From NCBI GenBank assembly GCA_022826885.1, contig JAJDUB010000068.1, positions 1 through 64,000 of the forward strand: a stretch of 64,000 nucleotides of DNA, read 5' to 3'. Source of the DNA: Gammaproteobacteria bacterium. GTDB taxonomy: Bacteria; Pseudomonadota; Gammaproteobacteria; Eutrophobiales; Eutrophobiaceae. Positions 1-64,000 of this stretch are shown piece by piece; the stretch's first letter is position 1; every line of letters begins with the position of its first letter. Position numbers and translations under genes: made by a program. Below the pieces are notes generated by a model that was not told the origin of the DNA, made no database searches, and was given only the letters and a program-made list of their open reading frames with translations.

Positions 1-1
1 T

Positions 2-1108
2 TTAAATTATGCTGCGAATAATAAGAAGGAGATTTGTAAGCGTATCAAATTAATTTTGAGCAAACTTTCGATAGGAGGAGTTTCGTACGGCCTTCCGATT
101 GGTGGAAGTGCTGCGCGTTTGCTTTCCGAAGTAGTTCTAAATCGAACGGATCGACTGTTACACACAGAAGGAATACAGTTTTGCCGATTTGTTGATGACT
201 ACTATATTTTTGCCAACTCAGAAGAATCTGCAAGAAAATGTCTGGTCTACTTGAGCGATATTCTTCTAAGAAATGAGGGTTTATCCCTCAACCGAGGGAA
301 GACTCGTTTTATGACGAGAGAAGAGTTTTCGCGAACATCTGTAGTAGCTGAGGCTTCAGCTATGGAGACCGAGGACCACACTCAGGCTCAGGAGTTTTTT
401 AAGCTTCGGCTAAAGTATGATCCATATTCACCAACTGCGGAAGAAGATTACAATCACTTGCGCGATGAATTGGAGAAATTCGATATCGTAGGTATGCTTG
501 CACGGGAGTTTCGAAAGTCACGGATTGATGAAGCACTGACAAAGCAGCTTGTTAAATCTCTTAGGTACCTAGATGAAAGAACGCAGGAAGAAGCTCTTGA
601 AGCTCTAATATCCAACCTCGGCGTGCTCCATCCGATTTTCCCAACCATTTCGATCGTTGTTCGGGCTCTTATTCCAGAGTCTTCATCGAGCACTGCCGTA
701 GCGGTGTTTGAGCGTATTCGCGCTTTGCTATATGAGCAATCTCATATCCTACAGGTTCCAGCAAACTTGGCATTTGCTCTTCGGTTATTGGCAGACGATC
801 CCTCCGATGAGGCAAATGCCGCTCTGGCCCAGATATATAATAAAACAGATAATTTGTTGATTCGCAGAGACGTAATCTTGTGTATGGCAAGACGAGGTGT
901 TGAATACTGGTTGGGAGATGTAATTCGTAGTGCGGCGACAACTGACCTGTGGCTCAGGAGGGCATTAATTTCTGGATCATTCATTCTTGGTGATGAGGGC
1001 GAACACTGGCGAAATAGAATTAAACGGGAACTACATACGGTGGACAAAGAGTTTATGAAATGGGTTGATTCTAAATACGAAATCGATGCATGGAAGTTGC
1101 CCGTATGA
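2..1108 (+). CDS. Reverse transcriptase (RNA-directed DNA polymerase), UG/Abi-like with helical C-terminal region; 5' truncated by window edge
   Basis: Frame is open to base 2 upstream of the listed TTG start (LNYAANNKKEICKRIKLILSKLSIGG). GLPIGGSAARLLSEV and RFVDDYYIF (xxDD catalytic motif), GLSLNRGKTRFM, then a roughly 250 aa helical HEAT-like tail. Confidence 0.85.
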   Translation, partial: LNYAANNKKEICKRIKLILSKLSIGGVSYGLPIGGSAARLLSEVVLNRTDRLLHTEGIQFCRFVDDYYIFANSEESARKCLVYLSDILLRNEGLSLNRGKTRFMTREEFSRTSVVAEASAMETEDHTQAQEFFKLRLKYDPYSPTAEEDYNHLRDELEKFDIVGMLAREFRKSRIDEALTKQLVKSLRYLDERTQEEALEALISNLGVLHPIFPTISIVVRALIPESSSSTAVAVFERIRALLYEQSHILQVPANLAFALRLLADDPSDEANAALAQIYNKTDNLLIRRDVILCMARRGVEYWLGDVIRSAATTDLWLRRALISGSFILGDEGEHWRNRIKRELHTVDKEFMKWVDSKYEIDAWKLPV

Positions 1109-1818
1109 TTAACGAGAAAATGTTTATTTCGTCCCACCAATCGTTTTGGCTTGGGGTAGCTCCCATGCTATCGCAGTTCGTGAAAACGCGGAACCCGCAT
1201 CTTGAACGTATTACGAAACCCTTTAATCTGACCACAGGCGATAATAGAGGTCTGATTGGTGAGTTAACATTTCGGTTATTTGCTGTAAGTTACCAGAGAT
1301 CGTGCAAAGCAACGGAGTTAGATGAAATGGAAGTACGACATTGCGTAGAGCGAAGCGTTGAGTTTATTCAGCGTTTTAGAGCGTTTTCCAGACAACCGGT
1401 CTTACATGCATCCCTTGAGGGAATTAATGAGGCCTCACAATTGGCGGACCGATTGGTTAATTTCTTTAATTCAGAAATTACGGACTTGAAATTGTGGCCC
1501 GTGTTTCCTGGTTGCGGCTGGCTTGATCCAGGTGAAGGGGATGTAATAGGAGGCTCGACACTTTACGAAATAAAATGTGGCCAATCCAGAATTAAGGGTA
1601 AAGATATAAAACAAATTCTTTGCTATTTGGCACTAAATTATGCATCCAATGCATATGAAATCGACAGGATTTGCTTATACAACCCGCGAACGGGGCTAGT
1701 ATTGCGGTGCATGGTGGATTCACTTTGTCGCGACGTTGCAGGAGTCGCGGCCCCGTTATTATTGGGAGATATCGTCGAATACGTCTCCGAACCTAGTTGG
1801 ACCTTGGAAGGTGTGTGA
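1105..1818 (+). CDS. PD-(D/E)XK superfamily nuclease (RecB/Cas4-like motifs), partner of RT
   Basis: GEGDVIGGSTLYEIK (D-x8-E-x-K) followed by KQILCY (QxxxY). ATG 1105 overlaps the RT stop TGA 1106-1108. Confidence 0.65.
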   Translation: MINEKMFISSHQSFWLGVAPMLSQFVKTRNPHLERITKPFNLTTGDNRGLIGELTFRLFAVSYQRSCKATELDEMEVRHCVERSVEFIQRFRAFSRQPVLHASLEGINEASQLADRLVNFFNSEITDLKLWPVFPGCGWLDPGEGDVIGGSTLYEIKCGQSRIKGKDIKQILCYLALNYASNAYEIDRICLYNPRTGLVLRCMVDSLCRDVAGVAAPLLLGDIVEYVSEPSWTLEGV

Positions 1819-1862
1819 AAGTAGTAAATGTGATCGTGGATTAGCTTGCCTGCGCTCTTTCT

Positions 1863-1878
1863 CCTCTCGTCCGAGAGG
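1863..1878. other. Short perfect hairpin CCTCTCG-TC-CGAGAGG downstream of RT-nuclease pair
   Basis: 7-bp perfect inverted repeat; no clear T-tract. Confidence 0.4.
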
Positions 1879-1936
1879 TGTCCATTGAATCCTGTATTTA
1901 TCTTAATCTAAGAGCAGTTTAGGCAGTAAAAATTAA

Positions 1937-2515
1937 TCAATACATCTCAAAATACTCCCGATGCTCCCAATCCGTCACATGCGCCAGAAACCGCCCAATC
2001 TCCGCCCTCTTAATCAGCAGAAAATGATCTACAAACCGATCCCCGAACCCATCCCTCAACACCACTGACCCATCCAGCGCCTCCACCGCCTCCATCAACG
2101 ATCTCGGCATGGCCGGCCTGTCGGTCTGCCGGTAAGGATCGTCCCGCACCGGCTCCCCCGGGTCCGTCCCTTTCCGGATCCCGCCCAGTCCCGCATAAAT
2201 CTGCGACGCCATGTACAGGTAAGGATTCGCCGAAGGCTCCCCGGACCACAACGACTGGTGCAGGTGCCACCCGCTTGAATAGACATTGGGCAGGGCGGGT
2301 TTCGCCATGAAGCTGGCCAGCAGGCCGTGACGCCGCATCAGGTGCTTGACCGCGGAGCGGAACAGCAGCAGGGAATCGGCCGCGGCGAGGCCGTTCAGGG
2401 GATTGAACGTCACCTCGAACTGGCCCGGCCCCCATTCGGCCTCGATGGTGCGCAGGGGCAGTTCCAGCCCCGTGATGTAATCGAACTCCTGGTCCTTCGA
2501 CGCCGAACTCTGCCG
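1937..2515 (-). pseudogene. Glutamine synthetase, C-terminal fragment (N-terminal part missing)
   Basis: Reads RQSSASKDQEFDYITGLELPLRTIEAEWGPGQFEVTFNPLNGLAAADSLLLFRSAVKHLMRRHGLLASFMAKPALPNVYSSGWHLHQSL; in-frame stop immediately upstream (TCA at 2516-2518 on +), no N-terminal half. Confidence 0.8.
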
Positions 2516-2691
2516 TCAAATATCGCCCCAGCGCGGCGACAATCTGTTTACCGTAAACCGGACGTTTTTCCCGGATAATGTCACGGTGGATGCGCTATCC
2601 AATTCTCCAGAAAAGCATGGTGAGTGTGGCGTTGGATAAGTTGGAGGAGTTATCCTGATTGCCCCATAATATTCCAATATTTTATTAATTA

Positions 2692-2708
2692 TGGAGTAAT
2701 AAACTCCA
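2692..2708. promoter_or_regulatory. Perfect palindrome TGGAGT-AATAA-ACTCCA, candidate operator (extra half site TGGAGT at 2724-2729)
   Basis: 6-bp perfect inverted repeat upstream of the -35; third TGGAGT copy between -35 and -10. Confidence 0.55.
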
Positions 2709-2715
2709 ATTTTAT

Positions 2716-2744
2716 TTGAAAAATGGAGTTTTCATGTGTATAAT
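2716..2744 (+). promoter_or_regulatory. Sigma70-type promoter: TTGAAA (2716-2721), 17-bp spacer, TATAAT (2739-2744)
   Basis: Near-consensus hexamers with ideal spacing, directly upstream of ATG 2751. Confidence 0.7.
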
Positions 2745-2750
2745 GGCGGC

Positions 2751-3884
2751 ATGTATCCAAGAATTTTCGTTCCTCCGGAACAGCAAAGCTACTTTCTTTT
2801 CGGGCCGAGGGGCACCGGCAAGAGTGTCTTTACAGGGAATTTCTACAAGCAAGGTCTTTTTTTCGACCTCCTTGACTCGCGCATCTACAACGAATTCATG
2901 GCTGACCCTGGCAGGTTATTTCGCAGAATCCCGGAGGGATTCAACGATTGGGTAATTATCGATGAAGTGCAAAAGGTCCCGGCATTGTTGAACGAGGTTC
3001 ATCGCCTGGTCGAAAACCGCCGTATCCGGTTTGTGCTTACCGGGTCGAGTGCGCGCCGTTTGCGCAGGGATAACGTGAATTTGCTGGCCGGACGGGCCTT
3101 GACATGTCGTTTGCATCCGCTGACTGCCGCGGAACTGGGCACGGATTTCGACCTGGCACGCGCATTGAGATATGGGCAGTTACCCATGGCCTGTACGTCC
3201 GCTGATCCGGAAATGTTCCTGCAAAGCTATGTGCGGACTTACCTGCAGGAAGAAATACAACAGGAAGGATTGACGCGCAACCTGCCGGCGTTTAGCCGTT
3301 TCCTGGAAGCGGCGTCTTTTTCCCAGGGTTCGCCGTTGAACGTATCGGCCATAGCCAGGGATTGCGCGGTAAACCGCAAGGTGGTGGAAAACTATTTCTC
3401 AATCCTGCGAGACACCCTGGTGTCGTACGAAATTCCGGTGTTTACCAAAAGGGCGAAACGCGCCCTGATACAGAGCGCCAAGTTCTATTTTTTCGACGCG
3501 GGCGTTTTCCGAGCGCTGCGGCCCGCAGGTCCTTATGACTCCGACTCCGAGGCGGAAGGCGCCGCGCTGGAAACTCTCGTCCTGCAGGAAATTGCCGCCC
3601 GGAATGATTACCGGCGCTGGAATTACGGCATCTATTACTGGCGCACCCGGCAGGGCGCGGAAGTTGACTTTGTGCTTTATGGCGCGCGCGGCTTCAAGGC
3701 GATCGAGGTAAAACACTCAGGCCGTATCCGCCGTGAAGATTTCAAGGGACTCAGACAGTTCAAGCAGGAGTATCCTGAAGCGGAACCGGTTTTTCTTTAC
3801 TCAGGAGATAGGCGTTTCCATGAAGACGGTATAGAGATTGTTCCCGTGGAAATGTTTCTGCGGGAGGTGGAGGAATATATTTAA
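2751..3884 (+). CDS. AAA ATPase with DUF4143 C-terminal domain
   Basis: Walker A FGPRGTGKS, Walker B WVIIDEVQK, LTGSSARRL, C-terminal EVDFVL...KAIEVK. ATG 2751 preferred because upstream ATG 2736 lies at the -10. Confidence 0.85.
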   Translation: MYPRIFVPPEQQSYFLFGPRGTGKSVFTGNFYKQGLFFDLLDSRIYNEFMADPGRLFRRIPEGFNDWVIIDEVQKVPALLNEVHRLVENRRIRFVLTGSSARRLRRDNVNLLAGRALTCRLHPLTAAELGTDFDLARALRYGQLPMACTSADPEMFLQSYVRTYLQEEIQQEGLTRNLPAFSRFLEAASFSQGSPLNVSAIARDCAVNRKVVENYFSILRDTLVSYEIPVFTKRAKRALIQSAKFYFFDAGVFRALRPAGPYDSDSEAEGAALETLVLQEIAARNDYRRWNYGIYYWRTRQGAEVDFVLYGARGFKAIEVKHSGRIRREDFKGLRQFKQEYPEAEPVFLYSGDRRFHEDGIEIVPVEMFLREVEEYI

Positions 3885-3942
3885 GGGAATATCATCTGCA
3901 ACGCGACTATGCCATGCGGTCGAATAACCGCCTGGTTATCCT

Positions 3943-3985
3943 GGGGTCAGAGTAAAAATTCTACCGAATTTCTTACTCTGACCCC
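3943..3985. repeat. GGGGTCAGAGTAA palindromic repeat, copy 1
   Basis: ggggtcagagtaaaaattctaccgaatttcttactctgacccc. Confidence 0.9.
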
Positions 3986-4065
3986 TCATATCCTCTGGCT
4001 CGCGCCGACCCGCATCAAATATAATTTTTCAAACAACGATCATTTTTTTCTCCGCCTGATGCGGG

Positions 4066-4071
4066 TATAAT
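4066..4071 (+). promoter_or_regulatory. TATAAT -10 hexamer 6 nt before nuoA ATG
   Basis: gcgggTATAATccccccATG; no Shine-Dalgarno-like sequence between. Confidence 0.5.
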
Positions 4072-4077
4072 CCCCCC

Positions 4078-4434
4078 ATGCTGGAAAACTACCTGCCAAT
4101 ACTGATATTTCTTGTCGTCGGACTCATTTTCGGGGGCATTTTGTTTGTGCTGGGCTATTTCCTGGGGCCGAATCGCCCGGACAGCGCCAAGCAATCCCCT
4201 TACGAATGCGGTTTCGACGCCTTCGAGGACGCCAGGGTTCAATTCGACGTGCGTTATTACCTGATTGCCATCCTGTTCATCATTTTTGACCTGGAGATCG
4301 CCTTCTTCTTCCCCTGGGCGGTTGCCTTGCGCGACGTGGGAATGGTCGGCTTCTGGGCCATGATGCTGTTTCTTGCGGTCCTGGTTGTCGGGTTTATCTA
4401 TGAGTGGCGTAAAGGAGCGCTGGAATGGGAGTAA
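4078..4434 (+). CDS. nuoA: NADH-quinone oxidoreductase subunit A
   Basis: [52 protein letters not shown]. Confidence 0.97.
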
Positions 4435-4934
4435 TACAGGCATCGGAAATGAACCCCGAGGAGAAAATTCACCATCAGGGTATAGTCACCACCACGGTGG
4501 ACAACCTGGTGAACTGGGCGCGTACCGGTTCTTTATGGCCGATGACGTTCGGGCTTGCCTGTTGCGCGGTGGAGATGATGCACGCCGGCGCCGCCCGTTA
4601 CGACCTGGACCGGTTCGGGGTCATATTCCGTCCCAGTCCCAGGCAATCCGACGTGATGATCGTTGCCGGGACCCTGGTAAACAAGATGGCCCCGGCGTTA
4701 CGCAGAGTCTATGACCAGATGCCGGATCCCAAGTGGGTGATTTCCATGGGATCCTGCGCCAACGGGGGAGGCTACTACCATTACTCCTATTCCGTAGTGC
4801 GCGGTTGCGACCGAATCGTTCCGGTGGATATCTATGTGCCGGGTTGTCCCCCTACGGCAGAAGCCCTGCTGTTCGGCGTGTTGCAATTACAGAAAAAGAT
4901 CAAGCGTACCAGCACCAATACGATAAGAAGATAG
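4425..4934 (+). CDS. nuoB: NADH-quinone oxidoreductase subunit B
   Basis: [23 protein letters not shown]...[43 protein letters not shown]. Confidence 0.97.
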
Positions 4935-4950
4935 GACAGTTTTACCTTAC

Positions 4951-5625
4951 ATGGATACGCTTCTCAACGACCTGCGCGAACGCCTGGGCGCCAAAATCGT
5001 CAGGGACAAGCTGGAAACAGGCCAGCTCACTATAGAGGTCAAGGCCGCCGACATCACCGAAGTCTGTCTCGTCCTGCGGGACGATGAGGCCCTGGCGTTC
5101 AACCAGTTGAGCGACCTGTGCGGCCTCGATTACCTGTCATACGGCAAGGCGGATTGGGAAACCCGGGACACGACCCGGACCGGTTTCAGCCGCGGCGTCA
5201 GCCAGGGCGTGTATATCGATACTCCGGATATTGAAGACCGCTTCGCTGTGGTCTATCACCTGCTGTCCCTGAAACACAACCGGCGCCTCAGGGTACGCAG
5301 TTTTGTATCCGGCCAGCCGCCGAAGATCGCTTCGGTCACCCCAATCTGGGCCGGCGCCAACTGGTTCGAACGTGAAGCCTTCGACCTGTTCGGAATCCTG
5401 TTCGACGGCCATCCGGACCTGAGACGCATCCTGACCGACTACGGCTTCAGGGGACACCCGTTCCGCAAGGATTTCCCGCTGGAGGGCAACGTGGAAGTCC
5501 GCTACGACCCCGAGGAAGGGAGGGTGGTGTACCAGCCGGTCTCGATCAAGAATCGCGTTCTTGTGCCCAAGACGATCAGACAAGATAACCGTTATACCGG
5601 ATCGGGAGAGAGCCGTGGTGGTTGA
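4951..5625 (+). CDS. nuoC: NADH-quinone oxidoreductase subunit C
   Basis: [42 protein letters not shown]. Confidence 0.97.
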
Positions 5626-5645
5626 CCTGGTTGCCAATGATACTT

Positions 5646-5688
5646 GGGGTCAGAGTAAAAATTCTGTCGAATTTCTTACTCTGACCCC
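5646..5688. repeat. GGGGTCAGAGTAA palindromic repeat, copy 2 (nuoC-nuoD gap); followed by T-run
   Basis: ggggtcagagtaaaaattctgtcgaatttcttactctgacccc then tgggttttttta. Confidence 0.9.
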
Positions 5689-5703
5689 TGGGTTTTTTTA
5701 ACA

Positions 5704-6957
5704 ATGCCTGAAATCCGCAACATGACCATGAATTTCGGCCCGCAGCACCCGGCGGCGCACGGCGTGTTGCGACTGGTGCTGGAGATGGACGGCGAAGTGA
5801 TCGAGCGCGCCGACCCGCATATCGGCCTGTTGCACCGGGCTACCGAAAAACTGGCCGAGAGCAAACCCTATAACCAGAGTATCGGTTACATGGACCGTCT
5901 CGATTACGTCTCCATGATGTGCAATGAACACGCATACGTTCTGGCCATCGAAAAACTGCTGGGCATAACCCCGCCCGTCCGGGCCCGTTATATCCGGGTC
6001 ATGTTCGATGAGATTACCCGCGTGCTGAACCACCTGATGTGGCTGGGTGCGCACGGGCTGGATATCGGCGCCATGAGCATGTTCCTGTACTGCTTCCGGG
6101 AACGGGAGGACCTGATGGACTGCTACGAGGCGGTATCGGGAACGAGAATGCACGCAACCTATTACCGTCCGGGGGGTGTATACCGGGACCTGCCGGCGGA
6201 AATGCCGCGCTACCAGGAAACATCAAACCGTTCCAGGGCAGAGGTAAAAAAGCTGAACGAGAAGCGCCAGGGTTCCCTGCTCGATTTTATTGCGGCGTTC
6301 GTCGAACGTTTTCCGGGATGTATCGACGAGTATGAAACCCTGTTGACCGATAACCGTATCTGGAAACAGCGCACGGTGGGAATAGGCGTTGTCCCGCCGG
6401 AGCGGGCGATAGAGCTCGGCTTTACCGGTCCCATGCTGCGCGGGTCGGGCGTGGAATGGGACCTGCGCAGGAAGCAGCCTTACGAGGTGTACGATCAACT
6501 GGACTTCGCCATCCCCGTCGGCGTCAACGGCGATTGTTACGATCGATACCTGGTGCGCGTCGAGGAAATGCGCCAGTCAACCGCCATCATCAGCCAGTGC
6601 GTTGACTGGTTGCGGGACAATCCCGGACCGGTCATCATCGATGATCATAAACTGGTCCCCCCGCAGCGGGAGACGATGAAGGATGACATGGAGTCGCTGA
6701 TCCATCATTTCAAACTGTTTACCGAAGGTTACTGCGTGCCGGAAGGTGAAGTATATGCAGCCGTTGAACACCCGAAAGGGGAGTTCGGGATATACCTGGT
6801 ATCGGACGGGGCCAACAAACCCTACCGGCTTAAGGTACGCGCCCCCGGGTTTGTCCACCTGTCGTCCCTGGATGAAATGGTGCAGGGCCACATGCTTGCT
6901 GACGTTGTTGCGATGATTGGGACTCAGGATATCGTATTTGGCGAAATTGACAGATGA
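5704..6957 (+). CDS. nuoD: NADH-quinone oxidoreductase subunit D
   Basis: [27 protein letters not shown]...[10 protein letters not shown]. Confidence 0.97.
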
Positions 6958-7442
6958 TGAGTAAGAGACTATCAAGACACGTCAAGGCGGAAATCGATCG
7001 CTGGACCGCGATTTTTCCGGCGGATCAGAAGCAGTCCGCCGTACTCGCGGCATTGCGCGAGGCGCAGCATGAGAACAAGGGCTTCCTGACCAGGGAGTTG
7101 ATGGACGCGGTGGCCGACTACCTGGAGATGCCGCGCATCGCGGTATACGAAGTCGCCAGTTTTTATTCCATGCTGGAGACCGAACCCTGCGGCCGCCACA
7201 GCGTGTCCGTATGCACCAATATCTCCTGCATGCTTCGGGGCGCGGATGATATCGTCGCCCATATCGAGAATAAACTGGGTATAAAAGTCGGGGAGAGCAC
7301 CGGGGACGACCGCATTTACCTGAAGCAGGAAGAGGAATGCCTGGCAGCCTGCTGCGGCGCTCCCATGATGATGGTGGATCATAAGTACTATGAGAACCTG
7401 ACCCCCGAGATTGTGGACCAGGTGCTGGACGGGCTGAAATAA
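6954..7442 (+). CDS. nuoE: NADH-quinone oxidoreductase subunit E
   Basis: [33 protein letters not shown]...[15 protein letters not shown]. Confidence 0.96.
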
Positions 7443-8731
7443 TGAACGGCAACGGCATCAACCCGGTCTGTTACGCCACCCTCGGATTTGAGCAGCCCTG
7501 GACCCTGGAAAATTACTACCGGGTGGATGGATATGAAGCCTGGAAAAAAATCCTTAATGAAAAGATACCGCCCCGGCAAGTCACGGAAGAAATAAAGGGG
7601 TCGGGTCTGCGCGGGCGCGGCGGCGCCGGCTTTCCCACCGGCCTGAAATGGAGTTTTATGAATCCCGACGCGCCGAACCCTAAATATGTGGTGTGCAATT
7701 CCGATGAAAGCGAACCCGGTACCTGCAAGGATCGGGATATCCTGCGTTTCAATCCCCATTCCCTGGTGGAAGGCATGGCGGTCGCCTGTTACGCCATGGG
7801 CGCTTCGGTAGGTTATAACTATATCCGCGGCGAGTTCATGGATGAACCGTACCGGCGTTTTGAGAATGCCTTGAAGGAAGCTTATGACGCGGGTTACCTG
7901 GGCAAGGATATCCTGGGTACCGGAGTGGATATCGACATCTATTCAGTGCTGGGCGCCGGCGCCTATATCTGTGGAGAAGAAATGGCGCTGCTGGAATCCC
8001 TGGAAGGCAAGCCCGGCAAACCCAGGTTCAAGCCGCCGTTTCCGGCGCAATACGGTTTATACGGCAAGCCCACAACGGTCAACAATACGGAGAGTTTCTG
8101 CTCCGCGCCTGCAATCATGCTGAAAGGGGCGCAATGGTTCGCCGATCTCGGCGTGGAGAACAGCGGCGGCACCAAATGTTTTTCCGTGAGCGGCCACGTG
8201 GCGAAACCGGGCAACTTCGAAGTACCGCTGGGCACGCCGTTCCGCGACTTGCTGGAGATGGCCGGCGGCATGTGGCAGGGGCGGCAACTGAAGGCCGTCA
8301 TACCGGGCGGCTCCTCGGTGCCTGTCGTGCCGGGCGAGATCATGCTGGAAACCAATATGGACTATGACTCATTGCGCGCGGTCGGGTCTTCCATCGGTTC
8401 CGGCGCGGTAGTGGTCATGGACGAGACCACCTGCATGGTCGGGATGCTGCGGCGCATTTCCCGGTTTTATTTTGCCGAATCCTGCGGGCAGTGCACCCCC
8501 TGCCGCGAGGGCACCGGCTGGTTATACCGCATGCTGACCCGCATCACCGACGGCCAGGGCCGGATGGAGGACCTGGACAAGCTGGTGGACGTGGCCAACA
8601 AGATAGAAGGCCGGACCATCTGCGCCCTGGGCGACGCTGCGGCATGGCCGGTGCAGAGCTTCATGAAACACTACCGGCACGAGTTCGAGTACATGATTGA
8701 AAACAATGGCCGAAGTATCGTAAATGTCTGA
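7442..8731 (+). CDS. nuoF: NADH-quinone oxidoreductase subunit F
   Basis: GLRGRGGAGFPTGLKWSF, GAGAYICGEEMALLESLEG, ESCGQCTPCREGTGW. Confidence 0.97.
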   Translation: MNGNGINPVCYATLGFEQPWTLENYYRVDGYEAWKKILNEKIPPRQVTEEIKGSGLRGRGGAGFPTGLKWSFMNPDAPNPKYVVCNSDESEPGTCKDRDILRFNPHSLVEGMAVACYAMGASVGYNYIRGEFMDEPYRRFENALKEAYDAGYLGKDILGTGVDIDIYSVLGAGAYICGEEMALLESLEGKPGKPRFKPPFPAQYGLYGKPTTVNNTESFCSAPAIMLKGAQWFADLGVENSGGTKCFSVSGHVAKPGNFEVPLGTPFRDLLEMAGGMWQGRQLKAVIPGGSSVPVVPGEIMLETNMDYDSLRAVGSSIGSGAVVVMDETTCMVGMLRRISRFYFAESCGQCTPCREGTGWLYRMLTRITDGQGRMEDLDKLVDVANKIEGRTICALGDAAAWPVQSFMKHYRHEFEYMIENNGRSIVNV

Positions 8732-11099
8732 TAGTCCAATAAAAATAGAGATTGACGGCAGGGAGGTGGAAGCCAGGCCCGGCCAGATGCTGATCGAGGT
8801 GACCGATCGCATCGGCAATTACGTGCCGCGTTTCTGCTACCACGACAAGCTGACCGTTGCGGCGAATTGCCGCATGTGCCTGGTGGAAGTGGAAAAGGCC
8901 CCCAAACCGTTGCCCGCCTGCGCCACGCCGGTAATGAACGGGATGAAGGTCCACACCAGGTCGGAACTGGCGCTGGACGCGCAGAAGTCGGTGATGGAAT
9001 TCCTGCTTATCAACCATCCCCTGGATTGCCCTATCTGCGACCAGGGCGGGGAATGCGAACTGCAGGACCTGGCCATGGGGTACGGCAGGGACGTGTCCCG
9101 CTACCAGGAAAAGAAACGGGTAGTGCAGGACAAGAACATCGGACCCCTGGTGCAGACGGACATGACCCGGTGTATCCATTGCACCCGCTGCGTGCGTTTC
9201 GGAGAAGAGATCGCCGGCCTGCGGGAACTGGGCGCAACCGGACGCAGTGAGTTCATGGAGATCGGTACGTATATTGAAAAGAGCATGGCTTCCGAGTTGT
9301 CCGGAAACGTGATCGACCTGTGCCCGGTCGGCGCGCTGACGTCCAAACCGTTCCGGTACACGGCCCGTACCTGGGAGATGACCCAGCATAACGGCATTGC
9401 ATCACATGACGGCGCAGGTTCGAATATCCATTTCCATGTAAAAGACGACCGGGTCAAGCGTGTGGTCCCGGCAGAGAATGAAGACATCAATGAGGTCTGG
9501 CTGTCCGACCGCGACCGTTTCAGTTACGAAGGACTGAACAGCGCCGAACGCCTGACGGTTCCCATGATCAGGCATGAGCGGGGCTGGCAGGAGGTCGGCT
9601 GGCAAACCGCGCTTGAACATATCGCCGGCAAGCTGCGTTCCGTCATCGAGCGGCACGGAGCGGACAAGGTCGGCGCGCTGGTTTCCCCTTCCTCCACTTG
9701 CGAAGAGTTGTACCTGGCGCAGAAGTTTATGCGGGGCATCGGTTCCGGGAACATCGACCACCGGTTGCGGCAAACGGATTTCAGTGACCAGGACGCCGCG
9801 CCGGCTTACCCCGGCCTGGGGTTGACTTTCCCCGGGGTCGAGCAGTTGGATGCCGCCCTGATCGTGGGGGGGTATCCGCGCAAGGACCAACCGATATTCA
9901 ATCACCGACTGCGCAAGGCCGCGCTGGCAGGCGCCAGGGTGATGGCGATCAACCCGGTCGACTTCAGTTTCAATTTTGATATTGCTCACAAACGCATTGC
10001 ATCTCCGGCAAAACTCGTACGCGAACTGGCGGCGGTGCTGAAAGCGGCAGTCGATAATGCAGGTAAGGATGTAGCGCCGGGAGCCTTGTTGAACCCGATT
10101 CGTCTGGGCGCTGATCATGTAAGCATGGCCCGGGAACTCATTGAGGCAGACAGGACGGCCGTGTTCATTGGCCCCTTGGGTCTTTCCCATCCGCAGTTGT
10201 CCCAACTGCGTTTCCTGGCCGCGACGCTGGCGCAACGAGTGTCCGGCACATTGGGGTACCTGGAGTACGGAGCGAACAGCGCCGGCGCCTGGCTGGCCGG
10301 GGCAGTCCCTCACAGGTCGCCCGGTATGGCGCATGCCGGAATCCCGGGCCTCGATGCGACTGCGATGCTGACTCGGCAACTGGCGGCCTACCTGTTGCTG
10401 GATGCAGACCCGGACCTGGATTTTTATGACGGGAAACTGGCCCGCGAGGCGCTGGCCGGGGCGGAATGCGTCGTCGCCGTAACCGGGTACAAGCGCGCGG
10501 CAGAGTATGCCGACGTGTTGTTGCCCATGGCCCTGTACGGGGAGAACCCTGGCTCATACCTGAACATGGAAGGTCGAAGGCAGGGTTTTGACGCGGTGGT
10601 GCCGCCTCCGGGAAGCGCGCGCCCGGCATGGAAAATAATCTGCTCACTGGCGGGCGGCCAGGGGCTTTCGGGCTTCAGGTATGACGAATTCGGGGAAGTC
10701 CGCGCGGAAACTGCCGAAATGATGGGTGAGGTCGAACCGGATAACGCGGGCGCCTGGAGCAAGCCGGAAACTCTCTCGCTGGGCAGGGAGGGCGAGGGTC
10801 TCCAACGTATCGGCTACGTGCCCATGAATTCCGTCGATGCGCTGGTGCGCCATGCGCCGGCATTACAGCGGACTGAAGACGTAGCTGACGATTCCGTTCG
10901 TATCAATCGTAAAACCGCGAGAAGGCTGGGACTGGACGAACTGGAACGCGTCAAGGTGACCGGCCAATCCGCTGAGTTGCTTCTTCCCCTGAAAATTGAT
11001 GACGCCGTGGCGGACGACTGCGCGCTGATACACGGCGGGCACGCCGGCAGCGCCGGACTGGGCCCGTTATCCGGCCAGGTTTCGCTGGACAGCGCTTGA
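8724..11099 (+). CDS. nuoG: NADH-quinone oxidoreductase subunit G
   Basis: N-terminal 2Fe-2S (PRFCYHDKLTVAANCRMCLVEVE), CPICDQGGECELQD, TRCIHCTRCVRF. Confidence 0.96.
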   Translation: MSDSPIKIEIDGREVEARPGQMLIEVTDRIGNYVPRFCYHDKLTVAANCRMCLVEVEKAPKPLPACATPVMNGMKVHTRSELALDAQKSVMEFLLINHPLDCPICDQGGECELQDLAMGYGRDVSRYQEKKRVVQDKNIGPLVQTDMTRCIHCTRCVRFGEEIAGLRELGATGRSEFMEIGTYIEKSMASELSGNVIDLCPVGALTSKPFRYTARTWEMTQHNGIASHDGAGSNIHFHVKDDRVKRVVPAENEDINEVWLSDRDRFSYEGLNSAERLTVPMIRHERGWQEVGWQTALEHIAGKLRSVIERHGADKVGALVSPSSTCEELYLAQKFMRGIGSGNIDHRLRQTDFSDQDAAPAYPGLGLTFPGVEQLDAALIVGGYPRKDQPIFNHRLRKAALAGARVMAINPVDFSFNFDIAHKRIASPAKLVRELAAVLKAAVDNAGKDVAPGALLNPIRLGADHVSMARELIEADRTAVFIGPLGLSHPQLSQLRFLAATLAQRVSGTLGYLEYGANSAGAWLAGAVPHRSPGMAHAGIPGLDATAMLTRQLAAYLLLDADPDLDFYDGKLAREALAGAECVVAVTGYKRAAEYADVLLPMALYGENPGSYLNMEGRRQGFDAVVPPPGSARPAWKIICSLAGGQGLSGFRYDEFGEVRAETAEMMGEVEPDNAGAWSKPETLSLGREGEGLQRIGYVPMNSVDALVRHAPALQRTEDVADDSVRINRKTARRLGLDELERVKVTGQSAELLLPLKIDDAVADDCALIHGGHAGSAGLGPLSGQVSLDSA

Positions 11100-11117
11100 T
11101 ACGGGTATCCCGCTCCC

Positions 11118-12236
11118 ATGCTTGAGAATATATTCAACCTGATCAGCGAACATATCCTTGGCCCGGCGGTCGGCCTGCTCGTACCCGCCGGCTATGCCTC
11201 GAATGCTCTCTACACCCTGGAAGTCCTGGTCAAAATCAGTGCCATACTGCTTCCCCTGCTGTTCTGTGTCGCTTACCTGACCTACGCCGAACGCAAGATC
11301 ATAGGCTATATCCAGTGCCGGCTGGGCCCGAACCGGGTCGGCTTTTTCGGGTTTCGCCTGTGGGGCCTGGGACAGCCCATCGCGGACGTTGTGAAGCTCA
11401 TCTTCAAGGAAATCATCATTCCGGCGGGCGCCAACAAGCGCCTGTTCGTCATCGCGCCGATACTTGCCATGGCGCCGTCCCTGGCCGCGTGGGCGGTAAT
11501 TCCGTTTGACGAAACGCTGGTGCTGGCGGATATCAACGCAGGGTTGCTGTACATCCTGGCGCTGACCTCGCTGGCCGTGTACGGCGTCATCATCGCCGGC
11601 TGGGCATCCAATTCCAAGTATGCGTTCCTGGGCGCCATGCGTTCCGCCGCCCAGATAGTCTCCTACGAGATTGCAATGGGTTTTGCGCTGGTGTGTGTGC
11701 TCATTGCCGCGGGCAGCCTGAACCTCGGCCGGATTACGGAAGCGCAGAGCGGCAGCATACTGCACTGGTACTGGCTGCCGTTGTTGCCGATTTTCCTGGT
11801 GTATTTTATTTCCGGCGTGGCCGAAACCAACAGGGCGCCGTTTGACGTAGCGGAAGGCGAATCGGAGCTTGTGGCAGGTTTCCATGTCGAGTACGGCGGT
11901 ATGGCATTTTCCATTTTCTTCATGGCGGAATATGCCAATATGGTGCTTATATCCGTACTGACGGCTGTGCTGTTCTGTGGGGGCTGGCTGTCTCCCTTCC
12001 AGGGCATGCCGTTTCTGGGAGACCAGCCATTTCTCAGTGAACCGAATATAGCCTGGCTGCTGATCAAGACCTCGGTGTTTTTATTCATGTTCCTGTGGTT
12101 CAGGGCGACGTTCCCCCGTTATCGTTACGACCAGATCATGCGGCTCGGCTGGAAGGTGTTCCTGCCCATAACCATTATCTGGATTGTTGTTGTATCAGGT
12201 ATGGTCGTTGCAGGGGTTGGTCCATGGTTCAATTGA
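11118..12236 (+). CDS. nuoH: NADH-quinone oxidoreductase subunit H
   Basis: [50 protein letters not shown]. Confidence 0.97.
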
Positions 12237-12721
12237 TGAAAATTAAAGATTATTTCCGGAGTTTTTTGCTGTGGGAACTGTTGAAGGGACTGCGGTTGAC
12301 AGGACGTTACCTGTTCAGGCGCAAGATCACGGTTCAGTATCCCGAAGAAAAGACACCCCAGTCGCCCCGTTTCCGGGGTCTGCATGCCTTGCGCCGTTAT
12401 CCGAACGGTGAGGAGCGCTGCATCGCGTGCAAGTTGTGTGAGGCCGTCTGCCCCGCCGTAGCCATTACCATTGAATCCGAACAGCGGGATGACGGGACCC
12501 GCAGGACCACCCTTTACGACATAGACCTGGCGAAGTGTATTTTTTGCGGTTTCTGCGAGGAATCCTGTCCGGTCGATTCAATAGTTGAGACGCGCATCTA
12601 CGAATATCACGGAGAACAGCGCTCCGACCTGCTGATGACCAAACAAAGATTGCTTGAAGTCGGAGATATGGCGGAAGAACAGATTGCCCGGGACCGCGCC
12701 ACGGAAGCCCTTTACCGGTAA
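12236..12721 (+). CDS. nuoI: NADH-quinone oxidoreductase subunit I (start 12236 or 12224)
   Basis: Two 4Fe-4S motifs [12 protein letters not shown] and [12 protein letters not shown]; the ORF-track start at 12095 lies inside nuoH. Confidence 0.95.
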
Positions 12722-12732
12722 TGATGACATGT

Positions 12733-12774
12733 GGGGTCAGAGTAAGAAATTCGAAGAATTTTTACTCTGACCCC
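12733..12774. repeat. GGGGTCAGAGTAA palindromic repeat, copy 3 (nuoI-nuoJ gap)
   Basis: ggggtcagagtaagaaattcgaagaatttttactctgacccc, exact reverse complement of copies at 22096 and 23821. Confidence 0.92.
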
Positions 12775-12791
12775 GGCTATTTGGAACAACA

Positions 12792-13394
12792 ATGCTCGAA
12801 CAATCCATTTTCTACATTTTTGCGGCATTCCTGATTTTCTCGGCCTGCATGGTAATTTCTGTGCGAAACCCGGTGCATGCCGCGCTGTTCCTGATTCTCT
12901 CGTTTTTTTGCAGCGCGGCGATCTGGTTGATACTGGAAGCGGAATTCCTTGCCATTGCACTGGTGCTGGTTTACGTCGGCGCAGTGATGGTGTTGTTCCT
13001 GTTCGTAGTGATGATGCTGGACATTAACATCTCGACGCTGCGCGAGGGTTTTTCGCGCTTTTTACCCGTCGGCCTGCTGGTCGCCGTGCTGATGCTTGCC
13101 GCCATGGGATTGATCGTAGGTGGTGGAGGCATTCTGTCCGACCCCGAAACCGGCGCAACCGGCGCCGGCCAGTTTGAAGCCGCTGCCGGCAATACCCGGT
13201 TGCTCGGCAAGGCGTTGTTCACCGAATATATTTACCCCTTTGAGGTTGCCGGGGCGATACTGCTGGTGGCGATTATCGCAGCGATCGGTTTGACCATGCG
13301 CAAACCGCGCACGCAGCGCACGCCAAAACCGGGCAAACAGGTCAGCATAAAACGCGAAGAACGGGTAAAACTCGTCAACATGGAGTCGGAATAA
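12792..13394 (+). CDS. nuoJ: NADH-quinone oxidoreductase subunit J
   Basis: NPVHAALFLILSFFCSAAIWLILEAEFLAIALVLVYVGAVMVLFLFVVMMLD. Confidence 0.96.
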   Translation: MLEQSIFYIFAAFLIFSACMVISVRNPVHAALFLILSFFCSAAIWLILEAEFLAIALVLVYVGAVMVLFLFVVMMLDINISTLREGFSRFLPVGLLVAVLMLAAMGLIVGGGGILSDPETGATGAGQFEAAAGNTRLLGKALFTEYIYPFEVAGAILLVAIIAAIGLTMRKPRTQRTPKPGKQVSIKREERVKLVNMESE

Positions 13395-13397
13395 AAT

Positions 13398-13703
13398 ATG
13401 ATTGAACTCAGTGAAGTCCTGATCCTGGCCGCAATGTTGTTCTGCATCAGTGTGGCAGGCATTTTCATCAACAGGAAAAATGTCATCATCCTGTTGATGT
13501 GCATCGAGTTGATGTTGCTGTCCGTGAATTTGAACTTCGTTGCATTTTCCCATTTCCTGGGCGATATACACGGCCAGGTCTTCGTCTTCTTCATCCTGAC
13601 GGTCGCCGCGGCGGAAGCCGCCATCGGCCTGGCGATACTGGTCGTGCTGTTCCGCAACCGGAATACCATCAACGTCGTTGACCTGGACACCTTGAAGGGA
13701 TAG
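13398..13703 (+). CDS. nuoK: NADH-quinone oxidoreductase subunit K
   Basis: [21 protein letters not shown]...[23 protein letters not shown]. Confidence 0.97.
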
Positions 13704-13712
13704 GCGCTCGAC

Positions 13713-15674
13713 ATGAAAGATGTTTATCTCGCAATCGTGCTGGCTCCGTTGGCCGGGGCGATCATCGCCGGCCTGGGAGGACGCTTCATAGGCAGGAGCG
13801 GGGCGCACTGGGTGACGATCATCGGAGTAGGCATTTCCAGCGTCCTCTCCCTGTTTGCCTGGAAGCATCTCATGTTTGACGGGGGAGAGGTATATAACGC
13901 CGAAATCTACACCTGGCTGAAGCTGGGAGATTTGAAATTTTCCGTGGGTTTCCTGGTGGACCAGTTATCCGTGACGATGATGCTGGTGGTAAGCTTCGTC
14001 TCCTGGATGATCCATATCTATACCATCGGTTACATGCGGGATGATCCGGGTTACCAGCGTTTTTTCAGTTACATCTCCCTGTTCACCTTTGCCATGCTGA
14101 TGCTGGTGATGTCGAATAACTTCGTCCAGTTGTTTTTCGGCTGGGAAGCGGTGGGGCTGGTGTCGTATCTTTTGATTGGTTTCTGGTTCAAGCGCGAATC
14201 CGCCATCTTTGCAAGCCTGAAGGCATTCATAGTCAATCGGATAGGTGATTTCGGTTTCCTTATCGGCATTGCCGCAGTGCTGATGTATTTCAATTCACTG
14301 GATTACATGCAGGTATTCAGTCAGGCCGGAACGCTGGAAAACCCGACTCTTTCCCTGATCCCCGGCATGGAGTGGTCCGTATTGAGCTTCATCTGTATCT
14401 GTCTGTTTATCGGCGCCATGGGCAAATCCGCCCAGGTTCCCCTGCATGTCTGGTTGCCGGATTCCATGGAGGGTCCCACACCTATATCCGCGTTAATCCA
14501 CGCGGCCACGATGGTGACGGCGGGAATCTTCATGGTAGCGCGCATGTCGCCATTGTACGAGTTGTCGGAGACTGCCCTCAGCCTGATTTTGCTGGTCGGC
14601 GCGGTCACGGCGTTTTTCATGGGTCTGCTGGGCCTGGTCCAGCATGACATTAAACGGATAATCGCTTATTCGACCCTGTCCCAGTTGGGCTATATGACAG
14701 TGGCGCTCGGCGCGTCCGCCTACTCGGTCGCGATCTTCCACCTGGTAACCCATGCCTTTTTCAAGGCCTTGCTGTTCCTTGCGGCAGGTTCCGTGATCAT
14801 CGCCCTGCACCATGAACAGGATGTGCGCAGAATGGGAGGATTGTACCGCTATATGCCGGTAACCTGGTTTACCGCGTTAATCGGTTCGCTGGCCCTGGTC
14901 GGTTTTCCGCTTACCTCCGGTTTTTTCTCCAAGGACGCCATTATCGAGGCGGTGCATTATTCGCAGCTTCCGTTTGCGGGTCTTGCCTACGCCGCGGTAC
15001 TGGCCGGTGTGTTTATTACTGCGTTATATACTTTCCGGCTGTTTTTCCTGACGTTTCACGGCGAAGAGAGGATGGACCGGCATACCTGGGAGCAGCTGGG
15101 CGAATCGCCGGGCGTGGTGACCTTCCCCCTGTTCATGCTTGCTATTCCATCGCTGGTGATAGGCGCTTACCTGGTGGGTCCCATGGTGCTGGGTGATTAC
15201 TACAAGGATGCGATCAGCGTATCTGCCGGTCATGCAGCCTGGTTCAATGAAATGGTTTCCCATTATTCCGGCGCCTTCGATATCCTCGTGAATTCCTGGA
15301 AGCATGCGCCGGTCTGGCTGGCGCTGGCCGGGATTTTCGTTGCCTGGCTGTGTTATATCAGGTATCCGCACTGGCCGGGCAGGATTGCCGATATGTCTGC
15401 TGTTATCTACCGGTTGTTCGTCAGGAAATTTTATTTTGACGAGGTCTACCAGGCCGTGTTTGCGGGCGGCGCGCGCAACGCCGGCAACGCGCTCTGGCAG
15501 TGGGGCGACGTGCGCGCGATTGACGGTTTCCTGGTTAATGGAACAGCCAGGGCGGTACGCCGGTTTTCAGCCTCGATCAGGACGCTGCAGACCGGATACC
15601 TGTACCACTACGCGTTTGCGATGATTATCGGCCTGTTACTGCTGCTGGCAGTATTCGTGCACCAGTTGATGTAA
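13713..15674 (+). CDS. nuoL: NADH-quinone oxidoreductase subunit L
   Basis: WEAVGLVSYLLIGFW, KSAQVPLHVWLPDSMEGPTPISALIHAATMVTAG. Confidence 0.97.
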   Translation: MKDVYLAIVLAPLAGAIIAGLGGRFIGRSGAHWVTIIGVGISSVLSLFAWKHLMFDGGEVYNAEIYTWLKLGDLKFSVGFLVDQLSVTMMLVVSFVSWMIHIYTIGYMRDDPGYQRFFSYISLFTFAMLMLVMSNNFVQLFFGWEAVGLVSYLLIGFWFKRESAIFASLKAFIVNRIGDFGFLIGIAAVLMYFNSLDYMQVFSQAGTLENPTLSLIPGMEWSVLSFICICLFIGAMGKSAQVPLHVWLPDSMEGPTPISALIHAATMVTAGIFMVARMSPLYELSETALSLILLVGAVTAFFMGLLGLVQHDIKRIIAYSTLSQLGYMTVALGASAYSVAIFHLVTHAFFKALLFLAAGSVIIALHHEQDVRRMGGLYRYMPVTWFTALIGSLALVGFPLTSGFFSKDAIIEAVHYSQLPFAGLAYAAVLAGVFITALYTFRLFFLTFHGEERMDRHTWEQLGESPGVVTFPLFMLAIPSLVIGAYLVGPMVLGDYYKDAISVSAGHAAWFNEMVSHYSGAFDILVNSWKHAPVWLALAGIFVAWLCYIRYPHWPGRIADMSAVIYRLFVRKFYFDEVYQAVFAGGARNAGNALWQWGDVRAIDGFLVNGTARAVRRFSASIRTLQTGYLYHYAFAMIIGLLLLLAVFVHQLM

Positions 15675-15690
15675 ATCCGGGCTGTCCAGT

Positions 15691-17208
15691 ATGTTTCAAT
15701 CCCTGCCACTGCTGAGTTTATTGATCTGGGCGCCCATACTGGGCGGCATATTCGTGCTGCTGGTCGGGTCCCGGCAGCGGGAGTCGTCCAAATTGTTTGC
15801 GCTGGTCGTATCCTCACTGGTTTTCCTGCTGTCGACATTGCTGTATTTCCGCTTCGACACCACTTCCGTCCTGATGCAGTTCGTCGAATACTCCGTGTGG
15901 ATAGACACTTTCAATATCAATTACCACCTCGGGGTTGACGGCATCTCGGTCCCCCTGATCCTGTTGACGACGTTTACCACGGTGCTGGTGGTGATCGCCT
16001 GCTGGGTGGTCATAGAAACCAGGCTCTCCCAGTACCTGGCGGCATTCCTGATCCTGGAAGGGTTGATGATCGGGGTATTCGTATCACTGGATGCGATCCT
16101 GTTCTACTTTTTCTGGGAAGCCATGCTGATCCCGATGTTTCTGATCATCGGCGTATGGGGCGGTCCGGGACGTATCTATGCCACCATCAAGTTTTTCCTG
16201 TATACCTTCCTGGGCTCGGTATTCATGCTGGTAGCCCTGTTGTACCTGTATTCGAAAATGGGAAGTTTTTACATCTTCGACCTGTACAGGCTGCCGTTGT
16301 CGCTGGCCGAGCAGAAGTGGATATTTATTGCGTTCCTGCTCGCGTTTGCCGTGAAAATACCCATGTGGCCGGTGCACACCTGGCTGCCTGACGCGCACGT
16401 GGAAGCGCCGACCGGCGGCTCGGTGATCCTGGCCGCGATCCTGTTGAAGATGGGAGGATACGGGTTTATCCGTTTCAGCCTGCCCATCACCCCGGATGCC
16501 GGGGCCGCCATGGCCGGCTTCATGATCGTCCTGTCATTGATCGCCATCGTCTATATCGGCTTCGTGGCCCTGGTGCAACAGGACATGAAAAAACTGATCG
16601 CCTACTCGTCCGTTTCCCACATGGGGTTTGTGACGCTGGGATTTTTTATCGTGTTTTCCATCATGGAGCAGGCCGGGTCGAACGCGGATGCGGTGATGGG
16701 ACTGGCGGGCGCCATGATGCAGATGGTCTCCCACGGGCTGATCTCAGCCGCCCTGTTCCTCTGCGTCGGCGTGATGTACGACCGGGTGCACAGCCGGCAG
16801 ATTGCCGACTATGGCGGCGTAGCCAATACCATGCCCGTGTTTGCGTCGTTCATGATGCTGTTTGCCATGGCAAACGCCGGTCTGCCCGGCACATCCGGGT
16901 TTGTCGGCGAATTTCTGGTCATATTGAGCAGTTTCCGGGCAAACGCCTGGATTGCCGTGATAGCCGCGACCGTACTGATCCTCGGCGCCGCCTACACGTT
17001 ATGGATGTATAAACGCGTCATTTTCGGCGACGTGGCCAACGAAAAGGTGGCCGGCTTGCAGGATGTTTCTCCGCGTGAGACCTCATTCCTGTTGTTGCTT
17101 GCCGTCGCAGTGCTGTTGCTGGGCCTGTGGCCGGCGCCGTTGTTCGAGTTGATGGAGACCACGCTCAACCAACTGGTGGAACACATTTCCCAATCGAAAG
17201 TTACCTGA
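15691..17208 (+). CDS. nuoM: NADH-quinone oxidoreductase subunit M
   Basis: FFWEAMLIPMFLIIGVWGG, KIPMWPVHTWLPDAHVEAPTGGSVILAAILLKMGGYG. Confidence 0.97.
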   Translation: MFQSLPLLSLLIWAPILGGIFVLLVGSRQRESSKLFALVVSSLVFLLSTLLYFRFDTTSVLMQFVEYSVWIDTFNINYHLGVDGISVPLILLTTFTTVLVVIACWVVIETRLSQYLAAFLILEGLMIGVFVSLDAILFYFFWEAMLIPMFLIIGVWGGPGRIYATIKFFLYTFLGSVFMLVALLYLYSKMGSFYIFDLYRLPLSLAEQKWIFIAFLLAFAVKIPMWPVHTWLPDAHVEAPTGGSVILAAILLKMGGYGFIRFSLPITPDAGAAMAGFMIVLSLIAIVYIGFVALVQQDMKKLIAYSSVSHMGFVTLGFFIVFSIMEQAGSNADAVMGLAGAMMQMVSHGLISAALFLCVGVMYDRVHSRQIADYGGVANTMPVFASFMMLFAMANAGLPGTSGFVGEFLVILSSFRANAWIAVIAATVLILGAAYTLWMYKRVIFGDVANEKVAGLQDVSPRETSFLLLLAVAVLLLGLWPAPLFELMETTLNQLVEHISQSKVT

Positions 17209-17210
17209 AC

Positions 17211-18659
17211 ATGTCTATTACTTCCGAAATCCTGTTTGTTTTGCCGGAACTTGCGCTGTTGGCGTTTGCCTGCCTGGTCCTGGTGTGTGACGTGTTCTCA
17301 AAGAGCCCGAACAAGCTGCTGACTTACCTGCTGGCCCAGGCATCCCTGGCGGTTGTCATGGTTCTCGTGATTTGGCTGTATCCCGATGAACGCGTGGCGC
17401 TGTTCAATCAGCACTTTATCCTTGATCCCCTGAGCGCCGTGCTCAAGGTCACTGTCTGCGCTGCTTCCATTGTCGTGTTCCTGTATTCATACCATTACTT
17501 CCGCCAGCGTGACCTGTTGCAGGGCGAGTATTTCGTGCTCGGATTGTTTGCCGTGCTGGGGATGCTGGTCATGGTGTCCGCGTACAGCATGTTGACCGTT
17601 TACCTGGGCCTGGAACTGATGTCGCTCTCCCTGTATGCGATGGTGGCAATGAACAAGGAGTCGGGAACCGCGTCCGAGGCGGCCATGAAATATTTTGTCC
17701 TGGGCGCACTGGCGTCCGGTTTGCTGTTGTACGGGATTTCGATCTTGTACGGCGTCACCGGCACGATCATACTTCCGGAACTCGCCGCGCATCTCGGTTC
17801 CCCGGTTGACAACAGGATTGTGTTCCTGTTCGGACTGGTCTTCGTCGTCGTCGGCATCGCGTTCAAGCTGGGCGCGGTGCCTTTCCACTCCTGGTTGCCG
17901 GACGTCTATGAAGGCTCTCCCACGGCAGTTACCCTGTTCCTGGCCTCAGCACCCAAGGTAGCCGCTTTTGCCATGGCGATACGCCTGCTTATCGACGGCA
18001 TGCAACCCCTGCACGTCGACTGGCAGGGAATGCTCATCGTTCTCTCCCTGTTGTCCATGGCGGTCGGAAATATAGTTGCCATCTCACAGTCCAATATTAA
18101 ACGTATGCTGGCCTATTCCGCCATCGCCCACGCCGGCTTCCTGATCCTGGGTATCCTGCCGGGCCTGCAGGCCGACCAGGGCTCGACTTATGCCGGCGCC
18201 TTGTTCTACGTTATTGCCTACGTCATCATGAGCATGGGCGCATTCGGCTTCATCATACTTGCAGGCCGCAAGGGGCATGAGGCCGACAATCTTGACGACT
18301 ACCAGGGACTTGCCGATGCCAGTCCCTGGTTTGCCCTGATCATGCTGTTGTTCATGTTCTCCCTGGCCGGGGTTCCTCCGTTCCTGGGATTCTGGGCCAA
18401 ATGGTATGTCATCAAGGAAGTGATCGCCATCGGCCATATCTGGCTGGCAGTCCTGGCCGTGCTCTTTTCCGTGGTCGGCGCCTATTATTATTTACGGGTG
18501 GTCAAGCTCATGTATTTTGACCGGGCGGAAACCGCACCGGTGATTGGCGCCGACACTCAGGTAAGAGTACTGATAAGCCTGAACGGCCTGGCAATCCTGG
18601 CGCTGGGCTTTGCGCCGGGAGAACTCATACGGATCTGCACGGCCGTATTGGGATTTTGA
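17211..18659 (+). CDS. nuoN: NADH-quinone oxidoreductase subunit N
   Basis: Internal ATG 17211 follows the nuoM stop; GLELMSLSLYAMVAMNKES, FKLGAVPFHSWLPDVYEGSPTAVTLFLASAPKVAAF. Confidence 0.96.
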   Translation: MSITSEILFVLPELALLAFACLVLVCDVFSKSPNKLLTYLLAQASLAVVMVLVIWLYPDERVALFNQHFILDPLSAVLKVTVCAASIVVFLYSYHYFRQRDLLQGEYFVLGLFAVLGMLVMVSAYSMLTVYLGLELMSLSLYAMVAMNKESGTASEAAMKYFVLGALASGLLLYGISILYGVTGTIILPELAAHLGSPVDNRIVFLFGLVFVVVGIAFKLGAVPFHSWLPDVYEGSPTAVTLFLASAPKVAAFAMAIRLLIDGMQPLHVDWQGMLIVLSLLSMAVGNIVAISQSNIKRMLAYSAIAHAGFLILGILPGLQADQGSTYAGALFYVIAYVIMSMGAFGFIILAGRKGHEADNLDDYQGLADASPWFALIMLLFMFSLAGVPPFLGFWAKWYVIKEVIAIGHIWLAVLAVLFSVVGAYYYLRVVKLMYFDRAETAPVIGADTQVRVLISLNGLAILALGFAPGELIRICTAVLGF

Positions 18660-18671
18660 TCCTTCCTGCCC

Positions 18672-18986
18672 ATGTCCGCGGGTAATATTACCTGGTTGTT
18701 GATTATCGTTACGGTTTTCCTGGCCAACGTTCCCTGGTTTTACGGGCGTTTCCTGCTGTTTATCAGGCCTGAGAAAAAAAAAGTCTGGATGTGCCTGCTT
18801 GAGTGGTTGCTGCTGTATTTTCTTGCCGGGTTCCTTGCCCTGGGGGTAGAGAAAAAAATGCAGGGGGAGACCCATGCGCAGGACTGGGAATTTTATGCAG
18901 TCACTTTCTTTCTATTCGTGGTCTTTGCTTTCCCCGGGTTTATTTATAAAGGGACCAGGGGCCAGGGACTAACCCCTAGCCCTTAA
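18672..18986 (+). CDS. DUF2818 family membrane protein
   Basis: Small membrane protein immediately after nuoN: FLANVPWFYGRFLLFI...LLEWLLLYFLAGFLALGVEKKMQGETHAQDWEFYAVTFFLFVVFAFPGFIYK. Confidence 0.8.
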   Translation: MSAGNITWLLIIVTVFLANVPWFYGRFLLFIRPEKKKVWMCLLEWLLLYFLAGFLALGVEKKMQGETHAQDWEFYAVTFFLFVVFAFPGFIYKGTRGQGLTPSP

Positions 18987-19001
18987 TCCCTATAAATTTG
19001 A

Positions 19002-19043
19002 GGGGTCAGAGTAAGAAATTCGAAGAATTTTTACTCTGACCCC
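19002..19043. repeat. GGGGTCAGAGTAA palindromic repeat, copy 4 (between convergent DUF2818 and psd)
   Basis: ggggtcagagtaagaaattcgaagaatttttactctgacccc, identical to copy 3. Confidence 0.92.
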
Positions 19044-19045
19044 AT

Positions 19046-19879
19046 TTATCCGGGAACCGCAATCTGCTGTCCCATGATCACCTGCTTGCCGGGAGCGTCC
19101 CAGTTGATTTTACCCGGCTCCGTCAGCAGGATCACCGTAGAGCCCATATTGAAGCGCCCGATTTCATCTCCCTGTGCGAAGGAGATTCCCGGCTCATAAT
19201 GCCAACTGGCGTATTCCCGTTTATCGGCAGGAGTTACTTGCCCATGCCATGTCGTTTCTACGGAGCCTACGAAAATCGCGCCTACGAAGATAACGGAAAA
19301 CATGCCGATTTCCGAGCGAAATGTGGTGATTACGCGCTCATTCCTGGCAAACAATCTATCGACGCGATGTGTGTGAGCGGGGCCGACCGAAAACAGGCGT
19401 CCTGGAATGTACGCCATGAAGGCCAGTTCTCCGTCAGTGGGAATATGCACTCGATGGTAATCCCTGGGGGACAGGTAAAGTGTCATGAAGCTCCCGTTTT
19501 GATAATACCCGATGTGATCCTCGTCTCCGTGGACCAGTTCTGCAAGTGAGTAATATTTCCCCTTGGCCTGGACAATCCGCTCGTCTTCAAGAGTTCCGGC
19601 AGCACCTATATTACCGTCAACGGGTGATGTGAGGCCGTTGCCTGCCCCGGATACAGGGCGCAGACCGGGTTTCAGGCTGCGGGTGAAAAAATCATTGAAG
19701 GTCTCATATTCATGGGCTGAAGTCTTTTCAGCCAGGCTCATATCGACCTTGTATTTCCTGATGAATAATCGTATCAAGACGTTTTTCCAGGGACGCCAGG
19801 GGCAACGGGTCGCCCTGTACATCAGCCTGGATAGCAGGTGATGCAGGAAATTCGGGGTCAGGGTAAATATTCCCGGCAT
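19046..19879 (-). CDS. psd: Phosphatidylserine decarboxylase proenzyme
   Basis: YETFNDFFTRSLKPGLRP, SPVDGNIGAAG, LYLSPRDYHRVHIP, FNMGSTVILL processing-site motif. Confidence 0.95.
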   Translation of the reverse strand: MPGIFTLTPNFLHHLLSRLMYRATRCPWRPWKNVLIRLFIRKYKVDMSLAEKTSAHEYETFNDFFTRSLKPGLRPVSGAGNGLTSPVDGNIGAAGTLEDERIVQAKGKYYSLAELVHGDEDHIGYYQNGSFMTLYLSPRDYHRVHIPTDGELAFMAYIPGRLFSVGPAHTHRVDRLFARNERVITTFRSEIGMFSVIFVGAIFVGSVETTWHGQVTPADKREYASWHYEPGISFAQGDEIGRFNMGSTVILLTEPGKINWDAPGKQVIMGQQIAVPG

Positions 19880-19894
19880 TAAAGAGGAAGAAAG

Positions 19895-20521
19895 CTAACC
19901 GTCAATGAATTCACGAATCCGGTTAAACCTGTCAGCGATGTCCAGTGCATCATGTGGTGCAGAAAATATCCCTACCATACGGCCCAGCGGATCAATCAGG
20001 AATAATGAGCCTCCATGATTTATGAGGTAGTTTTCCTCATCCTGCGTTTTATCCCGAAAATAGGGCAGGCCGATCTGGCCCGTCAAACCTGCTATTTGTT
20101 CCGCCGAACCACCGAGGCCGATAAATTCCGGGTTGAAAGAACTGAGGTATTGCTCCAGGCGCTCTGAAGTATCCCGGTCGGGGTCAACCGTCACCAACAC
20201 GAATTGTACGTCCCTGGCCTGGTCCAGTTGATGGTGCGCCTTATCCATGACTGCAAGGGTGACCGGGCAGATATCGGGGCAGTGCGTGAAACCGAAGAAC
20301 AGCAGCGACCACTTGCCGCGCAGGTCGGCCAGTGTGAACGGGTTGTTTTCATGGTCCACAGTGGTAAACGGGGCGAGGGTTTTCGGTTCGGGCCAGAGCA
20401 GCCCCGGGATGGCAGTTTCCGGCTCCTGCCGGTGCATGGCGGCCAGCACGCCGATGACGGCTGCCAGCACAACCAGGCCGGATACCAGGAGCCCCATTTT
20501 GACGGATTGCCGGGTCATCAT
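19895..20521 (-). CDS. SCO1/SenC family copper-binding/redox protein
   Basis: KWSLLFFGFTHCPDICPVTLAVM, VTVDPDRDTSERLEQYL. Confidence 0.92.
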   Translation of the reverse strand: MMTRQSVKMGLLVSGLVVLAAVIGVLAAMHRQEPETAIPGLLWPEPKTLAPFTTVDHENNPFTLADLRGKWSLLFFGFTHCPDICPVTLAVMDKAHHQLDQARDVQFVLVTVDPDRDTSERLEQYLSSFNPEFIGLGGSAEQIAGLTGQIGLPYFRDKTQDEENYLINHGGSLFLIDPLGRMVGIFSAPHDALDIADRFNRIREFIDG

Positions 20522-20658
20522 GGCTGGCCATTATATAAGAAAAGCCTGCTATTGATTGGATAAATTGCAAAGTTTATAATCACACAGTTCATACCGGGAG
20601 CGGTTCTTCCTTGGCAATTGGAAATTGATTAATTTATAACTAAAATCAGGATGTTAAA

Positions 20659-22086
20659 ATGACAAATAGAAGTATTTTCTGCGTACTGGCATTGATATTG
20701 TTTCCCATTTCGGCATTCGCAGAGGCCGTGCACGGGCAAGTGTCGGTGGTTGATGAACCGCTGGTGTTCAACGAGGCCATGCTGGTATCGGCAATCGTAC
20801 TGGCGGTGACATTTATCGGTATTTTCACCGAGATGCTGCATGGGCTGGAGCGCATGAAAGTGGCGGCGGGCGGCGCCATCGCCATGGTGATTGTCGGGCA
20901 GATTTACGGTTTTTACAACCCGGAACTGGCGGTTGAAGCGGTGGACTGGAACGTGGTCTTCCTGCTGGGCGCCATGATGACGGTGATTGCCATGATGATC
21001 CCGACCGGCGGCTTCGATATGCTGGCCTACCGGATCGCCAATTTCAGCAAGGGCCGTTTGTATTTATTGCTGGCCTTGATTGGCACCTGTGTCACCGTTC
21101 TGTCCCTGTTGCTGGACAACGTGACCACGGTGGTGATATTCGGCCCGCTTATTATCCTGATTGCCCGGGCACAAAAGATTACTCCGATTCCCTACCTGCT
21201 GGCGGCTGCCCTGTTGTCGGACACCGGCGGAGTCGCCACCCTGGTGGGCGATCCCCCGAACCTGATGATCGGTTCCGCGGCCAATATCTCGTTCAACGAT
21301 TTCGCCATTCACATGTTCCCGCCGGTGTTCATCGCCTGGATAGGCGTGCTGATCCTGCTGAAATACCTGTTCAAGGAAGAACTGGCCGAGACGCCGGCAG
21401 ACGTATCCGATTACTCGGTAGAGTTGAAAAATCCCAGGGTGTGGAACGCTTCCATCGTCATCCTCTGTGTCATGGTCGTCCTGTTCATGCTCCATCATAC
21501 GCTGCACTGGGAACCCTGGTTCGTTGCGGCAATCGGTATGGTGTCGCTGATGTACGTGTCCCGAAAGATCATCATGGACAATACGTTCGAGCACGTGGAA
21601 ATCACCTTGCTGGTGTTCTTCATTTCCCTGTTCATGCTGGTGGGGGGCGTGGAACACAGCCGGTTCCTGATGTACATCGGCAACTATATTACGCCATTTG
21701 TACAACAGGACCTGCTGGTGGCGACCATCATCCTGATGTGGGTGGGAGCCATCATGTCGGCGGCCATCGATAACATTCCCTTCACGGCAGCCATGATTCC
21801 CATCATCCTGAGCATGGAAACGGTCGGCATTAACGTTACGCCGTTGTGGTGGGGTCTGGCCATCGGCGTCGGTATGGGCGGCAACGGAACCCATATCGGT
21901 TCGACGGCGAACGTGTTCATCGTGACGATTTCCGAGCGCCTGGCAAGAAACGAGAACGATCCGAGCCTGCGCATCACACCGGGCCTCTGGTTCAGGAAAG
22001 GCCTGCCGGTCATGCTGCTGACCCTGGTGATCTCGACGATCTTCTTTATTATCTTCTGGGATTTCCTGTCAAAGCCCCTGGCCTGA
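20659..22086 (+). CDS. ArsB/NhaD/SLC13-like permease
   Basis: Polytopic; LDNVTTVVIFGPLIILIARA, GGVATLVGDPPNLMIG, GGNGTHIGSTANVFIV. Confidence 0.85.
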   Translation: MTNRSIFCVLALILFPISAFAEAVHGQVSVVDEPLVFNEAMLVSAIVLAVTFIGIFTEMLHGLERMKVAAGGAIAMVIVGQIYGFYNPELAVEAVDWNVVFLLGAMMTVIAMMIPTGGFDMLAYRIANFSKGRLYLLLALIGTCVTVLSLLLDNVTTVVIFGPLIILIARAQKITPIPYLLAAALLSDTGGVATLVGDPPNLMIGSAANISFNDFAIHMFPPVFIAWIGVLILLKYLFKEELAETPADVSDYSVELKNPRVWNASIVILCVMVVLFMLHHTLHWEPWFVAAIGMVSLMYVSRKIIMDNTFEHVEITLLVFFISLFMLVGGVEHSRFLMYIGNYITPFVQQDLLVATIILMWVGAIMSAAIDNIPFTAAMIPIILSMETVGINVTPLWWGLAIGVGMGGNGTHIGSTANVFIVTISERLARNENDPSLRITPGLWFRKGLPVMLLTLVISTIFFIIFWDFLSKPLA

Positions 22087-22095
22087 TCAATTGTT

Positions 22096-22137
22096 GGGGT
22101 CAGAGTAAAAATTCTTCGAATTTCTTACTCTGACCCC
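22096..22137. repeat. Palindromic repeat, copy 5 (doublet 1, unit A)
   Basis: ggggtcagagtaaaaattcttcgaatttcttactctgacccc. Confidence 0.92.
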
Positions 22138-22159
22138 GAGATATCCGGATAAAACCAGC

Positions 22160-22202
22160 GGGGTCAGAGTAAGAATTTCGCCAGAAATTTTACTCTGACC
22201 CC
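22160..22202. repeat. Palindromic repeat, copy 6 (doublet 1, unit B)
   Basis: ggggtcagagtaagaatttcgccagaaattttactctgacccc; 22-nt spacer from unit A. Confidence 0.92.
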
Positions 22203-22221
22203 TTAAATCTGACTTCAGGTA

Positions 22222-22524
22222 TCAGGTAAACCAGGAATCCAGTTCATCGGTTTTCAACTCTTCAATCGTGTAGATGTTGAAGGCCTTGTAAACCTTCCAG
22301 TTGTAGATTTTCGTCTCGATCTCCAGCGCATCCATGGCCCCGGCCTGTGCCAGCCGGGCCTGGTATTTCCTGACCTGGCCGTCGGCATAGTCATTGCACT
22401 GCCTGATGAAATCGCTGATGATTTTTTTCTTTTCGGCAACACTGTTCATGATCTTCTCCGGTCTTTTCCATAGTGTTCGTATGATGTATATTAGGGAAAC
22501 AATGACCAACATCAAAGTCGCCAC
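22222..22524 (-). CDS. Small protein with N-terminal TM segment, unknown function
   Basis: 100 aa ORF; MATLMLVIVSLIYIIRTLW hydrophobic N-terminus then charged helix; may start internally at MNSVAEKKK. Confidence 0.55.
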   Translation of the reverse strand: MATLMLVIVSLIYIIRTLWKRPEKIMNSVAEKKKIISDFIRQCNDYADGQVRKYQARLAQAGAMDALEIETKIYNWKVYKAFNIYTIEELKTDELDSWFT

Positions 22525-22545
22525 TGCATAATATTGATTTGATTA

Positions 22546-23802
22546 ATGGGGGTAAACATGTCCGATTATGTCACACACACCTTGCCTGACGTGAGCTTGA
22601 CGGATCACTTGCGCGGGATACTGGATCAACTGGATGAGTCCAATGTCGAATTGAGGGACTGCCTTTCCATGCCGCCGGCGGTGTATACCTCCGAGGAATG
22701 GTTCGAGTTCGAGAGACGGGCCGTCTGGGACCGGGAATGGATCTGTGTAGGGCACATCGGCACCATCCCCAAGCCGGGAGATTATGTTTCCGTCACGATC
22801 AATGAAGACCCGCTGCTCGTACAGCGCAAAGACGACGGCGGCGTACGCGTCATGTCCGCCGTATGCCAGCACCGCGGCCATGTGCTGGGTGAGGAAACAG
22901 GCAATACCCGTGTCTTTACCTGTCCCTTTCATGGCTGGTCCTACGATGAAACCGGCAAGCTGGTCAGCGCCCCGGAAATGGATGCCCATGTCAGCCTGGG
23001 TGAATTACAGGAAAAATACTGCCTGCCCGTGCTGCGTACTGAAGTGTGGAACGGTTTTATCTTCATCAACATGGACGGCACGGCCAAACCCCTGGCGCCG
23101 CGCCTGAAACGTCTCACAAAGGAAATAGAAAACCATAATCTTGCCGAGATGGGAGGTGTACCTACGGTGGACTGGGGGCCAAGTCCGTGGAACTGGAAGT
23201 TCATGCACGAGAATGCCATCGAACCCCACCACACCTGGTACCTGCACAAGGGGCCCCATGACTTTGCCCCTTCCAAGCTGGCCACGTTTGCCGAATGGGA
23301 CGACTTCGATGACGGCGCCATATACCATCCCACCGGTTTCCTGGAACTGGACGGCAATTTTACCGCTGCATTTCATTGCCTGTTCCCGATCATCGAGGGG
23401 TTGACCGAAAACGAACGCAAGCGGGTGATGTTTGCCTGTATCCTGCCAAACCTGTTCTTCGGCTGTGTGCCTGACGGTTGTTTCTATTACTGCATCCTGC
23501 CCCAGGGCGCCAATGCCATGACCATCCGGGTCGGTTTTATCTATCCCAAATCGACCCTGCGGATGGATAATTTCGATATTATTTTCAAATCCGTCGTCAT
23601 GGGTCTGGAAACACTGAACGACCAGGATACCGGCGCCAATACCGCCGTTCACAAAGGGCTGCGCTCACGTTTTGCGCCACGGGGTCGTTACGCGCCGAAA
23701 GAAGCGACGTTGCCGCAATTCAACCGCTGGCTGATCACCCGTTACAAGGCCTATGCGGCGGAGCTGGAGGGACGCAAGCAAAGAACCAGGCAAGTAGCTT
23801 GA
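22546..23802 (+). CDS. Rieske-type aromatic ring-hydroxylating oxygenase, alpha subunit
   Basis: CQHRGHVLGEETGNTRVFTCPFHGW Rieske motif; NWKFMHENAIEPHHTWYLHKG mononuclear iron region. Confidence 0.93.
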   Translation: MGVNMSDYVTHTLPDVSLTDHLRGILDQLDESNVELRDCLSMPPAVYTSEEWFEFERRAVWDREWICVGHIGTIPKPGDYVSVTINEDPLLVQRKDDGGVRVMSAVCQHRGHVLGEETGNTRVFTCPFHGWSYDETGKLVSAPEMDAHVSLGELQEKYCLPVLRTEVWNGFIFINMDGTAKPLAPRLKRLTKEIENHNLAEMGGVPTVDWGPSPWNWKFMHENAIEPHHTWYLHKGPHDFAPSKLATFAEWDDFDDGAIYHPTGFLELDGNFTAAFHCLFPIIEGLTENERKRVMFACILPNLFFGCVPDGCFYYCILPQGANAMTIRVGFIYPKSTLRMDNFDIIFKSVVMGLETLNDQDTGANTAVHKGLRSRFAPRGRYAPKEATLPQFNRWLITRYKAYAAELEGRKQRTRQVA

Positions 23803-23820
23803 TAGCGGCCGGGAAATGCA

Positions 23821-23862
23821 GGGGTCAGAGTAAAAATTCTTCGAATTTCTTACTCTGACCCC
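23821..23862. repeat. Palindromic repeat, copy 7 (doublet 2, unit A)
   Basis: Identical over 42 nt to 22096-22137. Confidence 0.92.
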
Positions 23863-23885
23863 GAGGTATACAGGTAAAACTATGG

Positions 23886-23928
23886 GGGGTCGGAGTAAGA
23901 ATTTCGTCAGAAATTTTACTCTGACCCC
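23886..23928. repeat. Palindromic repeat, copy 8 (doublet 2, unit B)
   Basis: ggggtcggagtaagaatttcgtcagaaattttactctgacccc; 2 mismatches to 22160-22202. Confidence 0.92.
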
Positions 23929-23948
23929 AGGATATCAAGGTAACAGGC

Positions 23949-24701
23949 ATGAGCAATGAACTTGCAGAAATCAAGGGACTGCTGGAAAAACTGGATGCAA
24001 AACTGAACCGCCTGGAGGATGTGGAGGCAATACAGCGCCTGATCGTGACTTATGCCCGCGGCTGTGATCGGGGCAACGACCCGGAAATCATCGGCCCCTG
24101 TTTTGCCGAAGACGGCACCTGGGAGTGCAAGGGTTTCGGCAAGTACCACGGCCGGGACCGACTGGCAAAAGGATTGCACGGGATTGCCGGCGAGAAAATC
24201 TGGTGGTCGTTGCACTACATGATCTCTCCACTGATCGATATCGCCCCGGACGGCCGGACTGCGACCGTATTCTGGTACCTGTGGGAATCGGCAACCGTGC
24301 CCAACCCACATACCGACGAAGCGGAATCACACTGGATCGGCGGCACCTATGACTGCGAGTGCGTAAAACAGGACGGGCGCTGGCTGTTCCGGTCCATGGA
24401 GTTGAAGCTGAACATGGTGAGTCCCTACGACGACGGCTGGGTAAAGGCCAAATTCCTCGATGGCAGCCGCAACTCCCCGTACCTGATGAACCTGGAGCAG
24501 GGCGAGTATTACTGGTGCGCCTGCGGCCGCTCGAAAAATCAGCCATTCTGCGACGGTTCCCACAAGGAGACAAGGCGTGAGCCGCTGAAGTTCACACTGG
24601 ATGACTTCCGGCACGTGGCCTTGTGCGGTTGCAAATACTCGAAAACCAAACCCTGGTGCGACGGCTCGCATTTGAAACTGAACCTGGACCAGGGTTCTTG
24701 A
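23949..24701 (+). CDS. NTF2/SnoaL-like domain fused to two C-terminal CDGSH iron-sulfur motifs
   Basis: N-terminal VEAIQRLIVTYARGCDRGNDPEIIGPCFAEDGTWE...; C-terminal CACGRSKNQPFCDGSH and CGCKYSKTKPWCDGSH, both matching CxC-x2-S-x3-P-x-CDGSH. Confidence 0.9.
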   Translation: MSNELAEIKGLLEKLDAKLNRLEDVEAIQRLIVTYARGCDRGNDPEIIGPCFAEDGTWECKGFGKYHGRDRLAKGLHGIAGEKIWWSLHYMISPLIDIAPDGRTATVFWYLWESATVPNPHTDEAESHWIGGTYDCECVKQDGRWLFRSMELKLNMVSPYDDGWVKAKFLDGSRNSPYLMNLEQGEYYWCACGRSKNQPFCDGSHKETRREPLKFTLDDFRHVALCGCKYSKTKPWCDGSHLKLNLDQGS

Positions 24702-24704
24702 TTC

Positions 24705-26345
24705 ATGGTAACGAGAAGAGATTTTCTGAAATCGTCGTTCCTGGCTGCCGGCGCGCCCCTGGCCGCTCGCAGCGCCGGAACGGAAGACTTTCCTGAGAAA
24801 CCTCTTCCCGGAACCCTGACGCCTGCCGAATACAACCAGGCCGTTGCGGAATTGCGCGAGGCAGTCGGCGACCGATGGGTGTTTACCGATGATGAAACGG
24901 AACTGAGGACGTACCGGGACGTCTATTCAACCACGCCCGATGAAGCGCACATGCCGGCCGCCGCGGTCGCGCCCAGGACGGTTGAAGAGATACAGGCCAT
25001 CCTCAGGATAGCGCGGGATTACCGCATCCCCCTCTGGACCATCTCCACCGGCAAGAATTATGCCTACGGCGGGCCGGCGCCGATGAAACCGGGCTATTTC
25101 GTCCTCGATTTGAACCGCATGAAGCGTATTATCGAAGTGAACGAAGAGCACGGCTATGCGGTGGTCGAACCGGGGGTAAGCTATTTTGAGCTGTATAATT
25201 ACCTGCAACGGCGCGGCAGCAAACTCTGGATAGACCCCGCGGCCCCGGGCTGGGGAAGCGTCCTGGGTAACCTTTCCGAACACGGCGCGGGTTACACCCC
25301 TTACGGTGATCACCTGCTGATGAATTGCGGCATGCAGGTGGTGCTAGCGGACGGCACCGTGGTCGATACCGGCATGGGCGCGTTATCCGGTTCCGCCACT
25401 TCAAGCCTGTACAAGTACGGTTGCGGGCCATGGGTCGAGGGTATGTTTACCCAGTCGAATTTCGGCATCATTACCAAAGTCGGCATCTGGCTGATGCCGG
25501 AACCGCCCGGCTACCGGCCGTACCTGGTGACTTTCCCGCGGGAGGATGACCTCTACCAGATCACTGAGGTGGTCGGTCCCCTGCGACTCAACATGTTGAT
25601 ACCCAATGCGGCGACCACGGTGGGCCTGATCTGGGAGGCGGCGCCCAATGTAACCAGGAAGCAGTATTACAACGGAAAAGGCCCCATGCCCATGCGCCAC
25701 CGTCAGCAGATGGCGGAGGACCTGAACATCGGCATGTGGAATTTCTACGGCGCCCTGTACGGGCCGGAACCGATCATGGACAACAACTGGAAAGTCCTTG
25801 AAGAAGCCTTTCGCAGCATTCCCGGCGCCAGGTTTTTCTTCGAAGGGGACCGGCCCGGCGATCCGGCCTGGCGCTACCGGGTCAAGCTCATGAGCGGCGT
25901 GCCGAACATGACCGAGTTCAGCCTGATGAACTGGGTAGGCAGCGGCGCGCACATCGATTTCTCGCCCCGTTCGCCGGTAACCGGTGAAGATTCGATGAGG
26001 CAGTTCACCCTGATCAGGGACAGGGCGAACGAATACGGGTTCGATTATATCGGTGAATTCCTGGTGGGCTGGCGGGAACTTTTAAATATCTTCCAACTGG
26101 TATTCGACCGCCTGAACGATGATGAACGGCGCCGCGCCCATGAGTGTTTCGGCCACCTTGTCAATGATTTTGCCGAGCACGGTTATGGTGAATATCGCAC
26201 CCATCTCGATTTTATGGACCAGATCGCCGGCACCTACAACTGGAATGACGGGGCGCTGTGGAAACTGCATCACCGGCTGAAGCAGGCGCTGGACCCTGTG
26301 GGCATCCTGTCTCCGGGCAAGAGCGGCATCTGGCCGGTGGCGTGA
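24705..26345 (+). CDS. FAD-linked oxidase of VAO/p-cresol methylhydroxylase family, Tat signal
   Basis: Tat motif TRRDFLKSS; PLWTISTGKNYAYGGPAP, YAVVEPGVSYFELYNYL, GYTPYGDHLLMNCGMQVVLADG; followed by a c-type cytochrome gene. Confidence 0.88.
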   Translation: MVTRRDFLKSSFLAAGAPLAARSAGTEDFPEKPLPGTLTPAEYNQAVAELREAVGDRWVFTDDETELRTYRDVYSTTPDEAHMPAAAVAPRTVEEIQAILRIARDYRIPLWTISTGKNYAYGGPAPMKPGYFVLDLNRMKRIIEVNEEHGYAVVEPGVSYFELYNYLQRRGSKLWIDPAAPGWGSVLGNLSEHGAGYTPYGDHLLMNCGMQVVLADGTVVDTGMGALSGSATSSLYKYGCGPWVEGMFTQSNFGIITKVGIWLMPEPPGYRPYLVTFPREDDLYQITEVVGPLRLNMLIPNAATTVGLIWEAAPNVTRKQYYNGKGPMPMRHRQQMAEDLNIGMWNFYGALYGPEPIMDNNWKVLEEAFRSIPGARFFFEGDRPGDPAWRYRVKLMSGVPNMTEFSLMNWVGSGAHIDFSPRSPVTGEDSMRQFTLIRDRANEYGFDYIGEFLVGWRELLNIFQLVFDRLNDDERRRAHECFGHLVNDFAEHGYGEYRTHLDFMDQIAGTYNWNDGALWKLHHRLKQALDPVGILSPGKSGIWPVA

Positions 26346-26348
26346 GAG

Positions 26349-26747
26349 ATGTGCGACCTGACCCCATATATTTCACTGTTCTATGCGGCGTGTCTGCTAA
26401 CGCTGCCGGCCGGTTGTGGCGATAACGGGTCGGCAGGGAGAGGAAATGCGGCGCAGGTAGCCGGCAGCGCCGACGCGCCGGTCGACATCCATGACGGCAA
26501 AACCTTGTACGAGTTGTACTGCATTGCCTGCCACGACCAGGGACCGGGCCATCCGGGGACCATGCGCCTGCAGGAGAGAGTCGGTGAGGAACAGGCGGCC
26601 CTGCTGGACCGGGAGAACCTTCCGCCGGAATATATAAAACTGGTGGTGCGGGAAGGGTTCAAACTGATGCCGCCTTTCCGCCACAGTGAGATCTCCGACA
26701 GGCAACTGGATGAACTGGCAGCCTATATCACGGGAGAGGCTGACTGA
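26349..26747 (+). CDS. c-type cytochrome, candidate PchC-like subunit of flavocytochrome
   Basis: Heme motif CIACH, later Met in FKLMPPF; exported N-terminus; 3-nt gap to the flavoprotein. Confidence 0.85.
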   Translation: MCDLTPYISLFYAACLLTLPAGCGDNGSAGRGNAAQVAGSADAPVDIHDGKTLYELYCIACHDQGPGHPGTMRLQERVGEEQAALLDRENLPPEYIKLVVREGFKLMPPFRHSEISDRQLDELAAYITGEAD

Positions 26748-28231
26748 TGGATATGGAAACGGTCACCTTGTCGGCCGAGGCCCGGGCGGTAGCCGAGCGC
26801 ATCCGGAATTTACGCGATTATCTCGAGTTGCTGGCCGAACACGGCCAGTGCATCACCTGGCCCGAAACCGTGCTGCCTGAACCCGATATACGTAAGGTTG
26901 TCGTCGCGGCGGGCCGCGACGCCATGGCCGGGCCGGCTATCGTGTTCGACAATATCCGTGGTTATCCCGGCAAGAGACTGGTAATAGGGGTGCACGGCAG
27001 TTTTTCCAATATAGCCCTGCTGCTGGGCAAACCGAAAGGAACCAGCATCAAGGAACTGTTCTACGAACTGGCGGGTCGTTGGGGATCCGACAAACCGTTG
27101 ATAAACAGGGTGAAACCGGATGACGCACCAGTGCACGAAAACAGGGTTGAAGCGGATATAAACCTGTATGACATGTTGCCGTTGTACCGCATCAATGCCC
27201 TGGATGGCGGTTTTTATATCGCCAAGGCCAATATCGTCAGCCGCGACCCCCGCGACCCGGATAATTTTGCCAAGCAGAACGTGGGGATTTACCGTATCCA
27301 GGTCCAGGGACCGGACAAGTTCACCTTGTTGTCCGTTCCGTCCCACGATATGGCGCAACAGATACGCATGGCGGAACAGGACGATGTCCCGCTGAAGATC
27401 GCAGTGATGCTCGGTAACCACCCGGCCATGGCCATGTTTGCCGCCACCCCCGTCAATTACGATGAATCGGAATTTGCCTATGCTTCGCAGATGATGGGCA
27501 GCCCTATAGACCTCACCCAGTCCGGCAACGGCCTGGATGTTCTTGCCGGCGCAGAAATGGTAATAGAAGCAGAATTGCTCAATAACAAGCGCTGCCTGGA
27601 AGGGCCGTTCGGAGAGTTCCCGGGTAGTTACAGCGGTATTCGTCATGTTCCCCTGTTCCGGGTGACTGCCGTTTCTCACCGCACCGACCCCATCTTTGAA
27701 AGTATTTACATCGGTAAGGGCTGGACCGAACACGATACGTTAATCGGGCTGAGCACCTGTGCCCCCATTTATGCCCAGTTAAAGGAGAACTTCCCGGAAG
27801 TTGTCGCGGTGAACGCCCTGTACCAGCATGGTCTGACCGGGATCATTTCAGTGAAAAACCGGTTTGCCGGCTTCGCCAAGTCGGTAGCAATGCGGGCCCT
27901 GGGGACGCCCCACGGTCTGATGTACCTGAAAAACCTCATCATGGTGGATGACGACGTCGATCCCTTCGATCTCAACCAGGTCATGTGGGCTTTGTCCACG
28001 CGCACCCGCGCCAGCGATATTATCGTGATTCCGAATATGCCCATGGTTATTATCGACCCGGCCGCGGAGATTCCGGGGAAGGGCCATCGCCTGATCATCG
28101 ATGCCACCAGCTTCATGCCCCCCGATCCCATCGGTGGTGATGCAAAGATCGTTTCACCGCCCACAGGTCCTGAAATTGATGACCTGGCAAAGTATATTCT
28201 ACGGCTGCAGAAAGAGGCGGAAGGCCGATGA
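26747..28231 (+). CDS. UbiD family (prFMN-dependent) decarboxylase, paralog 1
   Basis: EGPFGE pair; NVGIYRIQVQGPDKF; AVMLGNHPA; TGATG overlap with the cytochrome gene. Confidence 0.92.
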   Translation: MDMETVTLSAEARAVAERIRNLRDYLELLAEHGQCITWPETVLPEPDIRKVVVAAGRDAMAGPAIVFDNIRGYPGKRLVIGVHGSFSNIALLLGKPKGTSIKELFYELAGRWGSDKPLINRVKPDDAPVHENRVEADINLYDMLPLYRINALDGGFYIAKANIVSRDPRDPDNFAKQNVGIYRIQVQGPDKFTLLSVPSHDMAQQIRMAEQDDVPLKIAVMLGNHPAMAMFAATPVNYDESEFAYASQMMGSPIDLTQSGNGLDVLAGAEMVIEAELLNNKRCLEGPFGEFPGSYSGIRHVPLFRVTAVSHRTDPIFESIYIGKGWTEHDTLIGLSTCAPIYAQLKENFPEVVAVNALYQHGLTGIISVKNRFAGFAKSVAMRALGTPHGLMYLKNLIMVDDDVDPFDLNQVMWALSTRTRASDIIVIPNMPMVIIDPAAEIPGKGHRLIIDATSFMPPDPIGGDAKIVSPPTGPEIDDLAKYILRLQKEAEGR

Positions 28232-28461
28232 ACTGTCCACGGTGCAACTCAGCGCAGGAACACCTGCGCACCGAATACCAGGGTAGGGAAGGGGACGAAC
28301 TGGTCTGGACCGTATTTTACTGCCGGCGCTGTTCGTTCACCTGGCGTGACAGCGAGCCTGCAGAATCGATAGATTATGCTGAGCGGGAAGCCTGGTTCCG
28401 CGCCGACCCGGACCATCCGGAAAAGTACAAACACAACATACCGCCGGCGGATGGGAATTAG
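28228..28461 (+). CDS. VdcD/BsdD-like zinc-ribbon decarboxylase accessory subunit, copy 1
   Basis: CPRCNSAQ...VFYCRRCSFTWRDSEPAESIDYAEREAWFRADPDHPEKYKHNIPP; ATGA overlap with ubiD-like gene. Confidence 0.8.
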   Translation: MNCPRCNSAQEHLRTEYQGREGDELVWTVFYCRRCSFTWRDSEPAESIDYAEREAWFRADPDHPEKYKHNIPPADGN

Positions 28462-28462
28462 G

Positions 28463-29902
28463 ATGTCAAAAATATTGATCAATAAATTGAGGAAAGAACT
28501 GGGCAGGGACGCTGTTTTGTCCGGCGCCGGCGCCATTGCCGGGGGCGGATATGCGCGGGCCGGCAGAACGCCGGTCGGCGTGGCGCTTCCGGAAGACATT
28601 GACCAGTTGCGGACGATACTGTCCATTGCCTCTGAAAACAATGTATCGTTGTGGGTCCTGCCCAATACGGCCGCAAACGGAGGCATGGCCGGTCCGGCAA
28701 CGGACAGGGATATCCTGGTCATCGATCAATCCCGCATGAACAGGATTGTAGAGGTCAACGTCAAGGGCGCTTACGCCCTGGTGGAACCGGGTGTCAGTTA
28801 TATACAACTGAATGACTACCTGGAAGAAAACAACACCGGCCTGTGGGTTGACTGCGACAGGAACGGACTGAATTCGGTCTCCGGCAGCGTCACCGCAAGA
28901 GAGTTCGGCTATACCGCCTACGGGGACCACACCATGATGCAGTGTGGTATGGAAATCATGCTGGCTGATGGTGAGCTGGTGCGCCTGGGGATGGGCGCCA
29001 TGCCGAAGAGCAATACCTGGCAACTGGCAAAGTACGCGTACGGTCCTTATCTCGACGGCCTGTTTACGCAGTCCGGCCTGGGTATCGTAACCAAAATGGG
29101 CGTATGGCTGATGCCGGCCCCGCCGGCGTATCAGCCCTTTGCAGTGACCCTGAAGGGCGACAGCGATCTTGCCCAGGCCATCGAGATATTGCGCTCTTTC
29201 AAGGTCAACGTCATCATTCCCAATACGGTAGTAATCAGCAACACGGTACTGGACGCAGCGCCTTTTGCGTCACGAGATGATTTTACCGACGGCATGGAGG
29301 TCGATACCGCGCGCCTGGCTGCCTGGCACGGCCTGGGTCAGTGGACCCTGTACGGCGCCTTGTATAACACACCACCGAACGTCGATGTGCTGTGGTCCAT
29401 GATGCGCAGTGCCTTCGCCGGAATCGAGGGCGCTACGGTACTTGACCTGAAAACCCAGGCGGCCAACCCGGTACTGTCCGGCAGGGAGTCGATGATGCGC
29501 GGACGTCCCTCGAAGGAATTCAGCAACCTCGGCAACTGGTCCGGCGATGCTTACCTGTATGCCGGGTTTGTCTCCCCTATTGACGGGCGGCAAGTGTTGA
29601 AGGTGAATAAACTGGCAGGCGATACGGTGCGCGCCGCCGGTTTCGATTACCTGGCGGAATACGCGGTCGGCTGGCGCTCCGTTATCCAGCGGGTGTACCT
29701 GCCGTATCAGTCCGGGTCCGAACCCAGGGCCGCCGCGTGTCTTGGTGAGTTGATCGAATCGATGGCTGAGCGGGGCCACGGTGTGAGCCATATCAGCGCC
29801 GGCTACCTGGACAAGGCCCTGGCAAGCTATGACAACGCGGGCATGGCCGAACTGCGCAGCAGGCTCAAACAGGCCCTGGATCCCGGCAAACTGTTTGCCT
29901 GA
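28463..29902 (+). CDS. FAD-linked oxidase of VAO/PCMH family, paralog 2 without Tat signal
   Basis: YALVEPGVSYIQLNDYLEEN, GYTAYGDHTMMQCGMEIMLADGELV; start at ATG 28463 (or 28451), not 28376. Confidence 0.85.
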   Translation: MSKILINKLRKELGRDAVLSGAGAIAGGGYARAGRTPVGVALPEDIDQLRTILSIASENNVSLWVLPNTAANGGMAGPATDRDILVIDQSRMNRIVEVNVKGAYALVEPGVSYIQLNDYLEENNTGLWVDCDRNGLNSVSGSVTAREFGYTAYGDHTMMQCGMEIMLADGELVRLGMGAMPKSNTWQLAKYAYGPYLDGLFTQSGLGIVTKMGVWLMPAPPAYQPFAVTLKGDSDLAQAIEILRSFKVNVIIPNTVVISNTVLDAAPFASRDDFTDGMEVDTARLAAWHGLGQWTLYGALYNTPPNVDVLWSMMRSAFAGIEGATVLDLKTQAANPVLSGRESMMRGRPSKEFSNLGNWSGDAYLYAGFVSPIDGRQVLKVNKLAGDTVRAAGFDYLAEYAVGWRSVIQRVYLPYQSGSEPRAAACLGELIESMAERGHGVSHISAGYLDKALASYDNAGMAELRSRLKQALDPGKLFA

Positions 29903-29928
29903 TCATTCCTGCGCCAGCCTGCAAGTAC

Positions 29929-29955
29929 TTGACATGGTTGCTACCAGTTGCTACC
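29929..29955 (+). promoter_or_regulatory. TTGACA -35-like hexamer plus two GTTGCTACC direct repeats (29937-29945, 29947-29955), candidate TA operator
   Basis: 10-bp periodic direct repeat just upstream of antitoxin ATG 29965; -10 is weak. Confidence 0.5.
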
Positions 29956-29964
29956 TTATTGAGT

Positions 29965-30258
29965 ATGAGATCAGTCGGAATAAAAGTGCTTAATAATCGT
30001 TTGAGTGAGTATGTCAGGCTGGCTGCGGCAGGTGAGACCGTGCTTGTCACGGACCGTGATCGGGTGGTTGCCGAAATTGTTCCCCCCAGCGCAGCCAGGA
30101 GTCCGGTTTTGGCTGATGCCATGCTTGCGGAAGCGGTGCGCAAAGGCTGGTTAACACCGCCAGCGTTGGCAGGCATCGGTGGACCACCAGAACCCGTGCC
30201 CGTCGCGCCACTACACGACCTACTGGACGAGTTGGATAGTGACCGAAACGAGCGGTGA
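29965..30258 (+). CDS. Phd/YefM-type antitoxin
   Basis: MRSVGIKVLNNRLSEYVRLAAAGETVLVTDRDRVVAEIVPP. Confidence 0.85.
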   Translation: MRSVGIKVLNNRLSEYVRLAAAGETVLVTDRDRVVAEIVPPSAARSPVLADAMLAEAVRKGWLTPPALAGIGGPPEPVPVAPLHDLLDELDSDRNER

Positions 30259-30641
30259 TTTATCTTGACACCTCTGTTGCGCTTGCCCAGTTATTGGCCG
30301 AGGACCGGCGTCCACCTGCTTCACTCTGGAATGAAACGCTTGTAAGCAGTCGATTACTGGAATATGAACTCTGGAACCGGCTTCATGCGCGATCGCTGGC
30401 TGCTTCTCATGGCGAAGCGGCGTATCAACTCATCGGCCGAATTGCATTATTGGAGCTTTCATCCCCTGTTCTGGCACGTGCGCTGAACGCTTTCCCCGCG
30501 CCGGTGCGTACATTGGATGCCCTGCACCTGGCATCGTGTGAATACTTATACAAGTCAGCGCAGCCTGTTACGCTGGCGAGCTACGATCAACGTATGCTCA
30601 ACGTTGCCGGGGCCATGGACCTACCTGTCCTGGACCTGTAA
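30255..30641 (+). CDS. PIN-domain (VapC-like) toxin
   Basis: GTG start overlapping antitoxin stop; MIYLDTSVALAQLL, LLEYEL, TLDALHLAS. Confidence 0.87.
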   Translation: MIYLDTSVALAQLLAEDRRPPASLWNETLVSSRLLEYELWNRLHARSLAASHGEAAYQLIGRIALLELSSPVLARALNAFPAPVRTLDALHLASCEYLYKSAQPVTLASYDQRMLNVAGAMDLPVLDL

Positions 30642-30687
30642 TGCCAGCGCGCATCGCCTCTTTTACCACCAGACCCGTTTCGGCAGT

Positions 30688-31257
30688 TCAGGCCTTGACC
30701 CCGGCCCAGCGTTTTACTATGCCGGGGTCGATATCGAACAGGTCCAGCGCCCGGCCGACACTGGCGTTGATGATATCGTCAAGGGTCTGCGGCCTGTTAT
30801 AGAAAGCCGGAGTGGGTGGCGCAATGATTGCCCCGAGCAGCGATACGTCATAAAACAGTTTGCAGTGCCCCGTATGCAACGGAGTCTCGCGGGGCATGAT
30901 CACCAGGCGCCGGCGCTCCTTGAGCACTACGTCGGCAGCTCGCACCAGCAGGTTCTCGGCATAGGAATGAGTGATTGCAGAGAGAGTGCGCATGGAACAG
31001 GGGGCGACTATCATGCCGTCGGTCCTGAAGGAACCGCTGGAAATGCTGGCAGCGATGTCCTTGATATTGTGCGTCACGTCCGCCAAAGCCTCTATGCCGG
31101 CAACGGTGTGATCCGTTTCAATGCCGATATTGAGCTTGGCCGCGTTGGTCATCACCAGGTGGGTTTCGATATCCGGCATTTCAGCCAGCACTTCGACCAG
31201 GCGGATGCCGTAAGGCAGGCCGCTGGCGCCGGACATGCCGATAATTATGCGTTTCAT
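30688..31257 (-). CDS. UbiX family flavin prenyltransferase
   Basis: MKRIIIGMSGASGLPYGIRLVEVL; APCSMRTLSAITHSYAENLLVRAADVVLKERRRLVIMPRETPLH; start at 31257. Confidence 0.93.
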   Translation of the reverse strand: MKRIIIGMSGASGLPYGIRLVEVLAEMPDIETHLVMTNAAKLNIGIETDHTVAGIEALADVTHNIKDIAASISSGSFRTDGMIVAPCSMRTLSAITHSYAENLLVRAADVVLKERRRLVIMPRETPLHTGHCKLFYDVSLLGAIIAPPTPAFYNRPQTLDDIINASVGRALDLFDIDPGIVKRWAGVKA

Positions 31258-31426
31258 GGAGGCTCCGGTTTCCGGTTTCAGGTTGTTTCTAGAATATTCA
31301 CAAAAACCGGACAAAATCAAATACAAAATTTCCCACAAATTGGAAGATGTATACTATACTTAATATTTGAGGATACGTTTTCTGCATTTAACATAACCCA
31401 ACATATATCGAAGGGGGAGATTTTCG

Positions 31427-33562
31427 ATGGCCGCACAACTTAAAGAAACCTATTACGGCGGTTGCCCGCATGATTGTCCCGATACCTGTTCCATGGTATT
31501 CGAAGTCGAGGACGGCAAACTAACCGGTGTACACGGCAACCCCGATCATCCCATGACCCGCGGGGGCCTGTGTGTCAAGCTCGATGATTATGAGAAACGC
31601 CATTACCATCCGGATCGGGTGCTCCATCCGCTGCGCCGGACCGGCCCGAAGGGCAGCAAACAATTCGAGCGCATCTCCTGGGATGAGGCGCTGAATGAAG
31701 TCATAAGCCGCTGGAAAGACATCATTGATGAATACGGCCCCCAGGCTATCGTCCCGTACAGTTACCTGGGACACCAGGGCCTGATACATGGTTTGAACGG
31801 CGGTGACGCGTTTTTCAACAGGCTGGGCGCTACGGTGTGTGAGCGCACTTTCTGCGGCGAGGGGTCGGCGACGGCCTGGGTGCTGACCAACGGCCCTACA
31901 AGCGGCGTGGATCCGGAAAGTTTTGCCCATTCCAAGTACATTATCCTGTGGGGCTGCAACAGCGTGAGCACCAACCTGCACGCCTGGCATTTTGTCAAGG
32001 ACGCCAAGGACAGGGGGGCCAAACTGGTGGTGATTGACCCCTACCGTTCGCGTACCGCGAGGCAGGCCGACTGGCATGTCACTATTCGTCCCGGCACCGA
32101 TGGCGCCCTGGCCATGGCCATGATCAATGTGATCATTGAAGAGAATCTGCTTGACCAGGATTACGTGGACAACTACACCGTCGGCTTCGAGCAACTGGCG
32201 GAGCGGGCCAAGGACCGCACGCCCGAGTGGGCAGCTGAAGTCACCGGTATTCCTGCCGATGATATCCGCACCCTGGCGCGTGAATATGCCGCCACTAACC
32301 CGGCCGCGATTCGCATCGGCGTTGCCGTGGAGAGAAACTGGGGTGGCGGCCAGGCCATACGCGCTATCAGTTGCCTGCCGTCGCTGACCGGCGCTTGGCG
32401 CGAAGTGGGAGGTGGTATTTACCAGATGACCTTCTGGGAACATCCCTACAAACTGGACGTCATATCGCAACCGCAGCTCATTCCGGAAGGCACGCGGGTC
32501 ATCAATAACCTGCAGATCGGCCGGGCGCTGACCGGTGAGATGGAGCTGGACCCGCCCATCATGTCGCTGATGTGCTGGAACTCCAACCCGGTCACCCAGG
32601 CGCCCGAAGCGGACAAGATCATCAAGGGACTGGAACGGGAGGACCTGTTCATGGTCTCCGCGGAGCATTTCATTTCCGATACCGCGGCGTATGCGGATAT
32701 CGTCCTGCCTGCTGCCATGGGCGCGGAAATGGAAGATATCATCCTGTCCTGGGGGCACAACTACCTGACCTACAATACCCAGTGTGCCGATTTGCCCGGC
32801 GAAGTATTGTCCAACAACGAGATTTTCAACCGCCTGGCGCAGCGCCTGGGCTTTGAGGAAGACCGCTTCAAGTGGTCAGATTCCGAGTGCCTGGAGCATT
32901 TCGTCGACTGGGATTCGCCGGCCTGCGAGGGCCTCAGCGTGGATTACCTGCGCGAGAACGGCTTTGCGCGCATCAAGATCGGCGAGCCGCATGAGCGGGC
33001 GCCCCACAAGGAGGGCAATTTCCCCACGCCGTCAGGCAAGTGTGAATTTTTCTCGGAAACCGCGGCCAACGGCAATTTTATCATCGCGCCGTTCCGGCAG
33101 ATGTACGAGGACATGCAACCGGGCAACAGCGAACCGTTGGACAGCCTGCCCGATTATGTGCCGTCAAAGGAATCGGCCCAGACCAACCCGGAACTGGCGG
33201 GGAAATATCCTTTGAATATCATCGCTCCGAAGAGTCACGGCTTCCTGAATTCCTGTTATGCCAACATGGATAACAAGATCAAGAGACAGGGTGAGCAGTT
33301 CGTGATGATCAGTGAAGCGGATGCTGAGGCACGTGGTATCAGTGAGGGAGACCAGGTGCGCGTCTTTAATGACCGGGGCGCCTTCGAGGTGGTTGCCAAG
33401 GTCACTGACGACGTCAATGCGGGCCTGGTGGTGTCATCGCTGGGCTACTGGCGGCAATTGAACAAGGGTACCGCCAACGTCGTATCGTCCGCGGATTTTG
33501 CCGACATGGGGCACGCCCCGAGGGTGTTTGACAGCCTGGTACAGGTCGAGCGCGTCGCCTGA
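31427..33562 (+). CDS. Molybdopterin (bis-MGD) oxidoreductase with N-terminal 4Fe-4S
   Basis: GCPHDCPDTC...GGLCVK; ISWDEALNEVISRWKDI; VVIDPYRSRTARQADWHVTIRPGTDGALAMAM; C-terminal DQVRVFNDRGAFEVVAKVTDDV. Confidence 0.9.
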   Translation: MAAQLKETYYGGCPHDCPDTCSMVFEVEDGKLTGVHGNPDHPMTRGGLCVKLDDYEKRHYHPDRVLHPLRRTGPKGSKQFERISWDEALNEVISRWKDIIDEYGPQAIVPYSYLGHQGLIHGLNGGDAFFNRLGATVCERTFCGEGSATAWVLTNGPTSGVDPESFAHSKYIILWGCNSVSTNLHAWHFVKDAKDRGAKLVVIDPYRSRTARQADWHVTIRPGTDGALAMAMINVIIEENLLDQDYVDNYTVGFEQLAERAKDRTPEWAAEVTGIPADDIRTLAREYAATNPAAIRIGVAVERNWGGGQAIRAISCLPSLTGAWREVGGGIYQMTFWEHPYKLDVISQPQLIPEGTRVINNLQIGRALTGEMELDPPIMSLMCWNSNPVTQAPEADKIIKGLEREDLFMVSAEHFISDTAAYADIVLPAAMGAEMEDIILSWGHNYLTYNTQCADLPGEVLSNNEIFNRLAQRLGFEEDRFKWSDSECLEHFVDWDSPACEGLSVDYLRENGFARIKIGEPHERAPHKEGNFPTPSGKCEFFSETAANGNFIIAPFRQMYEDMQPGNSEPLDSLPDYVPSKESAQTNPELAGKYPLNIIAPKSHGFLNSCYANMDNKIKRQGEQFVMISEADAEARGISEGDQVRVFNDRGAFEVVAKVTDDVNAGLVVSSLGYWRQLNKGTANVVSSADFADMGHAPRVFDSLVQVERVA

Positions 33563-33578
33563 TCGGGCGGTGCAGCGG

Positions 33579-33731
33579 TTACCTGAAACGCGGGTTCTGA
33601 TCCGGACTCCACTGCTGTTTCAGCAGGGTGTCCGGATCGCCGTATTTGGCGGCGATGGCGCGGAGCTTCGTGTCTTCCAGCGCTGTCAGGTGCCCGCGCT
33701 CGATGATTATTTCCCCATCCACTGCTAACGT
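33579..33731 (-). pseudogene. Possible C-terminal remnant of an amidohydrolase-like gene
   Basis: Minus-strand reading PTLAVDGEIIIERGHLTALEDTKLRAIAAKYGDPDTLLKQQWSPDQNPRFR-stop, blocked upstream by TAG. Confidence 0.35.
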
Positions 33732-33973
33732 CGGCTAGTTGCCTTAATGAAATGAAGGATGCGCCCGATGACGCGGACGACTGGAAAGCGGTAGAAGGCA
33801 AGCTCCAATACCTGGAGCGTTAACAGACCTGAGCGTCTTCCCCAACCGGTACATTAAGACCGGATTACTATGAAGACGTACACCTGCAGCAAATCGTTGT
33901 CATGCTGCTAGTGTCTTGTACAGGTGACTGGTTTTACATACAGTAACTCATGTTTTATGAGGAGGAGGAAGAA

Positions 33974-34486
33974 ATGCCAACTTTAACAGCACTTACTTTA
34001 AGTATCGGTGGTCTTGCGTTCGTTATAGTTTATTTAGGCACGACAGTAATAGCGGGTATCGTTGCTCTCTGGGCGTTATTTATTGCCTGGGGAGGTTATT
34101 ACGCTAACGGCGCAAATATGGAATCGGTTAAGCTGACACTGGGAGCGTTGATTTTTGGTATCGTTTTAGCGTGTATCTGTTGCATGTTGATACTGAGCGT
34201 TCCAGTAGGTTCAGTAACTGTCCCGTTTTGGGTGGCGGTTTTTGTTGCAGTTTTTGTATATTCGTCAAAAATAGAATTGTTTTCTGCACTTCCCACGACA
34301 GTGAATGGTTTTGCCCTTGTCTTTGCTTATGTGCTTCAGACAGAAGGCATGATGGACATGGCTGTTCTGACTGCGCCGTCTTTCACAAATCCTCTTGCGT
34401 TGTTAACCGCATCGTCGGTCATAGGGGTAGTATGGGGCGTGCTGTCCAATAAGCTTACAGGTGTATTAAGCGGCGATAAAGCCTAG
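33974..34486 (+). CDS. DUF1097-like small inner-membrane protein
   Basis: 170 aa polytopic protein, MPTLTALTLSIGGLAFVIVYLGTTVIAGIVALWALFIAWGGYYANG; family name from memory. Confidence 0.6.
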   Translation: MPTLTALTLSIGGLAFVIVYLGTTVIAGIVALWALFIAWGGYYANGANMESVKLTLGALIFGIVLACICCMLILSVPVGSVTVPFWVAVFVAVFVYSSKIELFSALPTTVNGFALVFAYVLQTEGMMDMAVLTAPSFTNPLALLTASSVIGVVWGVLSNKLTGVLSGDKA

Positions 34487-34701
34487 TGTTATCCGGCTGG
34501 CCAGGCAGGATGTGGTAATCTACCACATCCTGTTCGGTTTGCTCGCGGATACGGTATTGCTGCTGATGTGTCTACTCACTTAAGGTCTTGACGACCGGAC
34601 ACCGGACGAAGTGTAATGTTCCGGTCAAACCCTATCGCAAGCGGCCAGAGCTTGATTTGTTATTCAGGCTGTCCAGCTGCAGGGAATCTCACACTGTTGG
34701 C

Positions 34702-34742
34702 AACAAATAGAATTGTCCTACTCTGTAACAAATAAATTGTCC
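34702..34742. repeat. Two direct repeats AACAAATA(G)AATTGTCC, possible insertion-sequence end remnant
   Basis: aacaaatagaattgtcc (34702-34718) and aacaaataaattgtcc (34727-34742). Confidence 0.45.
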
Positions 34743-34848
34743 GCTTTTGTCTTCACACTGAATCACGTCTGAAGTACCGAATCTAATGAGAAATATTAAT
34801 TATTTCCAGCAGTTATCAAAGGAAACGTTTATATAAGGATACTTTTAC

Positions 34849-37728
34849 ATGTGTAGGCAAATTCCCAAAATCGTCCTGTGGCTGTTGCCGGCAATCTCCG
34901 CAGGCGCTGTCCCGGCCGTTGCCTGGAGCCAACAGGCGCAGCAGGAATTACTGGAAGAGATAGTCGTCACGGGTTCCCGCATCGCCGCCGCCGACCCTAA
35001 CCTGGTAACGTCCAGCCCGGTAACCATGGTCACGTCGGAAGAGTTGGGTTTTCGCGGCATCACCCGGGTGGAGGACCTGATCAACGACCTGCCGTCGATA
35101 GTGCCGGAGTTGACCGCCAATGAATCCAACGGCGCCACCGGGTCGGCGACGATTGACCTGCGCGGCCTGTCTTCGGAGCGCACCCTGGTCCTGACCAACG
35201 GGCACCGGATGGGGTTCGGCAACGTATTCGCGCTTGCCCCGGACATTAACCAGGTGCCCGGCGCGCTGATCGAACGGGTCGAGGTCCTGACCGGCGGCGC
35301 CTCTGCGACTTATGGTTCCGACGCGATCTCCGGGGTCGTCAACTTCATCATGAAAAAAGACTTCGAAGGTATCCAGATCGACTACCAGTATGCAGGCTAT
35401 CATCACGATTCAGGTAACGAGGCCGTTCAATCCGCCATTGCCGACAGCGGTTTTGAGCAGGCCCCGGACAGCGTCTTCGACGGTCGCGGTCACGACGTGA
35501 ACGTAACCTTTGGCGTCGACACTCCTGATCGCAGGGGCAATATTACCGGCTACCTCGGATACCGGGAGACAAATGCACTTACCCAGTCTGAACGTGATTT
35601 CAGCGCCTGTACCCTGAGTGGGGGAGGCGGGGGCGACACCTGCGCCGGGTCCGCCACGATACCGACCGGCCTGTTTACGCCTTTCGACGACACCTTCTTT
35701 TACACGGTCGAAGGGAATGAGTTCGTGCCCTGGGATTTTACCTTGTACAACTACGGCCCGCCGAATCACTTTCAACGCCCGGACGAGCGTTACACGGCCG
35801 GCCTGTTCGGTTACTACGAGGTCAGCGAGCGTCTGGAAGGGTATGTGGAATTCCAGTTCATGGATGATAACACCAACGCGCAAATCGCACCGTCTGGCGC
35901 ATTCTTCGTGACTTCCACGCTGAACTGCAGCAACGCGTTCCTCTCAGCCCAGCAGTTCGCCGCCATCGGCTGCGCGTCCCCGGCTGACGTAGTGCCGTTA
36001 TATATCGGCCGCCGCAACGTCGAAGGCGGTTTTCGGAATAACGACATCACCCATACCTCGTACCGCGGCCTGGGCGGTATCAAGGGCAATATCAATGACG
36101 CATGGAGTTACGATGCGCATGTCAACATCTCGCGTACGGACTACGACGCAATGTATAACAACGACCTGTCCGTCACCCGCATTACCCGGGCGCTGGACGT
36201 GGTCGAAGTCGCCGGCGCGCCCACCTGCCGCGCCGCGATCGACGGCAGCGATCCCGGTTGCGTGCCCTGGAATGTCTTTGAAACGGGCGGCGTAACGCAG
36301 GAGGCGATTGACTACCTGCGCATTACCCTGCGCGCTACGGGCAGCCTGGAACAGGACCAGTACGTCGCCTTCGTATCCGGCGACCTGACCGGCTACGGGA
36401 TCGGCAGTCCCATGGCGCAGGAGGGCATACAAGTCGTCCTTGGAGGCGAGTACCGGGACGAGAGAATGGACTTTAATCCTGACCTGGGATACAGGACGGG
36501 TGACGGCGCCGGTCAGGGCGGTCCGACCGAAGCCGTATCCGGTGCGGTCGATGTCACCGAGTTTTTCGTTGAAGCCAGGGTCCCGCTGGTGGAGTACCGG
36601 CCCTGGTTCGAATCCCTGACCGTCGACGCCGGCTATCGTCATTCCGATTACAACCCCGGCGTTACCACGGATACCTGGAAGGTGCTCGCCGAATGGACCC
36701 CGGCAGCAAGCCTCAAGCTGCGCGGCGGTTATTCCCGCGCGGTCAGGGCCGCCAACATCAGGGAGTTGTTTGAACCGAAAAACCTGGGCTTATGGTCCGG
36801 TGTCGATCCCTGTGCAGGTCCGATGCCGATACAGACAGCGGCACAGTGCGCGCACTCGGGAGTGACGGCAGAGCAGTACGGCAAAATTCCCCTGAGCCCC
36901 GCCGGGCAGTACAACGGCATATTTGGCGGCAACACGGAACTCACACCTGAGCAGGCCAACACTTTCACCATCGGTGCGGTCATTACCCCGGAAGACATTG
37001 TTCCGGGGCTGACCGTAAGCGTTGATTACTGGCGCATTGAGATCCTGGACGCGATTGATGACGTAGAGCCGGAATTCATCGTCAACCAGTGCGGGCTGAC
37101 CGGCGACCCGGTCTTCTGCTCACAGGTCAACCGCGGGTCTAACGGCAACCTCTGGATCGGCAGCAGCGCGACCGCCCCCAACATCGTCTCGACAAATATC
37201 AACATAGGCTTTTTCGAAACCGCCGGGATTGACTTCTTCGGCAACTACAGCATGGAAGCGGACAATTACGGCGCAGTGGAATTCACCTTCCGCGGTAGCT
37301 GGCTGGAGAAATTTGAGCAGCAACTGACCCCCGGTGCCGTCGTCGAAGATTGTGCCGGTCAATATGGCAGTACATGCACCCGTCCCAGGCCTGAGTGGCG
37401 GCACAACCTGGGCGCGGTCTGGACCTCACCCTGGAACCTGACATTCGCTGGAAGCTGGCGCCATGTCAGCGGCGTTGACGAGTTTGCCAATGATCGATTC
37501 AGTGCCGGTTCCGAGAACTACATCGATATGTCCGTTGACTATACGCCGGGGTTCATCGGCATCGGCAAAACCACCTTGAGTGTGGGCGTCAGCAATCTCA
37601 TGGATAATGACCCGCCGGTCAGCGGTTTCTTTAACAACGTGGCGGTATATGGCAACGGCAACACAATACCGGGAATGTGGGATACCCTGGGCCGTTACCT
37701 GTTCTTCGGGGTCACCCAGAAATTCTGA
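34849..37728 (+). CDS. TonB-dependent receptor
   Basis: EEIVVTGSRI, plug-domain VEVLTGGASATYGSDAISGVVNFI, C-terminal GRYLFFGVTQKF. Confidence 0.93.
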   Translation: MCRQIPKIVLWLLPAISAGAVPAVAWSQQAQQELLEEIVVTGSRIAAADPNLVTSSPVTMVTSEELGFRGITRVEDLINDLPSIVPELTANESNGATGSATIDLRGLSSERTLVLTNGHRMGFGNVFALAPDINQVPGALIERVEVLTGGASATYGSDAISGVVNFIMKKDFEGIQIDYQYAGYHHDSGNEAVQSAIADSGFEQAPDSVFDGRGHDVNVTFGVDTPDRRGNITGYLGYRETNALTQSERDFSACTLSGGGGGDTCAGSATIPTGLFTPFDDTFFYTVEGNEFVPWDFTLYNYGPPNHFQRPDERYTAGLFGYYEVSERLEGYVEFQFMDDNTNAQIAPSGAFFVTSTLNCSNAFLSAQQFAAIGCASPADVVPLYIGRRNVEGGFRNNDITHTSYRGLGGIKGNINDAWSYDAHVNISRTDYDAMYNNDLSVTRITRALDVVEVAGAPTCRAAIDGSDPGCVPWNVFETGGVTQEAIDYLRITLRATGSLEQDQYVAFVSGDLTGYGIGSPMAQEGIQVVLGGEYRDERMDFNPDLGYRTGDGAGQGGPTEAVSGAVDVTEFFVEARVPLVEYRPWFESLTVDAGYRHSDYNPGVTTDTWKVLAEWTPAASLKLRGGYSRAVRAANIRELFEPKNLGLWSGVDPCAGPMPIQTAAQCAHSGVTAEQYGKIPLSPAGQYNGIFGGNTELTPEQANTFTIGAVITPEDIVPGLTVSVDYWRIEILDAIDDVEPEFIVNQCGLTGDPVFCSQVNRGSNGNLWIGSSATAPNIVSTNINIGFFETAGIDFFGNYSMEADNYGAVEFTFRGSWLEKFEQQLTPGAVVEDCAGQYGSTCTRPRPEWRHNLGAVWTSPWNLTFAGSWRHVSGVDEFANDRFSAGSENYIDMSVDYTPGFIGIGKTTLSVGVSNLMDNDPPVSGFFNNVAVYGNGNTIPGMWDTLGRYLFFGVTQKF

Positions 37729-37861
37729 ATAAGGAGTGATGCCAGGGCTGACCCCATCTCTCGTGCCCATTACCTGATGGGTGAATGTAATGATTGGAGT
37801 GTTACAATACAAGCCTTGATTAAAGGGTCACATGTGAGAATATCTCCGGGAAGAACTATAT

Positions 37862-38092
37862 ATGACTTTGCAATGTCCCCGCTGTAGTGCAGACGCAGGC
37901 CGTTGCCGGGAGGAATACCGGGGGATGGATGGCGACACGGTAGCCTGGACCATATATCACTGCCTGGATTGTTCGTTCACGTGGCGTGATTGTGAGCCTG
38001 AGACTGTGGTAAATCACGGGATACGGCCGTCATGGGCGAACCTCAAAACCGTTGATCCGGAATCTTACCCCCATAACATTCCGCCGCCATAG
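37862..38092 (+). CDS. VdcD/BsdD-like zinc-ribbon accessory protein, copy 2
   Basis: CPRCSADAG...IYHCLDCSFTWRDCEPETVVN...YPHNIPPP; parallels 28228-28461. Confidence 0.78.
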   Translation: MTLQCPRCSADAGRCREEYRGMDGDTVAWTIYHCLDCSFTWRDCEPETVVNHGIRPSWANLKTVDPESYPHNIPPP

Positions 38093-38103
38093 GAACAATA
38101 TCA

Positions 38104-40194
38104 ATGCAATACAAGATAGGGGTTGATACGGGAGGCACCTTCACGGATGCGGTTGTCCTGGATGAAGACGGAAACATAACGACCGGCAAGCATCTCACCA
38201 CCTACCACGATTTCTCGGAAGGCGTCGGTAACTCGCTTGCCGTCGCGGCGGAAAAACTGTCGCTCAGCCTGGAACAGTTGCTCGGCAACTGTGTTGCATT
38301 TGCTTACGGCACCACCATCGGCACCAACGCCATTGCGACGCGCAGCGGCGCAAAAGTCGGTATGTTAACCACGAAGGGCGCCCGGGATACCATCCATATA
38401 GCGCGCGGGTTGTCACGTTGGACGGGTTTATCGGAAGCCGAGACCAAGCACATGGCGACCACCATAAAACCGGCGCCGCTGGTACCTAAAAAGTTGACCA
38501 GGGAGGTACGCGAACGGGTGGATTACTCCGGCAGCGAGGTGGTGGCGTTAAATGAAGACGACGTGCGTGCGGCCGTGGCGGAACTTGTCGAGCAGGGCGT
38601 GGAAAGTATTGCTGTTTGCTTCCTTTGGTCGTTTACAAACAGCGGGCACGAGTTGAAAGCTAAGGAGATCGTGCAGGAACTGTATCCTGACCTGTATAGC
38701 TGCACTTCCTGTGAAGTGGTGCCGTTGGAAGGCGAATACGAGCGTTTCATCACCACGGTGCTGGATGCCTATGTGGGGCCGGCAACCCTGAGCTATATGA
38801 AATCCGTTTCCGGATTTCTCAGGAAAAAGGGATTGAAGCCGAGACTGCTGCTGATGAAGGCCGACGGCGGGATAGCGTATTCCGATTCCGTGCTGCCGGT
38901 CGCCACTGTCCACTCCGGACCGGCAGGCGGTGTAAAGGCGACGCAGACATTCGGCCGGATCCTGGGTTATGAAAATATTATTTCGACAGACGTAGGCGGC
39001 ACGACTTTTGACGTGAGCCTTATCACCAATGGCAAGGAAACCTTCAACCGCGAACCCCGTATCGAGAAGTTCAGCACTCTGTACCCGACTCTGGACATCG
39101 TGTCCATCGGCGCGGGCGGAGGGACCATAGTCCATGCCGATCCGGAGCTGAAAACGTTGCACGTGGGTCCGCAAAGCGCGGGTTCGAACCCGGGTCCGGC
39201 CTGTTACGGGTTCGGCGGCGAGCAGGCCACCATGACCGATGCCGCGGTGATCCTGGGTTATATCAATCCGGACTACTTCAACGGCGGACGCATGGCGTTG
39301 TATCCGGAACGGTCCCGGGAGGCATTCAACAGGGTGGCCGCGGTTATGGACATGGACGTGGTGGAGGTGGCCCAGGGCGCGTACGAGATCATCAATTCGC
39401 ACATGTCTGACCTGATCATGGGCATGACGGTACGGCGCGGGGTGGACATCGGCAATTATGTGATTTTCAGTTTCGGCGGTGCAGGTCCCGTGCACGTGGC
39501 CTATATGGGCGCGACGCTGGGCGCCGGAAAAGCGATTATTCCCGCTTCATCTTCAGTTTACTCGGCACTGGGACTGGCTACATCCCCCATAGGACATACA
39601 TATATCAAGTATGACTACCGCACTTTACCGATAACTGCGCAGGTCTTGAACGACAATATCGGCGAGTTGCATCAGCGGGTCAAACAGGAACTGGCCGAAG
39701 GCGGCGTACACCCCGACAATATGGACATTCGGGTTTCAATGGATATGAAATACCTGTTGCAGATCAATACGGTCAATATGACGATCCCGTTAAAGGATGA
39801 ATATACGGAAGACGATGCGGCCCGGCTGGGCGGCATGTTCGACCAGGCGTATACGGATCTGTACGGCGCCGGCGCGGCGTATCCCGAGGCCGGGCGCGTG
39901 ATCTCCTCCTACATGATCAAGGGGGAGGGCATAGTCCACGATTTTGCCCCGAATCCGGCGCCCCTGGCAGGCAAGGACCCTGGGGCGGGGAATAAGGGCA
40001 GCAGACAGGCGTATTTCAAAGGTGATGGATTCCTGGAAACGCCCCTGTTTGATTTTGCAAAACTGCTTCCGGGCAACGAAGTGGTTGGGCCTGCGATTAT
40101 AGAAGCGGATGAGACCACTATCGTTGTGCCGCCTGGCTACAATGCATCACTGGACGGATTTAAAAATATCGAACTGGTACGAATACAAGGGTAA
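38104..40194 (+). CDS. HyuA-like subunit (hydantoinase A/5-oxoprolinase/acetone or acetophenone carboxylase family), paralog 1
   Basis: GVDTGGTFTDAVVLDEDG, AYGTTIGTNAI, STDVGGTTFDVSLI, SIGAGGGTI, GPQSAGSNPGPACYG. Confidence 0.92.
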   Translation: MQYKIGVDTGGTFTDAVVLDEDGNITTGKHLTTYHDFSEGVGNSLAVAAEKLSLSLEQLLGNCVAFAYGTTIGTNAIATRSGAKVGMLTTKGARDTIHIARGLSRWTGLSEAETKHMATTIKPAPLVPKKLTREVRERVDYSGSEVVALNEDDVRAAVAELVEQGVESIAVCFLWSFTNSGHELKAKEIVQELYPDLYSCTSCEVVPLEGEYERFITTVLDAYVGPATLSYMKSVSGFLRKKGLKPRLLLMKADGGIAYSDSVLPVATVHSGPAGGVKATQTFGRILGYENIISTDVGGTTFDVSLITNGKETFNREPRIEKFSTLYPTLDIVSIGAGGGTIVHADPELKTLHVGPQSAGSNPGPACYGFGGEQATMTDAAVILGYINPDYFNGGRMALYPERSREAFNRVAAVMDMDVVEVAQGAYEIINSHMSDLIMGMTVRRGVDIGNYVIFSFGGAGPVHVAYMGATLGAGKAIIPASSSVYSALGLATSPIGHTYIKYDYRTLPITAQVLNDNIGELHQRVKQELAEGGVHPDNMDIRVSMDMKYLLQINTVNMTIPLKDEYTEDDAARLGGMFDQAYTDLYGAGAAYPEAGRVISSYMIKGEGIVHDFAPNPAPLAGKDPGAGNKGSRQAYFKGDGFLETPLFDFAKLLPGNEVVGPAIIEADETTIVVPPGYNASLDGFKNIELVRIQG

Positions 40195-40198
40195 CGAA

Positions 40199-42376
40199 AT
40201 GAGAGATAAGCTCGATCCGGTCACTTTCGAGATTCTCCGGCACCGTCTGGAGGAAATCGTCAATGAAGCCTACTACACGATGGCCCGCGTCTCGGGCAAT
40301 GCAATCATCACGGAGGCGGGCGACCATGAAGAGGCCATCCTGAACGCAAACGGGGATACCATCATGGTGGGCGGCGGCATTGTCGAATGGACCCAGTGTC
40401 TCGAGGAGGCGGGGCGCTACATATCCAGGGAGTACCAGGATAACCCCGGTATCTTTGAAGGCGACCAGTTCGTCCTGAACTGCACCGAAGTAGCGGCGGT
40501 GCACCTGATGGATATCCAGGTGTTGAAGCCGGTGTTCTGGGAGGGCGAACGGTTTGCCTGGTTGAATACGGCCGGGCACAACATGGACGTTGGCGGCATC
40601 AATATCGGGGGCGTCCAGATTGATGCCCGTGAGCGCGTCCAGGAAGGGTTGAGCATGTGGGGCCTCAAGGTGTGCGAGCGGGGGGTTATTCGCAAGGACA
40701 TCGAGACAACCATCAAGAACATGACCCGCCAGCCGGAACTCCTGGTGCTGGAGTTACGGGCGCGCATGGCTGCCAATAATGCCGCGGAGAAACGCCTTTT
40801 GGACACCGTCAGGGAGTTTGGTTTCGACAAGGTGATGGCAATCTTCGAAGAATTACCGAGATACTCGGAACAGCGCATCCGCCAGAGGCTGAGGAAGCTG
40901 CCTGATGGCGAATTCTCGGCAGTTCACTATTTCGAATCGGTTATTGAGAGTGAGGGCGCCCTGGCAGTCAGGTGTAAGCTGGTAAAAAAAGGCGACACCA
41001 TAAAGATGGATTTCACCGGGTCGTCGCCGCAGTCAAAAGGGGCCCAGAACGTGGCGTTACCCGGCGCAAAGAGCAATGCCGAGTGCCCTTTTCTCATGAT
41101 GCTTGCCCATGATATTCCATGGAATTACGGCCTGTGGGGGGTGATTGAGTGGGTCCTGCCCCATGGCAGCATCGTCAACCCCACGGATGACGCGCCGGTA
41201 TCGATCAATACGCCTGCGGGCGCCGGCTACGTCACCATCGGTTGTGTACTGGATTGCATCAGCCAGCTCTATTTGTGTTCCGATGAAAAGGAAGAGGCAA
41301 TGGCCTCCGGCAGCAATGCCTTTAACAACCCGATGCTCTACGGCAGCGACAAGGAAGGAAATTATTTCATTACGATGATGATGGAAAACCTCATCTGCGG
41401 CGCCGGGGGAATGTACCACCGTGACGGCGATGATACCTGCTCCAACATGTGGACCACCAAGCCCCAGGTTACCAACCTGGAACGCGCCGAGCAGTTGTTT
41501 CCCTGGTTGTACCTGTGGCGCAGGGAGGCATTGGATACCGGCGGGCCCGGAAAGAACCGGGGCGGTACTGCCTGTATGAACGCTTTTATTCCGTGGAAGG
41601 TCGATGAGATGGAAGTCCATGACAACGGTATGGGCGACACCGTGCGCCTCGCCAACGGTCTGGCCGGGGGGTATCCCGCTCCCAATGTAAAACAGTACCT
41701 CATCAGAAAATCCAACATACAATCCATGTTCGACCGGGGGGAAATGCCGTCTGCCGTGGATGAAATTGAAGGGGTGGTCGAGGAATACGGCGTCAACACC
41801 ACGCTGCCCTTCTATAAGGACGATGTCTACGCGGTTTACTTCGGCGGTGGTGGTGGGTTTGGCGACCCGCTGGAACGTGACCCCGGGAATCTTGCTAACG
41901 ACGTAATAAACGAACATGTATCGGTCGATGAAGCCAGGAAGTTATATGGTGTCGTCTTCGACAGGGAAACGCTACGGGTTGATCAGGAGGGCACTGAGGA
42001 AGAACGGCAAAATATCCGCAAAAGGCGTCTGGAAATGGCACAGGCGCCGAAACTGGCAAACGGTGGAACCGAAAACAGCGGCATCGAGTTGATGAACTGG
42101 GCCGGGGTGATTTCCCTGAACGTGAACGATGCGGGTGAGCGTTACTGGCAATGCATGAAATGCGACCATGTCCTGGGTGATGCGAATGCTGACTGGAAGG
42201 ACTACACGGCGACCTGGCATGCCCCGATGCGGCACGGACAACCCGAAGCATATGCAGCGGCTACTGAAGAGTATCACCTGCGCGAATGTTACTGCCCCAA
42301 CTGCGGCGGGTTGTTCGAGGTGTTGAACCTCGGTGTCAATGATGAGGACGTGGTGACATTCAGGTACCTCGGCTGA
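40199..42376 (+). CDS. HyuB-like subunit with C-terminal cysteine-rich extension resembling acetone carboxylase gamma
   Basis: LDPVTFEILRHRLEEIVNEAYYTMARVSGNAII; MDFTGSSPQSKGAQN; C-terminal WQCMKCDHVLG...LRECYCPNCGGLFEV; start ATG 40199. Confidence 0.88.
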   Translation: MRDKLDPVTFEILRHRLEEIVNEAYYTMARVSGNAIITEAGDHEEAILNANGDTIMVGGGIVEWTQCLEEAGRYISREYQDNPGIFEGDQFVLNCTEVAAVHLMDIQVLKPVFWEGERFAWLNTAGHNMDVGGINIGGVQIDARERVQEGLSMWGLKVCERGVIRKDIETTIKNMTRQPELLVLELRARMAANNAAEKRLLDTVREFGFDKVMAIFEELPRYSEQRIRQRLRKLPDGEFSAVHYFESVIESEGALAVRCKLVKKGDTIKMDFTGSSPQSKGAQNVALPGAKSNAECPFLMMLAHDIPWNYGLWGVIEWVLPHGSIVNPTDDAPVSINTPAGAGYVTIGCVLDCISQLYLCSDEKEEAMASGSNAFNNPMLYGSDKEGNYFITMMMENLICGAGGMYHRDGDDTCSNMWTTKPQVTNLERAEQLFPWLYLWRREALDTGGPGKNRGGTACMNAFIPWKVDEMEVHDNGMGDTVRLANGLAGGYPAPNVKQYLIRKSNIQSMFDRGEMPSAVDEIEGVVEEYGVNTTLPFYKDDVYAVYFGGGGGFGDPLERDPGNLANDVINEHVSVDEARKLYGVVFDRETLRVDQEGTEEERQNIRKRRLEMAQAPKLANGGTENSGIELMNWAGVISLNVNDAGERYWQCMKCDHVLGDANADWKDYTATWHAPMRHGQPEAYAAATEEYHLRECYCPNCGGLFEVLNLGVNDEDVVTFRYLG

Positions 42377-42419
42377 GCAAGGTCAACGCCATGCTATGCT
42401 TGCTGCGCACCACCCTGCA

Positions 42420-43943
42420 ATGACATCCAAACGCAAGCCGACCCTGTCCCCGGAAGCCATCGCCGTCGGCCGGCGTATCAAGGGGTTGCGGGAGTTCCTT
42501 GCACTGCTCGATGAGAACGGCCAACTGGCGGTCTGGGAGGAGGAAGTCCTACCGGAGCCGGATATCCGCAACATTTCCGTAGCCGCAGGCCGCGATGCCA
42601 TGCATGGACCGGCCGTGCTGCTCACCAACATCAAGGGTTACCCCGGCAAACAGGTCGTGGTAGGGGTGCACGGCAGTTTCACCAACCTGGCCCTGCTGAT
42701 GGGGCGCCCGAAGGGGACGTCGGTGAAGGAGTTGTTCTACGAAATGATCAACCGCTGGGGCAGTGATGAACCGTTAATCGAGCGGGTACCCCCGGCCCGG
42801 GCGCCGGCACTTGCCAACCGGGTCGAGAACGGCATCAACCTGTACGCACTGCTGCCCCTGTACCGCATCAACGAGTATGACGGCGGGTTTTATATCGACA
42901 AGGCCAACGTGGTAAGCCGGGACCCGTCGGACCCGGAGGACTTCGGCAAGCAGAACGTGGGCATCTACCGGATACAGGTACATGGGCCTGATATGTTCAG
43001 TCTGGATGCGGTGCCGTCCCATGACATGGGCCAGCACATACGGATTGCTGAGCGGGAGAATGCTGACCTGAACATCGCCGTGATGATCGGCAACCATCCT
43101 GCCCTGGCGATGTTTGCGGGGACGCCGGTGGACTACGATGAATCGGAATATGCGTATGCCTCGCAGATGATGGGGGCGCCGTTGCAGTTGACTACATCCG
43201 GCAACGGCCTTGACATCCTGGCCAACTCGGAGATGGTCATTGAGGCGACGATGGTCAACAGGGAGCGTATCCTTGAAGGGCCGTTCGGTGAGTACCCCGG
43301 CACTTACGGCGCCGTGCGCAGGCTGAATGTATTCAGGGTGACGTCCGTATCCTTCCGGGACGACCCTATCTTCGAGAGTCTGTACATCGGCAGCAAGAGC
43401 TGGACGGAGCACGACACGCTTCTGGGGATTAATGTCTGTACGACGGTGTATAACCAGTTGAAACAGAATTTCCCTGAAGTCATTGCCGTTAATGCTTTAT
43501 ACCAGGACGGGACGACTGCGGTCATTGCGGTGAAGAACCGTTTTGCCGGCTTTGCCAAATCCGTTGCCCTGCGGGCGCTCGGTTCTCCTCACGGGCTGTT
43601 GTTCCTGAAAAACCTCATCATGGTCGATGCCGACATCGACCCGTTTGACCTGAACCAGGTCATCTGGTCGTTGTCCAACCGCACCCGGGCTGATGACATC
43701 ATCGTATTGCCCAACATGCCGCTCAGTGATGCCGACCCGTCAGCGGAGATCGGGGGCAAAGGCCACCGCCTGATTATCGATGCCACTTCCTATATGCCGC
43801 CCGACAAAATTTCCGTGAACAATAACCTTGTTGAATCACCGGCCGGTCCGGTAATTGACGAACTGGAAAGAATTATTAATAAGCTGCGAAACGGAAACCC
43901 TGTATTCCGTCATTCCTGCGAAAGCAGGAATCCAGTAGAATAA
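42420..43943 (+). CDS. UbiD family decarboxylase, paralog 2 (start 42420 or 42396)
   Basis: EGPFGEYPGTYGA, QNVGIYRIQVHGPDMF; strongly similar to paralog 1; C-terminus runs into a repeat. Confidence 0.92.
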   Translation: MTSKRKPTLSPEAIAVGRRIKGLREFLALLDENGQLAVWEEEVLPEPDIRNISVAAGRDAMHGPAVLLTNIKGYPGKQVVVGVHGSFTNLALLMGRPKGTSVKELFYEMINRWGSDEPLIERVPPARAPALANRVENGINLYALLPLYRINEYDGGFYIDKANVVSRDPSDPEDFGKQNVGIYRIQVHGPDMFSLDAVPSHDMGQHIRIAERENADLNIAVMIGNHPALAMFAGTPVDYDESEYAYASQMMGAPLQLTTSGNGLDILANSEMVIEATMVNRERILEGPFGEYPGTYGAVRRLNVFRVTSVSFRDDPIFESLYIGSKSWTEHDTLLGINVCTTVYNQLKQNFPEVIAVNALYQDGTTAVIAVKNRFAGFAKSVALRALGSPHGLLFLKNLIMVDADIDPFDLNQVIWSLSNRTRADDIIVLPNMPLSDADPSAEIGGKGHRLIIDATSYMPPDKISVNNNLVESPAGPVIDELERIINKLRNGNPVFRHSCESRNPVE

Positions 43944-44005
43944 TGCGTCGCCGCAGGCGACCCTTTTTCTCACTGGATTCCCGCCTGCGCGGGAATGACA
44001 GACGG
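43907..44005. repeat. Interspersed inverted repeat of CGTCATTCCyGCGAAAGCrGGAATCCAG type
   Basis: ccgtcattcctgcgaaagcaggaatccagt ... cactggattcccgcctgcgcgggaatgacagacgg, inward-facing arms. Confidence 0.85.
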
Positions 44006-44037
44006 GGCGGAAATGACAATGACCAGGACTTCCAATA

Positions 44038-44982
44038 CTATAAGAATACAATTTCCGGAAGTGTGGCAGAGACGATGTAATTTGGTCTGTCGACGATCTC
44101 GTTAATTTTCAAATCCACACAGACGGAGCAGAGCACGTAGGCCTGTTCCCTGGTTAATCCCCGCTCCCGTTCCAGGTGGTCGATCATATAGCGCACCGCC
44201 CGTTGGGCGTTTTCAAAGAGGTCAGGACCATTGGCGGTTGTGACAAAGCAGGGTCCCGTGTTGGTATTGGCACAAAGCGGGCCGTCAGTCCTGAAATGAG
44301 GTTCCGGGATCCTATTGCCTGGTTCGAGGTCAATCCTCAGCGTAACCTGTGCGGCCATTTCAATGGCGGTAATGCATACCTCTCCGTCACCCTGGGCCGC
44401 ATGGGCATCGCCCACACTGAACAGCGCCCCCTCCACGGAAACAGGCAGATACAACGTAGAACCCTTGCACAGGTGGCGTATATCCATATTGCCGCCGTTA
44501 TCACGGGGCGGGATGGTACTGTGTTCACCCGGTTCCGGCAGCGCCGTGCCCATGATGCCGGGGAAGGGGGCAATGGGAATGGCGATGTCATCGCGGTGTT
44601 TCATGCGGGCCAGGTTGCCGTCAGTCAAATCCCAGATCTGTAAAAACTCACTGGGAAATTCTTCCATCGGTAACAGACCGCGGTTGGGCCGGATGGCGGT
44701 CCAACCAAATCCCAGTGTGGGAATAACTTCCATGACGTGTATGACAAGTGTGTCGCCGGGTTCGGCGCCGTTAACAAAAACGGGGCCGGTCAGGGGGTGA
44801 CCGGTCAGCGGGCCTTTTGCCTTGACGTCTGCGCCGGTTGAATCGGCGGAATAGTAATAGTCCCCGGCATCACGGGTAGTGAAGACAACCGTATCACCGG
44901 GCTCGATGGTCAGGCGGGGCGGGTGGGTGTTGTCCCAGGCATAATTCACCACGTCGTCGTTGAGTTCGTGGGTTGTCGGCAT
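44038..44982 (-). CDS. Acetamidase/formamidase family protein
   Basis: FVNGAEPGDTLVIHVMEV, GNMDIRHLCKGSTLYLPVSVEGALFSVGDAHAAQGDGEVCITAIE. Confidence 0.9.
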   Translation of the reverse strand: MPTTHELNDDVVNYAWDNTHPPRLTIEPGDTVVFTTRDAGDYYYSADSTGADVKAKGPLTGHPLTGPVFVNGAEPGDTLVIHVMEVIPTLGFGWTAIRPNRGLLPMEEFPSEFLQIWDLTDGNLARMKHRDDIAIPIAPFPGIMGTALPEPGEHSTIPPRDNGGNMDIRHLCKGSTLYLPVSVEGALFSVGDAHAAQGDGEVCITAIEMAAQVTLRIDLEPGNRIPEPHFRTDGPLCANTNTGPCFVTTANGPDLFENAQRAVRYMIDHLERERGLTREQAYVLCSVCVDLKINEIVDRPNYIVSATLPEIVFL

Positions 44983-44991
44983 GGGCGGCTG

Positions 44992-45837
44992 TTACTTCAA
45001 TTCGGGCCAGATGACCCATCCGGAAGCGGAACGCCAGGCATAACTGTCGCAATAACCCAATACATCGGCGGGTCCCCTGGTCGAGGCGAGTACCACGAAC
45101 CAGGCAATCAACTCCGCCGTGCCGCCGGAACCAGCTTCTTCCATGCGCTCCAGTGTGCATTTCTCCATCAGCTTGCGGTGATCGCCCTCGGCGAGACAAT
45201 CCAGGAACATGCGGTCGAATTCTTCATCGATATAAAAGTAACGGGGTCCGCCCGGCTCATGGGACAGGCCGCCGGAGCCGATCAATGCGATACGTTCATC
45301 ACCCGGATAACTGTTGAGCACGTCGCGGATGACGTGCCCTACCTGGTAGGCCCGTTCCGGCGTCGGGATAGGGGGCACGGTACAGTTCATGGTAATGGGT
45401 ATGATGGGTATGTTCATATCCGGATTGAGATACTTGGTGGGGGTGGATATCCCGTCATCGAACTGCATGTCTTCCTGGATGTAGGCCAGTTGCAAACCAT
45501 GCCTGGCCGCTTCATTGACGATGTAACGGGCCAGTTTTGAGTTCCCCGGCACATGATATTTTTCATGCTGTGCCAGCCAGGTTTGGTACCAGTCGGCCGG
45601 GCCACTGTGTTGGTCGGCAATACCGACCGTGTATTCCGGCGTGTTGCTCAGCGGCCAGTTGAGCAGGTGATCGTTGGCAAAGATGATCAATACATCGGGC
45701 TTCGCCGCGTCGAGATGGTCCCGCATTTTTTTGAATGAAGCCAGCGCGGTCTGTTGCTGATGTTCCGGCGCATCCTCAAACCAGCCCAGCAGGCCCGGCG
45801 TATGTGTCGAGGCTACGGCAGCAACGATCTCAGCCAT
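44992..45837 (-). CDS. LigB-type class III extradiol dioxygenase, beta subunit
   Basis: MAEIVAAVASTHTPG, VLIIFANDHLLNW, ALIGSGGLSHEPGGPRYFYIDEEFDR. Confidence 0.88.
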   Translation of the reverse strand: MAEIVAAVASTHTPGLLGWFEDAPEHQQQTALASFKKMRDHLDAAKPDVLIIFANDHLLNWPLSNTPEYTVGIADQHSGPADWYQTWLAQHEKYHVPGNSKLARYIVNEAARHGLQLAYIQEDMQFDDGISTPTKYLNPDMNIPIIPITMNCTVPPIPTPERAYQVGHVIRDVLNSYPGDERIALIGSGGLSHEPGGPRYFYIDEEFDRMFLDCLAEGDHRKLMEKCTLERMEEAGSGGTAELIAWFVVLASTRGPADVLGYCDSYAWRSASGWVIWPELK

Positions 45838-46186
45838 CGCCCTTGTCCTGCATCATGTCCCACTTGGAATCACCGAGAGACTCTTTTGATTCCACCGGGA
45901 ATGCCTTTTGATAGATGGCTACTGCGGGGTGGGCGTTGGTCATGTTGCCGGTCCCGTAAGTGAGGCGCATGATATGCGGAACCAGGTACTGGTGTACGCC
46001 CAGGTCCATTAACCGTTTCGGATCGGTATCGCGCAGGGCCTCGTATTCTTCCCGGCTGCACCCGAATTCCCTGGTCAGGCCCTCCAGGTCTTCCAGCCAG
46101 CGTTTCTGCAGGGCCGGGTCCTTGCGCACGTAATAGATCATGTCATTGGTGGGCAGGGTCTTGTCGACGCGAAGAACGTTACTCAT
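45830..46186 (-). CDS. LigA-type extradiol dioxygenase alpha subunit
   Basis: Small helical protein overlapping LigB-like gene; REFGCSREEYEALRDTDPKRLMDLGVHQYLVPHIMRL. Confidence 0.83.
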   Translation of the reverse strand: MSNVLRVDKTLPTNDMIYYVRKDPALQKRWLEDLEGLTREFGCSREEYEALRDTDPKRLMDLGVHQYLVPHIMRLTYGTGNMTNAHPAVAIYQKAFPVESKESLGDSKWDMMQDKGDG

Positions 46187-46275
46187 CTTCAGTCCTGTTT
46201 TCTGTTACCAAACCGGATATATTATATGCGACGCTGCCGGTAATGACAGTTTGGTGTTAAACATTTGTTTTTCTC

Positions 46276-48000
46276 TCAGTAAGTGTAGCTGGGATAGGGA
46301 GCATCGTAATCCGGCAGTACCACACCGTTCTCACGCGCATAGATTTCCCATTCCCGCACCAGTTCTTCCAGTTTCCCTGGTTGCTCGCTTGAGAGGTCAT
46401 TCAGTTCCCCGGGGTCTTCCTCGATATTGTAAAGGCGCCATTTATCCACCGGAACGTCCAGCTCTCTGGGTTCCCAGGGTACCCCGGCCGGTTCCCATAC
46501 GATTTTCCAGTCACCCCTGCGGATGGCCCGGCGGCCGAACAGCTCCCAACCCATTACGTAGTCCTGACTGTGAGTGAATTCCCGTTCTCCCTTCAGCATC
46601 GACAGCATGGAAGCGCCCTGCAACGGCAGGATATCGCGTCCGTCGAAGCTGGAGCCTGGGTGTTTAACGCCGGTCAATTCCAGGATCGTAGGCATAACAT
46701 CCTTGACTGTCACAAACTCATCGATTACTGCGCCTTTCCGGATCTGCTCCGGAAAATGTACGATTGCCGGCACGCGGATCCCGCCTTCAGTGGTGAATTG
46801 TTTATACATCCGGTAACCGCCGCTGCTCGCCCAGGTCCAGTTCGGGCCGTACCAGATATAGGAATCACCATTCCCCAGGTTTTCAAGACTGTTGTCGCAG
46901 CATTGTTCTGCCCAGTTTTCCAGCGCCTCCCAGCCGATATTCAGGTGCGCACCCTCGGCGCCGTTATCGGACATGAAGAAAATCAGCGTGTTTTCAAATT
47001 GCCCCGAGGACTTCAGGTAATCAATGACCTCTCCCGTGTACCTGTCCATGTCGTCGACCATCGCAGCAAATATTTCCATCTTTCTCGCTTCAACCTTTTT
47101 TTCCTCATCAGGCAAAGCCTGCCAGGCCGGTTCCGACGCCAACCTGGCGAATGGTAATGCATCCTGTTCAATCAATCCCAGTTTCTTCATGTTTTCAAAC
47201 CGTTTGCCTTGCAGTACGTCCCACCCTGCATCGTACCTGCCGGCATACTTTTCAACAGATTCCCTAGGCGCCTGTAACGGCCAGTGCGGGGCGGTAAACG
47301 CAAGATAGGCAAAAAAAGGTCGTCCATCCGCATCATTGCCTTTTAGGTACTCGATGAGCTTGCGGGCATAAAAGCGGCTAGAATAGAAATCGTCCGGAAG
47401 CCCGACAGGTTTACCGTCTTCCCTGTAGATGGACGGGTTGAGGCCAATCAACGGCAGGTCTCCGAGATGCCCCGCGCCGCCCTGAGCGAGGTCAAACGAT
47501 CGCTCAAACCCCCGGGCGTGCGGACTCGTTTCCGCAGTCAACCCCAGGTGCCATTTACCTGTCATGTAGGTGTGGTATCCCGCATCACGCATGATTTCCG
47601 CAAGCGACGCCACGCGAAAATTGAGGTAGCCTTCATAACCGGGATAACCAACCTGGTTTGCTCTCAACTCCTCGTACATTTGACCCAGGCCTGCCAGGTG
47701 GTTATCAGTGCCGGATAACAGCATGGAACGAGTGGGCGAACAGGTGGGCGCGGAATAAAATTGTGTGAGCAGGATCCCGTCACGCCCGAGGGCGTCCAGG
47801 TTCGGTGTGTTTATTTCACCGCCGAATACGCCGAGGTCGGAATACCCCAGGTCGTCCGCAACGATTAACAGGACATTGGGTCGATCAATTTGCTGCACAG
47901 ATTGCCCCGGTTCCGCCCCCTGATCACTGCTGGTATCAGAGCTGCAGGCACACAGACCTAAAACAATAAAGATGCTCGTCAATACGGGGGGATAGCGCAT
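46276..48000 (-). CDS. Arylsulfatase (formylglycine-dependent, AtsA-like), probable lipoprotein
   Basis: RPNVLLIVADDLGYSDLG, CSPTRSMLLSGTDNHLAGLG sulfatase signature, signal ending LGLCACSS. Confidence 0.92.
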   Translation of the reverse strand: MRYPPVLTSIFIVLGLCACSSDTSSDQGAEPGQSVQQIDRPNVLLIVADDLGYSDLGVFGGEINTPNLDALGRDGILLTQFYSAPTCSPTRSMLLSGTDNHLAGLGQMYEELRANQVGYPGYEGYLNFRVASLAEIMRDAGYHTYMTGKWHLGLTAETSPHARGFERSFDLAQGGAGHLGDLPLIGLNPSIYREDGKPVGLPDDFYSSRFYARKLIEYLKGNDADGRPFFAYLAFTAPHWPLQAPRESVEKYAGRYDAGWDVLQGKRFENMKKLGLIEQDALPFARLASEPAWQALPDEEKKVEARKMEIFAAMVDDMDRYTGEVIDYLKSSGQFENTLIFFMSDNGAEGAHLNIGWEALENWAEQCCDNSLENLGNGDSYIWYGPNWTWASSGGYRMYKQFTTEGGIRVPAIVHFPEQIRKGAVIDEFVTVKDVMPTILELTGVKHPGSSFDGRDILPLQGASMLSMLKGEREFTHSQDYVMGWELFGRRAIRRGDWKIVWEPAGVPWEPRELDVPVDKWRLYNIEEDPGELNDLSSEQPGKLEELVREWEIYARENGVVLPDYDAPYPSYTY

Positions 48001-48092
48001 ACTGTGAGTGTTTACACGTAAACTATTTCCAGCTTATAATGGCCGAATTCTATCAATTAGTTGTTGTTTGGTCTTCTAATAGTTAATCAAAA

Positions 48093-50450
48093 ATGGGGGA
48101 GTACAAGATGTTACATGCCTATGGTAAGCGTGATCGCAGAAATTTCCCAGGATACTTATTCACATTTTTAGGAATTCTTGTATTTTCCTTTCCTGTCACT
48201 TCGCCAGCGCAGGGCATTGAGGAAATCGTGGTCACAGCACAGAAGCGTGAAGAATCCCTGCAGGACGTGCCCATCTCGGTGGTGGCGTTTACCGGTGATA
48301 CCCTGAGTGAACTGGGAGTACAGAACTCGGAAGACGTGATGAAGCTGGTTCCTAATGCGGGCCTTCAATCCCAGGGCGGCTCGAAACAGAATTTTTTCAT
48401 TCGCGGGGTTGGAACCTCGGACTTTCACATTAATGTCGTGAGCGCGGTAGGTGTCTATCTTGATGACATTGCACTGAATGCGCCCAATGCGCTTACATTC
48501 AACGCCTTTGACCTGGACCGGGTGGAAGTGATGCGCGGCCCGCAGAACACCTTGTTCGGACGAAATACCACCGGCGGCGCCGTGAACTATATCAGTCGCA
48601 AACCGAATGCTGAAGACGGCCTGAACGGACACCTGCGCGGCGGCTATGGGCGCCACGACCAATTTGATATTGAGGGCGCCGTGGGAATCCCGCTGGGTGA
48701 AAATGCCGCGGTGCGGGTAGCGTTCGTGAGCAATATTCGTGACGGGGTGTATGACAATCTCACCCTGGGTAAAAAAGAGGGTGGTCATTCCCGCCAGGCG
48801 GGGCGCGTTCAACTGCTTATGCAGCCCTCGGACAGCATGGAACTACTGTTCAACTTCCATGGCGGGATGTCCCGGGACAATCCATTGCCGTTCAAGTCCG
48901 TGGGGACCCAGGACCCGAATAATGTCACGGCCCCCTGCGCGGTGCCGCTGAACGACCTGATCCCGCAGAACAATCCCAACTGTATCGACTCGTCGGGTTT
49001 CAATCACCGGACTGATGACTGGGATGAAAACTATGGAAACATGGAGTTCAAGGAAGACATTGACTTGTGGGGCACCTCACTCAAGGCATCCCTTGATATC
49101 GGATCGATGACCTTGACTTCCGTCACGGCCTTTGATTCCTTCGAAGTGGAATTCAAGGAGGACTCGGATGGATCTCCAAATATGATATTTCAATTTTACC
49201 AGCAGGGTGATTACGAGCAATGGTCGCAGGAACTGCGTTTGCAGTCCGCAGCGGACCAAAGCTGGCGCTGGATCCTGGGCTTCTACTACTTTATGGAAGA
49301 TGCAAAGTATGCGACGGCGGTACGCAGGACCCCGGCCCCGCTTGCTCCGGCCGCGCCGGGTAGTTTCAACATCATTCCCAATACCTATGTCGAGCAGGAC
49401 AACGAGGTGTATTCGGGATACGGACAGCTTGAAGTTGATCTGCAGGACAATGTCACAGCGACGGTCGGCTTCCGCTGGACCGATGAAACCAAGAAAGGCA
49501 CCAACACACCTTCCGTCAGGTGCTCGGGTGTAGGCGGACCGCCGTTCTGTCCGAATCTCAGCGAGCACGCGTTCCTGGGATTTGACCTGATCCCGACACT
49601 GCCCGGGGTGTTCTTTCCGCCCACGGAAATCCTCGATTCGGAGTCTGAAGAATGGGGCGCCCGTTTTGCGCTGGACTGGCAGGTTAACGACGACCTGCTT
49701 GTTTACGGAAGTATTTCCCGCGGCTTCAAGGGTGGCGGATTCAGTCTTGCGGCCCTGGCGGCCTTCACAGGCACTGCGGCGGAAAGCGTGGACCCGGAAG
49801 TATTATGGGCTTACGAAATTGGCTTCAAGTCAAGCTGGATGGACGGCGCGTTAAACCTTAATGCTGCGGGATTCTATTACGACTGGACAGACCTGCAGTC
49901 ATTTCAACCGATACTCTTTCCGGAATTCGGTGAAGTGATTCCCCGGCTGCTCAACGTGCCCGAAAGCAGTAATATCGGCGCGGAAATTGAGGTGCAGTGG
50001 GTGCCGGCAGAGGGATTGTACATCGCAGGCGGCATAGGCCTCAGCAATGCTGAAGTTGACGATCCGGGCGGGATAATCGGTGTCCGGAAAGGCAATGCTC
50101 TCACCAACGCGCCCGACCTGACGTTCAATGGCATGGTCAGGAAAGAATTTCAGGTTGGTGCAGGCATGCTCTCGTTACAGGCCAACTGGAATTACAAGGA
50201 CGACGTGACCTATGATCTGGCAAACGCTCCCTACCTCAGTCAGGATGGTTGGTGGAACCTGGATGCACGCGGCGCATACGCATTCGGACCGAATCAAGAG
50301 TTTGAGATTGCCGTCTGGGGCAAGAATTTGACCGGTGAGGGATATTGCGGCGGACTGGTCAGTCTCCAGGGCCTGGCGGAATCACTGCTGTGTTACGGGA
50401 ATTATTCGGATCCGACCTATGGGGTCACGGCCGGCTACCGGTTCGAGTAA
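48093..50450 (+). CDS. TonB-dependent receptor
   Basis: IEEIVVTAQKREESLQDVPISVVAFTGDTL; VEVMRGPQNTLFGRNTTGGAVNYISRKP. Confidence 0.95.
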   Translation: MGEYKMLHAYGKRDRRNFPGYLFTFLGILVFSFPVTSPAQGIEEIVVTAQKREESLQDVPISVVAFTGDTLSELGVQNSEDVMKLVPNAGLQSQGGSKQNFFIRGVGTSDFHINVVSAVGVYLDDIALNAPNALTFNAFDLDRVEVMRGPQNTLFGRNTTGGAVNYISRKPNAEDGLNGHLRGGYGRHDQFDIEGAVGIPLGENAAVRVAFVSNIRDGVYDNLTLGKKEGGHSRQAGRVQLLMQPSDSMELLFNFHGGMSRDNPLPFKSVGTQDPNNVTAPCAVPLNDLIPQNNPNCIDSSGFNHRTDDWDENYGNMEFKEDIDLWGTSLKASLDIGSMTLTSVTAFDSFEVEFKEDSDGSPNMIFQFYQQGDYEQWSQELRLQSAADQSWRWILGFYYFMEDAKYATAVRRTPAPLAPAAPGSFNIIPNTYVEQDNEVYSGYGQLEVDLQDNVTATVGFRWTDETKKGTNTPSVRCSGVGGPPFCPNLSEHAFLGFDLIPTLPGVFFPPTEILDSESEEWGARFALDWQVNDDLLVYGSISRGFKGGGFSLAALAAFTGTAAESVDPEVLWAYEIGFKSSWMDGALNLNAAGFYYDWTDLQSFQPILFPEFGEVIPRLLNVPESSNIGAEIEVQWVPAEGLYIAGGIGLSNAEVDDPGGIIGVRKGNALTNAPDLTFNGMVRKEFQVGAGMLSLQANWNYKDDVTYDLANAPYLSQDGWWNLDARGAYAFGPNQEFEIAVWGKNLTGEGYCGGLVSLQGLAESLLCYGNYSDPTYGVTAGYRFE

Positions 50451-50567
50451 ATAATATCCGCGAAAGTTGCCCGCTTGATCGGGGAATCGGTTCCGCTCAT
50501 CCGACCGGACATGGGTTGACGCCCTGTTGGCGACAGAGCCCGGCATTTTCATGCAACCGGGGCTGAA

Positions 50568-51695
50568 ATGAAGAAACCGCATCAACTGCTGATCCTCATC
50601 GGCGCCATCTGCGCCTATAACCTGTCGTCTTTCAGTTGGTGGGCCCAGCCTGAAATTGTCCACACCCTGATTGACAAGGTCGGATTGTCCGATTCCAGGG
50701 CCGGCCTGGTAGTCTCAATCGAGTTACTGGCAATCGCCTTTACCGCTTTTATTGTTTCCCCATGGGTCTCGAGACTTGATGTAAAAAAAGTTTGTTACAC
50801 GGCAGGAGCTATTGCGATCGCCGGGCATTTTTTTTCAGCGTCAACCATGTCAGTCGAGATATTGTTTGTTACCCGGCTGGTGACGGGAATGGCAGAGGGA
50901 TTGATACTTGCGATTGCGAACGCTGCGCTGGCGTCCACTAAAAACCCCGACCGCTCTTACGCATTACTCAATACCTGGAATGTTGCCTCAGGTGTCGTGT
51001 TATTGATGATAATGCCGTTCCTGGAACAGAAATACGGTCCTGTAGCGGTCTTCGGACTCATTGGTATTGCCTGTTTATTGATGATGCCTCTGTTCAGGCA
51101 CCTGCCGTTGAAAATAGAGGTAGTACAGCAAATAAAAATCTCGGGAGACAGGATCAAAACAGCCTTGGTCATGATCCTGTCCCTGCTCGTGTGGGGGACG
51201 GCATCGGCAATGACCTGGGCGTTTTATATTTCGATTGGCACACACACTACGCTGCAGACCTCGACTGTCGGATTAATAGCGGCGGTTGCCGCGTTCGGGG
51301 GGCTCGTCGGAGGCTCGTTTGCAGTATATGTCAGCGGCAACTACGGGCGTTACATACCGTTTTATATTGCACTGCTTGCACACGCAGTTATTGCGATGAC
51401 GCTCACACATGTATTCCATAGCTGGGTTTTTATATTGACGGCGCCTGCAGCGATAGCCTGTGTTTATTTTATCCTGCCTCTTTACCTGGGCATGGCGGCT
51501 GAATACGATCCTAACGGTGGGTTACCGGCAGCGATGGCCGGCGTCTTTCTGTTGACCGGGGGGACGGGGCCACTTTTTGGCGGCTACCTGGTGGAATACG
51601 GGGGTGTTCAGTTTATCGGATGGGCCATACTCATCGGTTGTATCTTTGCCGCACTATGCAATAACTGGTTAACCCGGAGGCTGTCTGCGACGTAG
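50568..51695 (+). CDS. MFS transporter, paralog 1
   Basis: Polytopic 12-TM-like; GMAEGLILAIANAALASTKNPDRSYALLNTW. Confidence 0.85.
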   Translation: MKKPHQLLILIGAICAYNLSSFSWWAQPEIVHTLIDKVGLSDSRAGLVVSIELLAIAFTAFIVSPWVSRLDVKKVCYTAGAIAIAGHFFSASTMSVEILFVTRLVTGMAEGLILAIANAALASTKNPDRSYALLNTWNVASGVVLLMIMPFLEQKYGPVAVFGLIGIACLLMMPLFRHLPLKIEVVQQIKISGDRIKTALVMILSLLVWGTASAMTWAFYISIGTHTTLQTSTVGLIAAVAAFGGLVGGSFAVYVSGNYGRYIPFYIALLAHAVIAMTLTHVFHSWVFILTAPAAIACVYFILPLYLGMAAEYDPNGGLPAAMAGVFLLTGGTGPLFGGYLVEYGGVQFIGWAILIGCIFAALCNNWLTRRLSAT

Positions 51696-51717
51696 AGATG
51701 CCTCTTCCCTGCCAATA

Positions 51718-51744
51718 CTCTGTGATCTCTGTGCCCTCTGTGGC
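51718..51744. repeat. Three tandem 9-mers CTCTGTGNN
   Basis: CTCTGTGAT CTCTGTGCC CTCTGTGGC immediately before the PBP-like gene. Confidence 0.7.
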
Positions 51745-51755
51745 TAAAAACACTG

Positions 51756-52613
51756 ATGAAAACCGTTAAATGCGGTATCAAAGCGTTTGATATCCACGAA
51801 TTACTGTGTCACTTCGTCGCTCAACGCGGCGGTTTTTATGCGGCTGCGGACCTGGACATAAAACTGGTCGATACGACTTTCACACCTGATGAAAAACTTC
51901 CCGTAGCGGATTATTTCCAGGTTGCCTGCGGCGCGGCGGCTTTTTCCCGGGATATCGCGTTCAGGGTTTTTCTGGCCGCGGTAACCAGGCCGATGTTCTG
52001 GCTCTACGGGTCTGCCGGAACCGAAAAAGTTGAACAACTCGCAGGCAAGCGCATTGCCACTTTTCCGCCGTTTGCTCCGCCTTACTGGTTCAATCGTATC
52101 GCCCTGCGCAACCATGGACTCGACCCTGGTACGGATGTTGAGTTGAATCCGGCCCGGGACGATGCGATCCGACTCGGCCTGCTGCGTGAGGGCGCTGTGG
52201 ATGCGGCGCTGATCAGTTCCGCCATTTCGCCGGTAACGCTACAGGAACTGGGCTTGAATGTCCTTTCCCTGGTGGGAGACGAGATAAGGTTTGTCACCAG
52301 CGGTATTGCCACCACCGTAAAGATCGCGCAGGAAGACCCTGGCCTGGTGGAAAACCTGGTCGGCGCCTACCGGCAGAGCCTGGCCGTCATCCATGATGCG
52401 CCCGCTGAGATTCACTCCATCCTGGTGGATGTAATGGGTATATCACAGGAGGTCGCTGAAAAAACATACGAGTTGATTTTGCCCTGTTATTCACAGGACG
52501 GAAACCTGGAATTGGAGACAATACAAGCGTCATTGGATACACTGGGTGCGGAACAGGGTGTGAAGACTCAAGCCGATGCCAGGGAGCTTTATGGCTTCCG
52601 CCTTGTTGGGTAA
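51756..52613 (+). CDS. Periplasmic-binding-protein-fold (NMT1/THI5-like) protein without obvious signal peptide
   Basis: LAGKRIATFPPFAPPYWFNRIALRNHGLDPGTDVELNPARDDAIRLGLLREGAVDAALIS; N-terminus MKTVKCGIKAFDIHELLCHFV is not signal-like. Confidence 0.7.
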   Translation: MKTVKCGIKAFDIHELLCHFVAQRGGFYAAADLDIKLVDTTFTPDEKLPVADYFQVACGAAAFSRDIAFRVFLAAVTRPMFWLYGSAGTEKVEQLAGKRIATFPPFAPPYWFNRIALRNHGLDPGTDVELNPARDDAIRLGLLREGAVDAALISSAISPVTLQELGLNVLSLVGDEIRFVTSGIATTVKIAQEDPGLVENLVGAYRQSLAVIHDAPAEIHSILVDVMGISQEVAEKTYELILPCYSQDGNLELETIQASLDTLGAEQGVKTQADARELYGFRLVG

Positions 52614-52653
52614 TCAAAAGAAACAACCCAAAACTTTCTGCGAATGAAAACAG

Positions 52654-53955
52654 GTGAGTGAGATGACCGCAGATTCGATACTGGTAAAAAATGCGCATAT
52701 ATTTGACGGACACAGCCCTGACTTGTCGGATCGCGCCGATATCCTGCTGGCGGACGGCGAGATAAAGGAGATTTCCACCGGTAACCTCGACAGCGGGGGG
52801 CATCACGTGGTGGATGCCGCAGGGCGCACCGTGATGCCGGGCCTGATCGATAATCACATCCACGTGACCATACCCACCCTGGATACGACCGCATTTACCA
52901 GGATGCCGGAGACGTATATCGCCCAGTACGCCAATGTATTCCTGAATGCGACCTTGCAACGCGGTTTCACCACGATTCGCGATGTAGGCGGAGGCGATGT
53001 CGGTATTTCCCGCGCCATCGACCATGGTCTGGTGCGCGCCCCGCGTTTTTATTATGCCGGCAAGATTATGTCGCAAACCGGCGGGCATGGCGACATGCGC
53101 CCGGGCTGGGAAGTGGATCCTTCGGATCAATTGTGCACCTGTGGCAGTTATTCAACCAAACTGACCCGCATTGTCGATGATCCCTATGAAATGCGGCGCG
53201 CCGTGCGCGATGAGTTGAGAAAAGGTTCCCATTGCATCAAGATTATGGGTTCGGGCGGGGTGGTCAGCCCCAATGATCCCCTGCACCACACACAATTTAC
53301 CGAAGACGAGATCTGTGCCGCGGTGGATGAATGCGCGCGCCAGGAAACCTATGTATCCGCCCATTGCCACCCGACCGAGGCCGTTAAACGTTGCGTGGAA
53401 TTCGGCGTGCGCTGTATCGAGCATGCAACCCTGATCGACAGGGAAACAGCGGACTACGTGGCCGGGCAGGGCGCCTACGTTGTCCCAACCTTTGCAGTCC
53501 TGTTCGCACTTTACGAAGAAGGCGCCAGATATGGCCTGCCGCCGGCGAGCCAGGAAAAAGTCAACCATGTTTACGCACAGGCCCTGGACGGCCTGGAATT
53601 CATGCGTGACGCCGGTGTGAAAATGGGGCTGGGTACGGACCTGCTGGGCGCGCAACACATTCGGCAATGCACTGAATTCACCATAAGAAAAGAAGTTTGT
53701 ACGCCGTTTGAAATCCTGCACCAGGCCACGGCAGTCAACGCCGAAATCCTGATGCAGCCGGACAGGCTTGGCTGTATCAGGGAGGGTGCGTATGCCGACC
53801 TGCTGGTTGTCGACGGCAACCCCCTGGAAGATATTTCCCTGCTGGAGCAGAACGGCGCTACGTTGCCCGTCATCATACGCAAGGGTGAGATGGTCAAGTG
53901 TGAACTTGCCGTATCGAAAGGAGCGGTAAGGGCCTTCAGTTGGCCTGCTGATTAG
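52654..53955 (+). CDS. Amidohydrolase family protein, paralog 1
   Basis: GRTVMPGLIDNHIHV, VSAHCHPTEAVKRCVEFGVRCIEHA, GLGTDLLGAQ; GTG start. Confidence 0.93.
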   Translation: MSEMTADSILVKNAHIFDGHSPDLSDRADILLADGEIKEISTGNLDSGGHHVVDAAGRTVMPGLIDNHIHVTIPTLDTTAFTRMPETYIAQYANVFLNATLQRGFTTIRDVGGGDVGISRAIDHGLVRAPRFYYAGKIMSQTGGHGDMRPGWEVDPSDQLCTCGSYSTKLTRIVDDPYEMRRAVRDELRKGSHCIKIMGSGGVVSPNDPLHHTQFTEDEICAAVDECARQETYVSAHCHPTEAVKRCVEFGVRCIEHATLIDRETADYVAGQGAYVVPTFAVLFALYEEGARYGLPPASQEKVNHVYAQALDGLEFMRDAGVKMGLGTDLLGAQHIRQCTEFTIRKEVCTPFEILHQATAVNAEILMQPDRLGCIREGAYADLLVVDGNPLEDISLLEQNGATLPVIIRKGEMVKCELAVSKGAVRAFSWPAD

Positions 53956-53995
53956 CTGAGCCTTAAGCCATCTATGATTTCAGCCTGACAAGGAA

Positions 53996-55222
53996 ATGAG
54001 CCTGAATATAACTGCCTGGCTTACCGCAGCCTGGTGGCGCACTCCACTCGCCACGCAGCAGGGCAGTCCCGGCGGCGAGTTTGATACACCCGTTTCCCTG
54101 CTGACCATGATCCTGACCGGCATCGCCGGGGTGACTGCTGCGGGCCTGAACCCTGTTATCGCGACGGCTTACGTGGACTACCTTGATTTTTCGGAAGCAC
54201 AGGCCGGATACGTCCTGGCGGCGGACATGTCAGGATTCGCTATCGGCACCTTACTGGTATCCGCGCGGATCCATATATGGAATAGACGGATGGTTGCAGT
54301 ATGCGGTATCGCCATAGTGTTAATCGGCAACCTGGCATGCATGGGTATCGGTGGGTTTGATTCCATGCTCATTGCCCGTTTTATTATCGGTACTGGAGCG
54401 GGGAGTACAGCCGGCGTAATGGCTGCCAGTATTGCCGCATCCGGCAGTCCGGATCGATTTTTCGGTTTTTATACGGTCGTGACGCTCAGCACGTTCGCCT
54501 TTCTGATGTCCCTGGCTCCGTTGTTATTGACTTCGTTTGGCATCGGTGGCCTGTTCTCATTGCTGGCCTGCATGACATTGCCTGCGCTTTGCCTGGTAGG
54601 GAATTTTCCCGAGTATGCCACAGGGAGAAAAATCAACGTTGATGGCAAGTCATCATCATGGCGTGATCTGCCGTTGAAGATCGTGTTGATAGTCAGCATT
54701 GCGACCCTTGCCTATTATATTGGCACCGGAGGGGTATGGCCGTATATATCACAGGTTGGAAAAGCCCGGGGATTTGCCATACAGGACGTCGGTAACCTGC
54801 TTGCAGTTGCACAACTGTTCGGGGTTGCGGGGGCGCTGGTGCCTGTTTTCCTTGGCGCCCGCCTGGGCCGTATGGCGCCGATAACATTATCCCTGCTTGC
54901 TTCCACAGGTTGTCTCCTGGCACTGCTCTTCTTCGGCAACAAGCTGGTGTATGCGCTCGTCATCCAGTTTTACATGTTTTTCTGGCTGTTGTTTTTTCCG
55001 TATCTTATGGGTATTGTTTCGGAACTTGATCCGGTCGGCCGGTTGGCGGGAATAAGTTACGCATTGCAGAGCATAGGTTTTGCCATAGGACCGGCGCTTG
55101 CCGCGCTGTTAATTACGGGCGGAGGTTACGCGGCTTTGTTTAACCTGGGTATTGGTTGTTACCTGGTGACGCTGCTATTGTTACTGTCTCTTGCCGGAAA
55201 ACCGGGCGCCGATGCCGGATAA
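53996..55222 (+). CDS. MFS transporter, paralog 2
   Basis: Polytopic; IARFIIGTGAGSTAGVMAASIAASGSPDRFFGFYTV; SELDPVGRLAGI. Confidence 0.85.
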   Translation: MSLNITAWLTAAWWRTPLATQQGSPGGEFDTPVSLLTMILTGIAGVTAAGLNPVIATAYVDYLDFSEAQAGYVLAADMSGFAIGTLLVSARIHIWNRRMVAVCGIAIVLIGNLACMGIGGFDSMLIARFIIGTGAGSTAGVMAASIAASGSPDRFFGFYTVVTLSTFAFLMSLAPLLLTSFGIGGLFSLLACMTLPALCLVGNFPEYATGRKINVDGKSSSWRDLPLKIVLIVSIATLAYYIGTGGVWPYISQVGKARGFAIQDVGNLLAVAQLFGVAGALVPVFLGARLGRMAPITLSLLASTGCLLALLFFGNKLVYALVIQFYMFFWLLFFPYLMGIVSELDPVGRLAGISYALQSIGFAIGPALAALLITGGGYAALFNLGIGCYLVTLLLLLSLAGKPGADAG

Positions 55223-55268
55223 AACACATAAGACCGGGGCAATTCAGGATTTCACGATACGATGACGG

Positions 55269-56570
55269 GTGCATGAGATGACCACTGAAACGATACTTGT
55301 AAAGAACGCGTATATATTTGACGGACACAACCCGGAACTGTCGGACCGTTCCAGCATCCTGCTGGCGGATGGCGAGATTAAGGATATCTCCACGGGCGAT
55401 ATCGCCAGCGGGAGCGACCACGTAATCGATGCCGAGGGGCGCACAGTGATACCGGGCCTTATCGATAATCATATCCACGTCTATATTCCGACCCTGGATA
55501 CCACTGCGTTGTCCAGGATGCCGGACACTTACATCGCTCAGTATGCCAACGTTTTCCTGAACTCAACCCTGGATCGCGGGTTTACGACCTTGCGCGATAT
55601 CGGTGGCGGCGACGTCGGCATCTCCCGCGCCATCGACCACGGCATGGTGCGCGCGCCCCGTTTTTATTATGCCGGCAAGATCATGTCGCAGACCGGCGGA
55701 CATGGAGATATGCGTCCGGGCTGGGAAATCAACCCCTGGGAGCAGCTTTGCTCGTGCGGCAGCTATTCGACGAACCTGACTCGTGTCGTTGACGATCCGT
55801 TTGAAATGCGGCGCGCGGTGCGGGAGGAGTTGAGAAAGGGTTCCCACTGCATAAAGATAATGGGGTCTGGCGGCGTGGCCAGTCCCAACGATCCGTTGCA
55901 TCACACGCAGTTCAGTGAAGATGAAATCCGCGCGGCCGTGGACGAATGCACGCGCCAGGAAACCTACGTTTCTGCGCACTGTCACCCCGCGGCGGCAATC
56001 AGGCGCTGTGTCGAGTTCGGCGTACGCTGTATTGAGCATGCAACCCTGATCGACGACGAAACGGCGCAATACGTTGTTGAACAGGGCGCCTACGTCGTGC
56101 CCACGTTTGCCGTAATACACGCGTTGCATGAGGAAGGCGCCAAATACGGTCTGCCGCCGGTCAGCCAGGAGAAGATTCGCCTGATTTACGGACAGGCGAT
56201 GAACGGCCTGGATATCATGCGCAATGCCGGCGTCAAAATGGGGCTGGGTACGGACCTGCTGGGCGCGCAGCACGTGCGGCAGTGTACCGAATTTGCCATT
56301 CGGAAAGAGGTTTTTACGCCCTTCGAAATCCTGCACCAGGCCACCGCAGTGAACGCCGAAATCCTCATGGAACCCGACCGCTTGGGCTGTATCAGGGAAG
56401 GCGCGTTTGCCGACCTGCTGGTCGTCGACGGCAATCCCCTGGAAGACATTTCCCTGCTGGAACGGGACGGTGCGGCGCTGCCTGTCATCATCCGCAAGGG
56501 AGAGATGGTCAAGTGCGAGCTTGATGTATCGGAAGGCGCGGTGAAATCGTTCAGTTGGCCCTCGGATTAA
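55269..56570 (+). CDS. Amidohydrolase family protein, paralog 2 (433 aa, same length as paralog 1)
   Basis: GRTVIPGLIDNHIHV, VSAHCHPAAAIRRCVEFGVRCIEHA, GLGTDLLGAQ. Confidence 0.93.
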   Translation: MHEMTTETILVKNAYIFDGHNPELSDRSSILLADGEIKDISTGDIASGSDHVIDAEGRTVIPGLIDNHIHVYIPTLDTTALSRMPDTYIAQYANVFLNSTLDRGFTTLRDIGGGDVGISRAIDHGMVRAPRFYYAGKIMSQTGGHGDMRPGWEINPWEQLCSCGSYSTNLTRVVDDPFEMRRAVREELRKGSHCIKIMGSGGVASPNDPLHHTQFSEDEIRAAVDECTRQETYVSAHCHPAAAIRRCVEFGVRCIEHATLIDDETAQYVVEQGAYVVPTFAVIHALHEEGAKYGLPPVSQEKIRLIYGQAMNGLDIMRNAGVKMGLGTDLLGAQHVRQCTEFAIRKEVFTPFEILHQATAVNAEILMEPDRLGCIREGAFADLLVVDGNPLEDISLLERDGAALPVIIRKGEMVKCELDVSEGAVKSFSWPSD

Positions 56571-56637
56571 CCAGAAGCATTTCCAGTATTCCAGACCTGC
56601 GCCGGCGTTAACGCACAAGCGCCAGGATAACAAGAAC

Positions 56638-56964
56638 ATGAAGGCTGTTATGACCGATAAAACACTTCATGCCGCAATCAGAAATTATTTGAAATCGTTA
56701 TCCGGCGCGTACGCAAAGGGCGACGCGACTGAACACACCTACCGGCCTGCCTTGCAAACGCTCCTCCACGCGGTACTGCCTGGAATGAATGTCACCAACG
56801 AACCGAAGCAGATAGAGTGCGGCGCGCCGGATTTTGTCCTGAGCCACAACAACGTTCCGCGCGGGTACATCGAAGCCAAGGACATTGACAAGAACCTGGA
56901 TGATGCCGTCTTCAGGGAACAATTCAGCCGCTACCGGGAGCAAAATGTTGAGGAGTTGGAATAG
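56638..56964 (+). pseudogene. N-terminal fragment of a type II/ISP-like restriction-modification protein
   Basis: YLKSLSGAYAKGDATEHTYRPALQTLLHAVLPGMNVTNEPKQIECGAPDFVLSHNNVPRGYIEAKDIDKNLDDAVFREQFSRYR then stop; the nuclease-like N-terminal domain only. Confidence 0.65.
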
Positions 56965-57003
56965 GCATTTTAGTCGACGGTGGATGATTACGGCTAAAAT
57001 GCC
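56964..57003. other. Perfect 10-bp inverted repeat GGCATTTTAG/CTAAAATGCC with 20-nt loop
   Basis: Read directly; sits at the 3' end of the truncated R-M fragment. Confidence 0.6.
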
Positions 57004-57009
57004 AAAAAT

Positions 57010-57600
57010 GTGACAAAACTCACATACACACAGGAGATATCCAACTACACTGACCACAGAACATCAATATCACCATGGTCTGAAACAATGAGAGACAGGG
57101 ATAGCCCCATTATCAACATGCTGACTTTACGCAGGGACTTGTATTTTGTGATGAGCTTGCTGTTAGCCGATAAAAAAATAGCCGATGTACCTAACGTGGT
57201 TGTCTGGACAAAGACGTTCCATGAAGATGAGGTAAGGAGGTTAATGTTGTGGATAGCAGCGGCAATGCGTGGTTTGTTGGACTTGCTGGACAGGAAAAAA
57301 GATGACTTCAGTAACCGATATTGTGGAGAATACCGGACCGATCTTGAGAGTGGCACAGAAACAGCGCTGACGTTCAGACAGGCTTGTAACTCCGTCATTC
57401 ACGCAAAAGAAATATTGCCTTACAGGATTCCCCTGCCAGGGTCGGAAGGGACAATCAAGCAGATTTATTCAGATAGAATCACGATACGAAGCACTCATGG
57501 AAAAAAGAAAACCCACGCTGAACTTGATATAATCGAATTTGTGCAAATAGCGGATACTTTGATGATCCTGTTTGAGGAGGGCGACCGTGCCGACAGATAG
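57010..57600 (+). CDS. Unknown protein, first gene of a coupled two-gene module
   Basis: 196 aa, GTG start (or ATG 57088); motif FRQACNSVIHAKEI; overlaps the next gene by 14 nt. Confidence 0.6.
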   Translation: MTKLTYTQEISNYTDHRTSISPWSETMRDRDSPIINMLTLRRDLYFVMSLLLADKKIADVPNVVVWTKTFHEDEVRRLMLWIAAAMRGLLDLLDRKKDDFSNRYCGEYRTDLESGTETALTFRQACNSVIHAKEILPYRIPLPGSEGTIKQIYSDRITIRSTHGKKKTHAELDIIEFVQIADTLMILFEEGDRADR

Positions 57601-57835
57601 AGATACCTACAGATACCACTTCAAACTCGGCAATAAAATTGTCCTTACCGGGATTACCAAGGATATCGATCGGCAGGAGATAGCTCATCAACGGGAACCC
57701 GGCTGGAAAAAGGGACATATAAAACAGGTGGGATGGCGCACCACCTACGATGCGGCTCTGGAGTGGAAGCAGGAACAAGCAAAAATGGGTAAGCCAGTGG
57801 GCAAATCGCCGCGAGAGGAAACAATCTCAACCTGA
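57587..57835 (+). CDS. Small basic protein, second gene of the coupled module
   Basis: GTG 57587 preceded by gaggaggg; MPTDRDTYRYHFKLGNKIVLTGITKDIDRQEIAHQREPGWKKGHIKQVGWRTTYDAALEWKQEQ. Confidence 0.6.
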   Translation: MPTDRDTYRYHFKLGNKIVLTGITKDIDRQEIAHQREPGWKKGHIKQVGWRTTYDAALEWKQEQAKMGKPVGKSPREETIST

Positions 57836-57857
57836 ACGCATTTGTCAAGCAGTCCGG

Positions 57858-58862
57858 TTATTTCCAAACGTCGCGGGCCACCCGTAACAGGTTCCCGCCC
57901 AGTATCTTCGCGATATCCTCGCCCCGGTAGCCCAGGCCGAGCAGGGCGTCCACTATCTCCGGCGCCTGTTCGGGTTCCACGAATTTCACGCCATCGGCGT
58001 AGCCTCCTTCCGGTGGAAAGGTGTCCGGGTTCTGCCTGACGTATTCGGTCAACTCTTCCATGTCGAAAACGTAATCCAGGCCGATTCCGACATGGTCTAT
58101 ACCGGCTTGCTCCACCACGTAATCGATATGTTTGGCAATGGTCTCCGAGCGGGCGTCGTTCTCTCCCAGGAAAATGCCGACGCCGTTGAGGCAGACCACC
58201 CCGCCGGTGGCGGCGCAGGCGCTGATGGCGTCGTCGGTAATGTTGCGTTTGTGATCCCGCAAGGCAAGGGGGTTTGAGTGTGAAAAAATGACAGGGTTCG
58301 AAGAATACTCCATGACGTCCATGGTGGTCCGGTAACCGGTATGGCTGCAACAGGCCACCATGCCGACCCGCGCCATTTCATCGAGCACTGCGCGGCCGAA
58401 AGGGGTCAGCCCCTTATCGTCATCCTGGCAACCACCACCTAAAGAATTATTTTGGTTGTAGGCGATCAGCATCCAGCGGGCGCCGAGGTCGTAATACATC
58501 TCCACCATGCTGAGTTGATCGGCCAGGACGCTGCCGCCTTCCAGGTCGAAGAAGACTCCGAGTTTGCCTTCGGTGACAGCCCGTTCTATATCGCCGGTGG
58601 TTTCGATCAGCATGTAATCATCAGAGTGCTGCCTGATCCAGCCCCGAAATGCAGCCATCACCAGCAGGGTGTTTTCCCATGGGACTGCATCGAAGCCCAC
58701 ATTCAACGAGACGACGTTAAATCCGGAATCCCGGTAGCGCGCCAACTGCGGAAGGAATTCGGTATCGTTTCCGCGCAGCGGCATGCAACCGTGGTTGTCC
58801 CATGCCAGGTTGCCGGAGAGGATGTGTTGTGCTTCGATGCTTGTGTTGTTTGCTTGCGCCAT
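57858..58862 (-). CDS. Membrane dipeptidase-like (M19 family)
   Basis: WDNHGCMPLRG, FFDLEGGSVLADQLSMVEMYYDLGARWMLIAYNQNNSLGGGCQD, FSHSNPLALRDHKRNITDDAI, DHVGIGLDYVF. Confidence 0.9.
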   Translation of the reverse strand: MAQANNTSIEAQHILSGNLAWDNHGCMPLRGNDTEFLPQLARYRDSGFNVVSLNVGFDAVPWENTLLVMAAFRGWIRQHSDDYMLIETTGDIERAVTEGKLGVFFDLEGGSVLADQLSMVEMYYDLGARWMLIAYNQNNSLGGGCQDDDKGLTPFGRAVLDEMARVGMVACCSHTGYRTTMDVMEYSSNPVIFSHSNPLALRDHKRNITDDAISACAATGGVVCLNGVGIFLGENDARSETIAKHIDYVVEQAGIDHVGIGLDYVFDMEELTEYVRQNPDTFPPEGGYADGVKFVEPEQAPEIVDALLGLGYRGEDIAKILGGNLLRVARDVWK

Positions 58863-58980
58863 GATATTCGTACTCGATATGTCCGGTTATTATGATAGAC
58901 TTTTCCTGATTGTTTCCTTTTGGTTGCTGGTAGTATAAAACTTAGAAAAATAAATATCGACACAGGAATGACCCCGACAA

Positions 58981-61005
58981 ATGCGAATTGCAGTTGATGT
59001 GGGTGGGACCTTTACCGATGTGGTCGTACTGGACGAGATATCCGGCGCCCTGCATTTCGACAAGGTGGAGACAATCCCCAGTGACCCATGTGCCGGCGTA
59101 ATAAACGGCATCGAGAAAACCGGCTTTGATCTCTCCGGGGTGGATATTTTTGTGCATGGCACGACCCTGGGACTCAATGCATTACTGACCCGCAGCGGCG
59201 CCGAACTTGCCATCATCACGACAAGGGGATTCCGCGACGTTTATTTGCTGGGACGTACCGACCGGGAGCCGCTGTACAACCTGAAATACCGAAAACCTGA
59301 GCCGCTGGTGCCGCGCTACCGTATCTTTGAAGTCACGGAACGAATGAATTACAAGGGGGAAGTGCTGGTCGAATTTGACCGGGAAGAAGCGGCTTTGCTG
59401 GGTGAAAGGTTGAAGCAACAGGGGGTTCGCTCCGTAGCGGTCTGCCTGTTACATTCCTATATCAATCCCGCCCATGAACTGGCCCTGGCCGGGACACTGG
59501 CCGATGTATACCCCGGACTTTCCATCACCTTGTCGCACCGGTTGACCCGGGAGTACCGTGAATACGAACGCACCAGTACTGCAGTCATAGATGCTTACAT
59601 TAAACCATTGACGCGGACGTACCTGGAAAAACTGGACAATGAACTCAACAGCCGGGAGTTTGAGGGCTCGTTTCTGCTTACCCGGTCCGGCGGCGGAGCA
59701 ATCACCGTTAACGCAGCCAAGGATGAGCCCGCCCACCTGATTTTGTCCGGTCCGGCAGGCGGTGTCATCGGGGCGACGGCTTTCGGCGCGCTGATCAACG
59801 AACCGAACCTCGTCACCATCGACATGGGCGGTACCAGCCTTGATGCCTCGCTGATTGTTGCAGGCGAACCCGGGGTGGAAACACAGCAACGTTTTGAGGG
59901 CTTGCCGATTGCAATCCCCACTCTGGACATACATACCATAGGCGCGGGTGGAGGCAGCATAGCCTGGGTTGATGATGGCGGGCACCTTCAGGTGGGTCCG
60001 CAAAGCGCGGGCGCCGTGCCGGGTCCTGCCTGTTATGCAAAAGGGGGCAAGGATGCGACATTTACCGATGCCGCGTTGGTGATGGGTTACCTGGACCCCG
60101 AAAATTTTCTCGGAGGTGAGGTGGCGCTGAACAAGGATCTCGCCCACCAGGCCGTTTCGGAGACAGCAGGCGCGGTGAAATTATCCGTGGAAGAGACGGC
60201 GGCTGGGATAATGCGCATCAGCGAAGCCAAGATCGCCGGCGCCGTCAGGGTTATTTCAATCGAACGGGGACATCATCCAAAAGATTTTGCCCTGCTTGCT
60301 TTTGGCGGCGGCGGTGCGTTTGTTGCGACCAGCGTCGCTCGTGAATTGGGCATTCCCAGGGTGGTAATTCCGCCCGCGCCCGCGACATTCTCGGCATTGG
60401 GCATGATGATGGTGGATGTTACCCATGACCTGTCCCAGACCTGTGTCATGGATCTGGAACAATTCGAGGTGGAGTCAATCAATGCCATTTTCGCCGAGTT
60501 GGGCGGAAGAGGGCATGCGGCCCTGGAAAAAGATCAGGTTGACCCGGCGCGCAGACGCCTCATTCCCATGGCCGAATTACGCTACCAGGGGCAGGAACAC
60601 ACAGTTAACCTGGTACTTCCCACAACGGCACTCGGGTCGGGAGATCAGGAAAAGATTGAATCATTATTCAATGCCGCACATGAAAAACAGTACGGTCACG
60701 CCATGCAGGACCCTATCCAGATTGTGACTTTGCGCTTGCGCGCAGTGGGACTGCTGGGACGTCCGGACCTGCCGAACCTGGATGAGGATACGGCGGCTCC
60801 GGCAAGTAATGGCAGCAGACAAATATACCGTTCCGGGACCGGCGGCAGGGAACCTTATTTCATATATGACAGAGACGTTCTCAGGGCAGGCATGCAAATC
60901 CGGGGACCTGCAATCATAGAAGAACCGACTTCAACTACCGTAATACACCGGAATGATAACCTGGTCACGGGCCGTTATGGTGAACTCCTGGTCAGTATCA
61001 GTTAG
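58981..61005 (+). CDS. HyuA-like subunit, paralog 2
   Basis: AVDVGGTFTDVVVLDEISG, HGTTLGLNALLTRSGAELAIITTRGFRDV, TIDMGGTSLDASLI, TIGAGGGSIAWVD. Confidence 0.93.
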   Translation: MRIAVDVGGTFTDVVVLDEISGALHFDKVETIPSDPCAGVINGIEKTGFDLSGVDIFVHGTTLGLNALLTRSGAELAIITTRGFRDVYLLGRTDREPLYNLKYRKPEPLVPRYRIFEVTERMNYKGEVLVEFDREEAALLGERLKQQGVRSVAVCLLHSYINPAHELALAGTLADVYPGLSITLSHRLTREYREYERTSTAVIDAYIKPLTRTYLEKLDNELNSREFEGSFLLTRSGGGAITVNAAKDEPAHLILSGPAGGVIGATAFGALINEPNLVTIDMGGTSLDASLIVAGEPGVETQQRFEGLPIAIPTLDIHTIGAGGGSIAWVDDGGHLQVGPQSAGAVPGPACYAKGGKDATFTDAALVMGYLDPENFLGGEVALNKDLAHQAVSETAGAVKLSVEETAAGIMRISEAKIAGAVRVISIERGHHPKDFALLAFGGGGAFVATSVARELGIPRVVIPPAPATFSALGMMMVDVTHDLSQTCVMDLEQFEVESINAIFAELGGRGHAALEKDQVDPARRRLIPMAELRYQGQEHTVNLVLPTTALGSGDQEKIESLFNAAHEKQYGHAMQDPIQIVTLRLRAVGLLGRPDLPNLDEDTAAPASNGSRQIYRSGTGGREPYFIYDRDVLRAGMQIRGPAIIEEPTSTTVIHRNDNLVTGRYGELLVSIS

Positions 61006-61048
61006 ACTATGGCAAACAGCTTCACGAAAGAAGAACGGGATCAAAAAG

Positions 61049-62782
61049 ATGGCTGATGTCGACTCCATTACGGTAGAGGTCATACATAACTACTTGTTAT
61101 CCGCGGCGCGGGAGATGAACCGGAATCTCATGCGTACCGCCTACAGCACCCTGATATACGAAGTGCATGATTTCGGTCTCGGCCTTTATGACAGGGAGTG
61201 CCGGCTGCTGGCAGAGGCGCCGGGACTGGCCGTGTTTACCCGCAGCAATGATTACGGGCTGAACAAAATGGTCGAATTTCTCGGCTATGACAATATTCAT
61301 CCCGGTGACGTAATCCTGCTCAATTACCCATACTGGAGTTCAACACATACCCTGGACGTCATGGCGGCGTCGCCTATCTTTCACAAGGACGAACTGGTGG
61401 GGTTCACTGCCGTGAAAGAACACTGGCTGGACCTGGGGCAAAAGGACCCCGGTTATTGCCTGGACACCATTGATCTTGCCCAGGAAGGACTGGTTTTCCC
61501 CTGTTCCAAGATATATTCGAAGGGGATATTGAACAAGGAACTTGAACAATTGATACGCTTCAACAGCCGTATGCCCGACCGGGTCATCGGAGACATGAAT
61601 GCACAGATTTCCGCGTGCCGGACCGGTGAGCGGCGGGTACAGGAACTGGTGGAAAAGTTTGGCGTTGAGACCTATGCGGAAGCAGTGAAAAAGATGCTGG
61701 ACCATGGCGAGCGTCTGGCGCGCAAGAGACTGGCGGAGTTGCCGGACGGCACCTGGACCGCGGAGGATTATGTCGATGATGACGGGGTAGTGCGGGACCG
61801 CAAGATGCGCCTGCAGGCCACGGTAACCATTGCCGGTGATGAAATGACCATCGACTGGACCGGGTCGGATGATAAATGTAAAGGTCCGATGAACGTACCG
61901 ATTGGCACCACCGAAGGAGTATGCGCCCTGGTCTTCAAGTCGATTACCACCCCGGACACCCCCGCGAATGAAGGCAACTTTCGGCCGTTGAAGGTGATCG
62001 CCCCGGAAGGTTGCATCATGAACGCACAACCGCCGTCACCAACCTTTACCCTGTGGACGGCCCTGATTGCGCCCGAGGTGGTGACCAAGGCCCTGGCCAA
62101 GGGTATGCCCGACAGCATTCCGGCGTGCAGCGGCGGAGACATCTTTTCCCTGATGGGGATTGGCACCCATCCCGATACCGGCAAGCTCTGGATTGAAAGC
62201 ACCAATGAAGGCATCGGGTTTGGCGGGCATTCCGCCGATGACGGTGAGAGCGGTATCATGCACATGACCGAACCCGGTTGCCGTAACAACCCGGTAGAGG
62301 TACTGGAAACCAAGGCGCCCTGGCTCATAGAAAACTATGGCTTGCGGGCCGATTCGGGGGGAGCCGGAAAACATCGCGGGGGGCTGGGAATTACCCGCAC
62401 CTATCGTTTTCTCTCGGATGCGTCCGCATTGACCCTGGTAAAAAAAACCAAGACCTCGCCATGGGGTATGGCTGACGGGGAGGACGGGCAGGCAGGGGCT
62501 GTCGTCGTACGGCCCGGCACCGAACGGGAACAGGTAACCGGCGCCATATACGAGGAGGTGTCGGCGGGTGATGTGATCATCAACCGGTCCGGCGGCGGCG
62601 GCGGTTGGGGCAATCCCCTGGAACGAGACCCGTCACTGGTGCTTGACGATGTCAGGAACGAATTTGTGTCGGTTGCCGCCGCCCGGGAGAAATATGGTGT
62701 AATCATCGATCCTGAGACCATGGCGATTGATAACATGGCGACTGATAAGTTGCGTACCTCCATGTCGTCAGCGCTGAATTAA
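61049..62782 (+). CDS. HyuB-like subunit, paralog 2 (no cysteine-rich C-terminal extension)
   Basis: DSITVEVIHNYLLSAAREMNRNLMRTAYSTLIYEVHDFGLGLYD; IDWTGSDDKCKGPMN; start ATG 61049. Confidence 0.92.
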   Translation: MADVDSITVEVIHNYLLSAAREMNRNLMRTAYSTLIYEVHDFGLGLYDRECRLLAEAPGLAVFTRSNDYGLNKMVEFLGYDNIHPGDVILLNYPYWSSTHTLDVMAASPIFHKDELVGFTAVKEHWLDLGQKDPGYCLDTIDLAQEGLVFPCSKIYSKGILNKELEQLIRFNSRMPDRVIGDMNAQISACRTGERRVQELVEKFGVETYAEAVKKMLDHGERLARKRLAELPDGTWTAEDYVDDDGVVRDRKMRLQATVTIAGDEMTIDWTGSDDKCKGPMNVPIGTTEGVCALVFKSITTPDTPANEGNFRPLKVIAPEGCIMNAQPPSPTFTLWTALIAPEVVTKALAKGMPDSIPACSGGDIFSLMGIGTHPDTGKLWIESTNEGIGFGGHSADDGESGIMHMTEPGCRNNPVEVLETKAPWLIENYGLRADSGGAGKHRGGLGITRTYRFLSDASALTLVKKTKTSPWGMADGEDGQAGAVVVRPGTEREQVTGAIYEEVSAGDVIINRSGGGGGWGNPLERDPSLVLDDVRNEFVSVAAAREKYGVIIDPETMAIDNMATDKLRTSMSSALN

Positions 62783-62804
62783 CGTATAAAAGGGGAGAAA
62801 TGTA

Positions 62805-64000
62805 TTGAGCAGCCGCATCGGCGTTGATATAGGTGGCACGTTTACCGACCTCATTTTTTTCAATGAGGATGACGGTTCGGTACTGGTAGACAAGGTGCCT
62901 ACCACCCCGGCGGCGCCTGAAATCGGTTGTGTCGATGCGATAAATTCGGCTGTTGCTCCCGATTTGCTCCGGTCATCCTCCTACTTTCTCCATGGCACAA
63001 CAGTGGGGCTGAATGCTTTGCTCGAACGCAAGGGTTCCGTCGTGGGATTTTTGACCACCAGCGGTTTCCGCGATGTTCTGGAGATCCGCAAAGGCTCAAG
63101 GGAAGAGTGGTATAACGTGTTCTGGGTCCCCGATGCGCCGCTTGTGCCGCGCAGACGCCGGATTGAAGTCCGGGAACGGATGCTGTCCAGTGGTGAGGCG
63201 CTGGAACCGTTGATTGCGGAGGATGTCATTGATGCCGTGAAGGCGCTCCGGGAACAGGGGGTTACCGCCATAGCCGTATCCTTCCTGAACGCTTACATGA
63301 ATCCGGCCCATGAAATCGAAGCCGAAAAGCTCATCCGAGAGGCCGGGTTCGACGGCGCCGTTTCCCTCTCACACCGCGTCTCCGGTGAATACCGCGACTA
63401 TGAACGCTCTTCCACTACCGTGATAGATGCTTACGTGCGCGGGAGATTGTCAAATTACATGGAGCATATCGAATCCCGCTTGCGGGCGGGCGGGTTTGAC
63501 GGCACCTGCCTGATTACCCGTTCCGGCAGCGGCTCCATGACGTTCACCGAGGCGGCGGAGCGCCCCTTTGAGACCATAATGTCAGGCCCCGTTGCCGGGG
63601 TTGAAGGCGCGGCGGAGCTGGCGCGCACCCTTGGACTGGGCGACATCATCTCTGCCGACGTGGGCGGCACCAGTTTTGACACGGCATTGATCCGGGATGG
63701 CCGCCCGCAGTTGCTTTACGAAGGTTCCGTGCTGGGTATGCCGTTGCAGACACCATGGGTGGACGTGCGTTCCATCGGCGCCGGCGGTGGTTCCATCGCT
63801 TATGTTGACGTGGGAGGCCTGTTGCAGGTCGGTCCGCAAAGCGCGGGAGCGGAACCCGGCCCCGCGTGTTACGGGCGCGGCGGTGCACATGCCACGGTGA
63901 CGGATGCCGCGTTTTACCTGGGTATGCTGGCGTCAGGAAACCTTGCTTCCGGCATCAGGCTGGATCGCGGCAAGTCGGAAGCGGCCCTGAAACCCCTGGC
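62805..64000 (+). CDS. HyuA-like subunit, paralog 3, TTG start, 3' truncated by window edge
   Basis: SSRIGVDIGGTFTDLIFFNEDDGSVLVDKVPTTP...SADVGGTSFDTALI...SIGAGGGSIAYVDVGGLLQVGPQSAGAEPGPACYG; absent from the ORF track because it has no stop in the window. Confidence 0.92.
   Translation, partial: MSSRIGVDIGGTFTDLIFFNEDDGSVLVDKVPTTPAAPEIGCVDAINSAVAPDLLRSSSYFLHGTTVGLNALLERKGSVVGFLTTSGFRDVLEIRKGSREEWYNVFWVPDAPLVPRRRRIEVRERMLSSGEALEPLIAEDVIDAVKALREQGVTAIAVSFLNAYMNPAHEIEAEKLIREAGFDGAVSLSHRVSGEYRDYERSSTTVIDAYVRGRLSNYMEHIESRLRAGGFDGTCLITRSGSGSMTFTEAAERPFETIMSGPVAGVEGAAELARTLGLGDIISADVGGTSFDTALIRDGRPQLLYEGSVLGMPLQTPWVDVRSIGAGGGSIAYVDVGGLLQVGPQSAGAEPGPACYGRGGAHATVTDAAFYLGMLASGNLASGIRLDRGKSEAALKPL

Follow-up and report, generated by a model that had tools for sequence, protein, structure and literature searches.

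In the Rieske oxygenase systems known to us so far, the electron carriers are Rieske-type or plant-type ferredoxins. The Rieske clusters of the oxygenases themselves have potentials of about -100 to -150 mV. Many Rieske alpha subunits form homotrimers, for which no beta subunit is needed, and in the alpha3beta3 systems, such as biphenyl and naphthalene dioxygenase, the alpha gene adjoins a gene for a protein of the NTF2 fold.

The physiological role of bacterial tandem CDGSH (NEET) proteins is, to our knowledge, largely open, and ideas about it come mostly from human mitoNEET and CISD3. In CISD3, exchange of the histidine ligand for cysteine blocks cluster transfer. The type-6 CDGSH proteins are characterized, in the survey by Lin et al. 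(2011, PMC3174974), by two C-X-C-X2-S/T-X3-P-X-C-D-G-S-H motifs located about 20 residues apart. The two clusters of CISD3 are cooperative, and the protein shows redox activity with a potential of about -31 mV (PMC10937110). Moreover, NEET clusters are labile and can be handed to acceptors in vitro (PMC10937110, PMC6006223). A precedent for the fusion of such a module with a redox enzyme is provided by the type-5 proteins, in which, according to PMC3174974, a type-6 module is joined to a glutamate synthase FMN domain.

The NTF2 family also includes enzymes of aromatic catabolism. LdpA, a cofactor-free aromatic C-gamma-formaldehyde lyase, belongs to it together with PcfL (PMC12997858, PMC11323797; PDB 8abt-8abw).

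The gene described here lies in a stretch of 64,000 nucleotides of a gammaproteobacterial contig (JAJDUB010000068.1), referred to below as the window, and its product combines an NTF2-like domain with a tandem CDGSH module (Table 1). The open reading frame is stop-free inside and has exact limits. Pfam assigns SnoaL_4 (PF13577; E 1.4e-24, 86.9 bits against a cut-off of 24) to the N-terminal part and zf-CDGSH, in two stretches (E 9.3e-21), to the C-terminal part, with no further domain at E <= 1e-3; PHROGs and Rfam searches gave no match. The sequence-only reading had placed an NTF2-like domain and tandem CDGSH motifs in one frame, with exact CxC-x2-S-x3-P-x-CDGSH matches in both motifs and a Rieske oxygenase alpha gene alongside. 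Pfam and a motif scan agree with it on each of these points, and the scan detected no CDGSH motifs in the window besides CACGRSKNQPFCDGSH and CGCKYSKTKPWCDGSH. A structure model of the fusion based on 49 sequences (mean pLDDT 88.7, pTM 0.68) superseded an earlier one based on nine (pLDDT 67.6). In this model, pLDDT is mostly above 85 in the NTF2 part and mostly 85-94 in the CDGSH part, with a weak linker between them. Both domains are thus well formed in the model, while their relative placing is not fixed, because the pTM of 0.68 and the weak linker do not allow it to be read.

Table 1. The fusion gene, its parts and the surrounding genes in the window.
Feature	Position	Strand	Basis
Rieske oxygenase alpha subunit, 418 aa, with CQH-x16-CPFH and iron-site motif NAIEPHHTWYLH	22546..23802	+	Pfam, motifs
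REP-like palindrome doublet in the 146 bp that separate the alpha and fusion genes	23821..23928	.	Sequence comparison with relatives
SnoaL_4–tandem CDGSH fusion protein, 250 aa	23949..24701	+	ORF, Pfam, homologous loci
SnoaL_4 (NTF2-like) domain, residues 21-150, with LdpA-type Tyr35, Asp40, His89	24009..24398	+	Pfam, conservation, LdpA alignment, model
Linker, residues 161-177, low model confidence	24429..24479	+	pLDDT 60-74 in blocks 161-180
First CDGSH motif CACGRSKNQPFCDGSH, residues 190-205	24516..24563	+	Exact motif match, invariant ligands
Second CDGSH motif CGCKYSKTKPWCDGSH, residues 226-241, 20 residues past the first	24624..24671	+	Type-6 spacing
FAD-linked oxidase (FAD_binding_4 + FAD-oxidase_C), same operon	24705..26345	+	Pfam; kept in A-type clusters
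Small c-type cytochrome (Cytochrome_CBB3)	26349..26747	+	Pfam 4.9e-16; conserved
UbiD-family decarboxylase, VdcC-like	26747..28231	+	NCBIfam NF041204, 665 bits vs cut-off 650; conserved
Second FAD-linked oxidase, start codon uncertain	28376..29902	+	FAD_binding_4 2.7e-21
UbiX-family flavin prenyltransferase	30688..31338	-	NCBIfam PRK06029, 257 bits, over cut-off

The C-terminal part is, by its sequence, a type-6 tandem CDGSH module resembling CISD3 and MmCISD. Its two motifs show the spacing of this type, and its closest solved relatives are MmCISD (3tbn; E 3.1e-23) and CISD3 (E 1.3e-18), and in these proteins, too, a single chain carries both motifs at a distance of about 20 residues, with all ligands present. 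The eight ligands (C190, C192, C201, H205, C226, C228, C237 and H241) show no variation in an alignment of 26 tandem modules, and the pair is predicted to bind two [2Fe-2S] clusters. Unlike MmCISD and CISD3, the module sits behind a SnoaL_4 domain, and cluster binding is a prediction here. It also differs from the type-5 proteins (PMC3174974), which have another partner domain and carry the CDGSH module at the N-terminus rather than the C-terminus.

Free-standing tandem CDGSH proteins of 78-80 residues are common in the family, so the fusion unites two proteins that also exist apart. In several genomes, the free-standing CDGSH gene of the genus lies no more than about 20 bp from a gene for an HsaA/HpaH-like flavin monooxygenase, and in some genomes a homotrimeric Rieske oxygenase is convergent to this pair. 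For instance, at L037:3191-4645 (G000:C1) the CDGSH gene is 9 bp upstream of the monooxygenase gene, with the homotrimeric oxygenase convergent to the pair, which recurs in the genus. Another tandem CDGSH module forms the N-terminal part of a 354-residue protein (L091:4042-5106, G010:C38), whose long C-terminal part looks cupin-like by eye.

The sequence-only reading had regarded the NTF2-like part as a merged beta subunit. This idea is weakened, as it is supported neither by family assignment nor by structure. Ring_hydroxyl_B (PF00866) is not matched by the domain at E <= 1e-3, and nine other genes of the same genome, the true beta genes, match it above the cut-off. A profile comparison (hhalign) of the SnoaL_4 domains with these nine beta subunits gave 13% identity and a probability of 89, values as would be expected for two branches of one superfamily. 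The best fold matches of the model are NTF2 enzymes, and the best solved relatives by sequence and fold are LdpA, then BaiE (a bile-acid dehydratase), LinA and scytalone-dehydratase-like proteins; no beta subunit occurs among the best 50 structural matches of the domain. These best matches are catalytic and share the same Tyr/Asp/His set. Compared with the alpha3beta3 systems, the fusion has SnoaL_4 instead of Ring_hydroxyl_B, and CDGSH instead of a Rieske-type or plant-type ferredoxin.

LdpA and PcfL, the closest solved NTF2 structures, share with the fusion an association with aromatic catabolism and the aligned catalytic residues. In 34 aligned SnoaL_4 domains, Tyr35 is kept in 30, Asp40 in 32 and His89 in all; they align with the Tyr, Asp and His97 of LdpA, and His89 falls on the residue mutated in 8abu (H97Q). 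Identity to LdpA is about 25%, however, and the LdpA structures have no CDGSH module. Since these three residues are general in SnoaL_4, they do not prove LdpA lyase activity. Conservation of Asp and His was dropped as a disproof of a beta role, because the true beta subunits of the genome keep similar residues; for the same reason the triad supports a catalytic pocket and does not prove it. Only Tyr35 and the HMM assignment set the domain apart from beta subunits.

The neighbouring alpha gene encodes both Rieske (1.1e-20) and Ring_hydroxyl_A (1.6e-24) domains by Pfam, with the Rieske CxH-x16-CxxH motif and the catalytic domain PF00848. Its nearest solved relatives are the alpha subunit of benzene/biphenyl dioxygenase and carnitine monooxygenase. 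The gap separating it from the fusion gene, occupied by REP-like palindromes also in locus L027, shrinks to 23 bp in L029 and 14 bp in L030, both of which are free of the REP insert; with gaps of 14-23 bp in relatives, the two genes are most likely co-transcribed. The window contains eight complete copies of the REP-like palindrome (GGGGTCAGAGTAA...TTACTCTGACCCC), among others at 22096-22202 and 23821-23928 and at 3943, 5646, 12733 and 19002. Its doublets flank the alpha gene on both sides, one of them between alpha and fusion.

Downstream, the fusion, FAD oxidase, cytochrome c and UbiD genes follow each other almost without gaps. The second FAD-linked oxidase is conserved in the A-type clusters (see below) whose flanks are long enough, and UbiX flavin prenyltransferases are the usual suppliers of cofactor to UbiD enzymes. 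Between this oxidase and the UbiX gene, a VapBC-like toxin-antitoxin pair can be recognized by sequence at 29929-30641. A complex I gene cluster makes up the upstream part of the window, and the downstream part contains more catabolic genes. Among these, inspection of the sequence revealed a second UbiD-like gene (42396-43943) and a LigB-like extradiol dioxygenase gene (44992-45837), so that much of the right half of the window represents an aromatic catabolic region.

The linkage between fusion and oxygenase is recurrent. Of the 53 genomes of the order, those with a full-length fusion are six of the seven that belong to the genus and one from a different genus in the family; none was found in the others. 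None of 398 other genomes sampled from the phylum contained it, and the matches there covered the CDGSH part only. When 84,980 species were scanned for close relatives, seven fusion loci emerged. Two of these, L032 and L033, are 60-61% identical and come from outside the family; the metagenome-assembled genome with L033 was labelled Myxococcota by the tree tool. The fusions form two paralogous lines with 55% identity, A (that of the window) and B (represented by G000:C82). The comparison covered the window and seven other A-type loci together with four B-type loci.

In 8/8 A-type loci, the fusion gene has a Rieske alpha gene as its direct neighbour, which in seven of them is orthologous to the alpha of the window. 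In the remaining locus (L031), the direct neighbour is a second Rieske alpha, with the orthologue further upstream, beyond two small genes. Three of the four B-type loci have an adjacent alpha, located downstream in two of them and upstream in divergent orientation in one; the fourth, which begins 94 bases from the end of a contig, was left out of the adjacency count. Adjacency thus holds in 11/11 testable loci, across genera and in more than one gene order, and the linkage is strong and not a matter of chance. Recurrence was the test by which the sequence-only reading proposed to be refuted, and its expectation stands. Moreover, A-type neighbourhoods keep the cluster alpha / fusion / FAD oxidase / cytochrome c / UbiD. 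Because the pairing recurs, the fusion protein is probably a dedicated helper of the adjacent oxygenase.

The pairing is not obligatory for every related alpha. Alpha homologues of the same clades without an adjacent fusion occur at G002:C36 (52% identical to the window's alpha), G002:C21, G005:C99, G000:C10 and G010:C112, the first two being the clearest cases. G002:C21 (L078) is syntenic with G000:C82 (L036), with a 105-residue ORF, the alpha gene and RidA in order and the fusion gene missing; the difference amounts to a natural deletion or insertion. Two adjoining ORFs of 292 and 303 aa without Pfam match precede the B-type fusion on its upstream side (L036:4333-6074) and are present at G002:C21 as well. 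Three genomes (G000, G002, G005) possess two B-clade alphas each and one B-type fusion each, located beside either alpha clade, as if one shared carrier served both. Several Rieske alpha genes of the C73 type are each followed by a gene for a conserved protein of about 105-123 residues that has no Pfam match (L065:7601-7972, L080, L081, L083) and is possibly an unrecognised small partner.

SnoaL_4 genes of the same subfamily that are free of CDGSH are located between other Rieske alpha genes in the genus, and they also adjoin Rieske alphas on Novosphingobium plasmid pABRDHK22 and Acinetobacter plasmid pYH12138-1. This indicates that the linkage of SnoaL_4 to Rieske oxygenases is wider than the CDGSH fusion. 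The plasmid SnoaL_4 domains are about 34-41% identical to that of the window. On the Novosphingobium plasmid, the order is alpha, hypothetical gene, SnoaL_4 and Rieske ferredoxin, suggesting that CDGSH may stand in for the ferredoxin in the fusion. These systems differ in the lack of CDGSH, in the separate ferredoxin, and in operon and alpha clade; the Novosphingobium alpha is about 21% identical.

Redox partners were considered genome-wide. Neither a Rieske-type nor a plant-type ferredoxin was found in a motif scan of the window, whose other Fe-S motifs are of the 4Fe-4S kind in the complex I cluster, and the fusion protein has CDGSH motifs only, with no Rieske or Fer2 cluster motif. The absence of ferredoxin and reductase genes, to which the sequence-only reading had appealed, is real for the window, but the argument drawn from it fails, as such partners are few and unlinked throughout the genome. 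The genome (94.6% complete) encodes about 26 Rieske oxygenases. On contigs other than that of the window, it also encodes one BphA4-type reductase (PF14759; G000:C38:14562), two PF00175 (NAD_binding_1) reductases, which by sequence and neighbours are PaaE-like (phenylacetate) and phenol-hydroxylase-like, and three to four small Rieske ferredoxins, one of them at C73:30990. With three reductases and three to four ferredoxins against about 26 oxygenases, this absence was dropped as evidence; it says little because the shared ferredoxins and reductase sit on other contigs. In Sphingobium yanoikuyae B1, many oxygenases share one donor system (PMC1847435).

The explanation that we favour, tentatively and with somewhat less than even confidence, is that the fusion is an accessory protein in two parts, belonging to a Rieske oxygenase module within an operon for aromatic catabolism, with CDGSH as carrier. 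The CDGSH pair, with two [2Fe-2S] clusters, would act as a local electron carrier, passing electrons from the shared reductase of the cell to the neighbouring alpha or, in trans, to a close alpha paralogue. The SnoaL_4 domain would not be a conventional beta subunit; it would keep a substrate pocket and act on the substrate or product of the oxygenase in a lyase, dehydratase or isomerase step. Given its FAD oxidases, cytochrome c and UbiD decarboxylase, the operon would serve to break down a phenolic compound.

A doubtful but serious alternative is that SnoaL_4 is an LdpA-like cofactor-free lyase or dehydratase and CDGSH a redox sensor or stabiliser, the oxygenase being served by a shared ferredoxin and the BphA4-type reductase. 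LdpA, BaiE and LinA as best structural and sequence matches, conserved Tyr35, Asp40 and His89, free-standing SnoaL_4 without CDGSH beside other Rieske alphas, and shared redox partners elsewhere in the genome, as in the donor sharing reported in PMC1847435, all speak for it. It leaves unexplained, however, two complete and invariant cluster sites that have been kept as long as the pairing with alpha. We regard as unlikely the model of the sequence-only reading, in which the NTF2 domain replaces beta in an alpha3beta3 hexamer and brings the electron-transfer centres with it. The common superfold with its distant similarity to the beta subunits of the genome (hhalign probability 89), the constant adjacency to alpha, and the location of 0/9 PF00866 genes on the contigs of the window or the C82 fusion are consistent with this model. 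The missing PF00866 match, the best 50 structural matches being free of beta subunits, the conserved catalytic-type Tyr35 and the closely related alphas that have no adjacent fusion argue against it, and homotrimeric alphas, as is generally known, do without beta.

Donation of [2Fe-2S] clusters by the CDGSH module to the oxidation-prone Rieske site of alpha, or repair of that site, as NEET proteins can do with apo-acceptors, is improbable. The in vitro transfer of labile NEET clusters (PMC10937110, PMC6006223) and the linkage of the fusion to a protein requiring a 2Fe-2S cluster fit this idea, but most of the approximately 26 other oxygenases of the genome do without such an adjacent gene; nothing specific speaks against it. 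Chance adjacency of functionally unrelated genes is scarcely credible: with about 26 Rieske oxygenase genes in one genome single adjacencies occur, yet it is seen at every one of the 11 loci that could be tested, which span two paralogous lines and more than one phylum, and a rough calculation with 26 alphas in about 3,300 genes gives two independent adjacencies a probability of about 2.5e-4.

Returning to the two-part accessory protein, the SnoaL_4 protein with its tethered 2Fe-2S module is probably an electron carrier, and electron carriage by CDGSH is the most attractive reading of these sequences. An oxygenase-linked redox role is suggested by the Novosphingobium gene order, the shared B-type fusion and the pairs of CDGSH and monooxygenase genes. 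Evidence counting against the carrier function comes from the alphas without adjacent fusion, from the ordinary ferredoxins and BphA4-type reductase of the genome, and from the potential of CISD3, which at about -31 mV is more positive than is usual for the Rieske clusters of oxygenases, so that electrons would have to be delivered uphill if the potential were not tuned. It is rather unlikely, in our estimate, that a NEET-type tandem CDGSH in an NTF2-fold partner subunit serves as the dedicated electron carrier of a Rieske oxygenase. If true, this would be without precedent in two respects, as an oxygenase that receives its electrons from 3Cys-1His clusters and as a partner subunit with its own electron-transfer centres.

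The combination of SnoaL_4 with tandem CDGSH appears to be a new domain architecture. Surveys of CDGSH architectures (PMC3174974, PMC5859297) describe other fusions and, in their accessible parts, do not mention this one, in keeping with the earlier suggestion of a possibly undescribed arrangement. In a literature search of partial coverage, no paper joined CDGSH with a Rieske oxygenase or with SnoaL. Because the CDGSH module is fused to one protein and tied genetically to one enzyme, it offers a testable partner. If the fusion feeds the oxygenase, it would represent a third type of electron carrier for Rieske systems and could be useful in building compact oxygenases. If it acts instead as a sensor or donates clusters, a CDGSH module from bacteria would nonetheless be connected with a defined catabolic enzyme.
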